Below, in pieces: positions 1 through 64,000 of a stretch of DNA of 64,000 bases (positions within the stretch are counted from its first letter, which is position 1; every line of letters begins with the position of its first letter). Below the pieces are notes generated by a model. It saw only the letters and a program-made list of their open reading frames with translations, was not told the origin of the DNA and did not search any database. The stretch is from Dysidea avara. Its lineage: Eukaryota; Porifera; Demospongiae; Dictyoceratida; Dysideidae. The translations under genes and the position numbers were made by a program. The stretch is from positions 24,141,133 to 24,205,132 of the forward strand of contig NC_089274.1 in assembly GCF_963678975.1 (NCBI RefSeq). Direction: 5' to 3'.

Positions 1-1
1 G

Positions 2-3000
2 TCTACAAGTGGCAAGTGTCATCACGTATACAAAGACATCATATACCCCACCATCTTGGGGTACTTTGCTTATGGGAAGGTTGCGATCAACTACCAGAAA
101 CCACTGTCCTACTCTTACTTGGTGAGAATGTACCCCTTGTAATTGTGTAATGTATGGTGAATGTGGAAGTTGTAAAGATGTTGGTGTGTGTGAAACATGT
201 AGTATGATCTGAGCACTTGTATATAGCACAGTAACTGTCTATTTGGTGGCGATATATTTTGTGAATTATAAGCCCAATAAAATAATGCGGTATCTGTCTT
301 AGTATCCATTTATAGAGCAAGTGTTACCATTTCAAAATGGTTCTACCAAAGGAATTGTTTGTGCAAATAGCTTTCAATTACTTTATTACATTCATGCAGT
401 CATAACATTTGGTACCGTATAACGGGAATGATTTGCGGAAGAAAACATTCATGAATAATCTACTATTTCCTCATTCACAAGAAAATGTTCACGATTCATT
501 GTTTAATTATTGGGCACACGCCTACAACGGATTAATCATGGATAGAGAATGCTCAACTACATGGCTCAAGATGGCTCAACTCTGACATGTTGCGCACTAC
601 GCGTACTAGTTAGCCATGCATGATCGCTGCTTTGCTGGAGAAGTAGGCATTCACGATAATGAGCGTGGACAATAGGCACACCTAGCCTTGGGGGCGGCAC
701 TAATACCGAGGCTAAGGCACGCCATTCTGGCACCAGGGGGGGGGGGGGGGGGGGGGGGTACGACACGCACACGTGCGCAAATGCGGCTATGACGTATTGA
801 GAGATTTGTGTACTAAACTCTCGATGGAGTGGTGAAATAATACTCACCGCTTTAAGTTAGTACTGTAGTAGGTTACTATCAAGTGCAGTATTCGTAAGGA
901 ATTGATTTCTGTCTTAATCCCCAGTGATCCCCAGTTCCGAACGAAGATATACAAGAATGTGCGTTAGTTAGAAGCATGGAGATTGATGGTGACCGTGAAC
1001 ATCACTCTACTCCTGAAAGATTGCAGTGTACTGTCAACATTCACGAATCGATTGATCTGTTGAATAAACTGCACCTAGTAGAGAGTCCCAAATCGCGAGT
1101 GGAGCATATCAACCATGGGAAGTCGAGGAGGAACACAGCTACTAAGAGTAGAATTTTATTTCCAAAGAAGCACAAAACTGTGGCCTGGTCAGATATAGAA
1201 TTACTTTCTTTAGTACAGTTCTTGATGCTCTTTACTGATGGGAAAACTTGGGTGGCGCATAAGGACAAGAAATTTTGGGATGATGCAGGAATTTTTATTC
1301 ATCAGCAGTCACACACCTGCCATTGTCGTACAGGTATGCTCATTACTAGCAAAATAATGAATTTAAATAATATATATTAGGTACATCATGTCGATCAAAA
1401 GCTGCTTTATTGGGTAAGAAATTTAGTTCGCCTTCTGCTGCTGAAAATCACTACCTCGATAAATCTTCACATGTGGTTACTTGTACCACCCCTGCTTCAT
1501 TACCTTCATCTGATGTGTCCGTGTCATCTGTACCGTCAGTACCACTGGTACAGTATTTACCTACAGCATCATCAGTACCACCAGTACAGTGCTTGCCTAC
1601 AGTATCATCAGTGCCACCAGTGCAGTACTTGCCTACAGTATCATCAGTACAGTACTTGCCTACAATATCATCAGTGCCACCAGTACAGTGCTTGCCTACA
1701 GAATCATCAGTACGGTGCTTGCCTACAGTACCACCAGTACAATCTCTGTCTACAGTATCATCAGTACGACTAGTACGGTGCTTGCCTACAGTATCATCAG
1801 TACCACCAGCACGGTGCTTGCCTACAGTACCACCAGTACAATCTCTGTCTACAGTATCATCAGTACCACCAGTACAGTGTTTGTCTGCACCGTTGTCAAG
1901 GCCAGCATTTCCTTTCATTTCTTTGGTACCATCTGTATCATTAGCATTAGAGTTACTAGTTCAACCAACCTCACTGTCATCAATGCTACAGCAACCTACT
2001 CATTTGTCTGAGTCAACTTCTGCTTCAAGTACTTTTGAAGATTTGCCAGTTACAAGTGAACAAGTAGAGGAAAGCTGTTGGAGGTTGATAGAGAGACTAC
2101 CTTCTGACCAACAATGCACTGTACTGTCTAACCTTGTTGATAAGTTTTTGAAGTTAAGCAGTACTTTGAAACGTGTTCCCAAAGATTTTCTTCAACTTTC
2201 AGTTAGTGGAATGTGCCACCTTGCAGAGTGTGGAAGGTCCAATGTTATTTATTCCTTGGTCAAGTCCATAGGAACAATGAGGCCAGACCAATCTGACTCC
2301 TTCTTACCTGCCAAGAGGATGCCAATGGGACTCATAGAACACTGTGTCAACTTTTACAATTGTGCATCCATAAATCAGGTATAGTGTAATGAAGGTATCA
2401 TTATAGTATTGAGTCTAATAATTTGTAGATATCTTGTCCCCCTGACTATCGCTCATGGTTGCAAACCATGTATGTTTTGTTTGGGACGAAATGGTGTCGA
2501 ATATTTTCTGGTCCTTTGTGGAGTCATATATCAGTAGAGCAAGCATCTACATGTACATCAGTATCCAACTCCACCACCAACCCTATAAAGGTAGAAAGTA
2601 TACTTGTACATTATGCACTGAATTACATTATTGAAACCTTATATATAGTAGTGGTATTCACAGCAAAAACTTTCAACCGTATTTCTGATGACAGTAAAAA
2701 GCAAGTATCCACTTAACAAACTTTAGGGCGAACAAAAAAATAGCTATTTTATTGCTGAGCACCATTATGTCAACCATATAAGTGGACATTTTCAGTGGAC
2801 ATAAATAGTTGTAGTATTTTTAATGAAATTTCAGAAAATATTAATGTTTATAAATATTTGACATAGTTTGCTATGTAGTTAATTAGACATACATGCATAA
2901 ACATCATAATATTAAATTTTCGCCATGCTTTCTGCACATGTACAAAAATGCACAGAAAATTTGTCTATCAAAAATACTATCTAGTAACCAAATTAAGGTG

Positions 3001-6000
3001 ATGGGTCAAACAACTTTATTTTGCCCATAATATTATCAAAAGTTCATATTTTTTTTATTATGAACTCTTGTTATTATGATATAACTGTGACAACACCTTT
3101 AGTTTGTTAACATTTTTGTATGTCAGCTTCCATGAAGCTTACTTTATACTTTTTTAATAGGCCTTGGTAAATGTTCCTGCCATATCTGATCGTTCACTCC
3201 AACGAGATATAGCATACAGTGACTTTACTACTGGACCAGAGATTCAGGTGATATTATGATTTAAGATTTGGTTTGTATAACAAAGGTATATGTATGTTGT
3301 AGACATCATTGCTCAGGAAACTAGCGGCTCTGAACCCTGATGCACATTGGTGGATAAAGGGTGATGGTACAGATGTTGTAAAAGGTTTGTGGGAATCTGT
3401 TTCTGGACAATGGGCAGGTGATGTTGACCTCAATGATGGAAAAGTGAAACAGTTGTACAAAGAGTTTCAAGATAGAATAACTTGGGTTAAGCGTATGGGT
3501 CTAGACCGTGCCACAATTGAACAGATTCAGGAGGACCTGGAAAAAGCTTTGGAGCTTACTTCTGCAGATATAGCATTTGTAACTACTGGTGCGTTGACAC
3601 AAAATTGATATGTGCATTATCAATACCTGTATTGTATGTACTCTCATTTTTTGGTTTTGTCTGTGATAATTATCGTATTATTATTGTTAACAGAGCTACA
3701 ATCAGTGAACAATTTATATGAGCAAAAATTGGCAGCTGGCAATTCATCAGACCGGACTATGTTTAGCACATCTTGGGATATTGAAGAACTGAAGAGCATC
3801 AGTGCTCAGTGCAGACATATCCATCATGAATTGACCTACTGCATCAATGCTTGTATCCATGATTTATTTGAACAGCATAATATTCCACGCAAGATAACTG
3901 AGCTTAGGTCAACAATGTGCAAGATTATCAAGCGAATATCACATTTCAGAAGGACCCCAGCCACACATGTATTTGTCTTGATGATCAGTTGTGACCTTCG
4001 TGACAAAAAGCCTTATGCGTTACCCGTCCAGTGTCTGCCTTATGCTGGCCTTAAGGAAATGGAGCTTCGTACAGTTGTGTCAAACTTATGTAAAGAGATG
4101 ACCTCAAGGCAAACAAAAGTATCAGGTATTTTTTTGCTTACTGCATTAATGAAATTATCATTGATGGCCTCCTAGGGTTTGTTAGCGATGGGGAATTTAA
4201 TTATCTACGGAGCAAGGGATATACAAGACCACTTTCCGTACTGCAAATCCGCAGCAATGTACGTAATAAATACAGCAGAATATCCTTACGTAAAATGTTA
4301 GAGATGATAACACCCACAGGTAAATTGATTTGTATAATCATGAACCTGATCACCACTGTATTATAGACTGCCTACCTAATGGAAGCTTAACAACCAAGTG
4401 TGATGACCACATTGTTCCACAGAGTGTTCTCAGTGATATCAGCAGGAGGGTATTAGTATGAAGGATATAATAGACCGTTTGCGTCCCAGAACTGTACCAC
4501 CTGGTTATGAGTTTCATACTTGGATTCCAGGTACACATGTCCTGTTGAATGGAATTGATTGGTGTTATTTAATTTAAACATATAGGCAAAAGTGAGGGTT
4601 TTGAAGACAAGCTTAGATCAATTCTAGCTCAGTTTCATTATGTACATGAAATTGAGAAATATGAAGCAAAGGGAATACCTTTCAAGACCTTTATGTATGT
4701 TCCTGAGCACCATCCAGAAACAAACACCCTATTCTATGAACGGGAAGATGAAGCACATCTAATCAAAGTATGTATTGCAGTATTGTACTTCTGCGTTTTG
4801 ATATCCTACGTAAAATGTAGCGCATAGCAAGCCACACAAGGAGTGGTGGACCAGCAAAGCTTAAACTAGAAAGATACACAGAGGCGCTTAGTGACACTAC
4901 CTCCGGTCTAACATATCCGACCTTAATTGGGTCAAGAAAGCAGTCTGTGGTGGATGCAGAGCGTATGTTTAACCCTAAGCTGTCTACTTTTATGGAAAGA
5001 AAGGGATATTCATACGAAGCAACATACATCAAAACTGTATGGAACTGGCGAAGAGCAAGTGATGAACGAGGACTACACAGTTTACAACGATGCAAATTTG
5101 ATTATGAGATGCTCCAGATGGTTTTAACTGAGTTGATGCCGTGGCACAACGATACCTATGATTTTAGCCTACTAGAGGTGAACAGGTATACACATATGTT
5201 GTATTGGTATGCGGTATTATTTTGACCTATCAAATAGGAGTTTAAGTGATGTTTTGGGATTTTCAAGGGAAACAGTAATTGGAGTGATCACAAACATTGA
5301 AGGCAGAGAGTGGCATCGACGTGAATGTGCAAACACTGGTAGACCACTTGAGCATCCAAGGGCCAGCAGTACGGATGATGTCGAGTGCTTTTTTAGCATG
5401 ATGCGAGACAGCATTGGCCAAAATTTCTCTACTAAGGAGGTCAAATTCGGGATGCGGAAGATAGTAACAGAGTTTGCTAAAAGAGTTGACCCACAGCTCC
5501 CATTCTACTACCACACCTCAACCCATGCTCAGTATTATTGAAGGTCCTCACCCTGATTTTGACAAAGAACCAAGGAAGAAACCTAGAGAGAAACGCATCC
5601 CAGTAAGAGAACAGCCATCTGCTTTTGCTCCCCGCCGGGCCACAATGCCTGTTAGGGGAAGCCTGTCAATAAGATAAACTTTGTCAATAAACTTTGATGT
5701 GAAGCAGTTCCACTTCGAGGATATCAAATCCGGGTATGATGTACAGAAATTTGTCTCCAACGGTAGTCAAGACACATACAGGCACTTCATCATCAGTTAT
5801 CCTCGCGCTGATGTCGCTATACCGACTAGCCTTAGATGTAAAATATACTCCGTCACAGTGCACGTCTGAAGGATCATTACCATCTCTACTTTCTTCCACG
5901 TTGCCGCGCACGTTGCTAGCCGCCATTCCACACGTGAGTAGTTTGGAATTCGAACCATGCGGTGGATTTGAAATGGTTTGTTATCCAATACATAATGATT

Positions 6001-9000
6001 ACGTCGTGTCATACCCCCCTGTTCTGGCACAGTGAATCGCTGGGCTACAATTATATTTGCACCATTTCTCTTGCATGGATAGCACTGATTTTTTCACTGC
6101 CGCTAAAATTTGCATCTCTGTTCGAATGGTTTTACCGTCACGCATATATAGCAGTTTAGCAATTAGCAAGGCAAGTAGCTACCCGCTTATGTACTCGTTA
6201 TATGGATGCTGCATCAACTGATTTATTAAAGTTGTTTAATTGTAGGAAAAATTTAGCAAGAAAATATTCGTGAATGCATCTAAAATCACGAAATTCGCAA
6301 ATGTTTTCTTCCGCGAATCATTCCTGTTATTCGGTATTAAAGAATGTTAAATGGATTTTTTAAAAGTGATAAATGCACGTTTATATTTAGCTACAGCATC
6401 TTGTAGAGCTAAAAAAATGTTGCAGTTTGATGTATATTTGCAATAGCCAGTAACTGTTAAATATAAAATGGTGTTTCTCCAGTCTTCTCTAATGTACACC
6501 ATTGGTACTAAATTTGGTAGCATGGCACAAACAAAAACAAGTGGTACCAAGTCTTTAATGAACTAATTTAATACCTAAACTGTTTGCAGGACATGCAGGT
6601 TGAGTCATTGTACATGTGCCACTTTGGAGTTTTAACATCCCTACATTAGGCTATGAAATTGGGACTGAGCTCAGTGTATTCTTTATTTACTAGGGAATTG
6701 AAATCCATCAAAGTGTAGTATTTGCCCTTACTTTTTTATTTTCTGTAGTGTTTTTGATGTGGTGATTTGACTTCCTGTATTAAATACCGTATAAGCAGAA
6801 ATTTTGGCGTGGAATTAAATTTGGCGATTGGTTACAAAATCGCCAAATTAAAATTTTGCCATTTCTGTTTGTGTAATAATATATTATTATAATAGGTAAG
6901 CAATAGAATTGCACGAGTGTCGATACCTGCTAAAAATCGAAGCTGTGTCCACTTTTGCTATTGTCATTTTCTTCTTGGCTGGTGGTTTGTGTGGCAAGTC
7001 TAGATTTCTTTTCAATGGCTCCGTTTATTTGGCCTCTATGGGTGGGCGTGCCAGTCTTTACTAGCCGTTTAATTTTGTACATGCCACGACTCTTAAATAT
7101 AAGTAATTGCAATCCAACTAGTGAAATGGAGGATGACAATTTATTCGATCCATATGCAGTAGCCATCACTGAGAAAGGAAGCAACGTGATTGAGCATAAT
7201 ATTCCACGCAAGATCTCTGCTTTTTGCTCCCTCTTCCTGGAAAGATGAGTGGCCCTCGAAATTATCAACTCCGATCTTCAGTTTTCTTTCACCACAACCG
7301 GTAGCCACGTACATACTTTTTCACTACGTTTAACTCCAGCTGGAATTCCATGTCGCTGAAAGGCTTGCTGACGCGAACATTCACACATTCGCGAACATTC
7401 ACACATTCGCCATTCGCCATTCGCTTGCTTTCGCCAAATTAATTTTTCGCCAAATGCAATTTATTGAGGAATCGCCAAATACTCAGCTTGCCAAAATTTC
7501 TGCTTATACAGTATATCATCCTCACCTTTCTGGGATGAAATTGCTAGCAAATGTATCTACTCAATTTTGAAGCTTTTTTCAGTCCTTAATGAATGAAATA
7601 CCGTAAGCGTATTAAATTTCGTGGGTATAATTTTCGTGGTTTAATCTCGACAACTAGTTTATTTTCATTAGGAGCCGCAGGGAACAAAATTCATGCTTTT
7701 ATAAGGTCATGTTTAAGGTTTACAGCTTAATAACAGCTTTGGCTACTCCATTTACAATCTGGGACTAAGCAAACCATTTTGTGGGGTTGACTCACCACAA
7801 AGGAATCTTGCCTGCTGGAAACGAGTCTCACATACTTGCCATCAGTATCTATTCACGTGGTGAACAGGTGCGCGTGTCGTCAGGTCGTACGTAGCAAATT
7901 ACATGGAATTTATTATGTGCATTAACAGTATGGAAAGTTTATTGGTGGCAACAGTTAATAGGTCTGCTCGAGCTGAAACATGAGTTTCTAAATGGATTAA
8001 TTTTTGTGGATTAGTTGCAAACCACGAAATCCACAAAAATTTATACACCACGAAAATTTCTACACTTATGGTATATCAAAGTATTTACTCCAAGTCATAG
8101 TGGCAAAGTAATCACTTTAGTACCAAAAGAGTTCATAATTAAAAGTAGTAGTGAACCCTCACTATTTATATTATGAATATTATAGTTATTGTGTGTTCTT
8201 TCTTGTTAGGTGACATTTGGTAAGAAGCTGGTACGTCCAATCTACTATGTTGGTACTTATGACCAGTTTGTGAAGAATATTGAAGAGGAGGAGTTGATGG
8301 TATTGGGGTATTTTGATTTTACCAGCAGAAAGCCATATGGGTTTCTCTCATACCATCGAGCAGCTTTAAGTGATCTTGATTCAGGTAAATTTATGGCTGT
8401 TATTCTATATCATATGTGTAATTGTGTTGAGCTGTGAGTGATTTGGCAAACTCAGAGTGGAGGCCTATTGCTTTGCTTACTTGTAAGGTGTTCAGGGTTG
8501 TTAAGATCCTTTTATGATATGCTGTGTTATGGACATTTTACTGTGAAAGGTTCGTTATGATGGAACATGTTGTGTGCCTATTATGAACTTAGATACTTCT
8601 TATCTCATTTTCTTTTCTTTGTACTGTGTAGCGGGATTTTTTCAAGGGGAATCTTTTTTTTTTTTTTTTTTTTTTTTTTTGCGGATTGCCATCATCTAAA
8701 ACATTTACTTACATAGTAGTTTTAAACAGTAGAGTTACATATGATTTGTTGTCAAACTAGCTTTTTGAATTTTCCTTCACAAATAACAATAACACATTTT
8801 TCTTGCATCCTTAAATTTGATTGTGCCTGAACGGAAAAAGGATTCTTTTTTTTTGTTTCAGTGGAAATTTCCTTTGGGGAGGCCCATTTTTCTCCATGCC
8901 AAATGTGAGTGTAGCCATCTCCAAGCTTTGAATCTTTAAAGTTCATCTGATCGATTTTATTCTGAATAAAGCACTGGCGAGTTTCACGCAATGTTTGAAA

Positions 9001-12000
9001 ATCGTAAATGAGATTTGTCATCATGCCTGCCACCCAAACTACATGTAATTATCAAAAACTAGTTGCACAAAGTTTCTTCAACATTATGGAAATCAGATTG
9101 AAGAATGCATTGTACATACCACAGTACATACAATGCATTCTTCATGGACTTACCAGTGTCATCTTTTGTGTCCCATTCATCCTTGCTGACAGCAAAAGGT
9201 GTCGATTTGGCGGTAGCACGTGATGGCTTCCCTTTGTAATGGAAATTGTCTGTATTTTTCATACTGGCTACTTTGATTGCAGAGGTATTTTTTGAACAAT
9301 TCTTGATTTGTAATGTTGTGTGATGGGTTGATATAGCTGATAATGGAGTGTAATGGATGCTTTTTTCAAAATTTTGCTCATGTGAGTGCAGAAGGTGGAT
9401 GGATGCATACACACACGTTTTTAGGGTACCAGCTACACACCTACTGCCAGTCTGTGGCCAGTGTGGGTGAATTCCTGGTTTTAGAAATGTAGCCTTTAAA
9501 AATTGAAAAATACCTAATATCAAAGGTAGCGCTGGGTCAACAAATATTTGTAAGACCCTCCTACAAATATTATGTAAGTATTGACTGTTTAATTAGAGTA
9601 GTTTGTAAGTGCATGTTCTGTGGTATGTTAAGTTATTGTCAGTTACAGTGATTTTGTTGTAATAGAATTACTATATGGAGTGGTCACCAATCCTACTGTT
9701 GCTGGAGCCATTGGTCTGCCCTACCCCCCCAGTATAGTCATGTACTCCAGGACACATGGTATATACCAGTATTTTGGAACTGGTGATATATCAGCCATAC
9801 TCAATTGGACCTCCACTAACAGTCAGTATAGAATTGTGAACAAGTTACAATGGAATGGAGTGTTAAATGCACCCAGTGCTGTTCTATTTGTACCCATAAA
9901 TGATACTAAACTATCCGTACCAATTTTAAAAGATTACAGATTGGCTGCTGCAAGATATTCTTTACTAATGTATTCATCAAGTTTGCCATGTCATAATTTA
10001 AGGCACTTTGAACACTCAACTTGTACATCACAAATACCTCAATGTGTGGTACAATATGAGGACTATTGTTCACGTTATTGTACAGCAGTTCCTGATGGAA
10101 AACTGTACAGTGTTTTGAACAGTCAGTCATCTATACATGACTCAGTATTAGTGGCTCCTAACTCCTGTATGTACAAGTGTTACCCACTGGAGTTGTCATT
10201 CCATTATGCTGACACGTATATGTTCTTCACAACACTGAAGAAATTGGGACTACAGGTCACCAATAAACCCTCACTAGTAGTGGTAGATCCCAAGGTGATG
10301 CTTCATTGTACACATATGTGGTGCTTTGAAGATGTTGTTTGTATTGTTAGAGTGAACTGGAGTTTGTCATGGACTCTTCTACAAAGTTTGACTCTGATAG
10401 TATCTGTTAGTGCTCAGTACAGTTTATTTGTGTTATTATCTTGTGTTTGTTGTTTTGTAGTTCAATTTCTTCACAACATCTCAAAAGGATTGGTAGCACC
10501 TTTCTACAGAACAGTCACGCCTCCTAATAATCCAGTTGTACTGATTAACTCACTATTCAATATTAGTGTAATGGAATTGGTTGGGTCAACCTTCACTAGT
10601 GTAGTGATGGATCCTAATAAGGTTGTGTGGCATAGTATTTTTGTTAACATGAATCGATAACATGTTGTACCATTGACTTCCAAAAGCAGAACCCTTTTCA
10701 CCTGTATCGTATGTGTATTGTGTAATGTATGTGTCTGCATGTGTACGTGTACTATATGTGCGTGGATGTCAAGATCATTTGATGTGTCACATCTTGTCCC
10801 TCTTTACAGGACGTAGTAGTGGCCCACTATAGTGACTGGTGTGGTCATTGTTTGAGTTTCTGGCCACTTTACTACTCACTGGTTTATTCCTACCATACTG
10901 TGAATGATCTACTGTTCACCAGGTCCTTACTACCCACTAGCTGTGTACTGTGTGTTGTAGTTGTTCTATCAGGATAGACAATGATAGGAATGATCTTCTA
11001 CCTTGTCATCAAGTGATCGAATTTCCTAGTATTGTGTTGTACCTCAGAAACAGGTAACTAACTGATTTGTTGTATTAGTGGTCGTGGTTTATCATGTTGC
11101 AAATTTAATGTGAATTGCATGTAGTTAGAGCCTACCACGAGGATCTTTGTGATTTTAAAAACCCAAAGCAAAGCTGAGGGTTTTTAAAGCCATGATGATC
11201 TGAGTTGGCAATCTCTATCTGACTTAGAAAATCCTTCACAAAAAAATTTCACTGTTACTAAAAGTTACATCTGTAAGTTGGATGGCTTAGTTGTACTATT
11301 TAAATGGCAAACGACTTGCCTGATAGTTGTGCTGGGTATTCAGAGCACTGATTGGTACTCGCAAATGCGAAGAATAGTGCACCCGTTTAGACGGTTAATC
11401 CGGTTTTGGGTTCCTAGTTGCGAGTGTTGCTTGGTCACCACACTTGACTTGCTGACTCTTGAAAGGTTGTCTATACCTGCAGATACACTAATATGGACAT
11501 TAATACTTCAGTCTATACTTTATGACTGATGAATTAGGGATTAAATGTTCACTAGTGTATCTGTAGGTGTAGACGACCTCCCTTGTTTCCCTACTTTTTA
11601 TGGCTATGATTCCTAATCAGACTGAAAATCTGTAAATTTAGCTTCTACTTGTTTGTTTACTTTTTAAATAACATACTTATGACTAATGACCCCAGGCATA
11701 CTGCATCAAAAGGAAAAATGACACCAGGCATGCCATTTAATTTTGTATCTGAACGCACACCCCAACTATTAATATTACTGAAAAGCAAAAAGTTCCATCG
11801 TTTTCAGCTATGTTTAGCCCGTTTCAGTGTTACAAATGAAAAACACTACACGAGGGACCTCTGCAATCAATCCAGTCACAATGGAAAACTTGGGTGATTC
11901 CCATTACGTAGGGAAGCCATCACGCTGCACTACTGCCTTTTGCTCTCAGCAAAAGTACATGGGACACAAAGGAAGACACAGGTATGTCCATGAAGCATGC

Positions 12001-15000
12001 ATTGTACGTACTGTGGTATCCAAAAAGGCACCAGTCAGGCTGAAGTGACGTCTAACAGTGAAAAAATCATAGCCTTAGTGGTGTCGAGTTACGCTTGTCT
12101 GAAGGCAGGCAGGCAGTTAAGTCAGTCAGTAGAAAATTCTGCTAAATGATTTTTTTTTTTTAAATTCCGTAGCAACTTATCGGAAGCATATTTGGCCACT
12201 TTATAAATACTTTTGTACCTCACCAATGCTGACAAAGCACCATGAAGGTATTGTGAGGCTGGTTTTAGGGTGATATTTTTGGCCAGAAAGGTCCAAACCT
12301 TCATGATCCTTAATATACAGTACTATTGTATAGGAGTGAACAGTATTCGTTAATATCATGTCACGGTATTTCAATTATAAACAAGTACACAGAAAAATTT
12401 GGAATTTTCAACTAGAGTAGGGACCATGCACATCGATAAAAAGTTCTGAAACAAGTTGGAGTAGTCCATGATATTAAATCACAGTAAAACAATAAGAAGT
12501 ATTAAACCCCAGTGCGTGGGAGTATCAAAGCGCCGTGCTGGGTTATAACTACCATACAGCTAGACAGAGCGGCGCTGCTACTGTACGATATATTAGTTAT
12601 CACCCAGTGATAACTAACTTATCACCCTGTTGCGGAGCCACTCAGTCTCTTTCGTGACATCATATTAACCGCGAATGGCATTGTTTACCGATGGAACAAA
12701 GAGCCAAATAAGGAAATATTGATACAAAACACACCAATACAGCACTTAAAACTACCTAAATCTTACAAGAAAACTGTTAATCCTTTACAACAATAACACT
12801 ACAAGTTACCAATACGATAGTTCACAAATGTCAAGAATAGTACGTGACGATTTTCGCTCCAGCAATCACTTCCAACGGTCACTATGGTGAAGAACTAACT
12901 TCCTCTAGCTTCATCGTTCTATCTTGGACTATGGTAGCCACTTGTTGGTCTTTATTTTTTTCTTGCACACCACTATACCAATTTCTGATGAAGGCGAATC
13001 GTACCTGGAACCACTGCTTCATAACACCGCCCTTCGCTACAGTTTGTAGGCAGTATGTAAGGTCTCTCTTGTGGCTACGAAGTAGAATCTCCACACAATT
13101 CGGACGAAATCTTGAGCACAGTGACAGGAACTCAAACCGGAACTTAATTTACTATCCGTAAACTTCTGCGCACTTCCGCACACTGGGATATAAAACAGTT
13201 ATATCCCGTATACTCGGATGATATCATTGTTATTACACTCGTCCTTGGCTCCGCCTTGCACTCGTGTAATAACAATGATATCACCCTCGTACCGGGATAT
13301 AACTATAACTTATATCCCTACTGTTCATTTCCATTATGGTATCTTGAGAACAGTAGGGATATAACACTTCTTATTGTTTTACTGTGATTTAATATCGTGC
13401 ACTACTCCAGCTTGTTTCAGAACTTTTTATCGATGTGCTATGGTCCCTACTCTAGTTGAAAATTCCAAAAAAAATTTGTGTACTTGTTTGTTAATTTTTT
13501 TTATAAATAATTACTATGACTAGTGAACCCATGCATACCGCATCTGAAACGGAGCCGCACGCCCCAATTATCGTCTGAAAAGTGAAGTATCCATTACACT
13601 TTGTTGTCAGCTATGTTCAACCCGTTATGCAGCATTTCGAATCAAGAACTGTTCGAAAAGCACCTCTGCAATCCACGCATACCGAAAGAAGGAAATGGTA
13701 CTGCGCGCCCTAGTTATATCAATTACCGTCTGAAAAGTGAAGTATCCATTATGCTTCGTTGTCAGCTATGTTCAACCTGCTACACAACAGTACAGTACAA
13801 ATCAAGAACTGTTTGAAAAGCACCTCTGCTATTAAAATAGCCACTATGACAAATATGGATGATTTCCATTACACGGAAGGGAAGCCATCACGTGCTATTG
13901 CCAAATCGACACTTTTCGCTGTCAGCAAAGTTGAATGGGACACAAAGGAGGACACTGGTAAGTCCATGAAGAATGCATTGTATGTACTGCGGTATGCCTA
14001 AAGGCACCTGTCAGGCCAAAGCAACGTGGAACAGTGAAAAAATCAAGCCCATAGCCTTAGCCATTATCGAGTTGCGCTTGTCTGAAGGCATCAGTCAGTT
14101 ACTTACTCAGTCAGTAAAAAATTCCATTAAATAAATTATTTTAAAAATTCCGTAGCAACTTGTTGAAAGTGTTTCAGGTCAATCTGAAAGCTTGTTTGGA
14201 CTTAGTTTTACCTAACCAATACTGCCTCATTGTCGCCAGGGAAAATTGAGGCTGTGTTTTTGGGTTATGTTATCCTGTGGGCCACACCTACTCCTTTGTG
14301 GTCCCTACTATACAGTACTATCGTACTTAGGGCCACCCACAGGGGGGGGAAACTGGGGCATTTTTCCCCGGGCCCCAACCTGAAAGGGGCCCCAGGAGGC
14401 CCCATGAAGGGCCCTTGAATACCTGTTTAAAAGATCGATATACTCTAATAGAGCAGTAAGATCTAAATACTCTAATAGAGTAGTCACAGTATTCTTCAGA
14501 GGAGCAGTGTAGCAAGTTTATAAATAAGGAGATATGCTTATAAATAAGGAGATATGGTTGGTGAGGGTTTTTTTTGTTTGTTTTTTTGGCCTCCAACTTA
14601 CAGCTTGGGTGAAGTTATGATCCAGAATGGAAACCTCCTTGCACCTGGGGCCCCATTTTAACTCTTCCCTGGGCCCCTTAATTTCTCTGGGCGGCCCTGA
14701 TCGTACTGTATGATATTGCGGTGTTACTAAATTCTAAATTCAAACTAAATATTTATAAGCTTCCATCGCATCAATAGCCTCATTGTAGACTACGCAGTGC
14801 TTACTCTTCAAATGGGAAACGAATTGGAGATGTTAGCCAACAAACTCTTGACAGAAGTGACAAGTAGCACTCCCATATTCGACTGGTCTCCATTAGCACC
14901 TTTCCATGCTATGCTCTTTGCTCCACTCTTGCTAACAAGTTCTGCCTAATACTATTTGAATAATTAGAAAACTGGTAATTTCCAGTATTCTTGGTATGTC

Positions 15001-16309
15001 AGTACATGGGTTAAATATTTAATTATTCGGTTTGAAAAATATATTGCACATCAGTATATTGCCCAACCCTACTATTGTACTGTTTGATGTCAGTACACAG
15101 TATTAACAAGTTAAATATTCCGTTTGAAAAATATACTGTGCAACAACTAAATATCAGTATATTGTTCACCCCTACTATCGTACTACATGATATAAAATAT
15201 TCATCCTATATGGTAATCAATAACTAACACACATTAGTTTTATAATATACAATCAATTATTTGGCATGGCTCTGCATAAACACATTTCCTTTATGTAGGC
15301 ACGTGTATACACCTATATCTGCATACAGCAAACACTATCCTGAAAAGTAGTTGTGGCTCTGCATATCCTACAGACAAAAACATACCATACTGAGAAACAG
15401 GCGTGGATCCGCATTTGCCTACAGGCAGCAACCAATAAGCCATAAGATTGTATAGTTGAGAGTAATATGCAAAAGTTCCACTAGTCTCATCCTCCTTTGG
15501 GCAGGTGCTTATTGTGTACTTACGATTGTAATCTAAACACATTGTGGTGAAAGAAACTGGGCTGCTGGTTGATCTGCTTGACCCAAACAAAAATGTGACC
15601 TGGTTGACTCTACCAATTTCAACCCTGGTTTGCATCATCAATTAATTTTTCAACAGTGTAAATACATGTGAAATATCCATAAAAAAAACAAGTGACCAGA
15701 AACACAATAATTAACTGTCCTTAACCTTACTTGTGATTTCTTTCCCATCAATTTAGATACAGCTTAATATGTTTTATTAATTTAGCGTTTTGTATTCATC
15801 TTTTAAATGTACTTATTATTCACTTCAATAGAAAATTGAGTCCTGTTGTGTTACCAAAAGAATCTTTAGCAAGTCTTGATACTCTCGTATCATCCATTAA
15901 GGACAGTACAGGCAATACTCCTACTATGATGAGGGACGAAGAAGCAGAGATGATTCTCCAGAAGGAAGACTGGTCTCATCACGGATGGTACTTGTGGAAG
16001 ATGGTAGAGCAAGAGAGACGGCAACTAGAGGAAGAGAATAGGAAATTAACAAGAACTGTTTTTGAGCTACAACGAAGACTTGATGAAAACACAGAAAGGA
16101 AAAAACCAATAGTGACTGACTTTAACAGTTTAGCTAGTGAATTACAGAAAATGATGACACTATTTTCTACAGTTGAGATAGATACAACAAATAAAGAGAA
16201 GATAGTTCATAATGAGGTATGTGAAGATAGTGATTGCAAGAAGGAGGAGGAGGAGGTTATACTTCACTGGAATAATAAACCAGATGACCAGAGTAATAGT
16301 TTACATTAA
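2..16309 (+). CDS. TXNDC11: TXNDC11-like thioredoxin-domain protein, 5'-partial, interrupted by introns
   Basis: ER thioredoxin-domain protein; the vertebrate relative is a membrane disulfide-handling protein involved in ER degradation and DUOX maturation (family knowledge). Exons seen: 2-121 (end of first thioredoxin-like domain, ...ILGYFAYGKVAINYQ), 8210-8384 (YYVGTYDQF...VLGYFDF), 9666-10621 (VVTNPTVAGAIGLPYPPS; long middle domain), 10810-10922 (second thioredoxin domain, active site DWCGHC, Cys codons at 10840 and 10849), 10973-11053 (RIDNDRNDLLPCHQV, FPSIVLYLRN) and 15832-16309 (LPKESLASLDTLVSSIKDS, then a Glu/Arg-rich coiled coil and an acidic tail). Junction phases agree: 0 at 121/8210, 1 at 8384/9666, 0 at 10621/10810, 2 at 10922/10973 and 11053/15832. 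Possible extra intron 10295-10460: it has GT..AG ends, but removing it breaks frame, so I kept a continuous exon. Introns 122-8209 and 11054-15831 are swollen by transposons. The start lies upstream of the window. Confidence 0.87.
736..758. repeat. Poly-G/C homopolymer tract
   Basis: A run of about 23 G within the 5' non-coding part of the transposon, upstream of the ATG at 976. Length in the assembly is uncertain because such tracts are error-prone. Confidence 0.9.
976..5677 (+). CDS. Transposon-borne multi-exon protein with SANT/Myb-like N-terminus (frameshifted)
   Basis: Predicted exons with GT-AG introns: 976-1333, 1381-2378, 2429-2590, 3161-3247, 3303-3588, 3694-4125, 4176-4319, 4367-about 4530 (frame break inside), 4586-4767, 4821-5185, 5238-5677 (frame break inside). 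Phases agree at the other junctions. N-terminus: a SANT/Myb-like segment (TVAWSDIELLSLVQFL ... KFWDDAGIFI) suggesting DNA binding. Exon 2: a low-complexity Ser/Val/Pro/Leu repeat. Middle: TSLLRKLAALNPDAHWWIKG, then Cys/His-containing text. C-terminus: SVVDAERMFNPKLSTFM, then STDDVECFFSMMRDSIG, faintly like the C-terminal part of P-element/THAP9-type transposases, and a basic tail. Two frame breaks: after SDISRR near 4455 (in-frame TGA before KDIIDRLRP), and at 5541, where a TGA precedes EGPHPDFDKEPRKK in another frame. They imply a recently inactivated copy or sequence errors. Likely a transposase or accessory protein (inference from the TIRs). ATG at 976 is in good context. Confidence 0.6.
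1530..1900 (+). repeat. Coding minisatellite (Val-Pro-Pro-Val/Leu-Pro-Thr repeats)
   Basis: A degenerate tandem repeat, unit roughly 27-36 bp, containing CAGTACTTGCCTACAGTATC-like text, about a dozen copies. It stays in frame within exon 2 of the transposon gene, encoding SSVPPVQCLPTV-type units that vary in length by whole codons. It also creates open frames on other strands and frames that are shadows. Confidence 0.8.
3043..3080. repeat. Short palindrome with GAACTCTTG end
   Basis: AAAGTTCATATTTTTT facing TTATTATGAACTCTTG, a minimal copy of the dispersed GAGTTCATAATA palindrome family also seen at 16464-16612, 25447-25486, 29975-29993 and 35148. It lies in an intron of the transposon gene. 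Confidence 0.5.
5684..5926 (-). CDS. Small antisense ORF at the 3' end of the transposon (hypothetical)
   Basis: An 80-codon open frame starting with ATG (MAASNVRGNVEESRDGNDPS), convergent with the main transposon gene and ending just past that gene's stop. Composition is mixed and protein-like, with no low complexity. It could be the first exon of a second transposon gene or a chance frame. No family recognised. Confidence 0.2.
   Translation of the reverse strand: MAASNVRGNVEESRDGNDPSDVHCDGVYFTSKASRYSDISARITDDEVPVCVLTTVGDKFLYIIPGFDILEVELLHIKVY
6335..6786. other. Intronic sequence, no gene seen
   Basis: About 450 bp of AT-rich TXNDC11 intron between the 5.92-kb transposon and the next TIR element. 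I see no supported exon; open frames here are short and without homology that I recognise. Confidence 0.6.
6787..7511. mobile_element. 725-bp TIR element with TA flanks and a HIRAN-like coding fragment
   Basis: The left end is TA then CCGTATAAGCAGAAATTTTG at 6787; the right end read in reverse is CTGTATAAGCAGAAATTTTG from 7511, followed by TA. Subterminal TTTGGCGA words recur on both sides (6826-6848 and 7430-7485), with tandem ACATTCGCCATTCGC copies near 7380-7430. Inside, on the plus strand at about 7125-7245, is a fragment reading MEDDNLFDPYAVAITEKG and NIPRKISAFCSLFLE, resembling HIRAN-like domains (DNLFDPYAVAV ... IPRKIS). Probably a non-autonomous element that captured coding sequence. 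Confidence 0.7.
7601..8071. mobile_element. 471-bp TIR element with TA flanks (subterminal TTTCGTGG words)
   Basis: The left end, after TA, is CCGTAAGCGTATTAAATTTC at 7601; the right end in reverse is CCATAAGTGTAGAAATTTTC from 8071, followed by TA. Both ends continue with TTCGTGG words (four or more copies). No coding frame. It shares terminal CCGTA and TA flanks with the two elements just upstream, but has its own subterminal word. It lies in the TXNDC11 intron about 140 bp before the exon at 8210. Confidence 0.7.
8655..8680. repeat. Poly-T tract
   Basis: A run of about 24 T in the TXNDC11 intron (8385-9665). Possibly the tail of a minus-strand retroposed piece; no body recognised. Confidence 0.6.
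9080..9360 (-). repeat. REP-A copy 1 (dispersed repeat with conserved exon-like ORF)
   Basis: A minus-strand copy of a repeat also found at 11.65, 13.5, 25.5 and 37.8 kb. The shared open frame reads DNFHYKGKPSRATAKSTPFAVSKDEW and ends at a splice-donor-like GACACTGGTAAGTCC. The adjacent 9104-9141 palindrome (GAATGCATTGTACAT / ATACAATGCATTC) is part of this copy. It lies in a TXNDC11 intron. Confidence 0.65.
11163..11620. repeat. Foldback repeat with CTGCAGATACACTA ends
   Basis: CTATACCTGCAGATACACTA (about 11471) faces TAGTGTATCTGTAGGTGTAG (about 11553) around a short loop. A related foldback recurs at 37660-37780. It lies in the last TXNDC11 intron. Confidence 0.5.
11650..12320 (+). repeat. 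REP-A copy 2
   Basis: Same family as 13490-14329: ATGACTAATGACCCCAGGCA start, exon-like frame NPVTMENLGDSHYVGKPSR, donor-like ACACAGGTATGTCC, then the AATTCCGTAGCAACTTAT and ATACAGTACTATTGTA tail. Diverged from the other copies by point changes and small indels. Confidence 0.7.
12373..13490. mobile_element. About 1.1-kb long-TIR foldback element
   Basis: Inverted arms of about 120-130 bp: the left arm (about 12373-12505) includes ACTAGAGTAGGGACCATGCA and ATCGATAAAAAGTTCTGAAA; the right arm (about 13365-13490) is its reverse complement with few changes. Inside, at 13219-13285, is a second hairpin, GATATCATTGTTATTACAC facing GTGTAATAACAATGATATC. It sits between REP-A copies 2 and 3 and shares the TAGGGACC terminal motif with them. 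No credible coding frame. Confidence 0.6.
13490..14329 (+). repeat. REP-A copy 3 (near full length)
   Basis: About 840 bp. Order: AT-rich start, ATGACTAGTGAACCCATGCA, then direct sub-repeats containing CGTCTGAAAAGTGAAGTATC (13572 and 13728), the exon-like frame DDFHYTEGKPSRAIAKSTLF with donor-like GGACACTGGTAAGTCC (13953), AATTCCGTAGCAACTTGTTG, and a terminal GGTCCCTACTATACAGTACT. A hAT-like element is inserted immediately after (14338). Confidence 0.7.
14338..14699. mobile_element. 362-bp hAT-like non-autonomous element, 8-bp target duplication
   Basis: Ends are TAGGGCCACCCACAGG (left) and CAGGGCCGCCCAGAG (right, reverse complement), with internal GC-rich runs of GGGGCCCC. Flanked by a perfect 8-bp duplication ATCGTACT at 14330-14337 and 14700-14707, splitting the tail of REP-A copy 3. 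It contains ATACTCTAATAGAGCAGT and a second TACTCTAATAGAGTAGTCA, members of a dispersed short motif family. Confidence 0.8.
14985..15185 (+). repeat. Tandem duplication of about 120 bp
   Basis: Two adjacent copies of text with GTCAGTACA, GTTAAATATT, CGGTTTGAAAAATATA and ATCAGTATATTG, each ending in CCCAACCCTACTATTGTACT-like sequence. AT-rich, non-coding, in the last TXNDC11 intron. Confidence 0.5.
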
Positions 16310-16463
16310 AGTGGTGTTATTTTGTAACAATGATTCTAAAAATATGATTCCCAGATATAGAGTGGTTATTTTTATGTGGACGTACTAAAAGTGCATGAGG
16401 GGTTGCTTACTTACTGGCTATTAATTTCATGCTGAAGTGTAGATAGCTACTAGCATATGTAAG

Positions 16464-16612
16464 AGTTCATAAAATTTGTATGGGGGAGAGCCTTTCGTCT
16501 AAGAGAAGCCTGAGGTGTTACTTGCAGCATAGATAATCTATGCTTGCAGCAGTGCCTTTGCTGAATGCACTCCAGTTAGACACTCTTCCCCATACAAATA
16601 TTATGAACTCGG
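16464..16612. repeat. Foldback MITE, GAGTTCATAA ends
   Basis: GAGTTCATAAAATTTGTATG at 16464 faces CATACAAATATTATGAACTC ending at 16612, with a hairpin-rich centre (GCATAGATAATCTATGC). About 150 bp, between the TXNDC11 stop and the CARD gene start. It belongs to the dispersed GAGTTCATAATA family. Confidence 0.65.
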
Positions 16613-16846
16613 AATGAATTTCTGCAGCTTGGCACAAATAGGAGCCATGGTCACTGCATACCGCCCATGCTAGCTATTAAAGTTGTGCATACCCGCCCTC
16701 GGCATACCGGTATGTTCTGAACATTTCGAAATATTATAAGATCGGTTCTCTATAATACACACAATAGTGCTCGCAAAAAGATGTGCTCACTATTAAAAGA
16801 TCCAGATCATGTGATCTGATAACAGGGCGTACGGTGGCTTAAGGAG

Positions 16847-19800
16847 ATGGCTGAAAGCGATTCAGTAAAAACTTCCAAGGAAGATGTGTTCAAAGAATTT
16901 TATATTAAACTTCTAAAAATATTGCCGACGAGTAAATTAGCGTCCCAGTTGTATTCTCACAAGTTACTGTCTAGCGATCACAAGACTAAAATCGATGGAT
17001 TGAGCCAGGATAGTGACAAAGCGGCGTATTTCCTTGACAAAGTGATCAAGCCTGGTCTAGAGGTCGGCTACAATGAATTGTTTGATGAAACGTTGAGACT
17101 AATGGAGACCAGTGATGATTCTGTTGTTGTGTTTGTGGCAGAAGACATCAAGCGGTGTACAATCGGTGGGGCATCACGTGAAACTCAACCAACAGGTATG
17201 TAAAGACATCGACACCTTTGAAAATCAGAGACGTGCAACTAAACACTTTCGCGGATTAGCCCACGCTGCCCACCTGACTTATGAAAGCCATCTTGAAACT
17301 CTGGATCTCTATTCTCTATATTGCATACGCCAAAGGGGTGATATGATTGAAACATATAATTATAAGACACTTAAACGATATTATGACTTGGACCCATCTA
17401 CATTTTTTACGTTAAACCAGGGGCCATTCTCTTAAGCTTTTTGAAGCAAGATCAAGATTACTTGATAGGCAGAACTTTTTAACAAATAGAATAGTCAATC
17501 TATGGAACTCCTTACCTGACTTTATCATTTCAGCACCAACAGTTGCAACCTTCAAGCTGCGCTTTGGATAATTTTTGGAAGCAATCTAGATACGGGCACC
17601 TTCAAAGGCCTGCGGCCCAGCCTGGCAATTTAGCATTGCCTGGGCATCTACAAGCCCATTAAATAATAATGTAGTATACTCCGGTAAGGCCACTCCAAAT
17701 AAATTTTCTGTTTCCCGTCCTGGACTCAAGCATATTTACATGCGGGTGGGCGGTCCATTTCCATTATTTCATTATAAGATTGGCAGCTTTTCAAGCCAGT
17801 ATTTGCCTGGTACAACCATAAAAAGCTGCACAAAAGCATGCTTAGGCTTGTTCCTTCCTTTTTAAATTGCAAAAATAACACAAACGTGAAGTTTGTGCTG
17901 ACTTGATAGCACTGCTGACACGTGAGCTTTATTGAGCCTGCCAGTATGCAAGAATAACCGGGAAATAATAGAAGAATACGGAATAATGGAATATTTAGAG
18001 CTGACAGTAACCAGATGCGGGCGGTGAACGGGAAACAGAGAATTTATTTGGAGTGGCCTAATATAAAGCTGAAGGGTAATGGTAAAACCAGGAACGGATA
18101 AATGGGAAACGAGAAATAGAGAAATGGGTGGAAATGGAATTCCTTTGCTACAGAACATTTGTAATTGAAGGGGTAGCAGACCACAGATTTTCTCACGACT
18201 TTGGTGGCCGAAGTAGCGGTGACTGCTGTATTAGAGTGTTTTGCAACTCAATTGCTAAAAAAATCATAAGATAAGCATACAACTGTACTAACAGAATGGC
18301 AATTGTATAATATCTTGGTACAATATCAAATCTATCAATTAGATAAATTTCAGAGGAGTGCAGCTTATTTCATTATGAATGACTTTTCTCGATTTAGTAG
18401 TGTAACCAGCATGCTGGACCACCTAACCTGGCACAAAGAAGAAAATGTCTTAAGCTACTTATGCTTTTTGAATTGATTTATGGTCTTATTGAAGTCTCAT
18501 CAATTACTCCCTCATGTACTTGCGGTCACTCTCGTCGTCATGCTATCAGTCCATCAATTAGAACTGAAACATATTTACATTCTTTCTTGCCTTTTAATAG
18601 CAGTAAAATTATGGAATAATCTACCTCAATCACTAATGTTGTTGATGATTTTATGCAAGAGCTTGAACTCTACCTATATCCCTCGCACCCCCCTGTATGA
18701 TTATCTGTGTGTGTAAGAGGTTTTACACAGTAATTATAATAATAGTCAAATATCTGATGGTGGATAATGCATATTACCCTGGTGGTATCCTCGGTGGTAT
18801 CAGTAGCTTAAGTTGAAGTGACTGCTGTATCACAGTATTACAAGTTTAACGTCATGATGAGCTTCTGAGAATTTTAATACAGTGGTATACATGCCAGCCT
18901 GGGTCCTTAATGTCATAATAGTGGTAGTGCATTTGCTAGCTGACTATAATTAGAGCAGTCACTTTAGCTTGAGCCACTGATACTGCCAGGATGATCTGCA
19001 TTAAATCCACCATCAGAAATTTTACCCCAAGACATTATACAATTGCCATTCTGTTAGTGCAGTAACTACAGTTATATGCTTATGATTTTTTAGCAATTGA
19101 GTTGTAAAACACTTTAATACAGCAGTCACTGCTACTTTGGCCACCAAAGTCATGAGAAAACCTGTGGTCTGCTACCCCTTCAATTACAAATGAAGAGTGT
19201 TCTGCAGCAAAGGAATTCCATTTCCACCCATTTCTCGTTTCCCATTTCCTATTTCTCCGTTCCTGGTTTTACCACTACCCAAAGCTGAAGCCATCTGACC
19301 ATCTACAAAATGGAATGGTTAAAGCTTCATATACAAGCCATCATACAGTACAATTAGTCTCATCTCCCAGACCCTTCCCCAAGCTCACTTAATTTGGAGT
19401 GTCTATGTCCACCAGTATACTGGTGGATGTAAGAGCTACGTATCAGCTATTGACACCAATGTGGTATTCCCCGAGTATTCGACTTTAGGGCACGCGTCTA
19501 GTGCCCTGAACATTCGACTTTAGGGGACACGTCTAGTAGTTTCCCAAAGCATTCAACTTTAGGGGATGCGAAAAGTAGGGTTAGGGTCAGGGTCGGGTTC
19601 AGCTTTGGTTCCTTCTTCTCAAGCTTCTTCTTTAATAATATAGTACACCAGTTGCATTTATAATGTAGAAAACCAGAGGAGGTTGGTCATGCTTCATCAT
19701 CCTATGACGCGAAATTATGCAACCAAGCATTGTTCTATGTGTTAAGGCTTGTTTAGCAGCTAGGAAAGCAGTGCATTGTACTGAGAAGGCTTGTAATATA

Positions 19801-22800
19801 ACTGGGATGCTCCGGTCTGGATATACAATCCGTCCTTTAGAATATTAAGAGGTGGGAAGGTTGAATTAGTTCAACCCTTCCTTTGAGATCACGAGATGAA
19901 TGATGACGCATGACCAACCTCCTCTGGTAGAAAACAAAAGGAGTTTGTAGCTGGCAAGCAGTGGCTCAGTGGTAGGCCTCAGGACTCAAGAGTGTGGAGG
20001 GTCTGGGGGTCAGGGATCTCAGATTTTTTTTTCTCTTCGTTTTATAGTACCTTTTTGTCTAAGTTCTTTTTTTTTTTGGTTCACCGGTGGTAATAGCAAT
20101 GGCCTTTTAGATTATAAGTGCACTTTCCGATGCACGCTTATAATCTAAAATCGATAAGCGCGCTTGAGCAAGAGTCTGGGGGACGAGACAACAGTACGAT
20201 ACGGATAGTAGTACTGTATAGTAGGGACCACAATGGTGTAGGAGTGCCCATGAAAAAACACCCAAAAACCAACCTCAATTTTCCCTGACAATGATGAGGC
20301 AGTATTGGTTAAGTACAACCATAGGTATTATACGTAACATGGATTGGAAACACGCATATAAATGCATGTTAATAAATGTATCCTATCCTCGTTACGGTGC
20401 GCGAAATAAATTAGGTTATTACAGCTGAAGTATTTCGCTCTCTTGTAAGCTACTAAGTGGTGTTTGTCATTTACAGTGGGGAAAATTACCACCCACATTA
20501 ACTTGAGGCTAGCCTGATTAGACATATTGGCTCTTGGTGAACAGTAGGGTGGCAAAATTCTCATTGTTAAATCGAATTATGGTGTTACGGAACAGTTTTG
20601 TAATTTTCCTGAAGAAACTAAATGTTCAGCACCGCTTCTATTCTGTTACTTGCACCACTTATAACAGGTACAATGTAAATAGACTACTCAGATGTAGTTG
20701 TATTACTGTATAGCTCTACCGCTTCAATAAAACAAAGCCAAAACAGGTGCTACATTTTGTAAGTATTTTACCCTAACAGAGTAAGACTTCAGTTAAAGCT
20801 TTACTGTAATGTACCAAGTATTTAATAGGCAATTCAATTACGGCCATCACTAGTTGGTTAATAGCAGCGCTGCTGAGATATAAGCTGATGCTCACCTGCC
20901 ACTATCCACCTGTCGCCAATGGTATTTCCTCCGATATCAGCAAACACACCCGTGTTCTTGTTCAGTACACAATATAACACACCAACAATATAAAGGTAAC
21001 GTCTACACTACTACATAACCAAGAGAAAAGGCCTGTGAACAGGCTGTCAACATCTTTAAAACTAGTGCACCGTAACGAGGATAGACGAAATTATTTATGC
21101 GTATTTCCAATCCATGTTATGTATAATACCTATGGTAAAACTAAGCCCAAACCACAAGGGAGTGACACACAGGCACTCACTGTAGGTAGATCTGCGACCA
21201 CGGTCTACGTCAAAGGTCAAGGCCACCAAAATCGTGCCAAGTCAGTGGTCAAGGATAAAAGTTTCCAACCCACAATCGAAAAGTACTTAAATATTGTCGC
21301 TAAGTCACCGGTCAAAGATCGAAAAAGGCTCTTAGTCATAGGTCAAAGCGAAATTTCTGCCGGTCAAGACTTTGACCACAGTTGCAGATCTACCTACAGC
21401 GCGTACCTACGTGACACCCACTGAAACCATAGATTATCAAGAGAGGGGATAGAAAACTAATATTTACGGGTGCACTCCTCACCTACAGTTCCATTTACAC
21501 CTTTTTAAAACTCTCTTATAAACGTTTGTAGAGAAAAGTTGTTTTCTTCGAGGTGTACAGTAGCACAAGGCGACTTAGTAACTCAAAGCAGAGCCACCTA
21601 ATCATTGTTATTGAGGAGTATGCCTTACCACAAATTCACACTTCAAAGGGCATGAATCGTTTTGAAGTTGAACATGGTTTGTCGCTTTCAGTCCCGCCTT
21701 AGTCCCGCCTCCAGTAAGATGGGAATCACAAACATGACTAGTGTAGGCTTTTGTCCGTCTTTCATCAGTCTACCATTAGACGTCAATAATACAATTACTT
21801 TATATCCAGTACTGTTGTCGACTATGTAGTTCACCAAATTGCAGTACATGTTTGACTCTCAACCACTCAAATTTTGTAATGTCATTACATGATGCTGGGA
21901 ATTACACTAATTGATGGAGGGATCTTGGTAAATGCAATTTTTGATATAGTAATTGTTGGAAAGTATTACAAGATGTTCCAAAAAAGATAGAAAGTGTGTA
22001 TTTTTAGTCTTATTAATTACAGGCATGCCCTGGTGGGCGCCGCCATTACCAGGCTCGCTGCCCAGGCATCAGCAGTAATTGCACAGGCTCAGGCATAGCT
22101 AAGCCCCTGGAACCTATCGTGAAGTTTATCAAGCATATGCGCTTAAATAAGTTTGCAGCATCTAAATATGCTGCTCAGGAAAGTGTTTATAGGAAAAATT
22201 AACACCTCAATATGGTTTCATTGCATGAAGAAGGACGAAGACCAGCCTGATTAAAGATTAAAAAAAGACAAGGTGTAGAGGGCACGCACTAGTTTGAACC
22301 CAAAAGGCACATGCCACTGGTGAGGTTGGCTGGCTGGCAGGCAGACGAAAATTTGAGATCAGTGATTTTATAAAAAAAATTCTATATCTGGCAGTTTTCT
22401 TGTTTTTAATGCTGTATTTGATGTTAGATGTACTAGCATTATTCCATAAAGGTGATTTTCGTCACATACTGTAAGATGTCTCTAGGATGATTTTTAAAGG
22501 TGGCATTTTAGGCAGCATTTGTTTTGAGGGGATCCCTACTTAAACAGTACTACCGCACTGTTTGATAACACCATCACCCTTAAGCCTGATTAAATTTTTG
22601 TGCATATACATCAGGAATTGTTAATTTGTGCTAAATGTACAGCATTTAGACATCAGTATGCAGTAATTATTGACTGCAGTATGTTATGTTACAACACATG
22701 TATTGTCACAGCACTACTACCATCACTTGAAGTTGACCTCTACAAACCAAAACCAGTTGCTAAATTTTCTAAGAGTTTGAACATTGATTCAGCTTTTACC

Positions 22801-24423
22801 AGAATGACATCAGAAATAGAAAGTATTTTAGAGTTGAAGAAGTTCTCTAAACTACGTAGGGCTTGTATCCAAAGGATTAATATCTTAGGAAGCAGCTTGC
22901 CTAAAAGTTTAGTACCTAAGATTCAACAGACACATTCATTGGATGATATGTTGGATGTGCTTGCTCAGTCTCCATATTGGAACTGGTTTGACACAAGACT
23001 TCTACAGGCTCTTATTAGTGCATCAGGATCAGCTGAGGCTGAAGAATGGTTGGAAAGTTTTAAAGTGACTTTTTATGCTCAAAAGATCACCCAATTCATT
23101 CCTTATGTAAACATTAAACCATTTAAAGGATCTATAAATCTGTTTGAAAAGTTTGACAAAGATCCTAAAGATTTGACTATTTCAGAATTACTACAACACA
23201 AGTACAAGTTAGAGTATGAAGTGTTGGATATAGATGAAGGAGAATTAGTATTAAGTTGTATTAAAACAGGTTGTGTTGAACTGACATGGCAGATACCACA
23301 AGAACTGGTTTACCGAGCATATACTTCAATGAAGAGGAAACATGATGAGTTGTCATCATTAGCAGTCAAGTCTCTGATCTGTGAGGAAGCAGATGAATAT
23401 GCAGGTCTTCCTATTTTGTGGCGTGGACAAGAGGTAGGGGAGGTTGGTCCTATTGAGCCATTACCAGAACATGTTAGACAAGAACCATACTCTTTACCAC
23501 AAGGATTTCAGTGGGTCACACTGAGTAGTATTGATGCTCAAAAAGTAGTAAAATTTATTCATAACTTAATACCTGGCCAGCTCATGGCTTCTACTAGATT
23601 TCATCATATCACCACACACCCCTATGCCAAAAGTGAATGGCAATTTAGCGTCAGAACAACTAATGGTAAAGTAGTAGGTGTAGTATTGGCTTATCCTGTT
23701 TGTATGAACATTGGAGGAGTATCAGTAATGTGTGTTCGTCCTGCAACATTCTTCCATAAAAAATACCATAACAAGCGACTGTCTTACATTTTATTCAAAG
23801 AATGCCAAAGAAGAGCCAATTTAAGCAACATTAATCAATTTTTGTTTGGAAGCAATAATGGTGTATACAAACCCTTAGCTACTGTCATAGTATGGTATTA
23901 TCACTTCACCCATCCCACAAGTTATCAACTCCCCAGTTCCCCCAGAACACCTGGTTGGAGGAAAATGACATCAGAAGATGTTCCTAGTGCATTAGCTCTT
24001 GTCAACAAGTATTCATCACAGTTTGAGATCAGACAAGTCTTTACTAGTGAAGAAGAATTTTCTCATTATTTTCTGTCTCCAACTGTACCAAATTTTGTGT
24101 TTACTTATGTAGTGGAAAATGAGGCTAATAGCATAACTGGCATAGCCAGACATATTCTAATACAGTTTGAAGATGGTAGCAGATTACCTGTGATCACTAC
24201 AATAGCATCTACTGATTTTACAGTTAAACAATTACTAATAGATATTATGGTATTTGCAAGAAACAATAGCTCTGATAAATTGGCAGCAAGGTTGTCTAAT
24301 GTTGACGGTGACGTTTTATCTTCACTTTCATTTCAGCAGCATCTTTCTGGTGATACTTTTTGCCTTTACAACTACAAGTATCATGAAATAAACATGTCCA
24401 ACTTTTGGTGTACAACACTTTGA
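16847..24423 (+). CDS. CARD / sponge-type domain / N-myristoyltransferase-like fusion protein (two-exon model)
   Basis: Exon 1 (16847-17195) starts at ATG and encodes a CARD/death-fold helical bundle: FKEFYIKLLKILPTSKLASQ, LYSHKLLSSDHKTKIDGLS, YFLDKVIKPGLE. It ends in phase 1 at CAACAG|GTATGT. A phase-1 acceptor (ATTGTCACAG) opens exon 2 at 22712, which is open to the TGA at 24421-24423. Exon 2: about 200 aa of a domain I recognise only from sponge-type proteins (SPYWNWFDTRLLQALISAS, LSCIKTGCVELTWQIP, YTSMKRKHDELSSLAVKSL), then a glycylpeptide N-tetradecanoyltransferase-like domain (GPIEPLPEHVRQEPYSLPQG, NKRLSYILFKECQRRANL, YKPLATVIVWYYHFTHP, DVPSALALVNKYSSQF). NMT normally attaches myristate to N-terminal glycine. 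Alternative: exon 2 opens at the phase-0 acceptor before 22615, and the CARD exon is a separate broken gene. The intron holds LINE fragments and MITEs. Joining is inference; each part is clear. Confidence 0.65.
17196..17665 (+). mobile_element. 5'-truncated LINE (reverse transcriptase C-terminus and 3' UTR)
   Basis: In frame: KDIDTFENQRRATKHFRGLA, LETLDLYSLYCIRQRGDMIE, then after a frame slip ARSRLLDRQNFLTNRIVNLW and NSLPDFIISAPTVATFKLRFG, the standard tail of CR1/L2-type non-LTR reverse transcriptases. It is followed by a 3' end with GCCTGGGCATCTACAAGCCC and a short AATAATAAT-like tail. The 5' break abuts the CARD exon within a few bases. Confidence 0.8.
18046..18316 (+). repeat. Left arm of a large inverted repeat
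   Basis: About 250 bp (GGTAAAACCAGGAACGGATA ... ACAGAATGGCAATTGTATAA) matching in reverse complement the arm at 19020-19280. The arms surround a LINE fragment and a second, inner inverted repeat. Confidence 0.75.
18340..18712 (+). mobile_element. LINE reverse-transcriptase fragment, degraded
   Basis: Frames with several slips read FQRSAAYFIMNDFSRFSSVT, MLDHLTWHKEENVLSYLCF and KLWNNLPQSL, the C-terminal RT/post-RT region of a non-LTR element. It lies within the inverted-repeat structure 18046-19280 in the CARD-NMT intron. Confidence 0.7.
18745..19020. repeat. Inner inverted repeat
   Basis: ATCTGATGGTGGATAATGCA ... AAGTGACTGCTGTATCA (18755-18835) pairs with AGAGCAGTCACTTTAGCTTG ... AATCCACCATCAGAAATTTT (18950-19022). 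With the outer arms it makes a nested foldback. Confidence 0.65.
19020..19280 (-). repeat. Right arm of the large inverted repeat
   Basis: Reverse complement of 18046-18316 with scattered changes and a few indels (for example ACTCTTCATTTG where the left arm has ATTTG). Confidence 0.75.
19475..19570 (+). repeat. Three short tandem units ending CGACTTTAGGG
   Basis: ATTCGACTTTAGGG, ATTCGACTTTAGGGGA and ATTCAACTTTAGGGGA spaced about 40 bp apart, followed by GGGTTAGGGTCAGGGTCGGG. Non-coding; origin unknown. Confidence 0.5.
19950..20045 (+). repeat. tRNA-derived SINE-like head
   Basis: GCAGTGGCTCAGTGGTAGGC resembles a tRNA A box, then CAAGAGTGTGGAGGGTCTGG and GGGTCAGGGATCTCAGA in the place of a B box, then poly-T. 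Diverged; not a functional tRNA (no cloverleaf that I can close). Confidence 0.4.
20100..20165. repeat. Hairpin, TTTAGATTATAAG arms
   Basis: TTTAGATTATAAGTGCAC pairs with TGCACGCTTATAATCTAAA around a seven-base loop. Likely the end of a MITE. Confidence 0.6.
20195..20330 (-). repeat. REP-A copy 4 (3' end only)
   Basis: The minus strand reads AATACTGCCTCATCATTGTC, AGGGAAAATTGAGGTTGGTT, GGTCCCTACTATACAGTACT, the terminal 130 bp of the REP-A family. Confidence 0.65.
21155..21423. mobile_element. 269-bp MITE with CAAGGG..GTGACAC TIRs
   Basis: Left CAAGGGAGTGACACAC ... GTAGGTAGATCTGCGACCAC; right reverse complement CAGTGGGTGTCACGTAGGTA ... GTAGGTAGATCTGCAACTGT. Flanked by AAACCA at 21149-21154 and 21424-21429. 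Interior carries repeated GGTCAA words. Same family as 41210-41605 and 49029-49505. Confidence 0.75.
22190..22572 (+). repeat. REP-B copy 1
   Basis: AACACCTCAATATGGTTTCA, CCAAAAGGCACATGCCACTG, GGCAGGCAGACGAAAATTTG and a final GGGGATCCCTACTT. The second copy is at 56440-56790. It ends just before the NMT-like exon. Confidence 0.6.
22615..24423 (+). CDS. NMT-like exon (stand-alone reading)
   Basis: One long exon, open from the acceptor ATACATCAG at 22614. Residues after GPIEP align with human NMT: RQEPYSLPQGFQWVTL, then CVRPATFFHKKYHNKRL for CVHKKLRSKR, then FTYVVENEANSITG and FCLYNYKYHEI for the C-terminal strand. The upstream acyl-CoA motif, YxFWxTQPV in true NMTs, reads LPILWRGQEVGEV here; the FLCV oxyanion segment reads VMCV; and the loop between the HP and the GWRKM segments is about 25 residues shorter than in human NMT. 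The protein ends NFWCTTL rather than LVLQ. It may be a pseudoenzyme or have altered substrate choice (inference). Confidence 0.75.
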   Translation, partial: ELLICAKCTAFRHQYAVIIDCSMLCYNTCIVTALLPSLEVDLYKPKPVAKFSKSLNIDSAFTRMTSEIESILELKKFSKLRRACIQRINILGSSLPKSLVPKIQQTHSLDDMLDVLAQSPYWNWFDTRLLQALISASGSAEAEEWLESFKVTFYAQKITQFIPYVNIKPFKGSINLFEKFDKDPKDLTISELLQHKYKLEYEVLDIDEGELVLSCIKTGCVELTWQIPQELVYRAYTSMKRKHDELSSLAVKSLICEEADEYAGLPILWRGQEVGEVGPIEPLPEHVRQEPYSLPQGFQWVTLSSIDAQKVVKFIHNLIPGQLMASTRFHHITTHPYAKSEWQFSVRTTNGKVVGVVLAYPVCMNIGGVSVMCVRPATFFHKKYHNKRLSYILFKECQRRANLSNINQFLFGSNNGVYKPLATVIVWYYHFTHPTSYQLPSSPRTPGWRKMTSEDVPSALALVNKYSSQFEIRQVFTSEEEFSHYFLSPTVPNFVFTYVVENEANSITGIARHILIQFEDGSRLPVITTIASTDFTVKQLLIDIMVFARNNSSDKLAARLSNVDGDVLSSLSFQQHLSGDTFCLYNYKYHEINMSNFWCTTL

Positions 24424-25440
24424 CATGTACCTACCGTATAGCATGTTCATGCATATGTGTGCACTATGCATTAATTTGAGGTATTATATAATAAATAGTT
24501 TGTGGAATTTTTGCAAGTATAATATACGTATCTGGCATATACCTCTTCTGATATGTTTATTGTATAAGTATGTTCAGAAAATTGTTAAATGGTAAATTTA
24601 CTAAATTATATAGTTACTTCTACACATCACTTACCTTTATCATAGATACTCTACCCACCCGATGGTAGAGTATCTATGCCTTTATACAACCAACTAGTAA
24701 ATTATACTATTAGCAATAGTTAGAACTAGGGCTCTCCTATATACCTATATTTAGTCATACCAAGCTAACAAAGCCACAATACTATATACCGAAGCCCAAC
24801 ACCAAACTGTGATACCGAAAATTAATATCGAATATATTGTAGTGGTTAATAGTGAAATACAATGAATTAGATGTTGTGACATCACAATAAACTGTGTATT
24901 TACAGAATGGGTAGCTGAGTGCAAATGCATGTTTCAATTTTGCCATGCCAATTTCTAAATACCATTCCTATTCTTGTTGTACGGTATCCATTCAAGGACA
25001 ATACCAAGGTATTATTTTAAAATTTTGGCAATACTGCAGAGCCCTGCCCTATATAGTTAGAACTAAATTATTTTCCATCTTTAAAGCTTATTATACCTAG
25101 TTTTCCATTGTAAAATCATTGTTTTGCCTTGAAATTTTTCTGCTTGTGCCTGAATTTTAGGACCTATAAATTTTAGGTCCAAGTAGAAAAAAATTCTGGA
25201 CAAAACATTATAATGTTGTAGGTATCCAGTGTAAACAAACATGCATATGGTTGCAAAAATCTTAGTATTTAGCTATGGTAAAAGCTCACTGATATTTTGT
25301 CTATGTGTTAAATCCAACAAATTCCTTATTCTATGATCATGTCAATACTGCAAGTACAGTAGTAGTGTTGAAAGCTTCATGATGAGTGCACAAGAGATAA
25401 AAGGCTATGAGGGGTGTAATTTTGCAGCAAAGTATATTGC
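24424..25440. other. Intergenic, AT-rich, no gene seen
   Basis: Between the NMT-like stop and the next repeat. It contains a hairpin at about 24643-24677 (ATAGATACTCTACC / GGTAGAGTATCTAT). No exon supported. Confidence 0.6.
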
Positions 25441-25446
25441 AGGGAA

Positions 25447-25486
25447 CAAGAGTTCATAATATATTTTTGTACTATGAACTCTTGTT
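25447..25486. repeat. Minimal GAGTTCATAATA palindrome
   Basis: CAAGAGTTCATAATAT, a short loop, then TACTATGAACTCTTG. Smallest member of the family seen at 16464-16612. Confidence 0.6.
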
Positions 25487-25489
25487 CCA

Positions 25490-26312
25490 CGGTATGACTG
25501 GTGAATCCACGCATACCGCAAAAGAAAAGGCGCCGCGTGCCACAGCTATATTATTATCTTCTGAAAAGTGAAGTATCCATTACTCTTCGTTGTCAGGTAT
25601 GTTCAACTCGTTACACAGCATTTTGGATCAAGAACTGTTCAAAAAGCACCTCTGCAATCCATGCATACCGAAAGAAATGGTGCCGCGTTCCCCAGTTATC
25701 ATCTGAAAAGTGAAGTATCCATTATGCTTTGTTGTCGGCTGTGTCCAACCCGTTACACAGCAGTACAAATCGAGAACTGTTTGAAAAGCACCTCTGCAAT
25801 CAAAACAACCACTGAAAATTACAGACGATTCCCATTATGAAGGGAAGCCATCACCGCATCACGTGCTATCACCAAATCGACACTTTTTGCTGTCAGCAAA
25901 GATGAATGGGACACAGAGGAGGACACTGGTAAGTCTATGAAGAATGCATTATACGTACTGCGGTATGCCAAAAGGCACCTCTCGGGCCAAAGCGATGTCG
26001 AACAGTGAAAAAATCAAGCCCGTAGCCTTAGCCATTATCAAGTTACGCTTGTCTGAAGGTATCAGTCAGTCAGTTAGGCAGTCAGTAGAAAATTCCATTC
26101 AATAAATTATTTTTAAAATTCCATAGCAACTTGTTGAAAGCGTTTCAGGTCGATCTGAAGGTTGTTCGGGCTTAGTTTTACCTACCAATACTGCCTCATC
26201 GTCGTCAGGGAAAATTGAAGCTAGTTTTTGGGTGATATTATTTCGTGGGCCACGCCTACTCCTTTGTGGTCCCTACTATACAGTACTATTGTACTGTATG
26301 ATACATGCATGC
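25490..26312 (+). repeat. REP-A copy 5 (near full length)
   Basis: ATGACTGGTGAATCCACGCA, direct sub-repeats CTGAAAAGTGAAGTATCCAT (25560, 25703), GGAAGCCATCACCGCATCAC, donor-like GGACACTGGTAAGTCT (25922), AATTCCATAGCAACTTGTTG, terminal GGTCCCTACTATACAGTACT. About 90% like copy 3 by eye. Confidence 0.7.
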
Positions 26313-26410
26313 ATGTGTGAGAATTAGTCTACTATATCTATGCATGTTTACTGTACGGTATAATGCAACATATACTGCATGTTGTGTGTGCTGCTGTTAT
26401 TAATCTATAC

Positions 26411-29400
26411 TCAATCCAACAATAGGTTCCTGGAACTCTGCATAGTTGTAGGGTACAGCATTTCTAAGATCAATTTTGGTGGCTGCTGTTGACTTCTTTT
26501 AAAAGGAGAAGTACTTTTTGGCAGCAGAATTAAAAGCATCAATGAATTTTCCTTACAAAAAGCCATTGTAATTAACATGTTGACAAGAAGTTTTAGAGCA
26601 AATGCAAAATTTTTTCTTACAAGCCACAATTGAACAGCTTCAGCCTCAATATGTAATAGATCTTGGTCCATAAGGGCTTTGAAAAGCATCCAACAATTAG
26701 GGACCCGCCGATTATGCTCATTATTTTACCTATTATGCTATGCTGCACTGCTCAAAATTTTGCCTATTATGCTCAAATTATGCTCAATATTTATACCTCA
26801 GTTCTCATGTTTTTTTAGTAAATTTGCACTTTATGGGAAAACAGTAAGTTGCTGAAGCACAGATTCTAAATCCTTGCTTGTCAAACTGCATGTCACAGAA
26901 AAGATCGATATACTCTAATAGAACAGTCAGTTGTCTGATTATTTTCTGACTGTTATATTAGGGTATATCGATCTTTTTCTGTGATATGTGTTTTGATAAG
27001 CAAGAATTTACAAGTGTTCTGCCTATTATGCTAGCATTATGCTCAATGCTTTCAGGCACCTATTATGCTCATTATTATGCCAGCACAATCGGCGGGTCCC
27101 TACCAACAATGGTTTGAAATATAGTTGATAAACTTGAAGTGAGACAAAGTTCTGGTAAAAAGTAACACTACATTAAAAGGTAGCAATAGGAAAAATAAAA
27201 CAAGACACACCGTAAATAATACAGTAAACTTGACTCCAAACAGTGGAGCATATGTATCAACTGACCACACCACTGTAGTGTCTCCATTTGGTAGATGAGT
27301 TACCGTTGAGTAAAAAAATAACACTGTACACACGGTACACAAGATCTTTGTAAATGACAATAAGAACAGTGTAGCTAGTACTGGTAGAGCACTATGAGCT
27401 GTGAGTCAACTAGCTATAATAAGTGATGTAGCAATGAGAATTATGTATGTGGGAAGTGCTATATAGTTGTAGGAACAGTTTAGTGTGGTCATCTATTCCA
27501 TTGTAATAACATGACTCAATTCCAAGATCAAGATTAGCAAGTGAAACAAATACTTGTGAAACTACAATAGAATCATATGGTTGGGAAAGAAAATTGGACT
27601 GTTAATACTAATAATATTGAAGTCGTACAGTAAGAAAGCATTCACATTTCCATCTGTAACTGTGAGGTTAAGTATGAACAAAAATAAATCCTGCTATTGC
27701 AACTGGAACAGTTACCAACAAATAAGTATTGGAGCAATGTTTACACTGAGAGGAACCAAATACAGTACTAAGGCATTGTCCACATAGCACACCATGCCTA
27801 CTGAACTTGCATGACGAATCAGGTATGAATAAGTTGATGTAAGTAGGTTGAGGAAAGCAGTAGTCAAATGGACAACTTAGTGACACATTGTAAGCGTGTA
27901 AATTGTTGACAGTGTGAGATGATATCCAACTATAACCAGGACAGAGTACAGTAATGTTACGAGTAACAAGTACCAGTGTATTCAATAGGACAGGATCACA
28001 TTCACAGTATCCTGTTTTCGACAACATGAAACCTTTTGGGAAAGAAAGTAAGGGAATATCATAAATAAGTGTTACATTGTTTATTGTTGTTGATGTTGGA
28101 GAATAAACAATGTTCTTCTTTTTAAAAACTATCAAATAAAGTTCACAATGGCCTTCATCTCTGCGTTGTATAGTGTATTTTACACTTGTTACAGTACATG
28201 CTTCATTATTAATCGATATTGTTGCCTCTATTGGCTCACTGTAACCTCTACATGCAAGTTCCGGACCACTCATCTATTATAATCCTTCAGTGAAAGGTCC
28301 AACTAGCTTAAATTGAAATATTATTGTTTCTCCTGGGTAAGCAGGATTTAATTTATCCTGCCCACATGCAATTGCTGTTGTTGCTGTGATGACACAAGCA
28401 AATTTCTTTGTCTTCTTCCAACTGAAAGTGCTACCAAAATGACCATTTGGTTTACATAATTTTATTTTGTTTCCACAAAAGCAGTAATTTGAACCCAACT
28501 GCAGTAATTTATTCTGTATCTGGTATCGCATAACTTTTGTGCTGTGCTTTCATAAAATAAAATGTAGTCTTTTAATTGTAGACCTTTTTTGTCCAAATTT
28601 TCTTCACTGATATATTGAAATAAATGTGGTGAGGTCAGTGGACTGGTTGTTTTAAATATGATGAATGAAACAATCCACTTGGTGCTGAAAATAACACTTC
28701 AGCATCGTTCAGCGTAAAGTTCAACACTGTGTCCTCTTAATGTATATTTCGTCCACATGCATTAGTTCATAAACATCATTACTTGTTATTTCAATGTGAT
28801 TATGAAATTGTAAGTAAGTGTTTGAATTAAGTCTCTATTACCCTACGAATATGATAGAGGTTATCAAAAACTACTGGCCCTTCAAAATACAGGTGGATAC
28901 TGCTAGCATATATAACAGAATGTGCAGCATGGATATATATAAAAAAAACTATTCTTTATGAGCGAGACTGTCCCAAAATTTGATTCACCCAAATTCCTAG
29001 CTTCTATGATGTGTCCAGCATTTGAAACAGTATTTTTAAAGGAGCACTGGATGGTTGAAATGAGCATTGTGTTTTGTTGCTTACCGATCTATTCTAAATT
29101 CTAATCATAGCAATACTACTATGAACATCACTAAATACGATTAACACATTCTGTTTGTTGACAAAATTACACTGGATTATGTTAATTGATACGTTGTTCC
29201 CCATAAATCCACTACACCGAAGTGATACTGCATTGAGATTATTAAAATGATTTAAATATTGTTAAAGAAACTCTCAAGTAATATTTGTAATAAATATCTT
29301 GCACTACCTCATTCATAGCTTGTGTAATTGATTATCTCAATTGCCTGGGGTACTTTATATTCATGTGGAAGTGTAAAATAGTTAGAGCAAGTAAATGACA

Positions 29401-29906
29401 GAAAATTTTGAAGCACAAGACACCTTTACACAATATTTCTTAGAATCGACCTATTACGGTTGTTGGTGAACTGAATACCACAGCCTCTTGCAATCCAGTA
29501 GGAACAGAAGTTAATAACATTTACTCTTTCACAATCTTTAACTAACAAATGGTCTCTTGCATCAGAAAATTCACTTACATTATGTTTTTGCATTACAATA
29601 TTACTTATCAAGATGTCGTAACTTCAACACCCCCTGCTGAAGTGCAATATAATGACATGAATTTGGCCATTGGAAATCTTTCTAGTCAGTGAAAAGTTTC
29701 TTACTGCCTTTATTTCCTAGGTAATACTGACCTGGAAGGAAATGTAACTGTGTTCCAGAAATAAAATATTTGATACTGTTGTTAAAATAGTGCTGTAGAG
29801 TGTTAGTGCTATTATCAGAAGGATGATGACCATCGGCAGGAATCACATAATAAATGCTACAGCAAGCTGAGTGTAGCAGTAGTACAATGACATTCAGTGT
29901 ACACAA
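26411..29906 (-). pseudogene. Decayed sponge-type beta-helix / multi-pass membrane protein
   Basis: Reading the minus strand from 29906: a signal-peptide-like start (LNVIVLLLHSACCSIYYVIP), TLQHYFNN and TQLHFLPGQYYLG; a helix-repeat piece (29611-29426: NIVMQKHN, SYWIARGCGIQFTNN); ACGQDKLNPAYPGETI (28531-28277); a Cys-rich piece (28273-27668: GYCECDPVLL, CPFDYCFPQPTYINL, HGVLCGQCLSTVFGSSQCKH) followed by the start of a membrane segment; and further membrane segments (27360-27100: LPNGDTTVVWSVDTYAPLFG). Pieces lie in different frames with stops between, and the last part is split by a hAT-like insertion. The family, large in demosponges as I recall it, is presumed cell-surface; function unknown. 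Dead copy: at least four breaks. Confidence 0.7.
26698..27102. mobile_element. 405-bp hAT-like non-autonomous element, perfect 8-bp target duplication
   Basis: TIRs TAGGGACCCGCCGATT / AATCGGCGGGTCCCTA. Target duplication CCAACAAT at 26690-26697 and 27103-27110. Subterminal regions carry repeated CCTATTATGCTCA words. The centre is another foldback, ATCGATATACTCTAATAGAA facing ATATTAGGGTATATCGAT. It splits the membrane-protein pseudogene. Confidence 0.88.
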
Positions 29907-29974
29907 GGAAATATTACTTGCCGTAAGGGATGATTACATATGAACAAGGGTAAATAATAAAATATCTTAATATT

Positions 29975-29993
29975 TTTATTATGAACTCTTGAT
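29975..29993. repeat. GAGTTCATAATA half-element
   Basis: TTATTATGAACTCTTGATA, one arm of the dispersed palindrome family; no partner arm nearby. Confidence 0.4.
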
Positions 29994-30579
29994 ATGAGCC
30001 TGGAGTGCATTATAATATGCATACAAAAATAAAGTAACTGCCAAAAAATTATGACAGTATTTATCTTTGAAAAAACTGATAATTTATATACAGCATTTAT
30101 CTTAGAAAAAATAGCTACATACATACTGTTGCATATTATATGTAGCTATTTGTGACTTATTAATTTTGGTAAAAGAATTCATCCTGCTCCTCTACATTTA
30201 ACTTACCAATGATCTATATGTACATGAATGCAAACCTTCCCATTAAACAAAAAGGATGGTTCCTCATGCATACTTGCATGGAGCAAATTTAGCACTATAG
30301 TATCTTGTTAGTACAAATCAAATTTGACCACATCCGAATAATTCCACAAATATATGTGTATATATATTCATACCTTCTATCAGTGTCACAAGCAGCGAGG
30401 TACTTACAGCAACTGTTATTTGATACATCAATGTATTAACTAGCTGAAAAACAAATTTCATTGTAACTGCATGTAAAATTTATGTACATCATGCACACAT
30501 GAAACTGTTGTATCTTGTATCAAACTTGAATTAAAGTGAAACCATCTTTAACAAAATATCTCAATTAAGGACATGCATG

Positions 30580-31390
30580 ATGTATATCAAGACACACGGT
30601 AGTGTGTCGTGCGGCTCAAGAAGCCGGCGCGTAACACCCGTGAGTATAATTGACAGGAAGAAAGAAAACGCAATTTTCGCACCTCCGTAGCTCTGTGCTG
30701 CCTTGATGAAACAAGACGATTTTTGCTGTGGATACTCCCTCCACCTTCAGCACTCCACATTCCAAATTAGAGCGAAATCGCTTCAAGCGTTCCCGAGATA
30801 TGCGACTTCAAAAATTGGCTTAGTTTCTTCGTTTTTCTTCTTATTTTTCTTCCTCTTTTCGCACACTTACAAAAACTGCTATAAAACGCGAACGCTATAT
30901 CCGATTGCCTTGAAATTTGGCACACAGAACGGGAGTATAAAGGCGCATCTCTGTACCAACTTTGGCTAGGATACGATAAACAGGAAAAGAGTTATGATCG
31001 ATTATTCACAAAAAATAACACCAATATGTTGTCACGCCTACAGGGTAAACCGCGTATGGGAAAAAGCTGAAAATCGGTGGGTGAATAGGTTAACTATTGA
31101 ACCTCAAACCTTTTGTGGTTTGAAAGAAATCGAGCTAAAAACCAGGACAATACAATGAAAAAACCAACCATGTGTAACAATTACACAATTGAGATTAGCT
31201 AATAAAAAACGACTACTTGCCACGTCTACCAGATAAACCGCTAGGGCGAATGCTTTGAAAATCGCTGTATAGAAGGAGTAATCATATTAGAAAGGCTGTA
31301 GAGGAATCAGACTTAAAGCCACGGAGTTATAACACGAAATCCGACTTGGTGCAGCAAGTGCGAGATCAAGATACTCTAATAGAGCAGTCA
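30580..31390 (+). repeat. REP-C copy 1
   Basis: ATCAAGACACACGGTAGTGT, ATTGACAGGAAGAAAGAAAA, CCTTGAAATTTGGCACACAG, GTCACGCCTACAGGGTAAAC. Related text recurs at 36046-36780 and 37075-37620. It leads directly into the satellite array. Non-coding; the 88-codon frame inside is not conserved between copies. Confidence 0.6.
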
Positions 31391-31424
31391 TCCTAATAGA
31401 GTAGTCAGCCTGAAGAGAATTCAA

Positions 31425-34400
31425 GAGATCAGCTAGAAACAAGTAACCTGTATAGAGATCAGCTAGAAATAAGTCACCCTGTAGAGAGATCAGCTAGAAA
31501 AATTTACCTTATAGGGAGTTCATGCAACTATGCAAAGGGATAGTTCAGCTAGAAGAAATCACCTTGTAGAGTTCAGCTACAAAGAAACTACCATGTAGAG
31601 AGTTCAACTACAAACAAATCGCCCTGTAGAGAGATCAGCCAGAAGAAGTTTCCTTGTAGAGAGTTCAGCTACAAACAAATCACCCTGTAGAGAGATCAGC
31701 TAGAAGAAGTCACCTTGCAGAGAGTTCAGTTACAAAGAAACCATCATGTAGAAAGTTCAGCTACAAACTAGTGACCTTGTAGAGACATCAGCTAAAAGAA
31801 GTTACCTTATAGAGAGTTCAGCTACAGAGAAACTATCATGTAGAGAGTTCAGCTACAAGCAAATCTCCCTGTAGAGAGATCAGCTAGATGAAGTTTCCTT
31901 GTAGAGAGTTCAACTATAAACAAATCACCCGGTAGAAAGATCAGCTAGAAGAAATTACCTTGCAGAGAGTTCAGTTACAAAGAAACCATCATGTAGAAAG
32001 TTCAGCTACAAACTAGTGACCTTGTAGAGACATCAGCTAAAAGAAGTTACCTTATAGAGAGTTCAGCTGCAAACAAAACACCTGTAGAGAGTTCAGCTAC
32101 AAACAAATCTCCATGTAGAGAGATCAGCTAGAAGAAGTTTCCTTGTAGAGAGTTCAGCTACAAACAAATCACCCTCTAGAAAGATCAGCTAGAAGGAGTC
32201 ACCTTGTAGAGAGTTCAGTTACAAAGAAACCATCACGTAGAGAATTCAGCTACAAAACTAGTGACCTTGTAGAGACATCAGCTAAAAGAAATTACCTTGT
32301 AGAGAGTTCAGCTACAAAGAAACCACCATGTAGAGAGTTCAGCTGCAAACAAATCACCTGTAGAGAGTTCAGCTACAAACAAATCTCCCTGTAGAGAGAT
32401 CAGCTATAAGAAGTTTCCTTGTAGAGAGTTCAGCTACAAACAAATCACCCTCTAGAAAGATCAGCTAGAAGAAGTTACCTTGTGGAGAGTCCAGCTACAA
32501 AGAAACCATATTGTAGAGAGTTCAGCTGCAAACAAATCACCTATAGAGAGTTCAGCTACAAACAAATCTCCCTGTAGAGAGATCAGCTAGAAGAAATTAC
32601 CTTGTAGAGAGTTCAGCTACAAAGAAACCATCATGTAGAGAGTTCAGTTGCAAACAAATCACCTGCAGAGAGTTAAGCTACAAACAAATCTCCCTGTAGA
32701 GAGATCAGTTAGAAGAAGTCACCTTGTAGAGAGTTCAGCTACAAACAAATCACCGTGTAGAAAGATCAGCTAGAAGGAGTCACCTTGTAGAGAGTTCAGT
32801 TACAAAGAAACCATCATGTAGAGAGTTCAGCTACAAACTAGTGACCTTGTAGAGACATCAGCTAAAATAAATTACCTTGTACAGAGTTCAGCTACAAAGA
32901 AACCATCATGTAGAGAGTTCAGCTGCAAACAAATCACCTGTAGAGAGTTCAGCTACAAACAAATCTCCCTGTAGAGAGATCAACTAGAAGAAGTTACCTT
33001 GTGGAGAGTTCAGCTTCAAAGAAACCATCATGTATAGAGAGTTCAGCTGCAAACAAATCACCTGTAGAGAGTTAAGCTACAAACAAATCTCCCTGTAGAG
33101 AGATCAGTTAGAAGAAGTTTCCTTGTAGAGAGTTCAGCTACAAACAAATCACCCTGTAGAAAGATCAGCTAGAAGAAGTCACCTTGTAGAGAGTTCAGTT
33201 ACAAAGAAACCATCATGTAGAGAGTTCAGCTACAAACTAGTGACCTTGTAGAGACATCAGCTAAAAGAAATTACCTTGTACAGAGTTCAGCTTCAAAGAA
33301 ACCATCATGTAGAGAGTTCAGCTACAAACAAATCTCCCTGTAGAGAGATCAACTAGAAGAAGTTACCTTGTGGAGAGTTCAGCTTCAAAGAAACCATCAT
33401 GTATAGAGAGTTCAGCTGCAAACAAATCACCTGTAGAGAGTTCAGCTACAAACAAATCTCCCTGTAGAGATATCAACTAGAAGAAGTTACCTTGTGGATA
33501 GTTCAGCTTCAAAGAAACCATCATGTAGAGAGCTCAGCTGCAAACAAATCACCTGTAGAGAGTTCAGTTACAAACAAATCACCCTCTAGAAAGATCAGCT
33601 AGAAGAAGTCACCTTGTAGAGAGTTCAGTTACAAAGAAACCACCATATAGAGAGTTCAGCTACAAACTAGTGACCTTGGTGAGACATCAGTTACCTTGTA
33701 GAGAGTTCTGCTACAAAGAAACCATCATGTAGAGAGTTCAGCTGCAAACAAATCACCTGTAGAGAGTTCAGCTACAAACAAATCTCCCTGTAGAAAGATC
33801 AGCTAGAAGAAGTCACCTTGTAGAGAGTTCAGCTACAAAGAACCATCATTTAGAGAGTTCAGCTGCAAACAAATCACCTGTAGAGAGTTAAGCTACAAAC
33901 AAATCTCCCTGTAGAAAGATCAGCTAGAAGAAGGTACCTTGTAGATAATTCAGCTACAAAGAACCATCATGTAGAGAGTTCAGCTGCAAACAAATCACCT
34001 GTAGAGAGTTAAGCTACAAACAAATCTCCCTGTAGAGAGATCAGATAGAAGAAGTTACCTTGTGGAGAGTTCAGCTACAAAGAAACCATCATGTAGAGAG
34101 TTCAGCTGCAACGAAATCACCTGTAGAGAGTTCAGCAACAAACAAATCACCCTGTAGAGAGATCAGCTAGAAGAAATTACCTTGTAGAGAGTTCAGTTAC
34201 AAAGAAACCACCATGTAGAGAGTTCAGCTTCAAAGAAATCACCCTGTAGAAAATTCAGCCACAAACAAATTGCCCTGTAGAAAGATCAGTTAGAAGAAGT
34301 TACCTTGTAGATATTCAGCTACAAAGAAACCATTCTGTAAAGAGCTCAGCTGCAAACAAATCACCTGCACAGAATTCAGCTACAAACAAATCACCCTGTA

Positions 34401-34590
34401 GAGAGATCAGCTAGAAGAAGTTACCTTGTAGATAGTTCAGCTACAAACAAATCACCCTGTAGAGAGATCAGCTAGAAGAAGTTACCTTGTAGATTGTTCA
34501 GCTACTAACAATTCACCCTGTAGAGAGGGCAGCAAGAAGAAGTCACTTTGTAGAGTGTTCAGTTACAAAGAAACCACCATGGAGAGTTCT
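31425..34590 (+). repeat. 3.2-kb satellite, 30-31-bp units in a four-unit higher-order pattern
   Basis: Around 100 head-to-tail units of GTAGAGAGTTCAGCTACAAA type. Common variants follow in order: (a) GAGATCAGCTAGAAGAAGTT, (b) AGCTACAAAGAAACCATCAT, (c) AGCTGCAAACAAATCACCT, (d) AGCTACAAACAAATCTCCCT, giving a repeat of about 122 bp with units gained or lost. Edge units (31425-31500 and 34500-34590) are more diverged. Contains no long open frame. Flanked by REP-C on the left and a foldback on the right. Confidence 0.92.
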
Positions 34591-34766
34591 GTAATAAATA
34601 TATGTATTATATATATAATTTGTACATTTACTGATAAAATCAGAAATATTTAAAGTACATCTGCTTCATCTTTTCTTCTTCCTGTGGTAGAGAAAAAAAA
34701 GACAGGTTAAAAAAGTCCCAAAGCCAGCCTATTTGTGGTATACAAATACAAAAAGAAATGAAATCT

Positions 34767-35088
34767 AATCCAAAACAGCCAAGCTGTAAAAAAACAGTGC
34801 GGCCCTCAAAAAGTCTATGGTGAAAAAAGATGTGAAATCCAAGGTGGCGGCCAAGAAATGGCTGTGATGGTAGGTTAATGGTAAAAATTTTAATAACGGC
34901 AATTTAGGTGAATTTTTTGCCAAGACCAAGCGGCACAAAAATTCACCTGAATTGTCGTTATTAAAATTTTTACCATTAACCTACCATCACAGCCATTATC
35001 TTGTACGCCAACTTGGATTTCACATCTTTTTTCACCATAGACTTTTTGAAGGCCGCACTGTTTTTTTACAGCTTGGCTGTTTTGGATT
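34767..35088. repeat. Long foldback, arms about 150 bp
   Basis: The left arm starts AATCCAAAACAGCCAAGCTG, the right arm ends CAGCTTGGCTGTTTTGGATT. Nearly complete pairing with a loop of about 18 bases near 34925. A related but diverged foldback is at 36812-37072. Confidence 0.85.
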
Positions 35089-35389
35089 AGATATATATTG
35101 ACAACAGTTTTGCTCTGAGTGGCAACACGGCAGAATTCTCTTTCTATATTGTGAACTCTTGATTGTGTGGTGTATCTTAAGCTTGAATTACTGTCACTTA
35201 CTTTTCCTTGCACTTCTTAAGCGTTATTATCACATATCTTTCCTTGCATGTACATAATTTACCACATGCTCAGCTTAACTGGTTGTTCCTATTACATGGA
35301 CATATATATGGGAAACAAGATTTAGGTGTTTTCTTTACACCTGATTTAAAGTTTCATAAACACATGATACCTCTATAACATTGTCCATA

Positions 35390-35900
35390 AAGCTAATACT
35401 CTTACTGGAATCTTAAAGAGATCATTTGAGTATCTTGACTGTACCAGCCATGCTTCAAACATTGTACACCAGTTTAATCTGTCCTCACCTAGACTATGCC
35501 TTTAACCCTTACCAGTTGGGTGCATGGTATTAGTCTGTTAGAGCAGGTACAGATACGAGCAATACGACTAGTCTTGCAACTCAAGAACACCCCATATAGA
35601 GAAAGGTTGAGCACTTTTAATCTACCAAGTTTGTTAAACAGAAGAACCAGAATTCCGGGACATGATAATGGTGTATAAGATAGTATGAGGCATAAGCCGT
35701 GGATGTCCCTTTGAGAATTTCTTTGCCATCAATGACTGTATATCAACAAGAAACAATGGGTTTAAACTGTATAAACAGTATAGCCATCTCAACACCAGGA
35801 AATATAGCTTTTCTCAAAGAGTGATCAATAATTGGAACAGCCTCCCAAGAGACATAGTACATTCACCAAATGTTTTTTCTATTTATGAAAAACCTTGATG
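35390..35900 (+). mobile_element. LINE reverse-transcriptase fragment, degraded
   Basis: Frames with slips read HLDYAF, LLEQVQIRAIRLVLQLKNTP, RLSTFNLPSLLNRRTR, then NNGFKLYKQYSHLNTRKYSF and NNWNSLPRDIVHSPNVFS, the C-terminal region of a CR1/L2-like non-LTR reverse transcriptase. Confidence 0.75.
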
Positions 35901-36045
35901 AACATTTGCAACAGTTTCATTTTGATTTTCTATAAATTAGGAGTTGGTAGATAAGACAATTGTCTTTATCATTTTGTACAATGTTTTACCAAAATAATAG
36001 ATTAATTAATTAACCAGCTTTGAATTAGCTAGCTACCTCTTTACA

Positions 36046-36780
36046 TTTATCAAGACACACAGTGGTGTGTTGTGTTGCCAAGAAAACTGGCGTGTCACAC
36101 TATGATATTGAAAGAAATTGCAGTTTTCATACCTGCATATTAGCACCATGTTCCCTTCTCCAGTACACACAATTTTTGCATTATAGCTGTCTGCTAGGTA
36201 GAGTAGGCCACACAGCAAATTTGATCAAATTCACTGTGTCCATATGTGAGATGTCCAAAGTTTCAATCAATTTGGTGTTTTTTCTTCTTAAAGCAGTTAA
36301 AGGATCTACATGGTAGTCTAGATTATTTTGCAAGAATTCTTATAAAATGCAAAAGCACGATTTCATTACCTTGAAATTTGGTACAGATAAAGAGCATGAA
36401 TTTACTTACTAAATTTGCAAGGAATCTGATAACTATCCATGCATGGTTCGCATAAAAATGGTTGAACTTTTGTCACGGCTACATGGTAAAGTGTTTATGG
36501 GAATGACCTGAAATTTGGTGTGTATATACGTATACTAAGCATTATAGCAGTGCCTTTTATGGTTTGAAAAACAAAGGAGTAACAACCACAGCAAAAGCAA
36601 ACAAGTGTAAATTGCAGAACAATCGCTGCTGGGGTAAGAAAAGTGCATGAAAAATCTCAAAAAACATATGAGTTTGAACTAGGGACCTCCATACTGAACA
36701 CCCAAATCCTTAACCAAGGAGCCACTGCTATTATGGCTGTTTGCCTCACTTAATTTCTGCTATAGCTAAAATCTACTTAA
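36046..36780 (+). repeat. REP-C copy 2 with tRNA-like tail
   Basis: ATCAAGACACACAGTGGTGT, CCTTGAAATTTGGTACAGAT, TCACGGCTACATGGTAAAGT. Its end (36670-36745) in reverse reads CAGTGGCTCCTTGGTTAAGG ... GGTCCCTAGTTCAAACTC, resembling tRNA A and B boxes, which suggests a SINE component. Confidence 0.55.
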
Positions 36781-36811
36781 TAGTATAACAATCAAGTTGT
36801 GAAAAATGATA

Positions 36812-37072
36812 CAGCCTTAAAAATCCTGGGTGAAAAAGTTGTGAAATCAAAGGTGGCAGTCAAGAAATGGCCGCAATGGTCTTATAATGTTAATAATGCT
36901 TGGCCACCACCTTTGATTTCACAACTTTCTTTGCCCAGGTTTTTGAACCATTTTATAGCATTAACATCATTGCAGCCATTTCTTAATTGGATGCCACTTT
37001 TGATTTCATAACTTTTTTCTCCTAGGCTATGAAGGCTGCACTCTTTTTTCACAGCTTGGCTATTTCTGTGAT
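36812..37072. repeat. Foldback related to 34767-35088
   Basis: AGCCTTAAAAATCCTGGGTG, GTTGTGAAATCAAAGGTGGC facing GCCACTTTTGATTTCATAAC and CCTAGGCTATGAAGGCTGCA. The arms are more diverged and the middle is rearranged. Confidence 0.6.
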
Positions 37073-37074
37073 AT

Positions 37075-37620
37075 AAATTGACAGGAAGAAATTTCAAGTC
37101 ATGGTATACCTTCTTCAATGCACACCATTATTGCATCTGCCATGTAGGGTATAGACCAATTTGATTGAATTCACTCAATTAAGCCATTTGCTAAACATAG
37201 GGGCCAAGATTTTACACTTTGTAAACATTGCTTGAACTTTGGTACAGATAAACGGCATATACAGACTATTGCTATTAATCTGAATGTTCATTTGAGCTTT
37301 TGTCACAACTTCAGGTCAAAGTACATATTTTGGGAATAACTTGAAATTTAGTGTGTGTATAGGTCAATTATCATAGCAGTACCTTTTGATTGTTTAAATA
37401 GCAAAGAGGCAACAGCTATAGAGTTACAAAGCAAAAACCAAGCAGGTGTAAAATTGTGGGGTTGAGATACTCTAATAGATTAGTAGGTAAATAAATGCAA
37501 AGGACATTGGAAAAAATATTTACCAGAATTCTAACCAGGGATCTCCATACCTAACACCTGTAGCGTTAACCACTGAGTCACTGCTATCATGGCTGTTCAC
37601 CTTACTTAACTAGGAAAGTT
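37075..37620 (+). repeat. REP-C copy 3 with tRNA-like tail
   Basis: ATTGACAGGAAGAAATTTCA, CTTGAACTTTGGTACAGATA; its end in reverse reads GTGACTCAGTGGTTAACGCT then GGTATGGAGATCCCTGGTTA, again tRNA-box-like. Contains GAGATACTCTAATAGATTAG. Confidence 0.5.
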
Positions 37621-37659
37621 TGATCAAGGATGCAGAAATAAAAAGCAGTGAAAAAAGGG

Positions 37660-37785
37660 TGGTCGCCTACACTTGCAGATATACTAGTGGAGATAATCTC
37701 TACTTCAGTCTATAGCCAGAACTAATCAGGGATATATATACAGGTGTAGGTGACCTCCTTGTTTCACTACTTTTTGTTCCATGTC
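37660..37785. repeat. Foldback with CTACACTTGCAGATATACTA ends
   Basis: CCTACACTTGCAGATATACT faces ATATATACAGGTGTAGGTGA; related to 11471-11575. Confidence 0.5.
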
Positions 37786-37839
37786 TAATTGACTTAAAAT
37801 TCCAAATTTTTTTCTTGTAGTCTCTTGTTTAGTTTATTT

Positions 37840-38715
37840 GGAGCAAAACTATGTATGAGTGGTAAACCCGCACACAAATGGACATAATCGAAATTACTAA
37901 TTAACACATGTTAATTACTGAAAAGTGAAGTGGCCATTATGCTTTGTTTTCAGGTATGTTCAGTCCATTGCACAGCATCACAAATGAAGAGCAGTACATC
38001 TCTACGATCAATCCAATCACTACAGAAAATAGGGATGAAACACAATATCATACTTAGCTATGGTAATAGTCAGCCCCAGGGAAGCATTGTATGCTAGCAT
38101 GACAATGGTTAGTCCATGATACATGCATTGTACATGCTGTGGTATGCCAAAAGGCACCAGTGGCGGATCTAGAAATTTTCAGAGGGGGTTTCAGATTCCA
38201 CTCATGCAACTTCAGCCTAGCTGAAAGTTGAAGACCAAAAAAAAAAAAAAAAAGGTCACAACCTGCTATTGAACGCCATAATTGTGATTTCAAAGGCAAA
38301 AGTATGGAGTTTCGCCAGTAGAAAGTCCTTCTATAACACACAATGGCGATTTTACCACCCACACGACGACTCGTCAATAAAGTTGGGGCGCGCGCTATTT
38401 TCAGAGGGGTTTCAGCTGAAACCATTGCAACCCCCCCTATATCCGCCACTGGGCACCTGTTAGGCATAAGTGACCCATCTAACAGTGAAAAAAGCAACCC
38501 GGTAGCCTATAGCTTTTTTGTTGAATCATCCTTGGCATTTATTAGTCAGCCTCTTGCAGTCAGCAGAAAATTCAACTGAATAAAAATATTATTGGAAGCA
38601 TTTTGAGTTGCTTGGTTACACCTAACCAATACTACCAAGTCACCATGAAGATATTGCAAAGCTGGTTTCTGGTTATTATTTTTGTGAGAAAGTGCATGAA
38701 AGCCTCCATGATCCC
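37840..38715 (+). repeat. REP-A copy 6, split by a nested element
   Basis: GAGTGGTAAACCCGCACACA, CTGAAAAGTGAAGTGGCCAT, TTAGTCCATGATACATGCAT, then after the insertion GGCATAAGTGACCCATCTAA and TCACCATGAAGATATTGCAA, ending GATCCCTACAGTTGCA. More diverged than copies 3 and 5. Confidence 0.6.
38158..38451. mobile_element. 294-bp non-autonomous DNA element, CAGTGGCGGAT ends
   Basis: TIRs CAGTGGCGGAT / ATCCGCCACTG with subterminal AGAGGGGGTTTCAG and CTGAAACC words. GGCAC is duplicated at 38153-38157 and 38452-38456. Nested inside REP-A copy 6. Ends of this type are typical of hAT-like elements, although the duplication that I can see is only 5 bp. Confidence 0.7.
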
Positions 38716-39453
38716 TACAGTTGCACATGATAAATAATTACAATTTCATACACCAATGGAAATTCTAGATTATTCTATGTGCATTCTATTGGACAAGGAC
38801 AATTGTCAAAAAATGTGCACTCTATTAGAGTAATGCAATTACAATTTCTTCACTAATCATATTGTGTCTGAAATTTAGGAGGGAATAAATTCCAAAGCCA
38901 GCCATGGTCAGGGCTTTGGGACCTTATAATCCATGTTTTTTTTTCCACCCAGCTGTACCCTTTTTTACAGCTTGGCTGGATCTAAAAATTACAGTTGATG
39001 GAATCACAAACAATGGTTATACCAGTTTCTGTAGGAGTACCTACCTGAGCCAACATTGCAGCCACATTCTCAGTGTCTATATTATCGCCTGTATGCAATA
39101 TTATGATATGCAATACTAAGTACTACAGCTATTTTGAAAATACCACAATACCGTTTGTGCAATATTATTGTAGCTATTTTCTAAATTTCTACATAATTTT
39201 TGTATAAGACATTGCATTGATTGAGTATACAGACTGTGCCTTTACCCGTATTTAATCATAATCAGTCATAATAATTATAATTGCTAAGTGAAAAACCATA
39301 ATGACTATGCTAAAGAAGCCTTAATTATTATTATGTATTATTCAGCACTTTATGTGACTACAGGACTCGATACAGACACTAGAGAACTGGACCTGAAGAT
39401 CTGAAAGCAACTTGTGCTACAATTATATGTCAGTATCTTATTTGGATATTGTA

Positions 39454-40223
39454 CAGGGGCGTAGGGAGGGGGGGTTCCGGGGGGTTCAGGAACCCCCCTG
39501 TAAAATTTAGACTTCTGCAAGCAGGATCCTAACACACCATTTAGTTTGGCAGGACAAAATGAGTGAGCAGTATAGTGTAATGGCACAGCACAACAATTGA
39601 TAAAACTTACATTCATCTCTCAGGGAAGGATTTACAGAGGTAACATGAGCCCTCTTCAAAATTGTTAAAAAGATCGATATACTCTAATAGAGCAGTCAGG
39701 TATACTCTAATAGAACATGCATGTAAATATCCATGTCCATGAAGTTTTTCAGACATTCAAACATTAAATGCAAAACTTAGCATGACCTTATACTGCTATA
39801 GCTTTGGTGAGCAGTGTTTAAACATATAGAGCTCCAGTAATTTATCACTTGTGTTATGCAAAATGAATTCATGCTATGCATATTTGTATAGTTATATTGT
39901 TTTGATTGTCATTTGTATCAGTGGATTCATGGCCCCTATACCACAGTGAGATATAACCATCACTTACAGATTACTATATGTGTCTCTATGTGTTATGCTG
40001 TCTGTTTCCACTAGGTGACTTTATCTAGTACTACCTTCATCCCAGGGGCACTTAATGCATCATAATGTACTTTTTGCATAAAATATAGCAATTTGCTGAG
40101 TTTTGATTTATTAAATTATTGAAAGTCGCTCAGCAGCTGGGGGCTGCACCCCCAGACCCCTGCTTCTAGTAACTCAATGCTGCTGCTGGAACCCCCTTTC
40201 AAAAAATCCTGGCTACGCCCCTG
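39454..40223. mobile_element. 770-bp non-autonomous DNA element, CAGGGGCGTAG ends
   Basis: TIRs CAGGGGCGTAG / CTACGCCCCTG; TTGTA duplicated at 39449-39453 and 40224-40228. Interior has AGGAACCCCCCTGTAAAATT near the left end and AACCCCCTTTCAAAAAATCC near the right. Contains the motif ATACTCTAATAGAGCAGTCA and a second copy. Pieces of related ends occur at 50780-50800 and 52265-52300. Confidence 0.75.
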
Positions 40224-40960
40224 TTGTAGGCCCATAATAATACACTAAATAATCTTGATTGATAATATATCATTTTGTTTCTCTTACCAGACATGGCAAT
40301 AATTGCAATTATCGCACAGTCACCTTGTCGCATTAATTGCAAGTAGAAATTACCAGTAGCTACCACCCAAACCTACACTGTTGTCAAAAAAACTAATCAA
40401 AGATATGGCGGGCATCAAGTCATCAAGATAATTGATGGATCATTAGAACACGCAATAGGTCTACACTATTGCCTATTGTGACTAGGTGCTAAAACCCACA
40501 CTATCAACTGGGGCTGGGTATCTTTAAGTAGCTAACATGAAGATGTTGAAATATTGCCCAACCCTACTACAGTGCATGTGCTCCAATGCTTGAACAAAAT
40601 TTTTAACTGAAACTGATTAGCTAGTTATTCCCACTTGCAGGCTAAGTTTCGCACCTCTTCAGGAATGGTATCCAATTCAGTCACTGAGATTTCCAGGAAG
40701 GGCCTTAGCTGAAACAAGTTAGATCATTAATAGGAAGAGTTTTGATCATACGCTAGTCAGAGTAGCAAGAGTTCATAGAGTCTCGTGATCAGTATTAGAA
40801 TCGCATAATTATGTGGATATCACTTGTGTATTTACTGATGTAACCGGGAATGGTATCCTAGTGGGCCAAGCTGATCACGAGACTATAGTTTATCACGTGT
40901 TAGGCAAGGGTGCCTGTCCACGGACCTCGCTACGTATTCGAGTGTGTTGCTGATGGATGG
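40224..40960. other. Region upstream of the MTMR9-like gene; probable promoter side
   Basis: No exon seen. Around 40770-40885 two copies of a GATCACGAGACT-like word appear in opposite orientation (GAGTCTCGTGATC at 40779 and GATCACGAGACT at 40873), about 90 bp before the ATG at 40961. Their proximity to the start suggests either a foldback MITE or promoter elements. Confidence 0.35.
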
Positions 40961-43900
40961 ATGGATTCCATCGATGTTATTACACACCCGATAGTGGATC
41001 ATGTCAAGCTACAGTGTAATGGCAGCGTGAATGAGGTGTTGGAAGGTACTTTGTGCATCAGCGCCTTCCACCTCATATTTTCTACCCGACGACAGAACAT
41101 GAAGGATATTACGGTGAGACGTTGTTGTCTTTTACGTGAGTAGTTTTAAAAGGTTGATGGCATGCACATGGTACGCGAGAATATTCGATTGTGGTAAACG
41201 ATTTGACTACAAGGGGGTGTCACTCAGGCTCTTGCTGTAGGTCGATCTGCGACCGCGGTTAAACTCTAAGTCAACGGTCAAGGCCACAAAATAGCTCTTA
41301 CAGTGGGTCAAGGGTTAAGATGATACAGAAGGTTCGAAACTCACAATTGAAAACTATACGTAGTTATTATCAAATTTACTGGATTATACGTAACTCACAA
41401 GAAGTACGGATCTCCAAGAAGGTGTTTTAAAGCTCCAACAGGCATTTCGCCGTAATTATAATAATTTTTCTCTCCCAGCTGCTGGTAGCACGCACTAAGA
41501 AAATACTATACTAGGTTACAAGTGCAGGTGTGTATAAGAAAATAGAAATAAGTGGAGGTCAAAATTTCGACAAGGAATGCTCAAGTCACAGGTCAAATGC
41601 AATAAACGCTGGTGTTTATGCATTAAGCACTTCCTTTTAATGCGTCATCTCTACTTTAGTCTCTCACATAGACCACTACTTTGTGTGTGGGAAAGAACCC
41701 ATACACATTACGAGAGTCAGACCACTAATTTGTGTGTGGGAAAGAACCCATACACATTACACAAAGGAAAAGGTAGTGGGTAATTCTTCTTAATCTGCTG
41801 GTAGTGGCAGTTTATGAGTGCACATCTTCATTTGATAGGTGCTTCATACTGGGATAGAGACAGTGGATAAGAAATCAGCTCCTTTGTTGTGTTTGAAGCT
41901 GAAAGATTTTCGTGTACTCAACTTTGAGATTCCTGATGCCGAGGTTTGCATCAGTGTGGCTGATTCCTTGATTGTGTTATCTCAGCCAGGTACTGGGTAT
42001 AGTATATTGTAATACATGTGTAGTACATGCGTGCAAGTGAGATAGATAATTGAACACACATGTGCGTAGTTCATTGTTATGTTGTTTTGTTTGTAGAGCC
42101 TAAGCTTCATTGTGTATGAGCATATTTCTAGGCTAAATGTAAATGTTCTCTTTGGTTGAGTGGTACTTACTTATGATTTGTTCACAGAGCGGATTGACAA
42201 ACTTCATCCATTCTCCTTTTATGTTCCTGTTGAGGATGATATACACCAACACAAATATGAACCAGAGACTGTCCAGTAAGTGTGCTTATTATACTGTGTA
42301 AAATATTGTGTGGTATATTTTAATTTGATTTTTACTGTCTGTGGTGTTGTTGTTTTCTGTGCTTTTTCTCAAATACACATTGTAATGTGTAACCATCACA
42401 GCAAAAACCTTCCTATTTTAATTTCATTCTCTTACAGTGTGGGGTACCGAAGTTTTATCCTGTTGTGGTACAGTCACATATAAGTTTACAGAAACTTGTG
42501 AGATATCTCTGCTGGTATTGGCAACAAGCCAGTTGCAAACCTTGTTTTAAGGTGGTGCTGAAGTAATTATGTGAAGCCGTACAATGCCCATTTGTCATGA
42601 TTAAAATTAGCCCACACACTTAATTAGCTATTTTAGGGTGGTGGAGAACTCTGCTTATGAACCATGTAGTCTACGTTTAAAGGGTTCTTATGATAGCCTG
42701 TAATGTTGTAGCTTAGCATGCCAAGTTTAGTGAAATAAACTGCTTTAATTTTGCGGCTATTAAACTCTGAACTTACGAGCTGATTTTAATACTAACTCAC
42801 CCCATAAACAACCTAACGCTATGCCGCCTTGGCTCTTATGGTTTCTCACTTTGCAGAACAACTCTATGGAATCCTTTTTAACAATAACAACGTGGAAACT
42901 GGTTAAAATACAAACCCGCATTTTTCAACATGTGATATCACGCCCGTCAACAGCGATTTGCGAAGAATCGTTCCATAGCCCTGTAAAGAAACACTTCACC
43001 AATGCCTCTGCCAAATTTTGAGGGTCTATGGTACATAAATATGGAGTTATTTCAAGAATTGTGAGACAGTGTAACTGGCCAGGGTGCGCTCTGTATAAAG
43101 CAGTAATCACGTAATGACAGCTGGTGTTCACCATGAAGTTACCAGAGTTTTGACAAGGTGATGAAATTAGTACATGAATATCGTTACTTGTATCAGCAAT
43201 AGTAGCCTGACAGTCTGATAGAGCTGGTTCTTTCAATATTTCGAAGCATTCTACTAGTTTTCCGTGTTTCTTTTCGTGCATGGCCACAAACATGATGTCC
43301 CATTAGCCTTGTAAGGCTTCATTTGATTACTTCAGTCTTGCAGCTTTGTTCTAACACCCTGTTCACACTACCTTCTAACCTGGGTAGAGCACAGCACAGC
43401 TCAAAACAAATTGCAATTGAGGCAGCTGAACCAGGTCCAGCACAGCATAACAAGGAGATGTGGGCTGGCACGGGTTGACCCAGGATTGGATACAGTGTAA
43501 ACGCATTCCGAGCTGGCCAACTCAGGTTAACAATATAACTTGCTTCACACAGCAAGTATATTCTTTGCTCTAAAGCTGTTCTTCAAAATTGCTATAACAT
43601 ACCGGACTTCTGGTAGACTTTTGTGACAGTCCTGGCAAAAGGAGCACCCACTAGCTTGAACATGGTGGCTATAACATTGTACAACTTATTTCAGGTGGTT
43701 CTACACTTCCTCGCTACAATTCTAGCGCCTTTTTTATTAAGTGCTCGTGCATTTGTTTTAGCTAGTTATTGTTCAGTGCTTGCACTATCGAGCTCCTGTC
43801 AGATGTAGTAAATGTGAACAAGTGCCAACCCGAGTTCAATAACCCAAGTTGAAAACACTGGCTAACCCAGGATAGTGTGAACAGAGTGTGAAATACATTG

Positions 43901-45742
43901 AAACCTCAATTTGACTACCTCATTGCTTTAATAATGAAAATAGCTGGCCATGTCAAGTAGTTCCCCGACATAGCAAATTTGTGTTTCGTGACCTTATCGA
44001 TTAAACTGCCATGTCTTTGGGACACACTTTTTTCCCCAGTACACTATAGTACCCTTGCTGGCCTTTATTTGGGACTGTCTACAGCAATTGATATTTGCAC
44101 AGGGAGATGTTCACCAGATGGGGTTGTGATAATGAAGCGATGAGGATAACTGATGTCAACAAGGGATACAAGGTGATGTCCTTGTGTGTAGTATTAGGTG
44201 GTGATTGTGTGAGCAGTAGCCATTCTTTAAATGAAACCTGCTTGTCTCAAATGAACCTCTGAGCTTCTGTCTACTTCCTTATTGTAGATATGTACATAAT
44301 GTATGGTGTGTGTGTGCGTGTGCGTGCATAATATACTTCAACACATAGGTTTGTACAGCTCTGTATGTGTGCATGTGTAGTATTGCACACATTTGTATGC
44401 ATGTGTGTATTATGTGATGTCTTATGGGTGCAGGTGTGTGAGTCATACCCAGAACAGTTAATAGTACCCAAGGCTATTGGGGATGAAATAATTACGAAGA
44501 GCTCCTTATTCAGACACCATAAAAGATTTCCAATTGTGTGTTACTATCATCAGAATATGAAGGTAGGTTGAGCATGGCAGTTTGCCATGTGTATCTTATT
44601 TAATGCACACCAGGACTTGAGTTTGACTATATTTTAGTAGTCATTACTCATTGGAAATGTGTGCAACAGTAAATGGTCTACTGCGACCCACTAAGAGTTT
44701 TCTATATAGTGCTCTCCGTGGTACTAGTTCTGACCAACATAACTCGCAAAATATTCTAATAGAGCATTCATCTGTTGAATAAATAATCTGATTGAAAGTA
44801 CACTAGGAGTTAACCACTATTCAGGGTGTTTTATGAAAATTTAACGTTAGGGTTTACATGTGAACTTTGGTTTGGTTTTTTTTTTACACATGACTTTACA
44901 TTCCTGTACACAGAAATGGACTCCTCATTCAGTATCATTTACTTAGAATATAAAATGAAAGTGCAGTATCATACCCATAGAAGTATATAGTAAAGAAATA
45001 TTGAATTCTCTATTTTATATACTCTTGCTGTTAACCAAGAGATGTGTACTAACTGGTTGATGTGGTATTATTGCAGACTAGCCTGTTGAGGTCTGGACAA
45101 CCAAAATGTGGTACGTCACAGAACCGCTGCTCAGAAGACATACAACTACTCAACAGCTTTCTGACCAATCGTGGCCGTGGTAAAGTCCTGGATATGCGCT
45201 CATCAGCTGTCCTACAGCAACATATCAGCAAAGGTAGCCATCTTAATGAGTTGTATAGTGAAACATGCTCAATATGGGGGCAATGATTTTTTTTGTGTTT
45301 ATAAAATGTGAGTGTTTGTACTTAAAATGTTTTCCCTTTTCATTTGTTAATTGTGGTTCTGGCGGTGTCTCTTTTTAAAAACTCTGTTAAACAATTTAAA
45401 GGTGGGGGCACAGAACCTCCGATGCATTATCCACAATGGAAGCTGATGAGTGTTGACGTTCCTCCTGTACCCAGCCTGTTGCAGTCCCTGCAGAAACTCA
45501 TTGATGGTTTGTTCAGAACATCATAGTTGGTGGCGTTACTGGTTTGTTATGCAGCATGCCAGGATCCCTCCATTTCATCGGGTGGCGGCTGGTTGAATAA
45601 ACTTGAGGCTAGCGGCTGGTTGAGTCATGTGACATCGTTATTGCTTGTTGTTTCAACTATAGTACATGAGATTAGTAATGAAGGTATGTCTGTCTGTATG
45701 TATGTAATGTGTTGAATTTTGTGTGTGTTTGTGATGCATGCA

Positions 45743-45806
<64 letters not shown>

Positions 45807-46747
45807 GCTGATGGTATGTGTGCAAGCACTCATGCACATCTCTATGTTCCAATAATGTGCTTACTTTGTCATTGCTGGTGACAGTGTTTTTCCTGCTAAT
45901 TAGGTAACAGCGTACTGGTTCATGGTGCTAGCGGTCGTGACCTCACCTTATTGGTGACATCACTGGTTCAGGTCTTGTTGGATCCTCACTGTCGTACCAC
46001 CACAGGGTGAGTTACCATTGTGGAATATAATTGTGTACAGTTTTGGTGGCATTGTTAAAATGAAGAATTTCCTAGAAAACTAAGCACCTTTGCAAAACAA
46101 AGTACATCTTAATCCTTACACGAATCACGAAGTGTAATAGAAAAGGCCAATGATACCCAGCAATCACCACCATTTGCTGGCTTGTACTGCAACTGTTGGG
46201 GTTCTCCATATAAATCTACGTGATTAAAGTAATACTTTAAGTAGTGTCTAAAACACTTCCACCCTCCTCCAAGTTTTACACAATTCAGATTAGTCAGGAG
46301 CTTTATTGAAGCCCACCATTTGGATTGCTCTAATAGAGCATGCAGAGAGAATTCCTTGTTCTTAAAACTTGTATAACATAGGCCTACTGTTTATGTTAAT
46401 GAAAAAGGAGGAAATCGAAAGCCTTGGTTTGTAAACTACTGGTGCTAGAGGCCAAGAGTGAAATGACATGCTAGGTGTGTATTTGACTCCATTACTGCCA
46501 CTAATTCTAGTTAGCATTTCAGCCATAGAGAGATAGTTATTGTGTGATCTTGTTGTAATGTGGTAGGTTTATCGGGCTTATTCAGAGAGAGTGGTTAGAT
46601 GCTGGTTATCAGTTCAGCCTCCGACATGGTCACACCATCTTGTCTACTAAGAAGGATCAAGCACCGGTGTTCCTACTGTTCTTGGACTGTGTTTATCAGG
46701 TGTGTGTGTGTCTGTGTGTGTCTGTGTCTGTGTGTCTGTGTGTGTGT

Positions 46748-46794
<47 letters not shown>

Positions 46795-47805
46795 AACTTA
46801 ACTTTCTTACTGCACAGGTCACTAGACAGTATCCTTGTTCCTTCCAGTTCAACCAGCTGTTCCTGCATAACCTGTTTGTACACTCTTACTACTCCAGCTA
46901 TGGTAATTGTATACATGCAGCAGCAGTGCCCTACTTCGTGTACATGTGGTTTATACAGGTACTTTTCTGTATGACACTCCCAGAGAAAGACGGAAACTAA
47001 AACTTGATGAGAAAACCCAATCACTCTGGTAAGAATGTTTGTGTTTTGTACTCAGCTTGTAAGGTTATCTAATGTCTTATATATTTTATATAGGCATTAC
47101 CTCAGTAATGATAAGGTGATCCACACGATGCTCAACCCCCTGTATACATACAATGACTCGATACTAATACTGTCTCTTGTACCTCAGAACATAGTATGTC
47201 CGTGTGGTGCTTATTTTTGTGAGGTGTACTATACTAGTTGTTCTTTGCAGGTTTTGTGGAATCACTGCTATTTACCTAAAGTTGATGTGCTTGAGGCTAA
47301 CAACGCTATCTCATCCACAATTTCTGCAATGGAAACACTGATGGGCAAGAATGAAAATTTGTTAGGAAAAGTGGAGGCACTGCAAAAGTAAATTGAATAA
47401 GACGTCGGTAGATAAAGTTCCTATCATAAGTTCCGAATCCATAACAGGAGGCTTTAACTCTTGTTATCAAACCTGTAAAACCTGACATAATTACATCAAG
47501 AGTTCTAATGTAAAGTAGCAAGGGTATGCAATTAAATATAAACTTTTGATTTCACAAGCCTACGCAGGGTTGAAACCTGGTCTGGTTGTCTGGGTCACAT
47601 TTTGACTTGATCAGCCTGGTCTCGTCTTTTTTTCTCATCTGCTTGACCCAGATTCTGCATTTTATTGTGTGTGTTGATTATGGTATGCATGGTAACAATG
47701 GAAATGTATCTATATATACTTCTTTGTCTTCCTTGTTTTAGAGAATTAAAGTCTTTACAAGCTGTTGCTATGCAGAAACTACAGACCAAGAGTACAGTAT
47801 TCTAA
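40961..47805 (+). CDS. MTMR9: MTMR9-like catalytically inactive myotubularin, 15 exons, 557 aa
   Basis: Family role: a pseudophosphatase that pairs with active myotubularins acting on PI3P and PI(3,5)P2. Exons: 40961-41113, 41839-41989, 42188-42275, 44103-44172, 44434-44562, 45077-45233, 45402-45506, 45555-45683, 45904-46006, 46567-46699, 46818-46902, 46959-47028, 47094-47193, 47251-47387, 47742-47805. Lengths sum to 1674 nt and every junction phase agrees. N-terminal PH-GRAM (VLEGTLCISAFHLIFSTRR); phosphatase-like core (VCESYPEQLIVPKAIGDE, LLRSGQPKCG, KVLDMRSS, HYPQWKLMS, WLNKLEASGWLSHV); P-loop position reads LVHGASGRDLT, with neither the Cys nor the Arg of HCxxGxDR, so no catalysis is expected; then VFLLFLDCVYQVTRQYPCSF, LKLDEKTQSLWHYL and a C-terminal coiled coil. 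Start chosen at ATG 40961 because MDSIDVITHP aligns with the human start. Human length is about 549. Confidence 0.93.
41210..41605. mobile_element. MITE, CAAGGGGGTGTCACTC end, one end missing
   Basis: Starts CAAGGGGGTGTCACTCAGGC, then GTAGGTCGATCTGCGACCGC. Its body is the reverse complement of 49140-49500 (for example CAGCTGCTGGTAGCACGCAC). It stops near the GGTCAAATGC at 41600 without the second TIR. In intron 1 of the MTMR9-like gene. Confidence 0.75.
41669..41762 (+). repeat. Two tandem copies of about 46 bp
   Basis: GACCACTACTTTGTGTGTGG ... CATACACATTACGAGAGTCA followed by a near-identical copy. In MTMR9 intron 1; non-coding. Confidence 0.8.
42925..43293 (-). CDS. Antisense ORF in MTMR9 intron 3 (hypothetical fragment)
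   Basis: A 122-codon open frame (MFVAMHEKKHGKLVECFEIL ... LAEALVKCFFTGLWND) with mixed, protein-like composition on the strand opposite to MTMR9. I recognise no family and see no obvious continuation exon. It could be a remnant of a duplicated gene or transposon, or chance. Confidence 0.25.
   Translation of the reverse strand: MFVAMHEKKHGKLVECFEILKEPALSDCQATIADTSNDIHVLISSPCQNSGNFMVNTSCHYVITALYRAHPGQLHCLTILEITPYLCTIDPQNLAEALVKCFFTGLWNDSSQIAVDGRDITC
43355..43890. mobile_element. About 535-bp TIR element
   Basis: Left CACCCTGTTCACACTACCTT then CTAACCTGGGT; right reverse complement CACACTCTGTTCACACTATC then CTGGGTTAGCCAG. Interior repeats AACCCAG/CTGGGTT-type words. In MTMR9 intron 3. No clear target duplication. 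Confidence 0.6.
45745..45802. repeat. (TG)n microsatellite
   Basis: About 29 TG units in an MTMR9 intron, following the exon ending 45683. Confidence 0.95.
46700..46791. repeat. (TG)n microsatellite with TCTG variants
   Basis: It starts at the GT of the donor after exon 10 (46699) of the MTMR9-like gene and fills most of that 118-bp intron, so the donor context is itself part of the repeat. Confidence 0.95.
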
Positions 47806-48457
47806 ACACATGAATAATGATGGACCGGACCAAGTTAATGATATTTTTATCAAAAGTAATTTTATTATTTTGTATTTTTTTTCATTAGAAAAATTACTTG
47901 CTGTTGTAAGGTATATAGTCTACTGAAGCACTGACACTGCCCTTGTTAACTTTTTGTGGAAGAGGTATTGTGTGGTGCCATCTTACAAGTTAAAAGAGGC
48001 AGTACACTACCAGGGTGGCCATAGCAGTCTACTGCAAGGCAATATGCAGCACTTGTGAGCTACTTGCAGTGAAAACTTGAAATGCTGACTTACACGTTTG
48101 TGGGACTGTCTTCCTGAGATTTTGATTGTAACGTGGACATTAGGAACTTTTTGTTTTGTTTTAGTCTATATTATACAAATAAACAATACAGTCTTAGTGC
48201 TCAAACTGTGGACAGATAAGCGAACTCTGCCCAATCCTGTATCGATGGAATCGTTTCCATTACAGATCAGCATTGCCACTTCGAACATCTGGAACTTGTA
48301 AGCGGAAATATTAAAGTCACGATGTGTGACACGGAAGTTTCGCCACCGTAGTAATCTTCAATCAATAAGCCCCTGCGCGAAAAGCGGTCTGGCCAAGCGA
48401 GAGTAGTAAATCTAATCGACTTTTCTTCGCTGCAACCCTACTGCGAACAGCTAGTTG

Positions 48458-51372
48458 ATGTTGAATCCAAGAAGGAATCTTATTTGGTGTTTCTATAGCA
48501 TGTTGCTAGTCATCATCTGTATCGTGTTTGGCTGTTATAGAGTTCTGACGACCCACCATTTACGAATTCCAGTCAATCACTGGAAGTTGATCAATATAAA
48601 ATCTCAGGCAAGACATGATTTGCTGAGCATCATCGAACTACCTAGTGATATTACACCAGCACCTAGTGAGATTACGCTAATGGATCAACCACAGCAGCCT
48701 TCCACCTCGCCTAACCTGATGAACAGGACTCACATCTGGGGACTCCCAATGGAACCAGTGAATATTGTGTATCCCGGAAACATCTACTTCTCAGTCAAGA
48801 CTACCCATTACTATTACAGCGAAAGGTTGCTTGATTTGTTGTTAACTTGGTGTCAGGCTGTGGACAAAGACAAGGTGAATTTGTGTCTGTTGTGCATAAA
48901 TGACATACATCTGTTTAGATGCCTGCTATATGCCTACATAAATAGGTTCCACTGGACCATTTCTGAACCTCCATATTTTAGTTCGGTGTTGCCTGTCTGG
49001 GTCCTGTACACCAGATCATCATCCTATACAAGGGGATGTCATGTCGGCTCACGCTGTAGGTAGATCTGCGACCGCGGTCAAAGTCTTGACCGGAGAAAAT
49101 TTCACCTTGACCCTTGACTTGCAGTGTTTATCATCTTTGGCCTGTGATTTGAGCGTTTCTTGTCGAACTTTTGACCTACACTTATTTTCCTATACGCACC
49201 TGTGCTTGTAACCTAGTATAATATTTTCTTAGTGCGTGCTACCAGCAGCTGGGAGAGAAAAATCATTATAATTACGGCGAAATGCCTGTTGGAGCTTTAA
49301 AACATCTTCTTAGAGATCCTTACTTCTTGTGAATTACGTATAATCCTGTAAACTTGATAATAGCTACGTATAGTTTTCGATTGTGGGTTTCAAACCTTCC
49401 ATCTTGACCCACTGTAAGAGCTATTTAGTGGCCTTGACCGTTGACTTAGAGTTTGACTGCGGTCGCAGATCTACCTACAGCAAGAGCCTGAGTGACACCC
49501 CCTTGCTATATATCAGTTATTGTGTTAGCAACTTAGAGCACGCCATTGTTTTTGAGTAATGCCATTCTGAATATGACATCTCACTTTTGGGACTTGTATG
49601 GCTGCACAACCTGGAATAGCTATGTGTTTATAAATATATAAGTATCAACTTGTTTTGTAGCTCACTTGCTATAGCTAGTTGCATTTCTCCAGATACTAAT
49701 GTAGGACTACAGAAAGTTTGTATTGTAACTAGTATATTTTAAAATTATTAATTTAATAATGAAGTAGGGATCCAAGCAATAAAATGTAGTGAAACAAGAA
49801 GTGAATGACGATATTACAGCATAGCTCGGTGGGAAAATCCCTACCATGATATAACAATCATTTTGTTCAATGCCAAAGTAGCACTGAACTATGCTGTAAT
49901 ACCATCATTAATCCATTTCTTGTTTCACTACTTTTATCGCTTGAATCCCTACTTCACTTTTACATTAATATACTAGTTTGTTACATTAATATACTAGTTT
50001 GTTTGGTGTATAGCATACAGCTATACAAATGTGACTGTTCTATTAAGATGACTGTTGTATTAGAGTATTTCAAGTCAGCTTTCGAATTCACTTACCTCAC
50101 TATTTTATATTTTTATTACACTAGAATTATGAATGCATCTTGACGTATAATAAGGGGGTGTGGTCATCGTAATTGAGTAAATGGATTATTAGGAGGTATG
50201 GTTCCTGCACTCGATTGTTATTAATCAACCAAGATCATTAATGGCCGTTGATTTGAAGCTATCATGAAGTTACAGGTATCTACCGAGTATAAGTACTTGC
50301 ATGTTTTTGTGCTGCCTAAATAATAACGTATTACAACAAAATTTGGAGATTTATCACCAAACTGCCAAATTTAAAATTCGTAGATATTATTTTCGTACCT
50401 TGTGTCCTAGCAGTTGTTGAGGTAGGTTCCAGCAAACCAAGTGTGGCTTTGTTAAACACGCCTTACTGGTAAATTAGCATGGTTCCATGTTCCACGCATG
50501 CAAATGGGTGTGGCTTATGACAGAAGCTGCCTGCTGTCAGGCTAGACTAGAACTCATACTCAATTAGTGGGCGTGGCTGTATGTAAGCTTGCAGACAGCA
50601 ACAGACATGGATTCATGCACAGCCATTGATAAATGGGCGAGGCTTTATGTATTTCTACAGACAAGTGGGCATGGCCCACGAAAGAAACTGGATTGTAGCA
50701 AGAATCAGATATTCTATAAAGTATAAAGTGGGTCAGACCCTGCAGTGTTCATTTACCATGTAAAGTGGAACCCCCTTTGAGAAATCCTGGCTACGTAGTA
50801 CCTATGGGCTTTATACACAATTCACAAGTACAAGTTATTTGGGGAACTTATGTACAGGCGCCTATAGAGAAATTATCTTGATCAATCATGTTTCACTCGT
50901 GAAGCAAGATACCAACCAATAGCCAACTAGTATTAATAAAAACCATTTTTGTAAATGAGGATTATTTCAAAAAAATCATCCAACATGCAATACAATTGTT
51001 TATTGTATTGCCTTGTAACCATACCTGTTGCTTAGAGCTCAATATCACCTTCCCTAACTGAAATATATGATAGATCAAAACAATTTCTCCATAGGTGCCT
51101 GTACATTAGTCCCCCAAAATAATGCAGCCATCTTGTGCTCGTGACGTCATTGTGGATAAAGTTCATATATAAATTTTAAATATCATTACATGAGCTCTAT
51201 CCAAAAGTAGAAGTTATTAAGGGACAAAATATTAAGTGATGTAGCAAGCATAACATGTGCTATTTGTTGTGAGAAGGTACATTTTACTGTTCTAGTTATC
51301 AATTGTCAGTGATAAGTCACCTTCAGAAGATCAAGCATATGTTTATGTACTGAGAAAAGCAGGTGTGTTATG

Positions 51373-51453
<81 letters not shown>

Positions 51454-54400
51454 GCATGTACGTATGTGTAACAAGTGTTTGTTATGCATGGCATACAGTG
51501 TGAAGATTTTTGAATGTCATATACCATGTTTTCCCTGTTTGTAGGGTTTGATATTATTGATAGTGATTGTTTATCTTCTCACTCAGAGTAAGTGACAGTA
51601 CAAAATTCAGTCAACCATTTTAAGTCTTATGTCTGCTGCATGGAAATTAGCATTTGTATTTTGTGCTTGTGCAGAAATAGTGAGCACCTTGCTTGTAGTG
51701 GTGGTATCCACACCATAGATAAATGCTTCATATAGAATCATATTGCATGAAACAAGTGCTTTTTGACAAATGTGTTTAGGTACATATGTATGTACTAGCA
51801 TTTAATTGGAAGGAGACTGTTTTTCACATTTCTATATTGCATTTTTGTACCAAAATGAAGTACTTGATGATACCATGCTATAGTAAGTCCCGGCAGACAT
51901 CATGAAGTGACCTGTCTAGAGGTGCATGCTAGCAAGAGGGCCCGATGCAAATCTTGATACTTTATATGCTAAAGTGCATGTGAAACGCACAGTATTGTAA
52001 TCCAGTGTTGAAATCTGATCGGTACTGTTGACCCAGATGACCCACTAACCTGGATAACAATCCAGGTCAGACCCAAATTTGACCTGGATGTGTCCCAGAA
52101 TAAATAGAACCGAGCCATGCACCAAGAACTACATTTTGGGCACTCCACAAGCATATTAAATAACAAGTAAGTTATACTAATGTTCATAGACAGCAAAACA
52201 CATTTCCTATAAGTCGGTGTGGCTTTGTGCATGCCTACAAGCTGTGATAAGGCTCCACATCAGAGGTGTAGCCAGGATTTTTTGAAGGGGGTTTGGATTT
52301 CAAGTGGAATGTCTTAAGAGGAAGGCCTGGGTGCTTATGTTTGAACGAAAATGATGCATACACAAAAATGTGCCCTTAGGCAGTAATATTAAAATGTGCT
52401 GTTTGTGCTTCTAGCTAGCTAAAACCTACACAGCTTATAGAAACTATACACCTTTTGTAAAACTAACTAATCTTCACTTCCAGACAGCAAACTGACCACC
52501 AACTTCAATTTCCTAGCACATGGAAGCCCTCCACACTCCGAGTCCCTTAGTTGGTAATACTTTTTTCCAGCTATACATTATTCTCGGCCAGTCCTCTTAT
52601 TGATTGTCAATAACTTCAGACTTATACTCCAATATGTTCGAGACATCACATGCCCACAACATGTAACAAATAAACAAACCATTCATCAGGTAAATATACA
52701 TCAACAATTCACAGTTTGTGCTAACCTGACACATGTATAACATGACCACTCAAGTTTAGCAGCTGCTGCCTTGTAATATGTCTCAACCAACCATTGCACA
52801 GTCCTTTGCCATTTCACCTGTGCCATTTTCAACTATGCATCATGTGCGCAATTGATCATGTGATGCAATAGATATGATTTGCAATGGTTCAGCAATGTGA
52901 TGTGACCCTCAAGAGTAGTACAGAGGATTGCCAGTAGGCAAGTAGCTACCAGAGAGCTCCAGGGCTGTAAGATTTAGTATGATTTTTAATTTTAAAAAAT
53001 TCTGCCTCTGAAAGGGGGGTTTGTCCGAACCATCCAAACCCCCCCTTGCACATGTGCCTACAGACAGTATCACACACATTCCCAATAAGTGGGTGTGGTG
53101 TTCGAAAGAAAGAAAGAAGCTGGCTGGTCACAAGACTAGACCATGACTCATACAATAACAATCAATCAGTGGGCGTGGCTCCACATAATCCTGCAGAAAA
53201 CAACGGCCATGAGTTTCTACACACTGAAATACACATTCTAATAAATGGGCACGATTCCATGTATGCCTACAGAGAGCAACACATAATCCCAACAAGTGGG
53301 TGTGGCTTACAAAAGAAGCTGAGATGCAGCAGGAATATACTTCCACATCATCAAACCATTCATTTCACTCGTGATCAAATCCGGGTCTTACCTGGACATT
53401 CTATAAAGCAGGTCATGCTCTCTGGACAAAATGTGGCCTGAATGGCATAATCCACATGCCGTGGTAAGGGACATTTGATTTAAAGATCACCATCCCTATT
53501 CTATAAACCTCTATATGGAGCTTGCATACTGTAAAAGAAGACTAGTTAATGGTGTAGAAGGGGACAGCCTGTAGTTAGAGACACAAAGTCTTACAGGTTG
53601 TATATAGTCAAGACCACAGCTTTTAAATCATCATCTGTGGTATTACGTATAAGCATACATGGTTCTTTTTCTCCTAGCTTGCTGTAGCATCTAGCACTGT
53701 ATATGACATGAACCTCATTCAGTTCGTTATGTAGAGGATTGCTCTGTAGCAATAGTCAAATGTTCTGTTACAGTGTTTGCAATTCCACAGAATTCACAGC
53801 TCACACACAGATCTCAGTTAGACAAACCCAGTATAATCTTCCGTAAAATGGTGTGGAGCTATGTGTGCATGAAAATCTGTTAGCATAACACTCTGTCTGT
53901 CTTGTTAAATACTACCATGTATGTTTGTTGGTTATAATATCTTATCTGCTTTGCACTGTAGCAGATGTTTAATTGTTTATTTTAGTGATGGACTTTGCTG
54001 TAAACTAGGAACAGAGTTTGCTGCATACTATGAAGCAGTAAAACAACACAAAGATGACAAAGACAGGTGTGTTAGTTGTGATGACTACAACATCACATGA
54101 TAGTGTTCCACACAGCTACCAGTGGTTCTGTCATTTTGATGATGATGTTTATGTGAATGTTCCACAATTGAGTAAACTACTACAACAATATGATCCTCAT
54201 CAACCATACTACCTTGGGAAATGGCCTGGAAAGAAGCGTAATGAGACCAATGTTGTGGTAAGCTATCACATAGTCACTTAGTATAGTAATGCAGTCTTCA
54301 GCCAATAATGTGGAATGCTATAGTAAATTAGCCACTGTATGTGTGAGTTAAACACTTTTTTGAAAGTGCTCAATTTTCATGATCCCTAATCGAATTTAAA

Positions 54401-57220
54401 ATTCCTAAATTTTGTTTTATAACATAATTATGACTGGTGAACCAATACATACTGCATCGAAAGAATGTTTTTGTCTAAATGCACACCGCAGCTATCAATT
54501 ACTTTAAAAGTGAAGAACAGTACAAGAAGTGTCTACAATCTAGTTACTATGGACATTCGGACGATTAGCTACAAATGCAGAGCATCGCAAATTGACACCT
54601 TGCACTGTCAACAAAGAGAAATGCCACACTTACAAAGATGTCTAAACCCCTAGAATTGGTGAAGTATTGTTACTGAAATGGGAGCCTGAAAATGAAGTGG
54701 ACAAGAATGCTGTTGTTGTCATAGTGGGAAAGTTGGAGGATACATTCCATACTATTTAGCTCTGCTTTTGTCACAGTTTCTACAAAGAAAGGTAAGTGTG
54801 AAGTTACTGGTGACAAGGTTAACCGAGGAGCTGAGAAAGCTTGCATATACCGTCTGGTGATCCACATCTTTTATTGCTTTCTTAAAAACGTGCATGTGAC
54901 ATCTTAATGGATGTGTTCGTTCTTAGAGGTGCATTATACACTGTAAGAATCTATGAGAATTATGAGAATGCTTGTGAATGTCCACAATACGGAATAGTAA
55001 GGTTCCACTTCAGAAGTTTTGTAATGTGCATCTCTAATGGCGACCAAAGAGTGCATTATGAATGTTTCTGTAATTCGGCGAGTCAGTCCATTAAGAGAAA
55101 TTCCACTGTAGTCCCTGATCTGTAGCAAAAAAAAATCATTGATTTTCCATACCCATCTTTCAACTGATGAAGTGAAGTTAGCAAACTATTTAAACGTTTT
55201 TCAGAAAGTTAATTACAAAGCTCATAAATAGTTTTTTAAATAGCAACTTTTGTTTTTTATGTCAGTGACTCAGTGACATTAATGGTTCAAAAAGCCAAGT
55301 GTGGATTGTGCAAATTGTCTACAGGTGTTTGATCATGTTTTCTATATGCAACAGTTACAGATTTGTTTCATTGTGTGATAAGGTTTTCCGTATTTATTTT
55401 CAGCCCATTCTCCATGAGACTAACAGAACAAAGCCTATTGTGAGTGCTTAACACATTTACTGTCTGTTGTAGTATACAGAGTAATTTTAGAGCTTAAAGA
55501 AGAAAGCTTTTCGGTATGCTACTGGAGCTGTTTACTGCATCAGCCAGGCGTTGATGATGGAAGCAAAGAAATTCTTCGAGTAAGTCAAGGAATGTGCTCC
55601 ATGTGTACTGGCTTGCTTGCATGACCAGACCATCGTTTTCTTGTGTCAATAGTCCCGGAACCTAATGACAAATGAAAACATGGTGTGGTCATGGTAGGCT
55701 TACATACAAGTACAACATGTGTGTCTGTTGATTCAGTGGACATGGAGCTATCCATAAAATGCACGAGGTGATTGATCTCCCAGATGACATGGTTGTTGGA
55801 TTTGTGATAGGTAATACGCATGTATGTATAAGTTACATTGTAGATAGAGAATACTTGTGTCATTGCACACTTTCTTATCAATTATCACAATTATATAATC
55901 AGCATGAAACCATGGTAATGAATGTTGCACTTATAATATGAAAAGTAGCAGTGCAGACATACTCCTAACCTACTGACAATCCCTGTTAAAGAAAAAATTT
56001 TTTTTTTTTTTACAATAAACGTTTCCGAGTAAACTTTGTGTAAAAGTGCTACTATCACAATATTATCACAATGTAAATAAACTATGTCATGATTGTAAAA
56101 ATTATTAATTTATTGTTTGCTGTTAATTTAATAACAATTGTTAATTTAATAAAATAAAATGAAGTAGGGATCCAAGCGATCCAAGGTGCTATCTGCCTAT
56201 GACCGTACTACCAGTGAGAGGTGTGATTGATATGATCAGTCATAATAAGTACAACCAGATCATTAAGGGGAGTGTCTTGGTACTCAATCATTATTGGTAC
56301 TGCTAGGTTGGCATGGTCAATCCTAACGTGCATAGCTATCAGTACCATGTAGAGGGCTCGCAATATTAGCTATGTGAGAACAACTCATACAGCAGCCTGA
56401 GTGCTTTAAATAATTTTTGTGGCACCTAAATAAAGAATGTGTCAATGTGAAAAAATAACACCTCAATATGGTTTCATTGAATGAAGATGACGACGACCAG
56501 CATCATTGAAGATAATAGGAAAGGAAAGGCACAGAAGGGCCCAAAAGGCAGCACATGCCACTAGTGAGTTAGTTATTGTAGCATAATGTGGTGGTCATGC
56601 ATTTAGCTTCTTGCCTTGCAACTGTGGTCAGGCAGGCAGGCAGTAAAGCAGTCAGACGAAATTTTGGGTGTGGGTGGTTTTTAGTATTCGTTCTTCTGTA
56701 TGGACTTTATTGTTTTGACACTATATCTGAAATTAAGACTGTTGCATTGTGTGTCACTTGGGGAGGGGGGGTATCCCTACTGTACTGTATCATATAGAAA
56801 ATCATACATGATTATAATTGATATTATCAATATATTGCACATCACTTATTACATTAATTGTATGTGTGTATATGTGTAGGCATGGTGCTAGGATATAATG
56901 TCACTGACATTAGTGGCATGAACAGCCAATATGATGATGTATCATCCTCCAGTTTACAGGAGTTATCTAATTATGTACGTGTACTGTGTATATTATTATT
57001 ATGTAGTTAGTTTGATTTTTTTGTAGATTACGGTCAGTAGTTCTATAAGCAGTGTACACAGTTTAACACAATTTCGGTTGAAATCACTATCAAATGATAT
57101 CACTTGGTCATGGTAAGAGATACAATTATCGATAGAGCGATTGTGTATATGTGTATTTACAGGTTTATGACTTTCCATTGTCTCCTCTATCCCAGTGTCT
57201 CATGGTGCCACAGATTATGA
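48458..57220 (+). CDS. Fringe-like beta-1,3-N-acetylglucosaminyltransferase (copy 1)
   Basis: Fringe enzymes extend O-fucose on Notch EGF repeats in the Golgi (family knowledge). Exons: 48458-48874, 51545-51587, 53986-54066, 54116-54257, 55404-55439, 55491-55579, 55737-55810, 56880-56974, 57027-57112, 57163-57220. Type II signal anchor (LIWCFYSMLLVIICIVFGCY), stem, then NIYFSVKTTHYYYSERLLDL, FDIIDSDCLSSHS, DGLCCKLGTEFAAYYEAV, WFCHFDDDVYVNVPQLSKLL with the DDD metal site, YYLGKWPGKKRNE, FRYATGAVYCIS (Fringe usually has FATGGAGFC), VIDLPDDMVVGFVIG, and an end FMTFHCLLYPSVSWCHRL like the Fringe C-terminus IHCHLYPDTPWC. Phases agree everywhere except exon 1 to exon 2, which is off by one base: an unseen small exon, a different splice site or a sequence error. 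Start is the ATG at 48458, preceded by an in-frame TTG. Confidence 0.85.
49029..49505. mobile_element. 477-bp MITE, CAAGGGG..TGTCA TIRs, full copy
   Basis: Left CAAGGGGATGTCATGTCGGC ... GTAGGTAGATCTGCGACCGC; right reverse complement CAAGGGGGTGTCACTCAGGC ... GTAGGTAGATCTGCGACCGC. CTATA duplicated at 49024-49028 and 49506-49510. In intron 1 of the Fringe-like gene. Full-length version of 41210-41605. Confidence 0.85.
49761..49955. repeat. 195-bp foldback MITE, GAAGTAGGGAT ends
   Basis: GAAGTAGGGATCCAAGCAAT, GTGAAACAAGAAGTGAATGA faces its reverse complement ending ATCGCTTGAATCCCTACTTC. In Fringe intron 1. The same terminal GAAGTAGGGATCCAAGCGAT starts the element at 56161. Confidence 0.8.
51374..51452. 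repeat. (GT)n microsatellite
   Basis: About 39 GT units in Fringe intron 1, about 90 bp before exon 2. Confidence 0.95.
52262..53060. repeat. Region with hAT-like end remnants and AACCCCC tracts
   Basis: CAGAGGTGTAGCCAGGATTT, GAAGGGGGTTTGGATTTC at 52262, and GGGGGGTTTGTCCGAACCAT facing CAAACCCCCCC at about 53010-53045. These match ends of the element at 39454-40223. Fringe intron 2; boundaries unclear. Confidence 0.4.
54400..54900 (+). pseudogene. REP-A 5' piece joined to a HIRAN-like coding fragment
   Basis: ATGACTGGTGAACCAATACA and TACTTTAAAAGTGAAGAACA match the REP-A start. Then comes IGEVLLLKWEPENEVDKNAV, then after a one-base slip VGGYIPYYLALLLSQFLQRK and GKCEVTGDKVNRGAEKA, a HIRAN-like domain in the sponge style (EPANEVDKNAVAV ... 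GHVP ... CEVTGKR). Interrupted frame, so a dead copy. In a Fringe intron. Confidence 0.55.
56161..56783 (+). mobile_element. TAGGGATCC-ended element containing REP-B copy 2
   Basis: Begins GAAGTAGGGATCCAAGCGAT and ends GGGGTATCCCTACT. From 56440 it follows REP-B: AACACCTCAATATGGTTTCA, CCAAAAGGCAGCACATGCCA, GGCAGGCAGTAAAGCAGTCA. In the Fringe intron before exon 8. Confidence 0.6.
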
Positions 57221-57299
57221 TACTAAATTATAAATTAATGTAGCTTGTATATTCTAGGATAAATGTATGTCTTTTTTAAAAATGATATGTGTAACCGGA

Positions 57300-57752
57300 T
57301 TTGCAAGAGGGGGTCTTCCACAATGCACATGCAAAAAGTAAAAAAGCAAAGCCTTCAGCTACCACAATGTGGTCACAGTGGCCAGCACTGGGGCACCTGT
57401 GCAGTACTCAGGTACTATGAGTCAGCACAGGCATGCCTTCCTGGGGCAGGACCCCGCAGGAGGCTGTACCATGTCTCACAGTGGCAGCCAAAGTCCCACC
57501 TGGACCTTCAACTGCTATATGAGACATGGACAGTTGAGCATTTGCTTCACCAAGTACCCATTGATGTCACAGCTAGGTGGGCTGCTTTCCCAGTTGGCAC
57601 CAGGTCCCCATTTTAACAGCTGGGTAGACTGGAGCAATGTGAGTAAAGTTTCTTGCTCATGGAAACAACACCAAAGTGGCCCTGCTGGGAATCGAACCTG
57701 GAACCTTTCAATTACCAGGCTGATGCCCTAACCACTTGGCTATGCTGCCCCA
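57300..57752 (-). repeat. tRNA-derived SINE (minus strand)
   Basis: Read from 57752: TGGGGCAGCATAGCCAAGTG, GTTAGGGCATCAGCCTGGTA, then GGTTCCAGGTTCGATTCCCA, clear Pol III A-box and B-box text and a tRNA-like layout, followed by a GC-rich body. Lies 80 bp after the Fringe stop. It is not a usable tRNA: the acceptor arm does not close. Confidence 0.65.
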
Positions 57753-58010
57753 CACGCACTCACACACATATACACACCTCCAATTCTATATACTTGGAAG
57801 CCCATAACTTACCGTGCAAGAAACATGTAAACATGAAATATTCTCCACCATATAAGGTATGTTGATGCTCACTACTGAGCAAGTCTCAAGTCATTTTATT
57901 ATCTAATAATCATCAAAGTTGGTAAATTTGATGTGTGGAAGACTCCTTTTACACATTAATATCATGTTGGCCTATTGTGGAGCATAATTTTAAGAATAAT
58001 TTCCTTATAG

Positions 58011-58231
58011 ATCACCACTATTGCAACCGGAATTATACAATGATATAATTTTAGAATCATTCAATGTGCATGGGCACAATACAAGAATAATTGACAGTGT
58101 GTGGATTGAAATGGCAAACAGTAGTGAGTGGTTTAAAATTTAGTAAACGATTGTGATGATGAACTTGAAAGTGACATGTAAACTTTCATATTATTTTTGT
58201 AGACAACTACAACAGTCAAGTTTGGTACTGA
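58011..58231 (+). CDS. Two phase-compatible orphan exons ending in a stop
   Basis: Acceptor TTCCTTATAG opens 58011-58120 (phase 2 entry: SPLLQPELYNDIILESFNVH, IIDSVWIEMAN), donor GTAGTG (weak). Acceptor TTTTTGTAG opens 58203, continuing in phase as NNYNSQVWY and a stop at 58229-58231. I recognise no family. It could be alternative 3' exons of the Fringe-like gene (exon 6, ending 55579, has the right phase) or the end of a lost gene. Confidence 0.25.
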
Positions 58232-60110
58232 CTGTTGTCCAACACAACTTTTGCAGAGCCATGGTGATGTAAGACAAAAGTTCTTGTCAGGCAGAAGATC
58301 ATAATACAAATGATGTGTTTCTCTACTGATTAGTTAACTATTCAACCTTTCATATCCTATCACCATGCACAGTTTGACTCTACTATGTATTGTTGAGCCT
58401 GTTGTTGTTGTTCCCTTCCAGCATTTACCAAAAAAACTGACACATTATTCTATTCTCACGTATACATTGCTCATAAAGTAAAGATGGACTATAGATTTTG
58501 CTTTTCTGTATGGTTCATACCATAGGCTAAGAAATGGATAAAATCATCCATGTGAATAGCCTGGAGTATAATGGTGATTTCTCAAATAAGAATTCTATTA
58601 AAGCTGTACAACACACAAACACTGATCATGACACAAAAGACAAGATTTGTACAAAATAAGGCCATTAATTAGAAGTAGCAAGGTCATCCATTGCTATACA
58701 CAAACAGATTAATCAATAGAAGAGAATATGATTATAACCAATAATACTGCAGACATTCATGCCACTGTTTAGGCAAGTCTTCTGGTTAATACTCTCACCA
58801 CTATTCATGCAGTGTGGACATACAAAAAGTTGGAGCACATACGAAACATTAAGTACACACAATTATATTATTACATTAGTTGTATCTGCAAAGTGGTCAT
58901 GTCTGGCTTAACGTGTGTGCTTGCACACTGACAATTAGTGTCTTGCTCAATCACAAAATGCACATTGCAAGATCCTATGTAGTTATTGTCAACTACTAGC
59001 TATACTGTGCCATAACTGTGTCTCACACAAATGATGTGACAAGTGATACAATAGCTCTGCATTTTGTACCAGCTGGGCCAATTTGGGGGGTGGTGTTTTG
59101 GATGTTGAAGCCTTCCCCCTCCTCCAATTTTTTTCTGTGTAGCTAGGAAGCTACAGGTGCAATTGCATTTAAGCATAGACAATAAAAAGGTAGAATAACT
59201 GAATAAGTAAGGGGAAATGCTACCTTAGCTTCTTCTAAAAATCACTGGGATAGTCAAAATTGTATTTTAAGGAGCTGCTAAGGATTGAAATACTCCAATA
59301 GAACAGTCAACATAACTACTCTAATAAAACATTCAAATTAATTTATTTTAAATCAAAAAAGACCATGTGAGCTAAAATTGAACCTTTTCTTCTAAACCTA
59401 TGTGTACACTGCTCTCTCGCCATTGTGCCAAACATCCTACAACACCAATTTGCACTTTTTATGTAATGAACCATGATAATGCTTTTTGACAGACCATTAT
59501 GAAATAACTGAATGTATATTATGTAGTGGGCATTTAAGTTTTAGTTGCGTACAAACTTGATACTTGAGTTTACATGTTTCCTCAACTAAACATTGATTCT
59601 AGCAAAATCATAAGCATCTTCAAAGTTTACAGAGCTACAGCATCTGGGCAGATGCACCCCCAGACTCCTACTCCCAATTAAGGTTTAAAGCTTAATCTGA
59701 CAAGCTCCACCACACAGATAATTTTGCTGTTTAAATAAACAAAATATGATTGCTGTCCTTCAAATTATTAATTGTATTTGTGAGTATTTTTTTCACGCAT
59801 ATAGCTAAACGGCTAGAGTAGCTACATGATCCCATCTCCCAAATGCTTTAAGTATGAAAACGATTTGGACCAGAATTCCCTATTTTAAAAGAGGCATCAC
59901 CCTCTGCTTTGTGAAAATAAATTTATTGAAAACCAGCAGTTACACTCACATTGCTGGCTGTGGTTACAATTTGACAAAAATAATTATAAAATTAATATTC
60001 TATAGGTTGCAGCATCAGACACCTTACATACTGTAGTGTGGCTGTGCCCCTTGTTAGACTCATTACAAATGACTGGGATGTAATAGTTAATGGCAAGCCA
60101 TAAACACCTG
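58232..60110. other. Intergenic, AT-rich; no gene seen
   Basis: Scattered repeat fragments only, including ATACTCCAATAGAACAGTCA near 59290. Open frames are short and unsupported. Confidence 0.55.
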
Positions 60111-60113
60111 TGA

Positions 60114-60165
60114 TTCCCATGTGATTCCCATGTGATTCCCATGTGATTCCCATGTGATTCCCATG
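60114..60165 (+). repeat. Tandem 12-bp repeat, about 4-5 copies
   Basis: Units of CCCATGTGATTC. Confidence 0.95.
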
Positions 60166-60626
60166 CTCCATAATTCAATTTGGTATTATGTGACACACTA
60201 TCAAAAGCCTTATGAAATCATTGTGGATTGTATTGATTTTTTGCCTTGAAAGTTATAAACTGATGGGAGTTTCCGTCGGACTTGATGTGTTGCTATGAAA
60301 ACCGAACTGAATTTTTAATGGAGTAATGTAAAAAACTATATGATTGGTCTGAAGTGACACACCTAGTCTGAGTTGTCAGGTACATACCAATTATTCACAT
60401 CTTTTAAGTAAACAGGTTATCTACCCATTAGCTAACATATCACATACTTCCTTGTTTCAGATTATGTATACTAATATCACAGTTACCCCAGGACCAAGAA
60501 CTGTATTATGGTCCGAATTGAAGCAGCTGCAGAGAATTGTGTATTCAAGAAATCCTCGCTGACAATTAGCTGAAGAAGGGTACAGTACATTCTGTAATCA
60601 CAAAGAGCTAAGGTACTAGTAAAAAC

Positions 60627-60722
60627 TCGCATAGAAGTCCTGTATTTGATAATTATGGAATTAGAAGTCCTGTATTTGATAATTATGGAATTAGAAGTCC
60701 TGTATTTGATAATTATGGAATT
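60627..60722 (+). repeat. Tandem repeat of about 31 bp, three copies
   Basis: Three near-perfect copies of AGAAGTCCTGTATTTGATAA followed by TTATGGAATT. No variation seen, so recent. Confidence 0.9.
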
Positions 60723-61369
60723 ATTAGTCACTATGTGCATATATTGGTAGAAAAATAATTGATAAAAAAATTATCAGCGAACAAATGCTACTGTTTAAAA
60801 GTTGCAGGGGTAGCATGCAGTTTGCTTAATCATATGAATTTCAGTTTCTGGCATATTATAGAATGACTGGCACTAGTACTACTGGAGTGGAACGTATAAT
60901 ATTATATCACATGGAGGTCTTCTGCTTTTTGCTTTTTTATAGATATAGAACATTATGAGTGTAATGAGGATCCATGCAGTGCTGCTGATTTCACTTTTAA
61001 GTAGCAAACAGAGGGTCATATAAATGATGTATACGGTAATCATCTTATTGATGGGATCAACCTTTTGAAATGATGCGAACCAAAGAGATTGGATGGTAAT
61101 TGTTAACCAATGTCTAGCCGATTCAGCTTGGCAATAAGCGGCCTCAATAGGGGACCCCATGCATGACTGGTCATATTGTCCTTAGTGTCCTCATTGCCGG
61201 GGACATGCTGTAGCTGCTTTTATCCTGAGGCTGCAGATGCAGGCACTGTGACAGGTACTGTGAGCTAATTAATACTTTATAAAATGCTAACTTTTAGTGT
61301 TGATTAGCAAATGCAGGACATAGTTACAGACGTTAAGACATTATTGATTGCTCTATTACAGTATTTTAA

Positions 61370-62240
61370 TGCAGGTGACCGTGTATAGTTTTAGCGGAAG
61401 GAACAAACAATGCTGCAAAGTAGGCATTGTGCTGTAAAGTTTTTTTGTTTTTTTCCCCCGGGCTGGATGGACTGCCCTTGCCTACCACCCCCAGCACAAA
61501 GAAAGCACGTGCTGGACAACTGAATAAAAAGGACCAGATTGCTAAAAGTTTAAAAGTCCCTGTGCTCATCAATGCGGCCCATCTCAGGAGAGGCATCAGA
61601 GGAGCGATGCGAGATGGACCTACTTCCACGTATGCACATTGTAGCTGACCGAAGTAGAGAAAAAGACAATGTGCATCGGATAAAAGCCAGAGTCTGACTG
61701 TAACTAGCAGAACCGCGGCGAGATAGATGGTCAAACGAAGGTAGAAAACTATTGCCTCCCTTCCCATACCTCCAGTGGTCGCAAACACAAGGGGAGTGAA
61801 GGAGGCCTGCTCAACCCGGCTCTCTGACACGGTCACCATACTCACGTTTCTTCTGTGCCTCGTGACGTCGATACATAGAGGGGACACTGGTGTTGCAGTA
61901 GCTCGGTGCATTAGGATGAAACACCCTTACGTCAAAAAAGGCACTTTGCCGCTGCCCCCAGAATCCCCTAGCATGTATGTCTGCCCTAGCCTCATCCTGA
62001 CGGTTGGCAGTCTTAGGTGCAATGATCTCCCCAGTAAGTGGCTGTAAAGGTGGCTCAAGGGCCACACCATGACATGTCTTGGAAAGCCACTCTGCAGTGA
62101 TGTTTCGCAAAGCATTGTGGCGAACAAATGTGAGGCCTCCATGTCTGCAAATCATAGCATGATCCGCAGAAAATGGGACCCCACAAACACAGTGACTGGG
62201 TATGTTCAGGAGCTTCCAGCCGTATCTAAGATGCAAGGCA
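61370..62240 (-). mobile_element. LINE-type retroelement C-terminal remnant (minus strand)
   Basis: Read on the minus strand from 62240: IPSHCVCGVPFSADHAMICR, HGGLTFVRHNALRNITAEWL, GVALEPPLQPLTGE, DEARADIHARGFWGQRQSAF, FDVRVFHPNAPSY, then after a one-base slip VEQASFTPLVFATTGGMGRE and after another ASYSQTLAFIRCTLSFSLLR. This Cys/His segment followed by an endonuclease-like RQSAFFDVRV stretch is the post-RT part of retroelements common in sponges, corals and molluscs. At least two frame breaks; inactive. Confidence 0.8.
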
Positions 62241-62424
62241 TCCCAAAATTCTTGCTTGCTGTAAAGTCCAACCTGTATTTTTTGTTGGTAGTCCCCGTTC
62301 CCACTTTCCGCTCCCGTCCCGCTCCCGTTTTTCTAGAATTCTAGGCTACTCATCCCGTACGGGTCTATGCCTACGTATACGATTTTCGCCCACCTGATTA
62401 AGAACAGAGGAGATCAACAAGATC

Positions 62425-62925
62425 ATGTTTACAAACTGTTTACGAGTGACATGGTTAAATGTCGTTCTCTTCGTTTGCTTAGCCAGTATAATGTTGATAG
62501 TTCTTTATAACAGGAATTTAACGGGCAGATCGTATCTAGTTTTAGTTCATGAAGAGTTTACATCGAAGAGCTCGAGGTTGGGCAGCAATGATCGTGAGCC
62601 AAGGTCGCATCTAAGCCCGTCATCCGGTTCACCGTTGAGTGCTTCAACCAGCCCCACTTCGCCTTCAACGGTATCTGATTCACCGTCGAGCGCTTCAACT
62701 AGCTCCACTTTGCAGTCGACCGCTCAGTCAAGACCTTCAATCAATCCGCCTTCTCAACACTTATCTGATCTGAGCGAGACTCACGTATGGGGAGTACCAA
62801 TGGAGGCAGTTCATGCCAACTACACTAGAAATATCTACTTCTCCGTAAAATCTACTTATCGATATTACAGTAAGAGGCTACTTGATCTCATGTTAACCTG
62901 GTTTCAGGTGGTGGACAAACACAAG
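62425..62925 (+). CDS. Fringe-like glycosyltransferase copy 2, first exon only
   Basis: ATG at 62425; signal anchor (WLNVVLFVCLASIMLIVLY); a Ser/Pro/Thr-rich stem with SPSSASTS-type repeats; then ETHVWGVPMEAVHANYTRNI and YFSVKSTYRYYSKRLLDLML, matching copy 1 (RTHIWGLPMEPVNIVYPGNI, YFSVKTTHYYYSERLLDLLL). Donor GTAACA after DKHK, at the same phase-0 position as copy 1. The remaining exons lie beyond the window end. Same strand, about 5 kb after copy 1: a tandem duplicate. The stem is diverged while the catalytic start is conserved. Confidence 0.85.
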
Positions 62926-64000
62926 GTAACATGTAGCAAATAAGATACAGCTTTCCTGACCAACTAGAGTCATGTAAAGAGGGTTAGCTGTCTGTTGTAG
63001 TTTGGGGTGTGGTCAGTGTTACAGAAACCTCTATTGTGTAGCTACAGGTGTAGTGTTAATCATGCACTAATTAATTATTTAATTAACACATGATTTGGGT
63101 CTTTCTTGTTACGCCAAATTTTACCGGGCTGTATAAGTAGTGCAACATTTACAATTTTGTAACATGCAACACCACAACAAATACTGGGTGCCAAGTAACA
63201 GTTCATACCATGTAATACACTATAGTAGTCTTCCCTAGCCACCCCTTCACATTACAGAGGAAGGTGCTACTATAGTGGTAAAGAACTTGGTCAAATCACA
63301 ATATCCAGTTTAAATAAGTATTTGTGACATAAACCGTGTAGTTAGGGTCTGCAATCTGAAAAATCAACACATACAAATTGATCCCCTACCATTTGTAGGA
63401 TTTTCATTGTAGTATCCCATTGCTAGATCCACCATGAAACCGGAAACACGATTGTCGTCTTCACAGAAATATCGATTTTAGTATCTCGTGAGATACGAAA
63501 TTTATTTTTAAAATTTTGTACTCCACAGAAAGGACCAGATAAAACTTGTTGCTACTTTTTGCTAGATATTATCTAGAGTCATTAAAGTACGTACAGTAAT
63601 AAGCAAATGATTCACTGGGCTCCCGGCACAAGGTTGTTTTCTTTTATTATTATTATTATTAGCACAGTCACTTTACAGTGACCAGGAGGAAATGAAACAA
63701 ATTTTTGAATTCAAATTGCCCTATATACCAGCCAAGTCAAGAAAAGCCAACTCTTCCTCATGGTGATGTGATAAGGTTGGATGCATAGTCTGTCTATGCT
63801 GTTAGTCTGGAAAGGATCTGAGACTTCTCACCATCTGGGTGAAAAGTTTCAAAATTTTTGTACGTCAATCCACGGGATTCTCTCAATGGTGCCAAAGTCC
63901 TTCCAGTACTTCTGCTGCCACACTGGTCACCTAATTTTGTTTAGAATGATGAAAAAATGATGGTCCAAAACAATTGGTAGTAGTGGCAGTTGGTGTTTCT
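62926..64000. other. Intron of Fringe-like copy 2, no further exon seen
   Basis: No match to exon 2 text of copy 1 was found up to the end of the window. Contains a short TTATTATTATTATTAG run at about 63645, possibly a retroposon tail. Confidence 0.5.

Follow-up and report, generated by a model that had tools for sequence, protein, structure and literature searches.

A CARD-like exon joined to an N-myristoyltransferase-like domain with altered catalytic positions in an expanded gene family of the sponge Dysidea avara

Results

Structure of the gene

The window analysed here is a stretch of 64,000 nucleotides from the sponge Dysidea avara (NC_089274.1, positions 24,141,133 to 24,205,132), and coordinates given without a contig prefix refer to it. 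On its forward strand we found a gene model with two exons, the features of which are as follows.

16847..17195, + strand: exon 1, CARD-like; 116 codons plus one base, ending in phase 1, with an ATG start and an open frame
17196..22711, + strand: intron 1; 5,516 nt, GT...AG, phase 1, with many inverted repeats and copies of repeats
22712..24423, + strand: exon 2; 569 codons plus the stop codon TGA in a single open frame, containing from 5' to 3' a helical segment, a TRADD-N-like domain and an N-myristoyltransferase (NMT)-like domain
22771..23097, + strand: helical segment, possibly DED-like; residues 20-128 of exon 2, proposed from position and pattern only
23122..23391, + strand: TRADD-N-like domain; residues 137-226 of exon 2, with the turn motif TGC
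23401..24420, + strand: NMT-like domain, both lobes; residues 230-569 of exon 2, Pfam NMT and NMT_C
24490..24495, + strand: candidate polyadenylation signal AATAAA, 67 nt past the stop codon

When the two exons are spliced together in phase 1, a stop-free frame of 686 amino acids is obtained, and the exon ends (17195 and 22712) and phase given in the initial annotation are correct. The ATG at 16847 stands in a good start context (CTTAAGGAG[ATG]G), and the donor at 17195 (CAG/GTATGT) agrees with 8 of the 9 consensus bases. There are 88 donors with at least 8/9 consensus bases in 128 kb (both strands), and at this density 0.24 are expected per 349 bases and 0.0055 within the final 8 bases of the CARD frame. 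Exon 2 begins at 22712 after an acceptor ending in ...TTGTCACAG and is closed by the TGA at 24421-24423. The codon usage of exon 1 is equalled or exceeded by a fraction of 0.33 of the 118 stop-free windows with which it was compared, so that this comparison is uninformative.

If the CARD frame is left unspliced, it reaches a stop codon at 17201-17203 (...QPTGM), so that a CARD-only gene is a real rival to the fusion on the window data alone. Under this alternative, a CARD-only gene that stops at 17203 would be followed by a separate gene that starts from an ATG at 22681 or 22804. The frame of exon 2 is indeed open upstream as far as 22594, and potential polyadenylation signals are found downstream of exon 1 (ATTAAA at 17658 and AATAAA at 17698). 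The evidence that decides against two neighbouring genes comes from the paralogues described below.

Intron 1 contains the inverted repeats 18074-18318/19027-19280 (87%) and 20318-20400/21067-21136, among others, and the sequence past 17.2 kb is presumably like the 3' end of a non-LTR element. Further copies of the intron repeats occur in the window at approximately 14.2, 26.2, 41.2, 49 and 56.4 kb. Neither exon has a Pfam match to NACHT or LRR. NCBIfam and PADLOC returned nothing useful, and no related sequences were confirmed in the viral and genome contig sets.

Paralogues join the CARD-like exon to exon 2

We searched the 550.8-Mb assembly of the same genome (108 contigs) with exon 2 and obtained at least 77 matches. 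The top 21 rows have 53-100% identity, 19 more rows are near full length with 28-36% identity, and 29 rows are confined to residues 3-229. Among the 37 rows that span approximately residues 22-559 of exon 2, 34 have no internal stop codon.

The CARD exon was likewise compared with the genome, and the positions of 150 scored CARD-exon matches were set against those of all 48 NMT_C matches. Each of the 12 best genome-wide CARD-exon matches (of the 150 scored) is followed by an NMT domain on its own strand. Of the 150, 14 (ranks 1-12, 15 and 122) have a same-strand NMT_C match in the 25 kb downstream of them; the same test on the opposite strand gave 0, and the random expectation is 0.16. For ranks 1-12, the gap between the CARD match and the start of the exon-2 match, measured with 32 of the 150 CARD rows taken in, is 22 nt at its shortest and 15.8 kb at its longest. 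Two more loci, L019 and L025, were added by a profile built from the CARD exons. When we looked upstream of 20 of the first 21 exon-2 rows, a CARD was found for 15 of the 21 and not found in the roughly 8 kb upstream for 5 of them. For the distant members L027 and L028, too, the upstream sequence yielded no CARD; L037 and L039 were examined with little upstream sequence.

Five paralogues (L011, L014, L015, L016 and L020), chosen because they have a clear CARD exon and a donor within the sequence at hand, were spliced in phase 1 in the same manner as the window copy. All five give stop-free frames, 670-693 amino acids long when counted from the start of the CARD match, with introns of 2.5-6.6 kb. 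Another paralogue, L024 (on contig C11), is intact and intronless: its CARD and exon 2 lie in one 670-amino-acid frame that runs from ATG to stop, and its alignment with the spliced paralogues carries through their exon junction. A second compact copy, L038, is interrupted by stop codons. In L022, the frame of the CARD exon (C3:23899499-23899687) soon meets a stop codon and the profile match is divided between two overlapping frames, for which reasons L022 was omitted from the splice test; its CARD may be broken.

Given the intronless L024, the same-strand order of CARD and exon 2 at other loci and the phase-1 splicing of the paralogues, we regard the joining of CARD and exon 2 as established in the family and very likely in the window copy. 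The same observations, including the phase-1 donors and acceptors of the paralogues, rule out two separate genes for the family and make two neighbouring genes in the window extremely improbable. The earlier proposal of a single gene for the CARD and the NMT-like part is borne out by the paralogues. Other genes with the same domain order are present in this genome, and the two parts are not always separate in paralogues, as L024 joins both in one frame.

The CARD-like exon

The Pfam CARD model (PF00619) matches exon 1 with 15.5 bits and an E value of 0.018, which is under the gathering score of 23.9, and the trimmed core of the exon with 16.4 bits and an E value of 0.0094. Control scans with the reversed exon and six shuffled versions of it (n = 7, of 10 prepared sequences) produced no CARD match, but one of them matched an unrelated family (E 0.069); taken by itself, the CARD match of the window is therefore weak. 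At E values up to 1, however, 9 of 10 aligned genomic copies (window copy included) match Pfam CARD, the best with an E value of 9.3e-4. These matches, together with the position of the copies before NMT exons, rule out a chance match. PDB sequence searches with the CARD exon returned no entry named CARD, and we designate the domain CARD-like.

The middle of exon 2

For comparisons within the family we used an alignment of 21 paralogues (A1), from which L012, L025 and L038 were excluded on account of stops or split frames and outside of which many family loci lie. Alignment A2 was made without L022 (a near copy of L021) and L037 (which has a long insert), and alignment A4 without duplicates, L022 and L038.

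The TRADD-N domain of human NCOA6 aligns to 23122-23391 with a p value of 0.025 when the whole of exon 2 is considered and 0.001 when the segment is fixed beforehand; the identity of the query sequence was confirmed by Pfam. A conserved motif of TRADD-N domains, reported in PMC8195603, is a tiny residue followed by Ser or Cys at the turn between strands beta2 and beta3. Such a pair, judged by eye, is found at the turn in 20 of the 21 members (TGC, TSC or xGS), and one member has DS. An hhalign comparison of 19 of the 21 members with TRADD-N gave a P value of 0.0011 with a probability of just 20%, and control profiles gave 0.52 and 0.17. Neither PF13820 nor PF20694 is matched by the window segment or by any of the 21 members, a PDB profile search with the segment returned no match, and human TRADD did not align to exon 2 (p 0.54). 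PF20694 has 0 matches over this genome and likewise 0 in 14 control genomes, so its zero count here is uninformative. On balance, we consider it probable that the segment is a TRADD-N-like domain.

The helical segment at 22771-23097 has no Pfam DED or Death match at E values up to 10 and no credible PDB profile match. A Chou-Fasman profile was too weak to decide on DED or TRADD-N. The segment is perhaps DED-like or Death-like, which is a guess from its position. What had been described as a sponge-type domain is better described as this helical, perhaps Death-like, segment followed by a TRADD-N-like domain.

The NMT-like domain has lost most of the catalytic residues

Pfam matches both parts of the NMT fold in exon 2 (NMT, E 2.7e-14; NMT_C, E 6.3e-21), and the best PDB match of the NMT-like part is human NMT2 (E 9.8e-26). 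The two are identical at 85 of the 231 aligned positions, and the alignment opens 33 gap columns on the sponge side. At E values up to 1, PF01233 is matched by 20 and PF02799 by all 21 of the aligned members. Like NMT1 and NMT2 (PF01233/PF02799), the fusion proteins have both lobes as well as the QEPYxLPxGFxW and C-terminal YNY regions. They differ in that the NMT part is C-terminal to a signalling unit and lies within one exon, in that the Ab-loop and the stretch before YRLP are shortened (gaps relative to human NMT2), and in the replacement of Tyr180, Asn246, Phe247, Leu248 and Thr282.

The pocket of human NMT1 is reported to comprise Tyr180, Tyr192, Asn246, Thr282, Leu495 and the carboxylate of Gln496, and its oxyanion hole is formed by the backbone amides of Phe247-Leu248 (PMC7048800). 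In the window copy, the residues at the positions of Tyr180, Tyr192, Asn246 and Thr282 are Leu, His, Pro and Gly, the alignment near Tyr180 being gapped and less sure, and those at 247-248 are Ala-Thr. Among the 21 aligned members, Tyr180 is kept in 1 (with one gap), Tyr192 in 7, Asn246 in 0, Phe247 in 1, Leu248 in 1 and Thr282 in 2, and the position of Asn246 is mostly fixed as Pro. The replacement of Phe247 and Leu248 is the weaker evidence, since both act through backbone amides. These six catalytic positions are more variable than the NMT domain at large: their mean entropy is 2.29 versus 1.33 bits in 17 close members (permutation p 0.0094) and 2.63 versus 1.60 bits in all 21 (p 0.0048).

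Other parts of the domain are retained. Lys257 is kept in 15/21 members and Arg258 in 19/21, in a loop that we take to be CoA-binding. The tail after the YNY motif is 13-16 residues long in the 21 members, and 9 residues extend beyond the end of the NMT alignment both in the window copy and in Leishmania NMT, as if the catalytic carboxylate could still matter. The blocks VRQEPYSLPQGFQW and SPRTPGWRKMTSEDVPSALALVNKYSSQFEI are strongly conserved among the close members; the low synonymous divergence there points to gene conversion as a partial cause of this conservation.

An NMT exon separate from the fused family is found at C3:760735-760908 (...LYTAG), and in it Asn246, Phe247, Leu248 and Thr282 are intact. 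Its presence in the same genome indicates that the catalytic loss belongs to the fused family. Further NMT pieces lie on C3 at 772-776 kb. The locus C1:63389115 was considered as a housekeeping NMT and rejected, as it is another fused, distant member. From these comparisons we conclude that the C-terminal domain is an NMT homologue over both lobes in which the key catalytic positions are mostly replaced.

Since most of the residues of NMT chemistry are lost, acyltransferase activity is unsupported, and with it the earlier suggestion that death signalling is tied here to active myristoylation. A different possibility is that the domain is an active but altered acyltransferase, a divergent GNAT-type enzyme with a new acyl-CoA or peptide specificity that CARD assembly would bring to its substrates; we regard this as unlikely. 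The match to the NMT fold in both lobes, the C-terminal carboxylate near its usual place and the retention of Arg258 and Lys257 would all suit such an enzyme, and the Pfam GNAT model is touched by 4 of the 21 members (best E 0.0075). It has to contend, however, with the shortened Ab-loop and pre-YRLP segment and with the presence of Tyr180, Asn246, Phe247, Leu248 and Thr282 in at most 2 of the 21 members each. As reported for human NMT1, the Tyr180Ala variant retains 0.9% of kcat/Km and the enzyme without its last two residues retains 2.3% (PMC7048800). An enzyme that lacks only Asn246 could nevertheless be active, since the Tyr180Phe/Asn246Ala double variant is reported in the same source to keep 89% of its efficiency. 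Glycines or lysines exposed by caspase cleavage might be substrates of such an enzyme, a suggestion that we hold to be equally doubtful.

Family size, genomic layout and selection

The fusion family is expanded in this genome, partly in tandem. Scoring of 150 of 202 candidates gave 142 matches, which place the N-terminal unit at at least 137 merged loci; of these, 42 have NMT_C within 2.5 kb downstream and 95 do not. Conversely, 43 of the 48 NMT_C matches are preceded by the N-terminal unit; the 5 that are not are the pieces C3:773913 and C3:775533 and three matches on C9. Between 23.77 and 24.50 Mb on C3 there are 12 clustered NMT_C matches (11 loci and a fragment), 11 of them on the minus strand, and the window copy is the sole plus-strand member of this cluster. 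In a distant member, L039 (C9:21644100-21646950), the helical/TRADD-N-like/NMT-like unit is preceded in frame by a stretch of SQGPxQS-like repeats of approximately 300 residues.

In the 12 closest pairs dN/dS is 0.34-0.58, and on these comparisons the fused proteins are under coding constraint. Calculated by segment from 80 of 136 pairs among 17 close members (dS below 1), dN/dS is nowhere greater than 1, with values of 0.5-0.65 in the variable segments, sliding windows of at most 0.76 and two segments undefined. Synonymous divergence is likewise raised in the variable segments. With dN/dS below 1 and this higher synonymous divergence, directional diversification of the pocket is not demonstrated, and neither the segment nor the sliding-window analysis found positive selection on it. 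In the 17 close members of A1, synonymous divergence is low in some blocks (pS 0.15-0.30) and reaches 0.5-0.75 in the blocks between them, a pattern that might come from gene conversion making parts of the family more alike.

These data also bear on the idea that the NMT-like domain is a structural passenger, a degenerate scaffold or oligomer surface attached to a CARD/TRADD-N unit that would do the work. The absence of NMT_C from 95 of the at least 137 N-terminal-unit loci would agree with this, as would the free variation of many pocket positions and the fact that some copies are broken by stops. The absence of internal stops in 34 of the 37 near-full-span rows, a dN/dS below 1 in every NMT segment computed (two undefined) and the high conservation of the two sequence blocks in close members, to which gene conversion probably contributed, argue against it, and we judge a mere passenger to be quite improbable.

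Discussion

The gene layout is most likely CARD-like, helical (perhaps DED-like), TRADD-N-like and NMT-like, in that order. We favour, with about an even chance, the reading that its product is a CARD-signalling adaptor or sensor in which the NMT-like cleft binds a ligand rather than modifying it. In such a protein, the ability to myristoylate proteins would have been lost while the cleft was kept and came to vary between paralogues. Candidate ligands are N-terminal or acylated peptides, acyl-CoA and microbial factors directed against NMT or against myristoylated proteins. Its binding, or the loss of it, would leave the N-terminal CARD free to assemble, and the assembled CARD would then bring in a death-fold partner that acts downstream, while the TRADD-N-like domain might offer a second contact surface. 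Ligand binding, CARD polymerisation and an immune role are thus properties that we infer for the fusion proteins.

A more specific version of the adaptor or sensor reading, which we offer tentatively and consider possible rather than likely, is that these proteins are germline-diversified intracellular immune receptors of sponges, with the dead NMT fold as a variable recognition pocket and CARD/TRADD-N as the output. The pocket could receive microbial N-terminal peptides, acylated proteins or acyl-CoA, or it could act as a decoy for factors that target myristoylation.

The initial annotation regarded the combination of domains as an unfamiliar design. In Amphimedon, 357 proteins of the NCOA6 TRADD-N clade are reported, and the majority of the TRADD-N architectures there consist of one to three Death-like domains, TRADD-N and a variable C-terminus (PMC8195603). 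Since this class has been published, the design of the fusion is not wholly unfamiliar. The D. avara proteins resemble those of Amphimedon in having a Death-fold N-terminal unit, a TRADD-N-like domain and a variable C-terminal domain, and also in their large, lineage-specific sponge expansion (357 proteins versus at least 137 N-terminal-unit loci), but differ in that the C-terminus is NMT-like. The C-termini named for Amphimedon are ankyrin, SH3-LRR, kinase, MATH, SH2, PDZ, caspase, PNPase and HD, and the main text of that report, its Figure 4 drawing and source data aside, contains no mention of myristoyl, NMT or acyltransferase (PMC8195603). The occurrence of a shared N-terminal unit with and without NMT_C fits the published theme of changing C-termini. 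A literature search of titles and abstract openings likewise found no description of a CARD or TRADD-N joined to NMT.

The fusion proteins may also be compared with the sponge CARD adaptors and NLRC receptors, as described in PMC12909245. They are alike in having an N-terminal CARD-like domain and in belonging to an expanded family, whereas the fusion proteins lack a NACHT or LRR match and carry the NMT-like C-terminus. In D. avara itself, an NMT-annotated transcript is reported to be lower 5 h after contact with symbionts than after contact with seawater microbes (PMC11229196).

The analysis adds an NMT-like pseudo-enzyme, which exists in tens of copies and whose cleft varies between them, to the C-terminal repertoire of the sponge Death-like/TRADD-N expansion. 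Plant NLRs carry integrated decoys. Should the pocket indeed sense ligands, animal innate immunity would have in it a new fold for recognition, parallel to those decoys.

Three other features of the window may be mentioned. Two exons, at 48455-49060 and 62398-62940, have weak Fringe-like matches (E 0.0033 and 0.0023, below the cut-off), and perhaps represent a local glycosyltransferase family. An open frame at 9632-10657 has a weak match to Thioredoxin_6 (E 8.4e-4), which is also below the cut-off.
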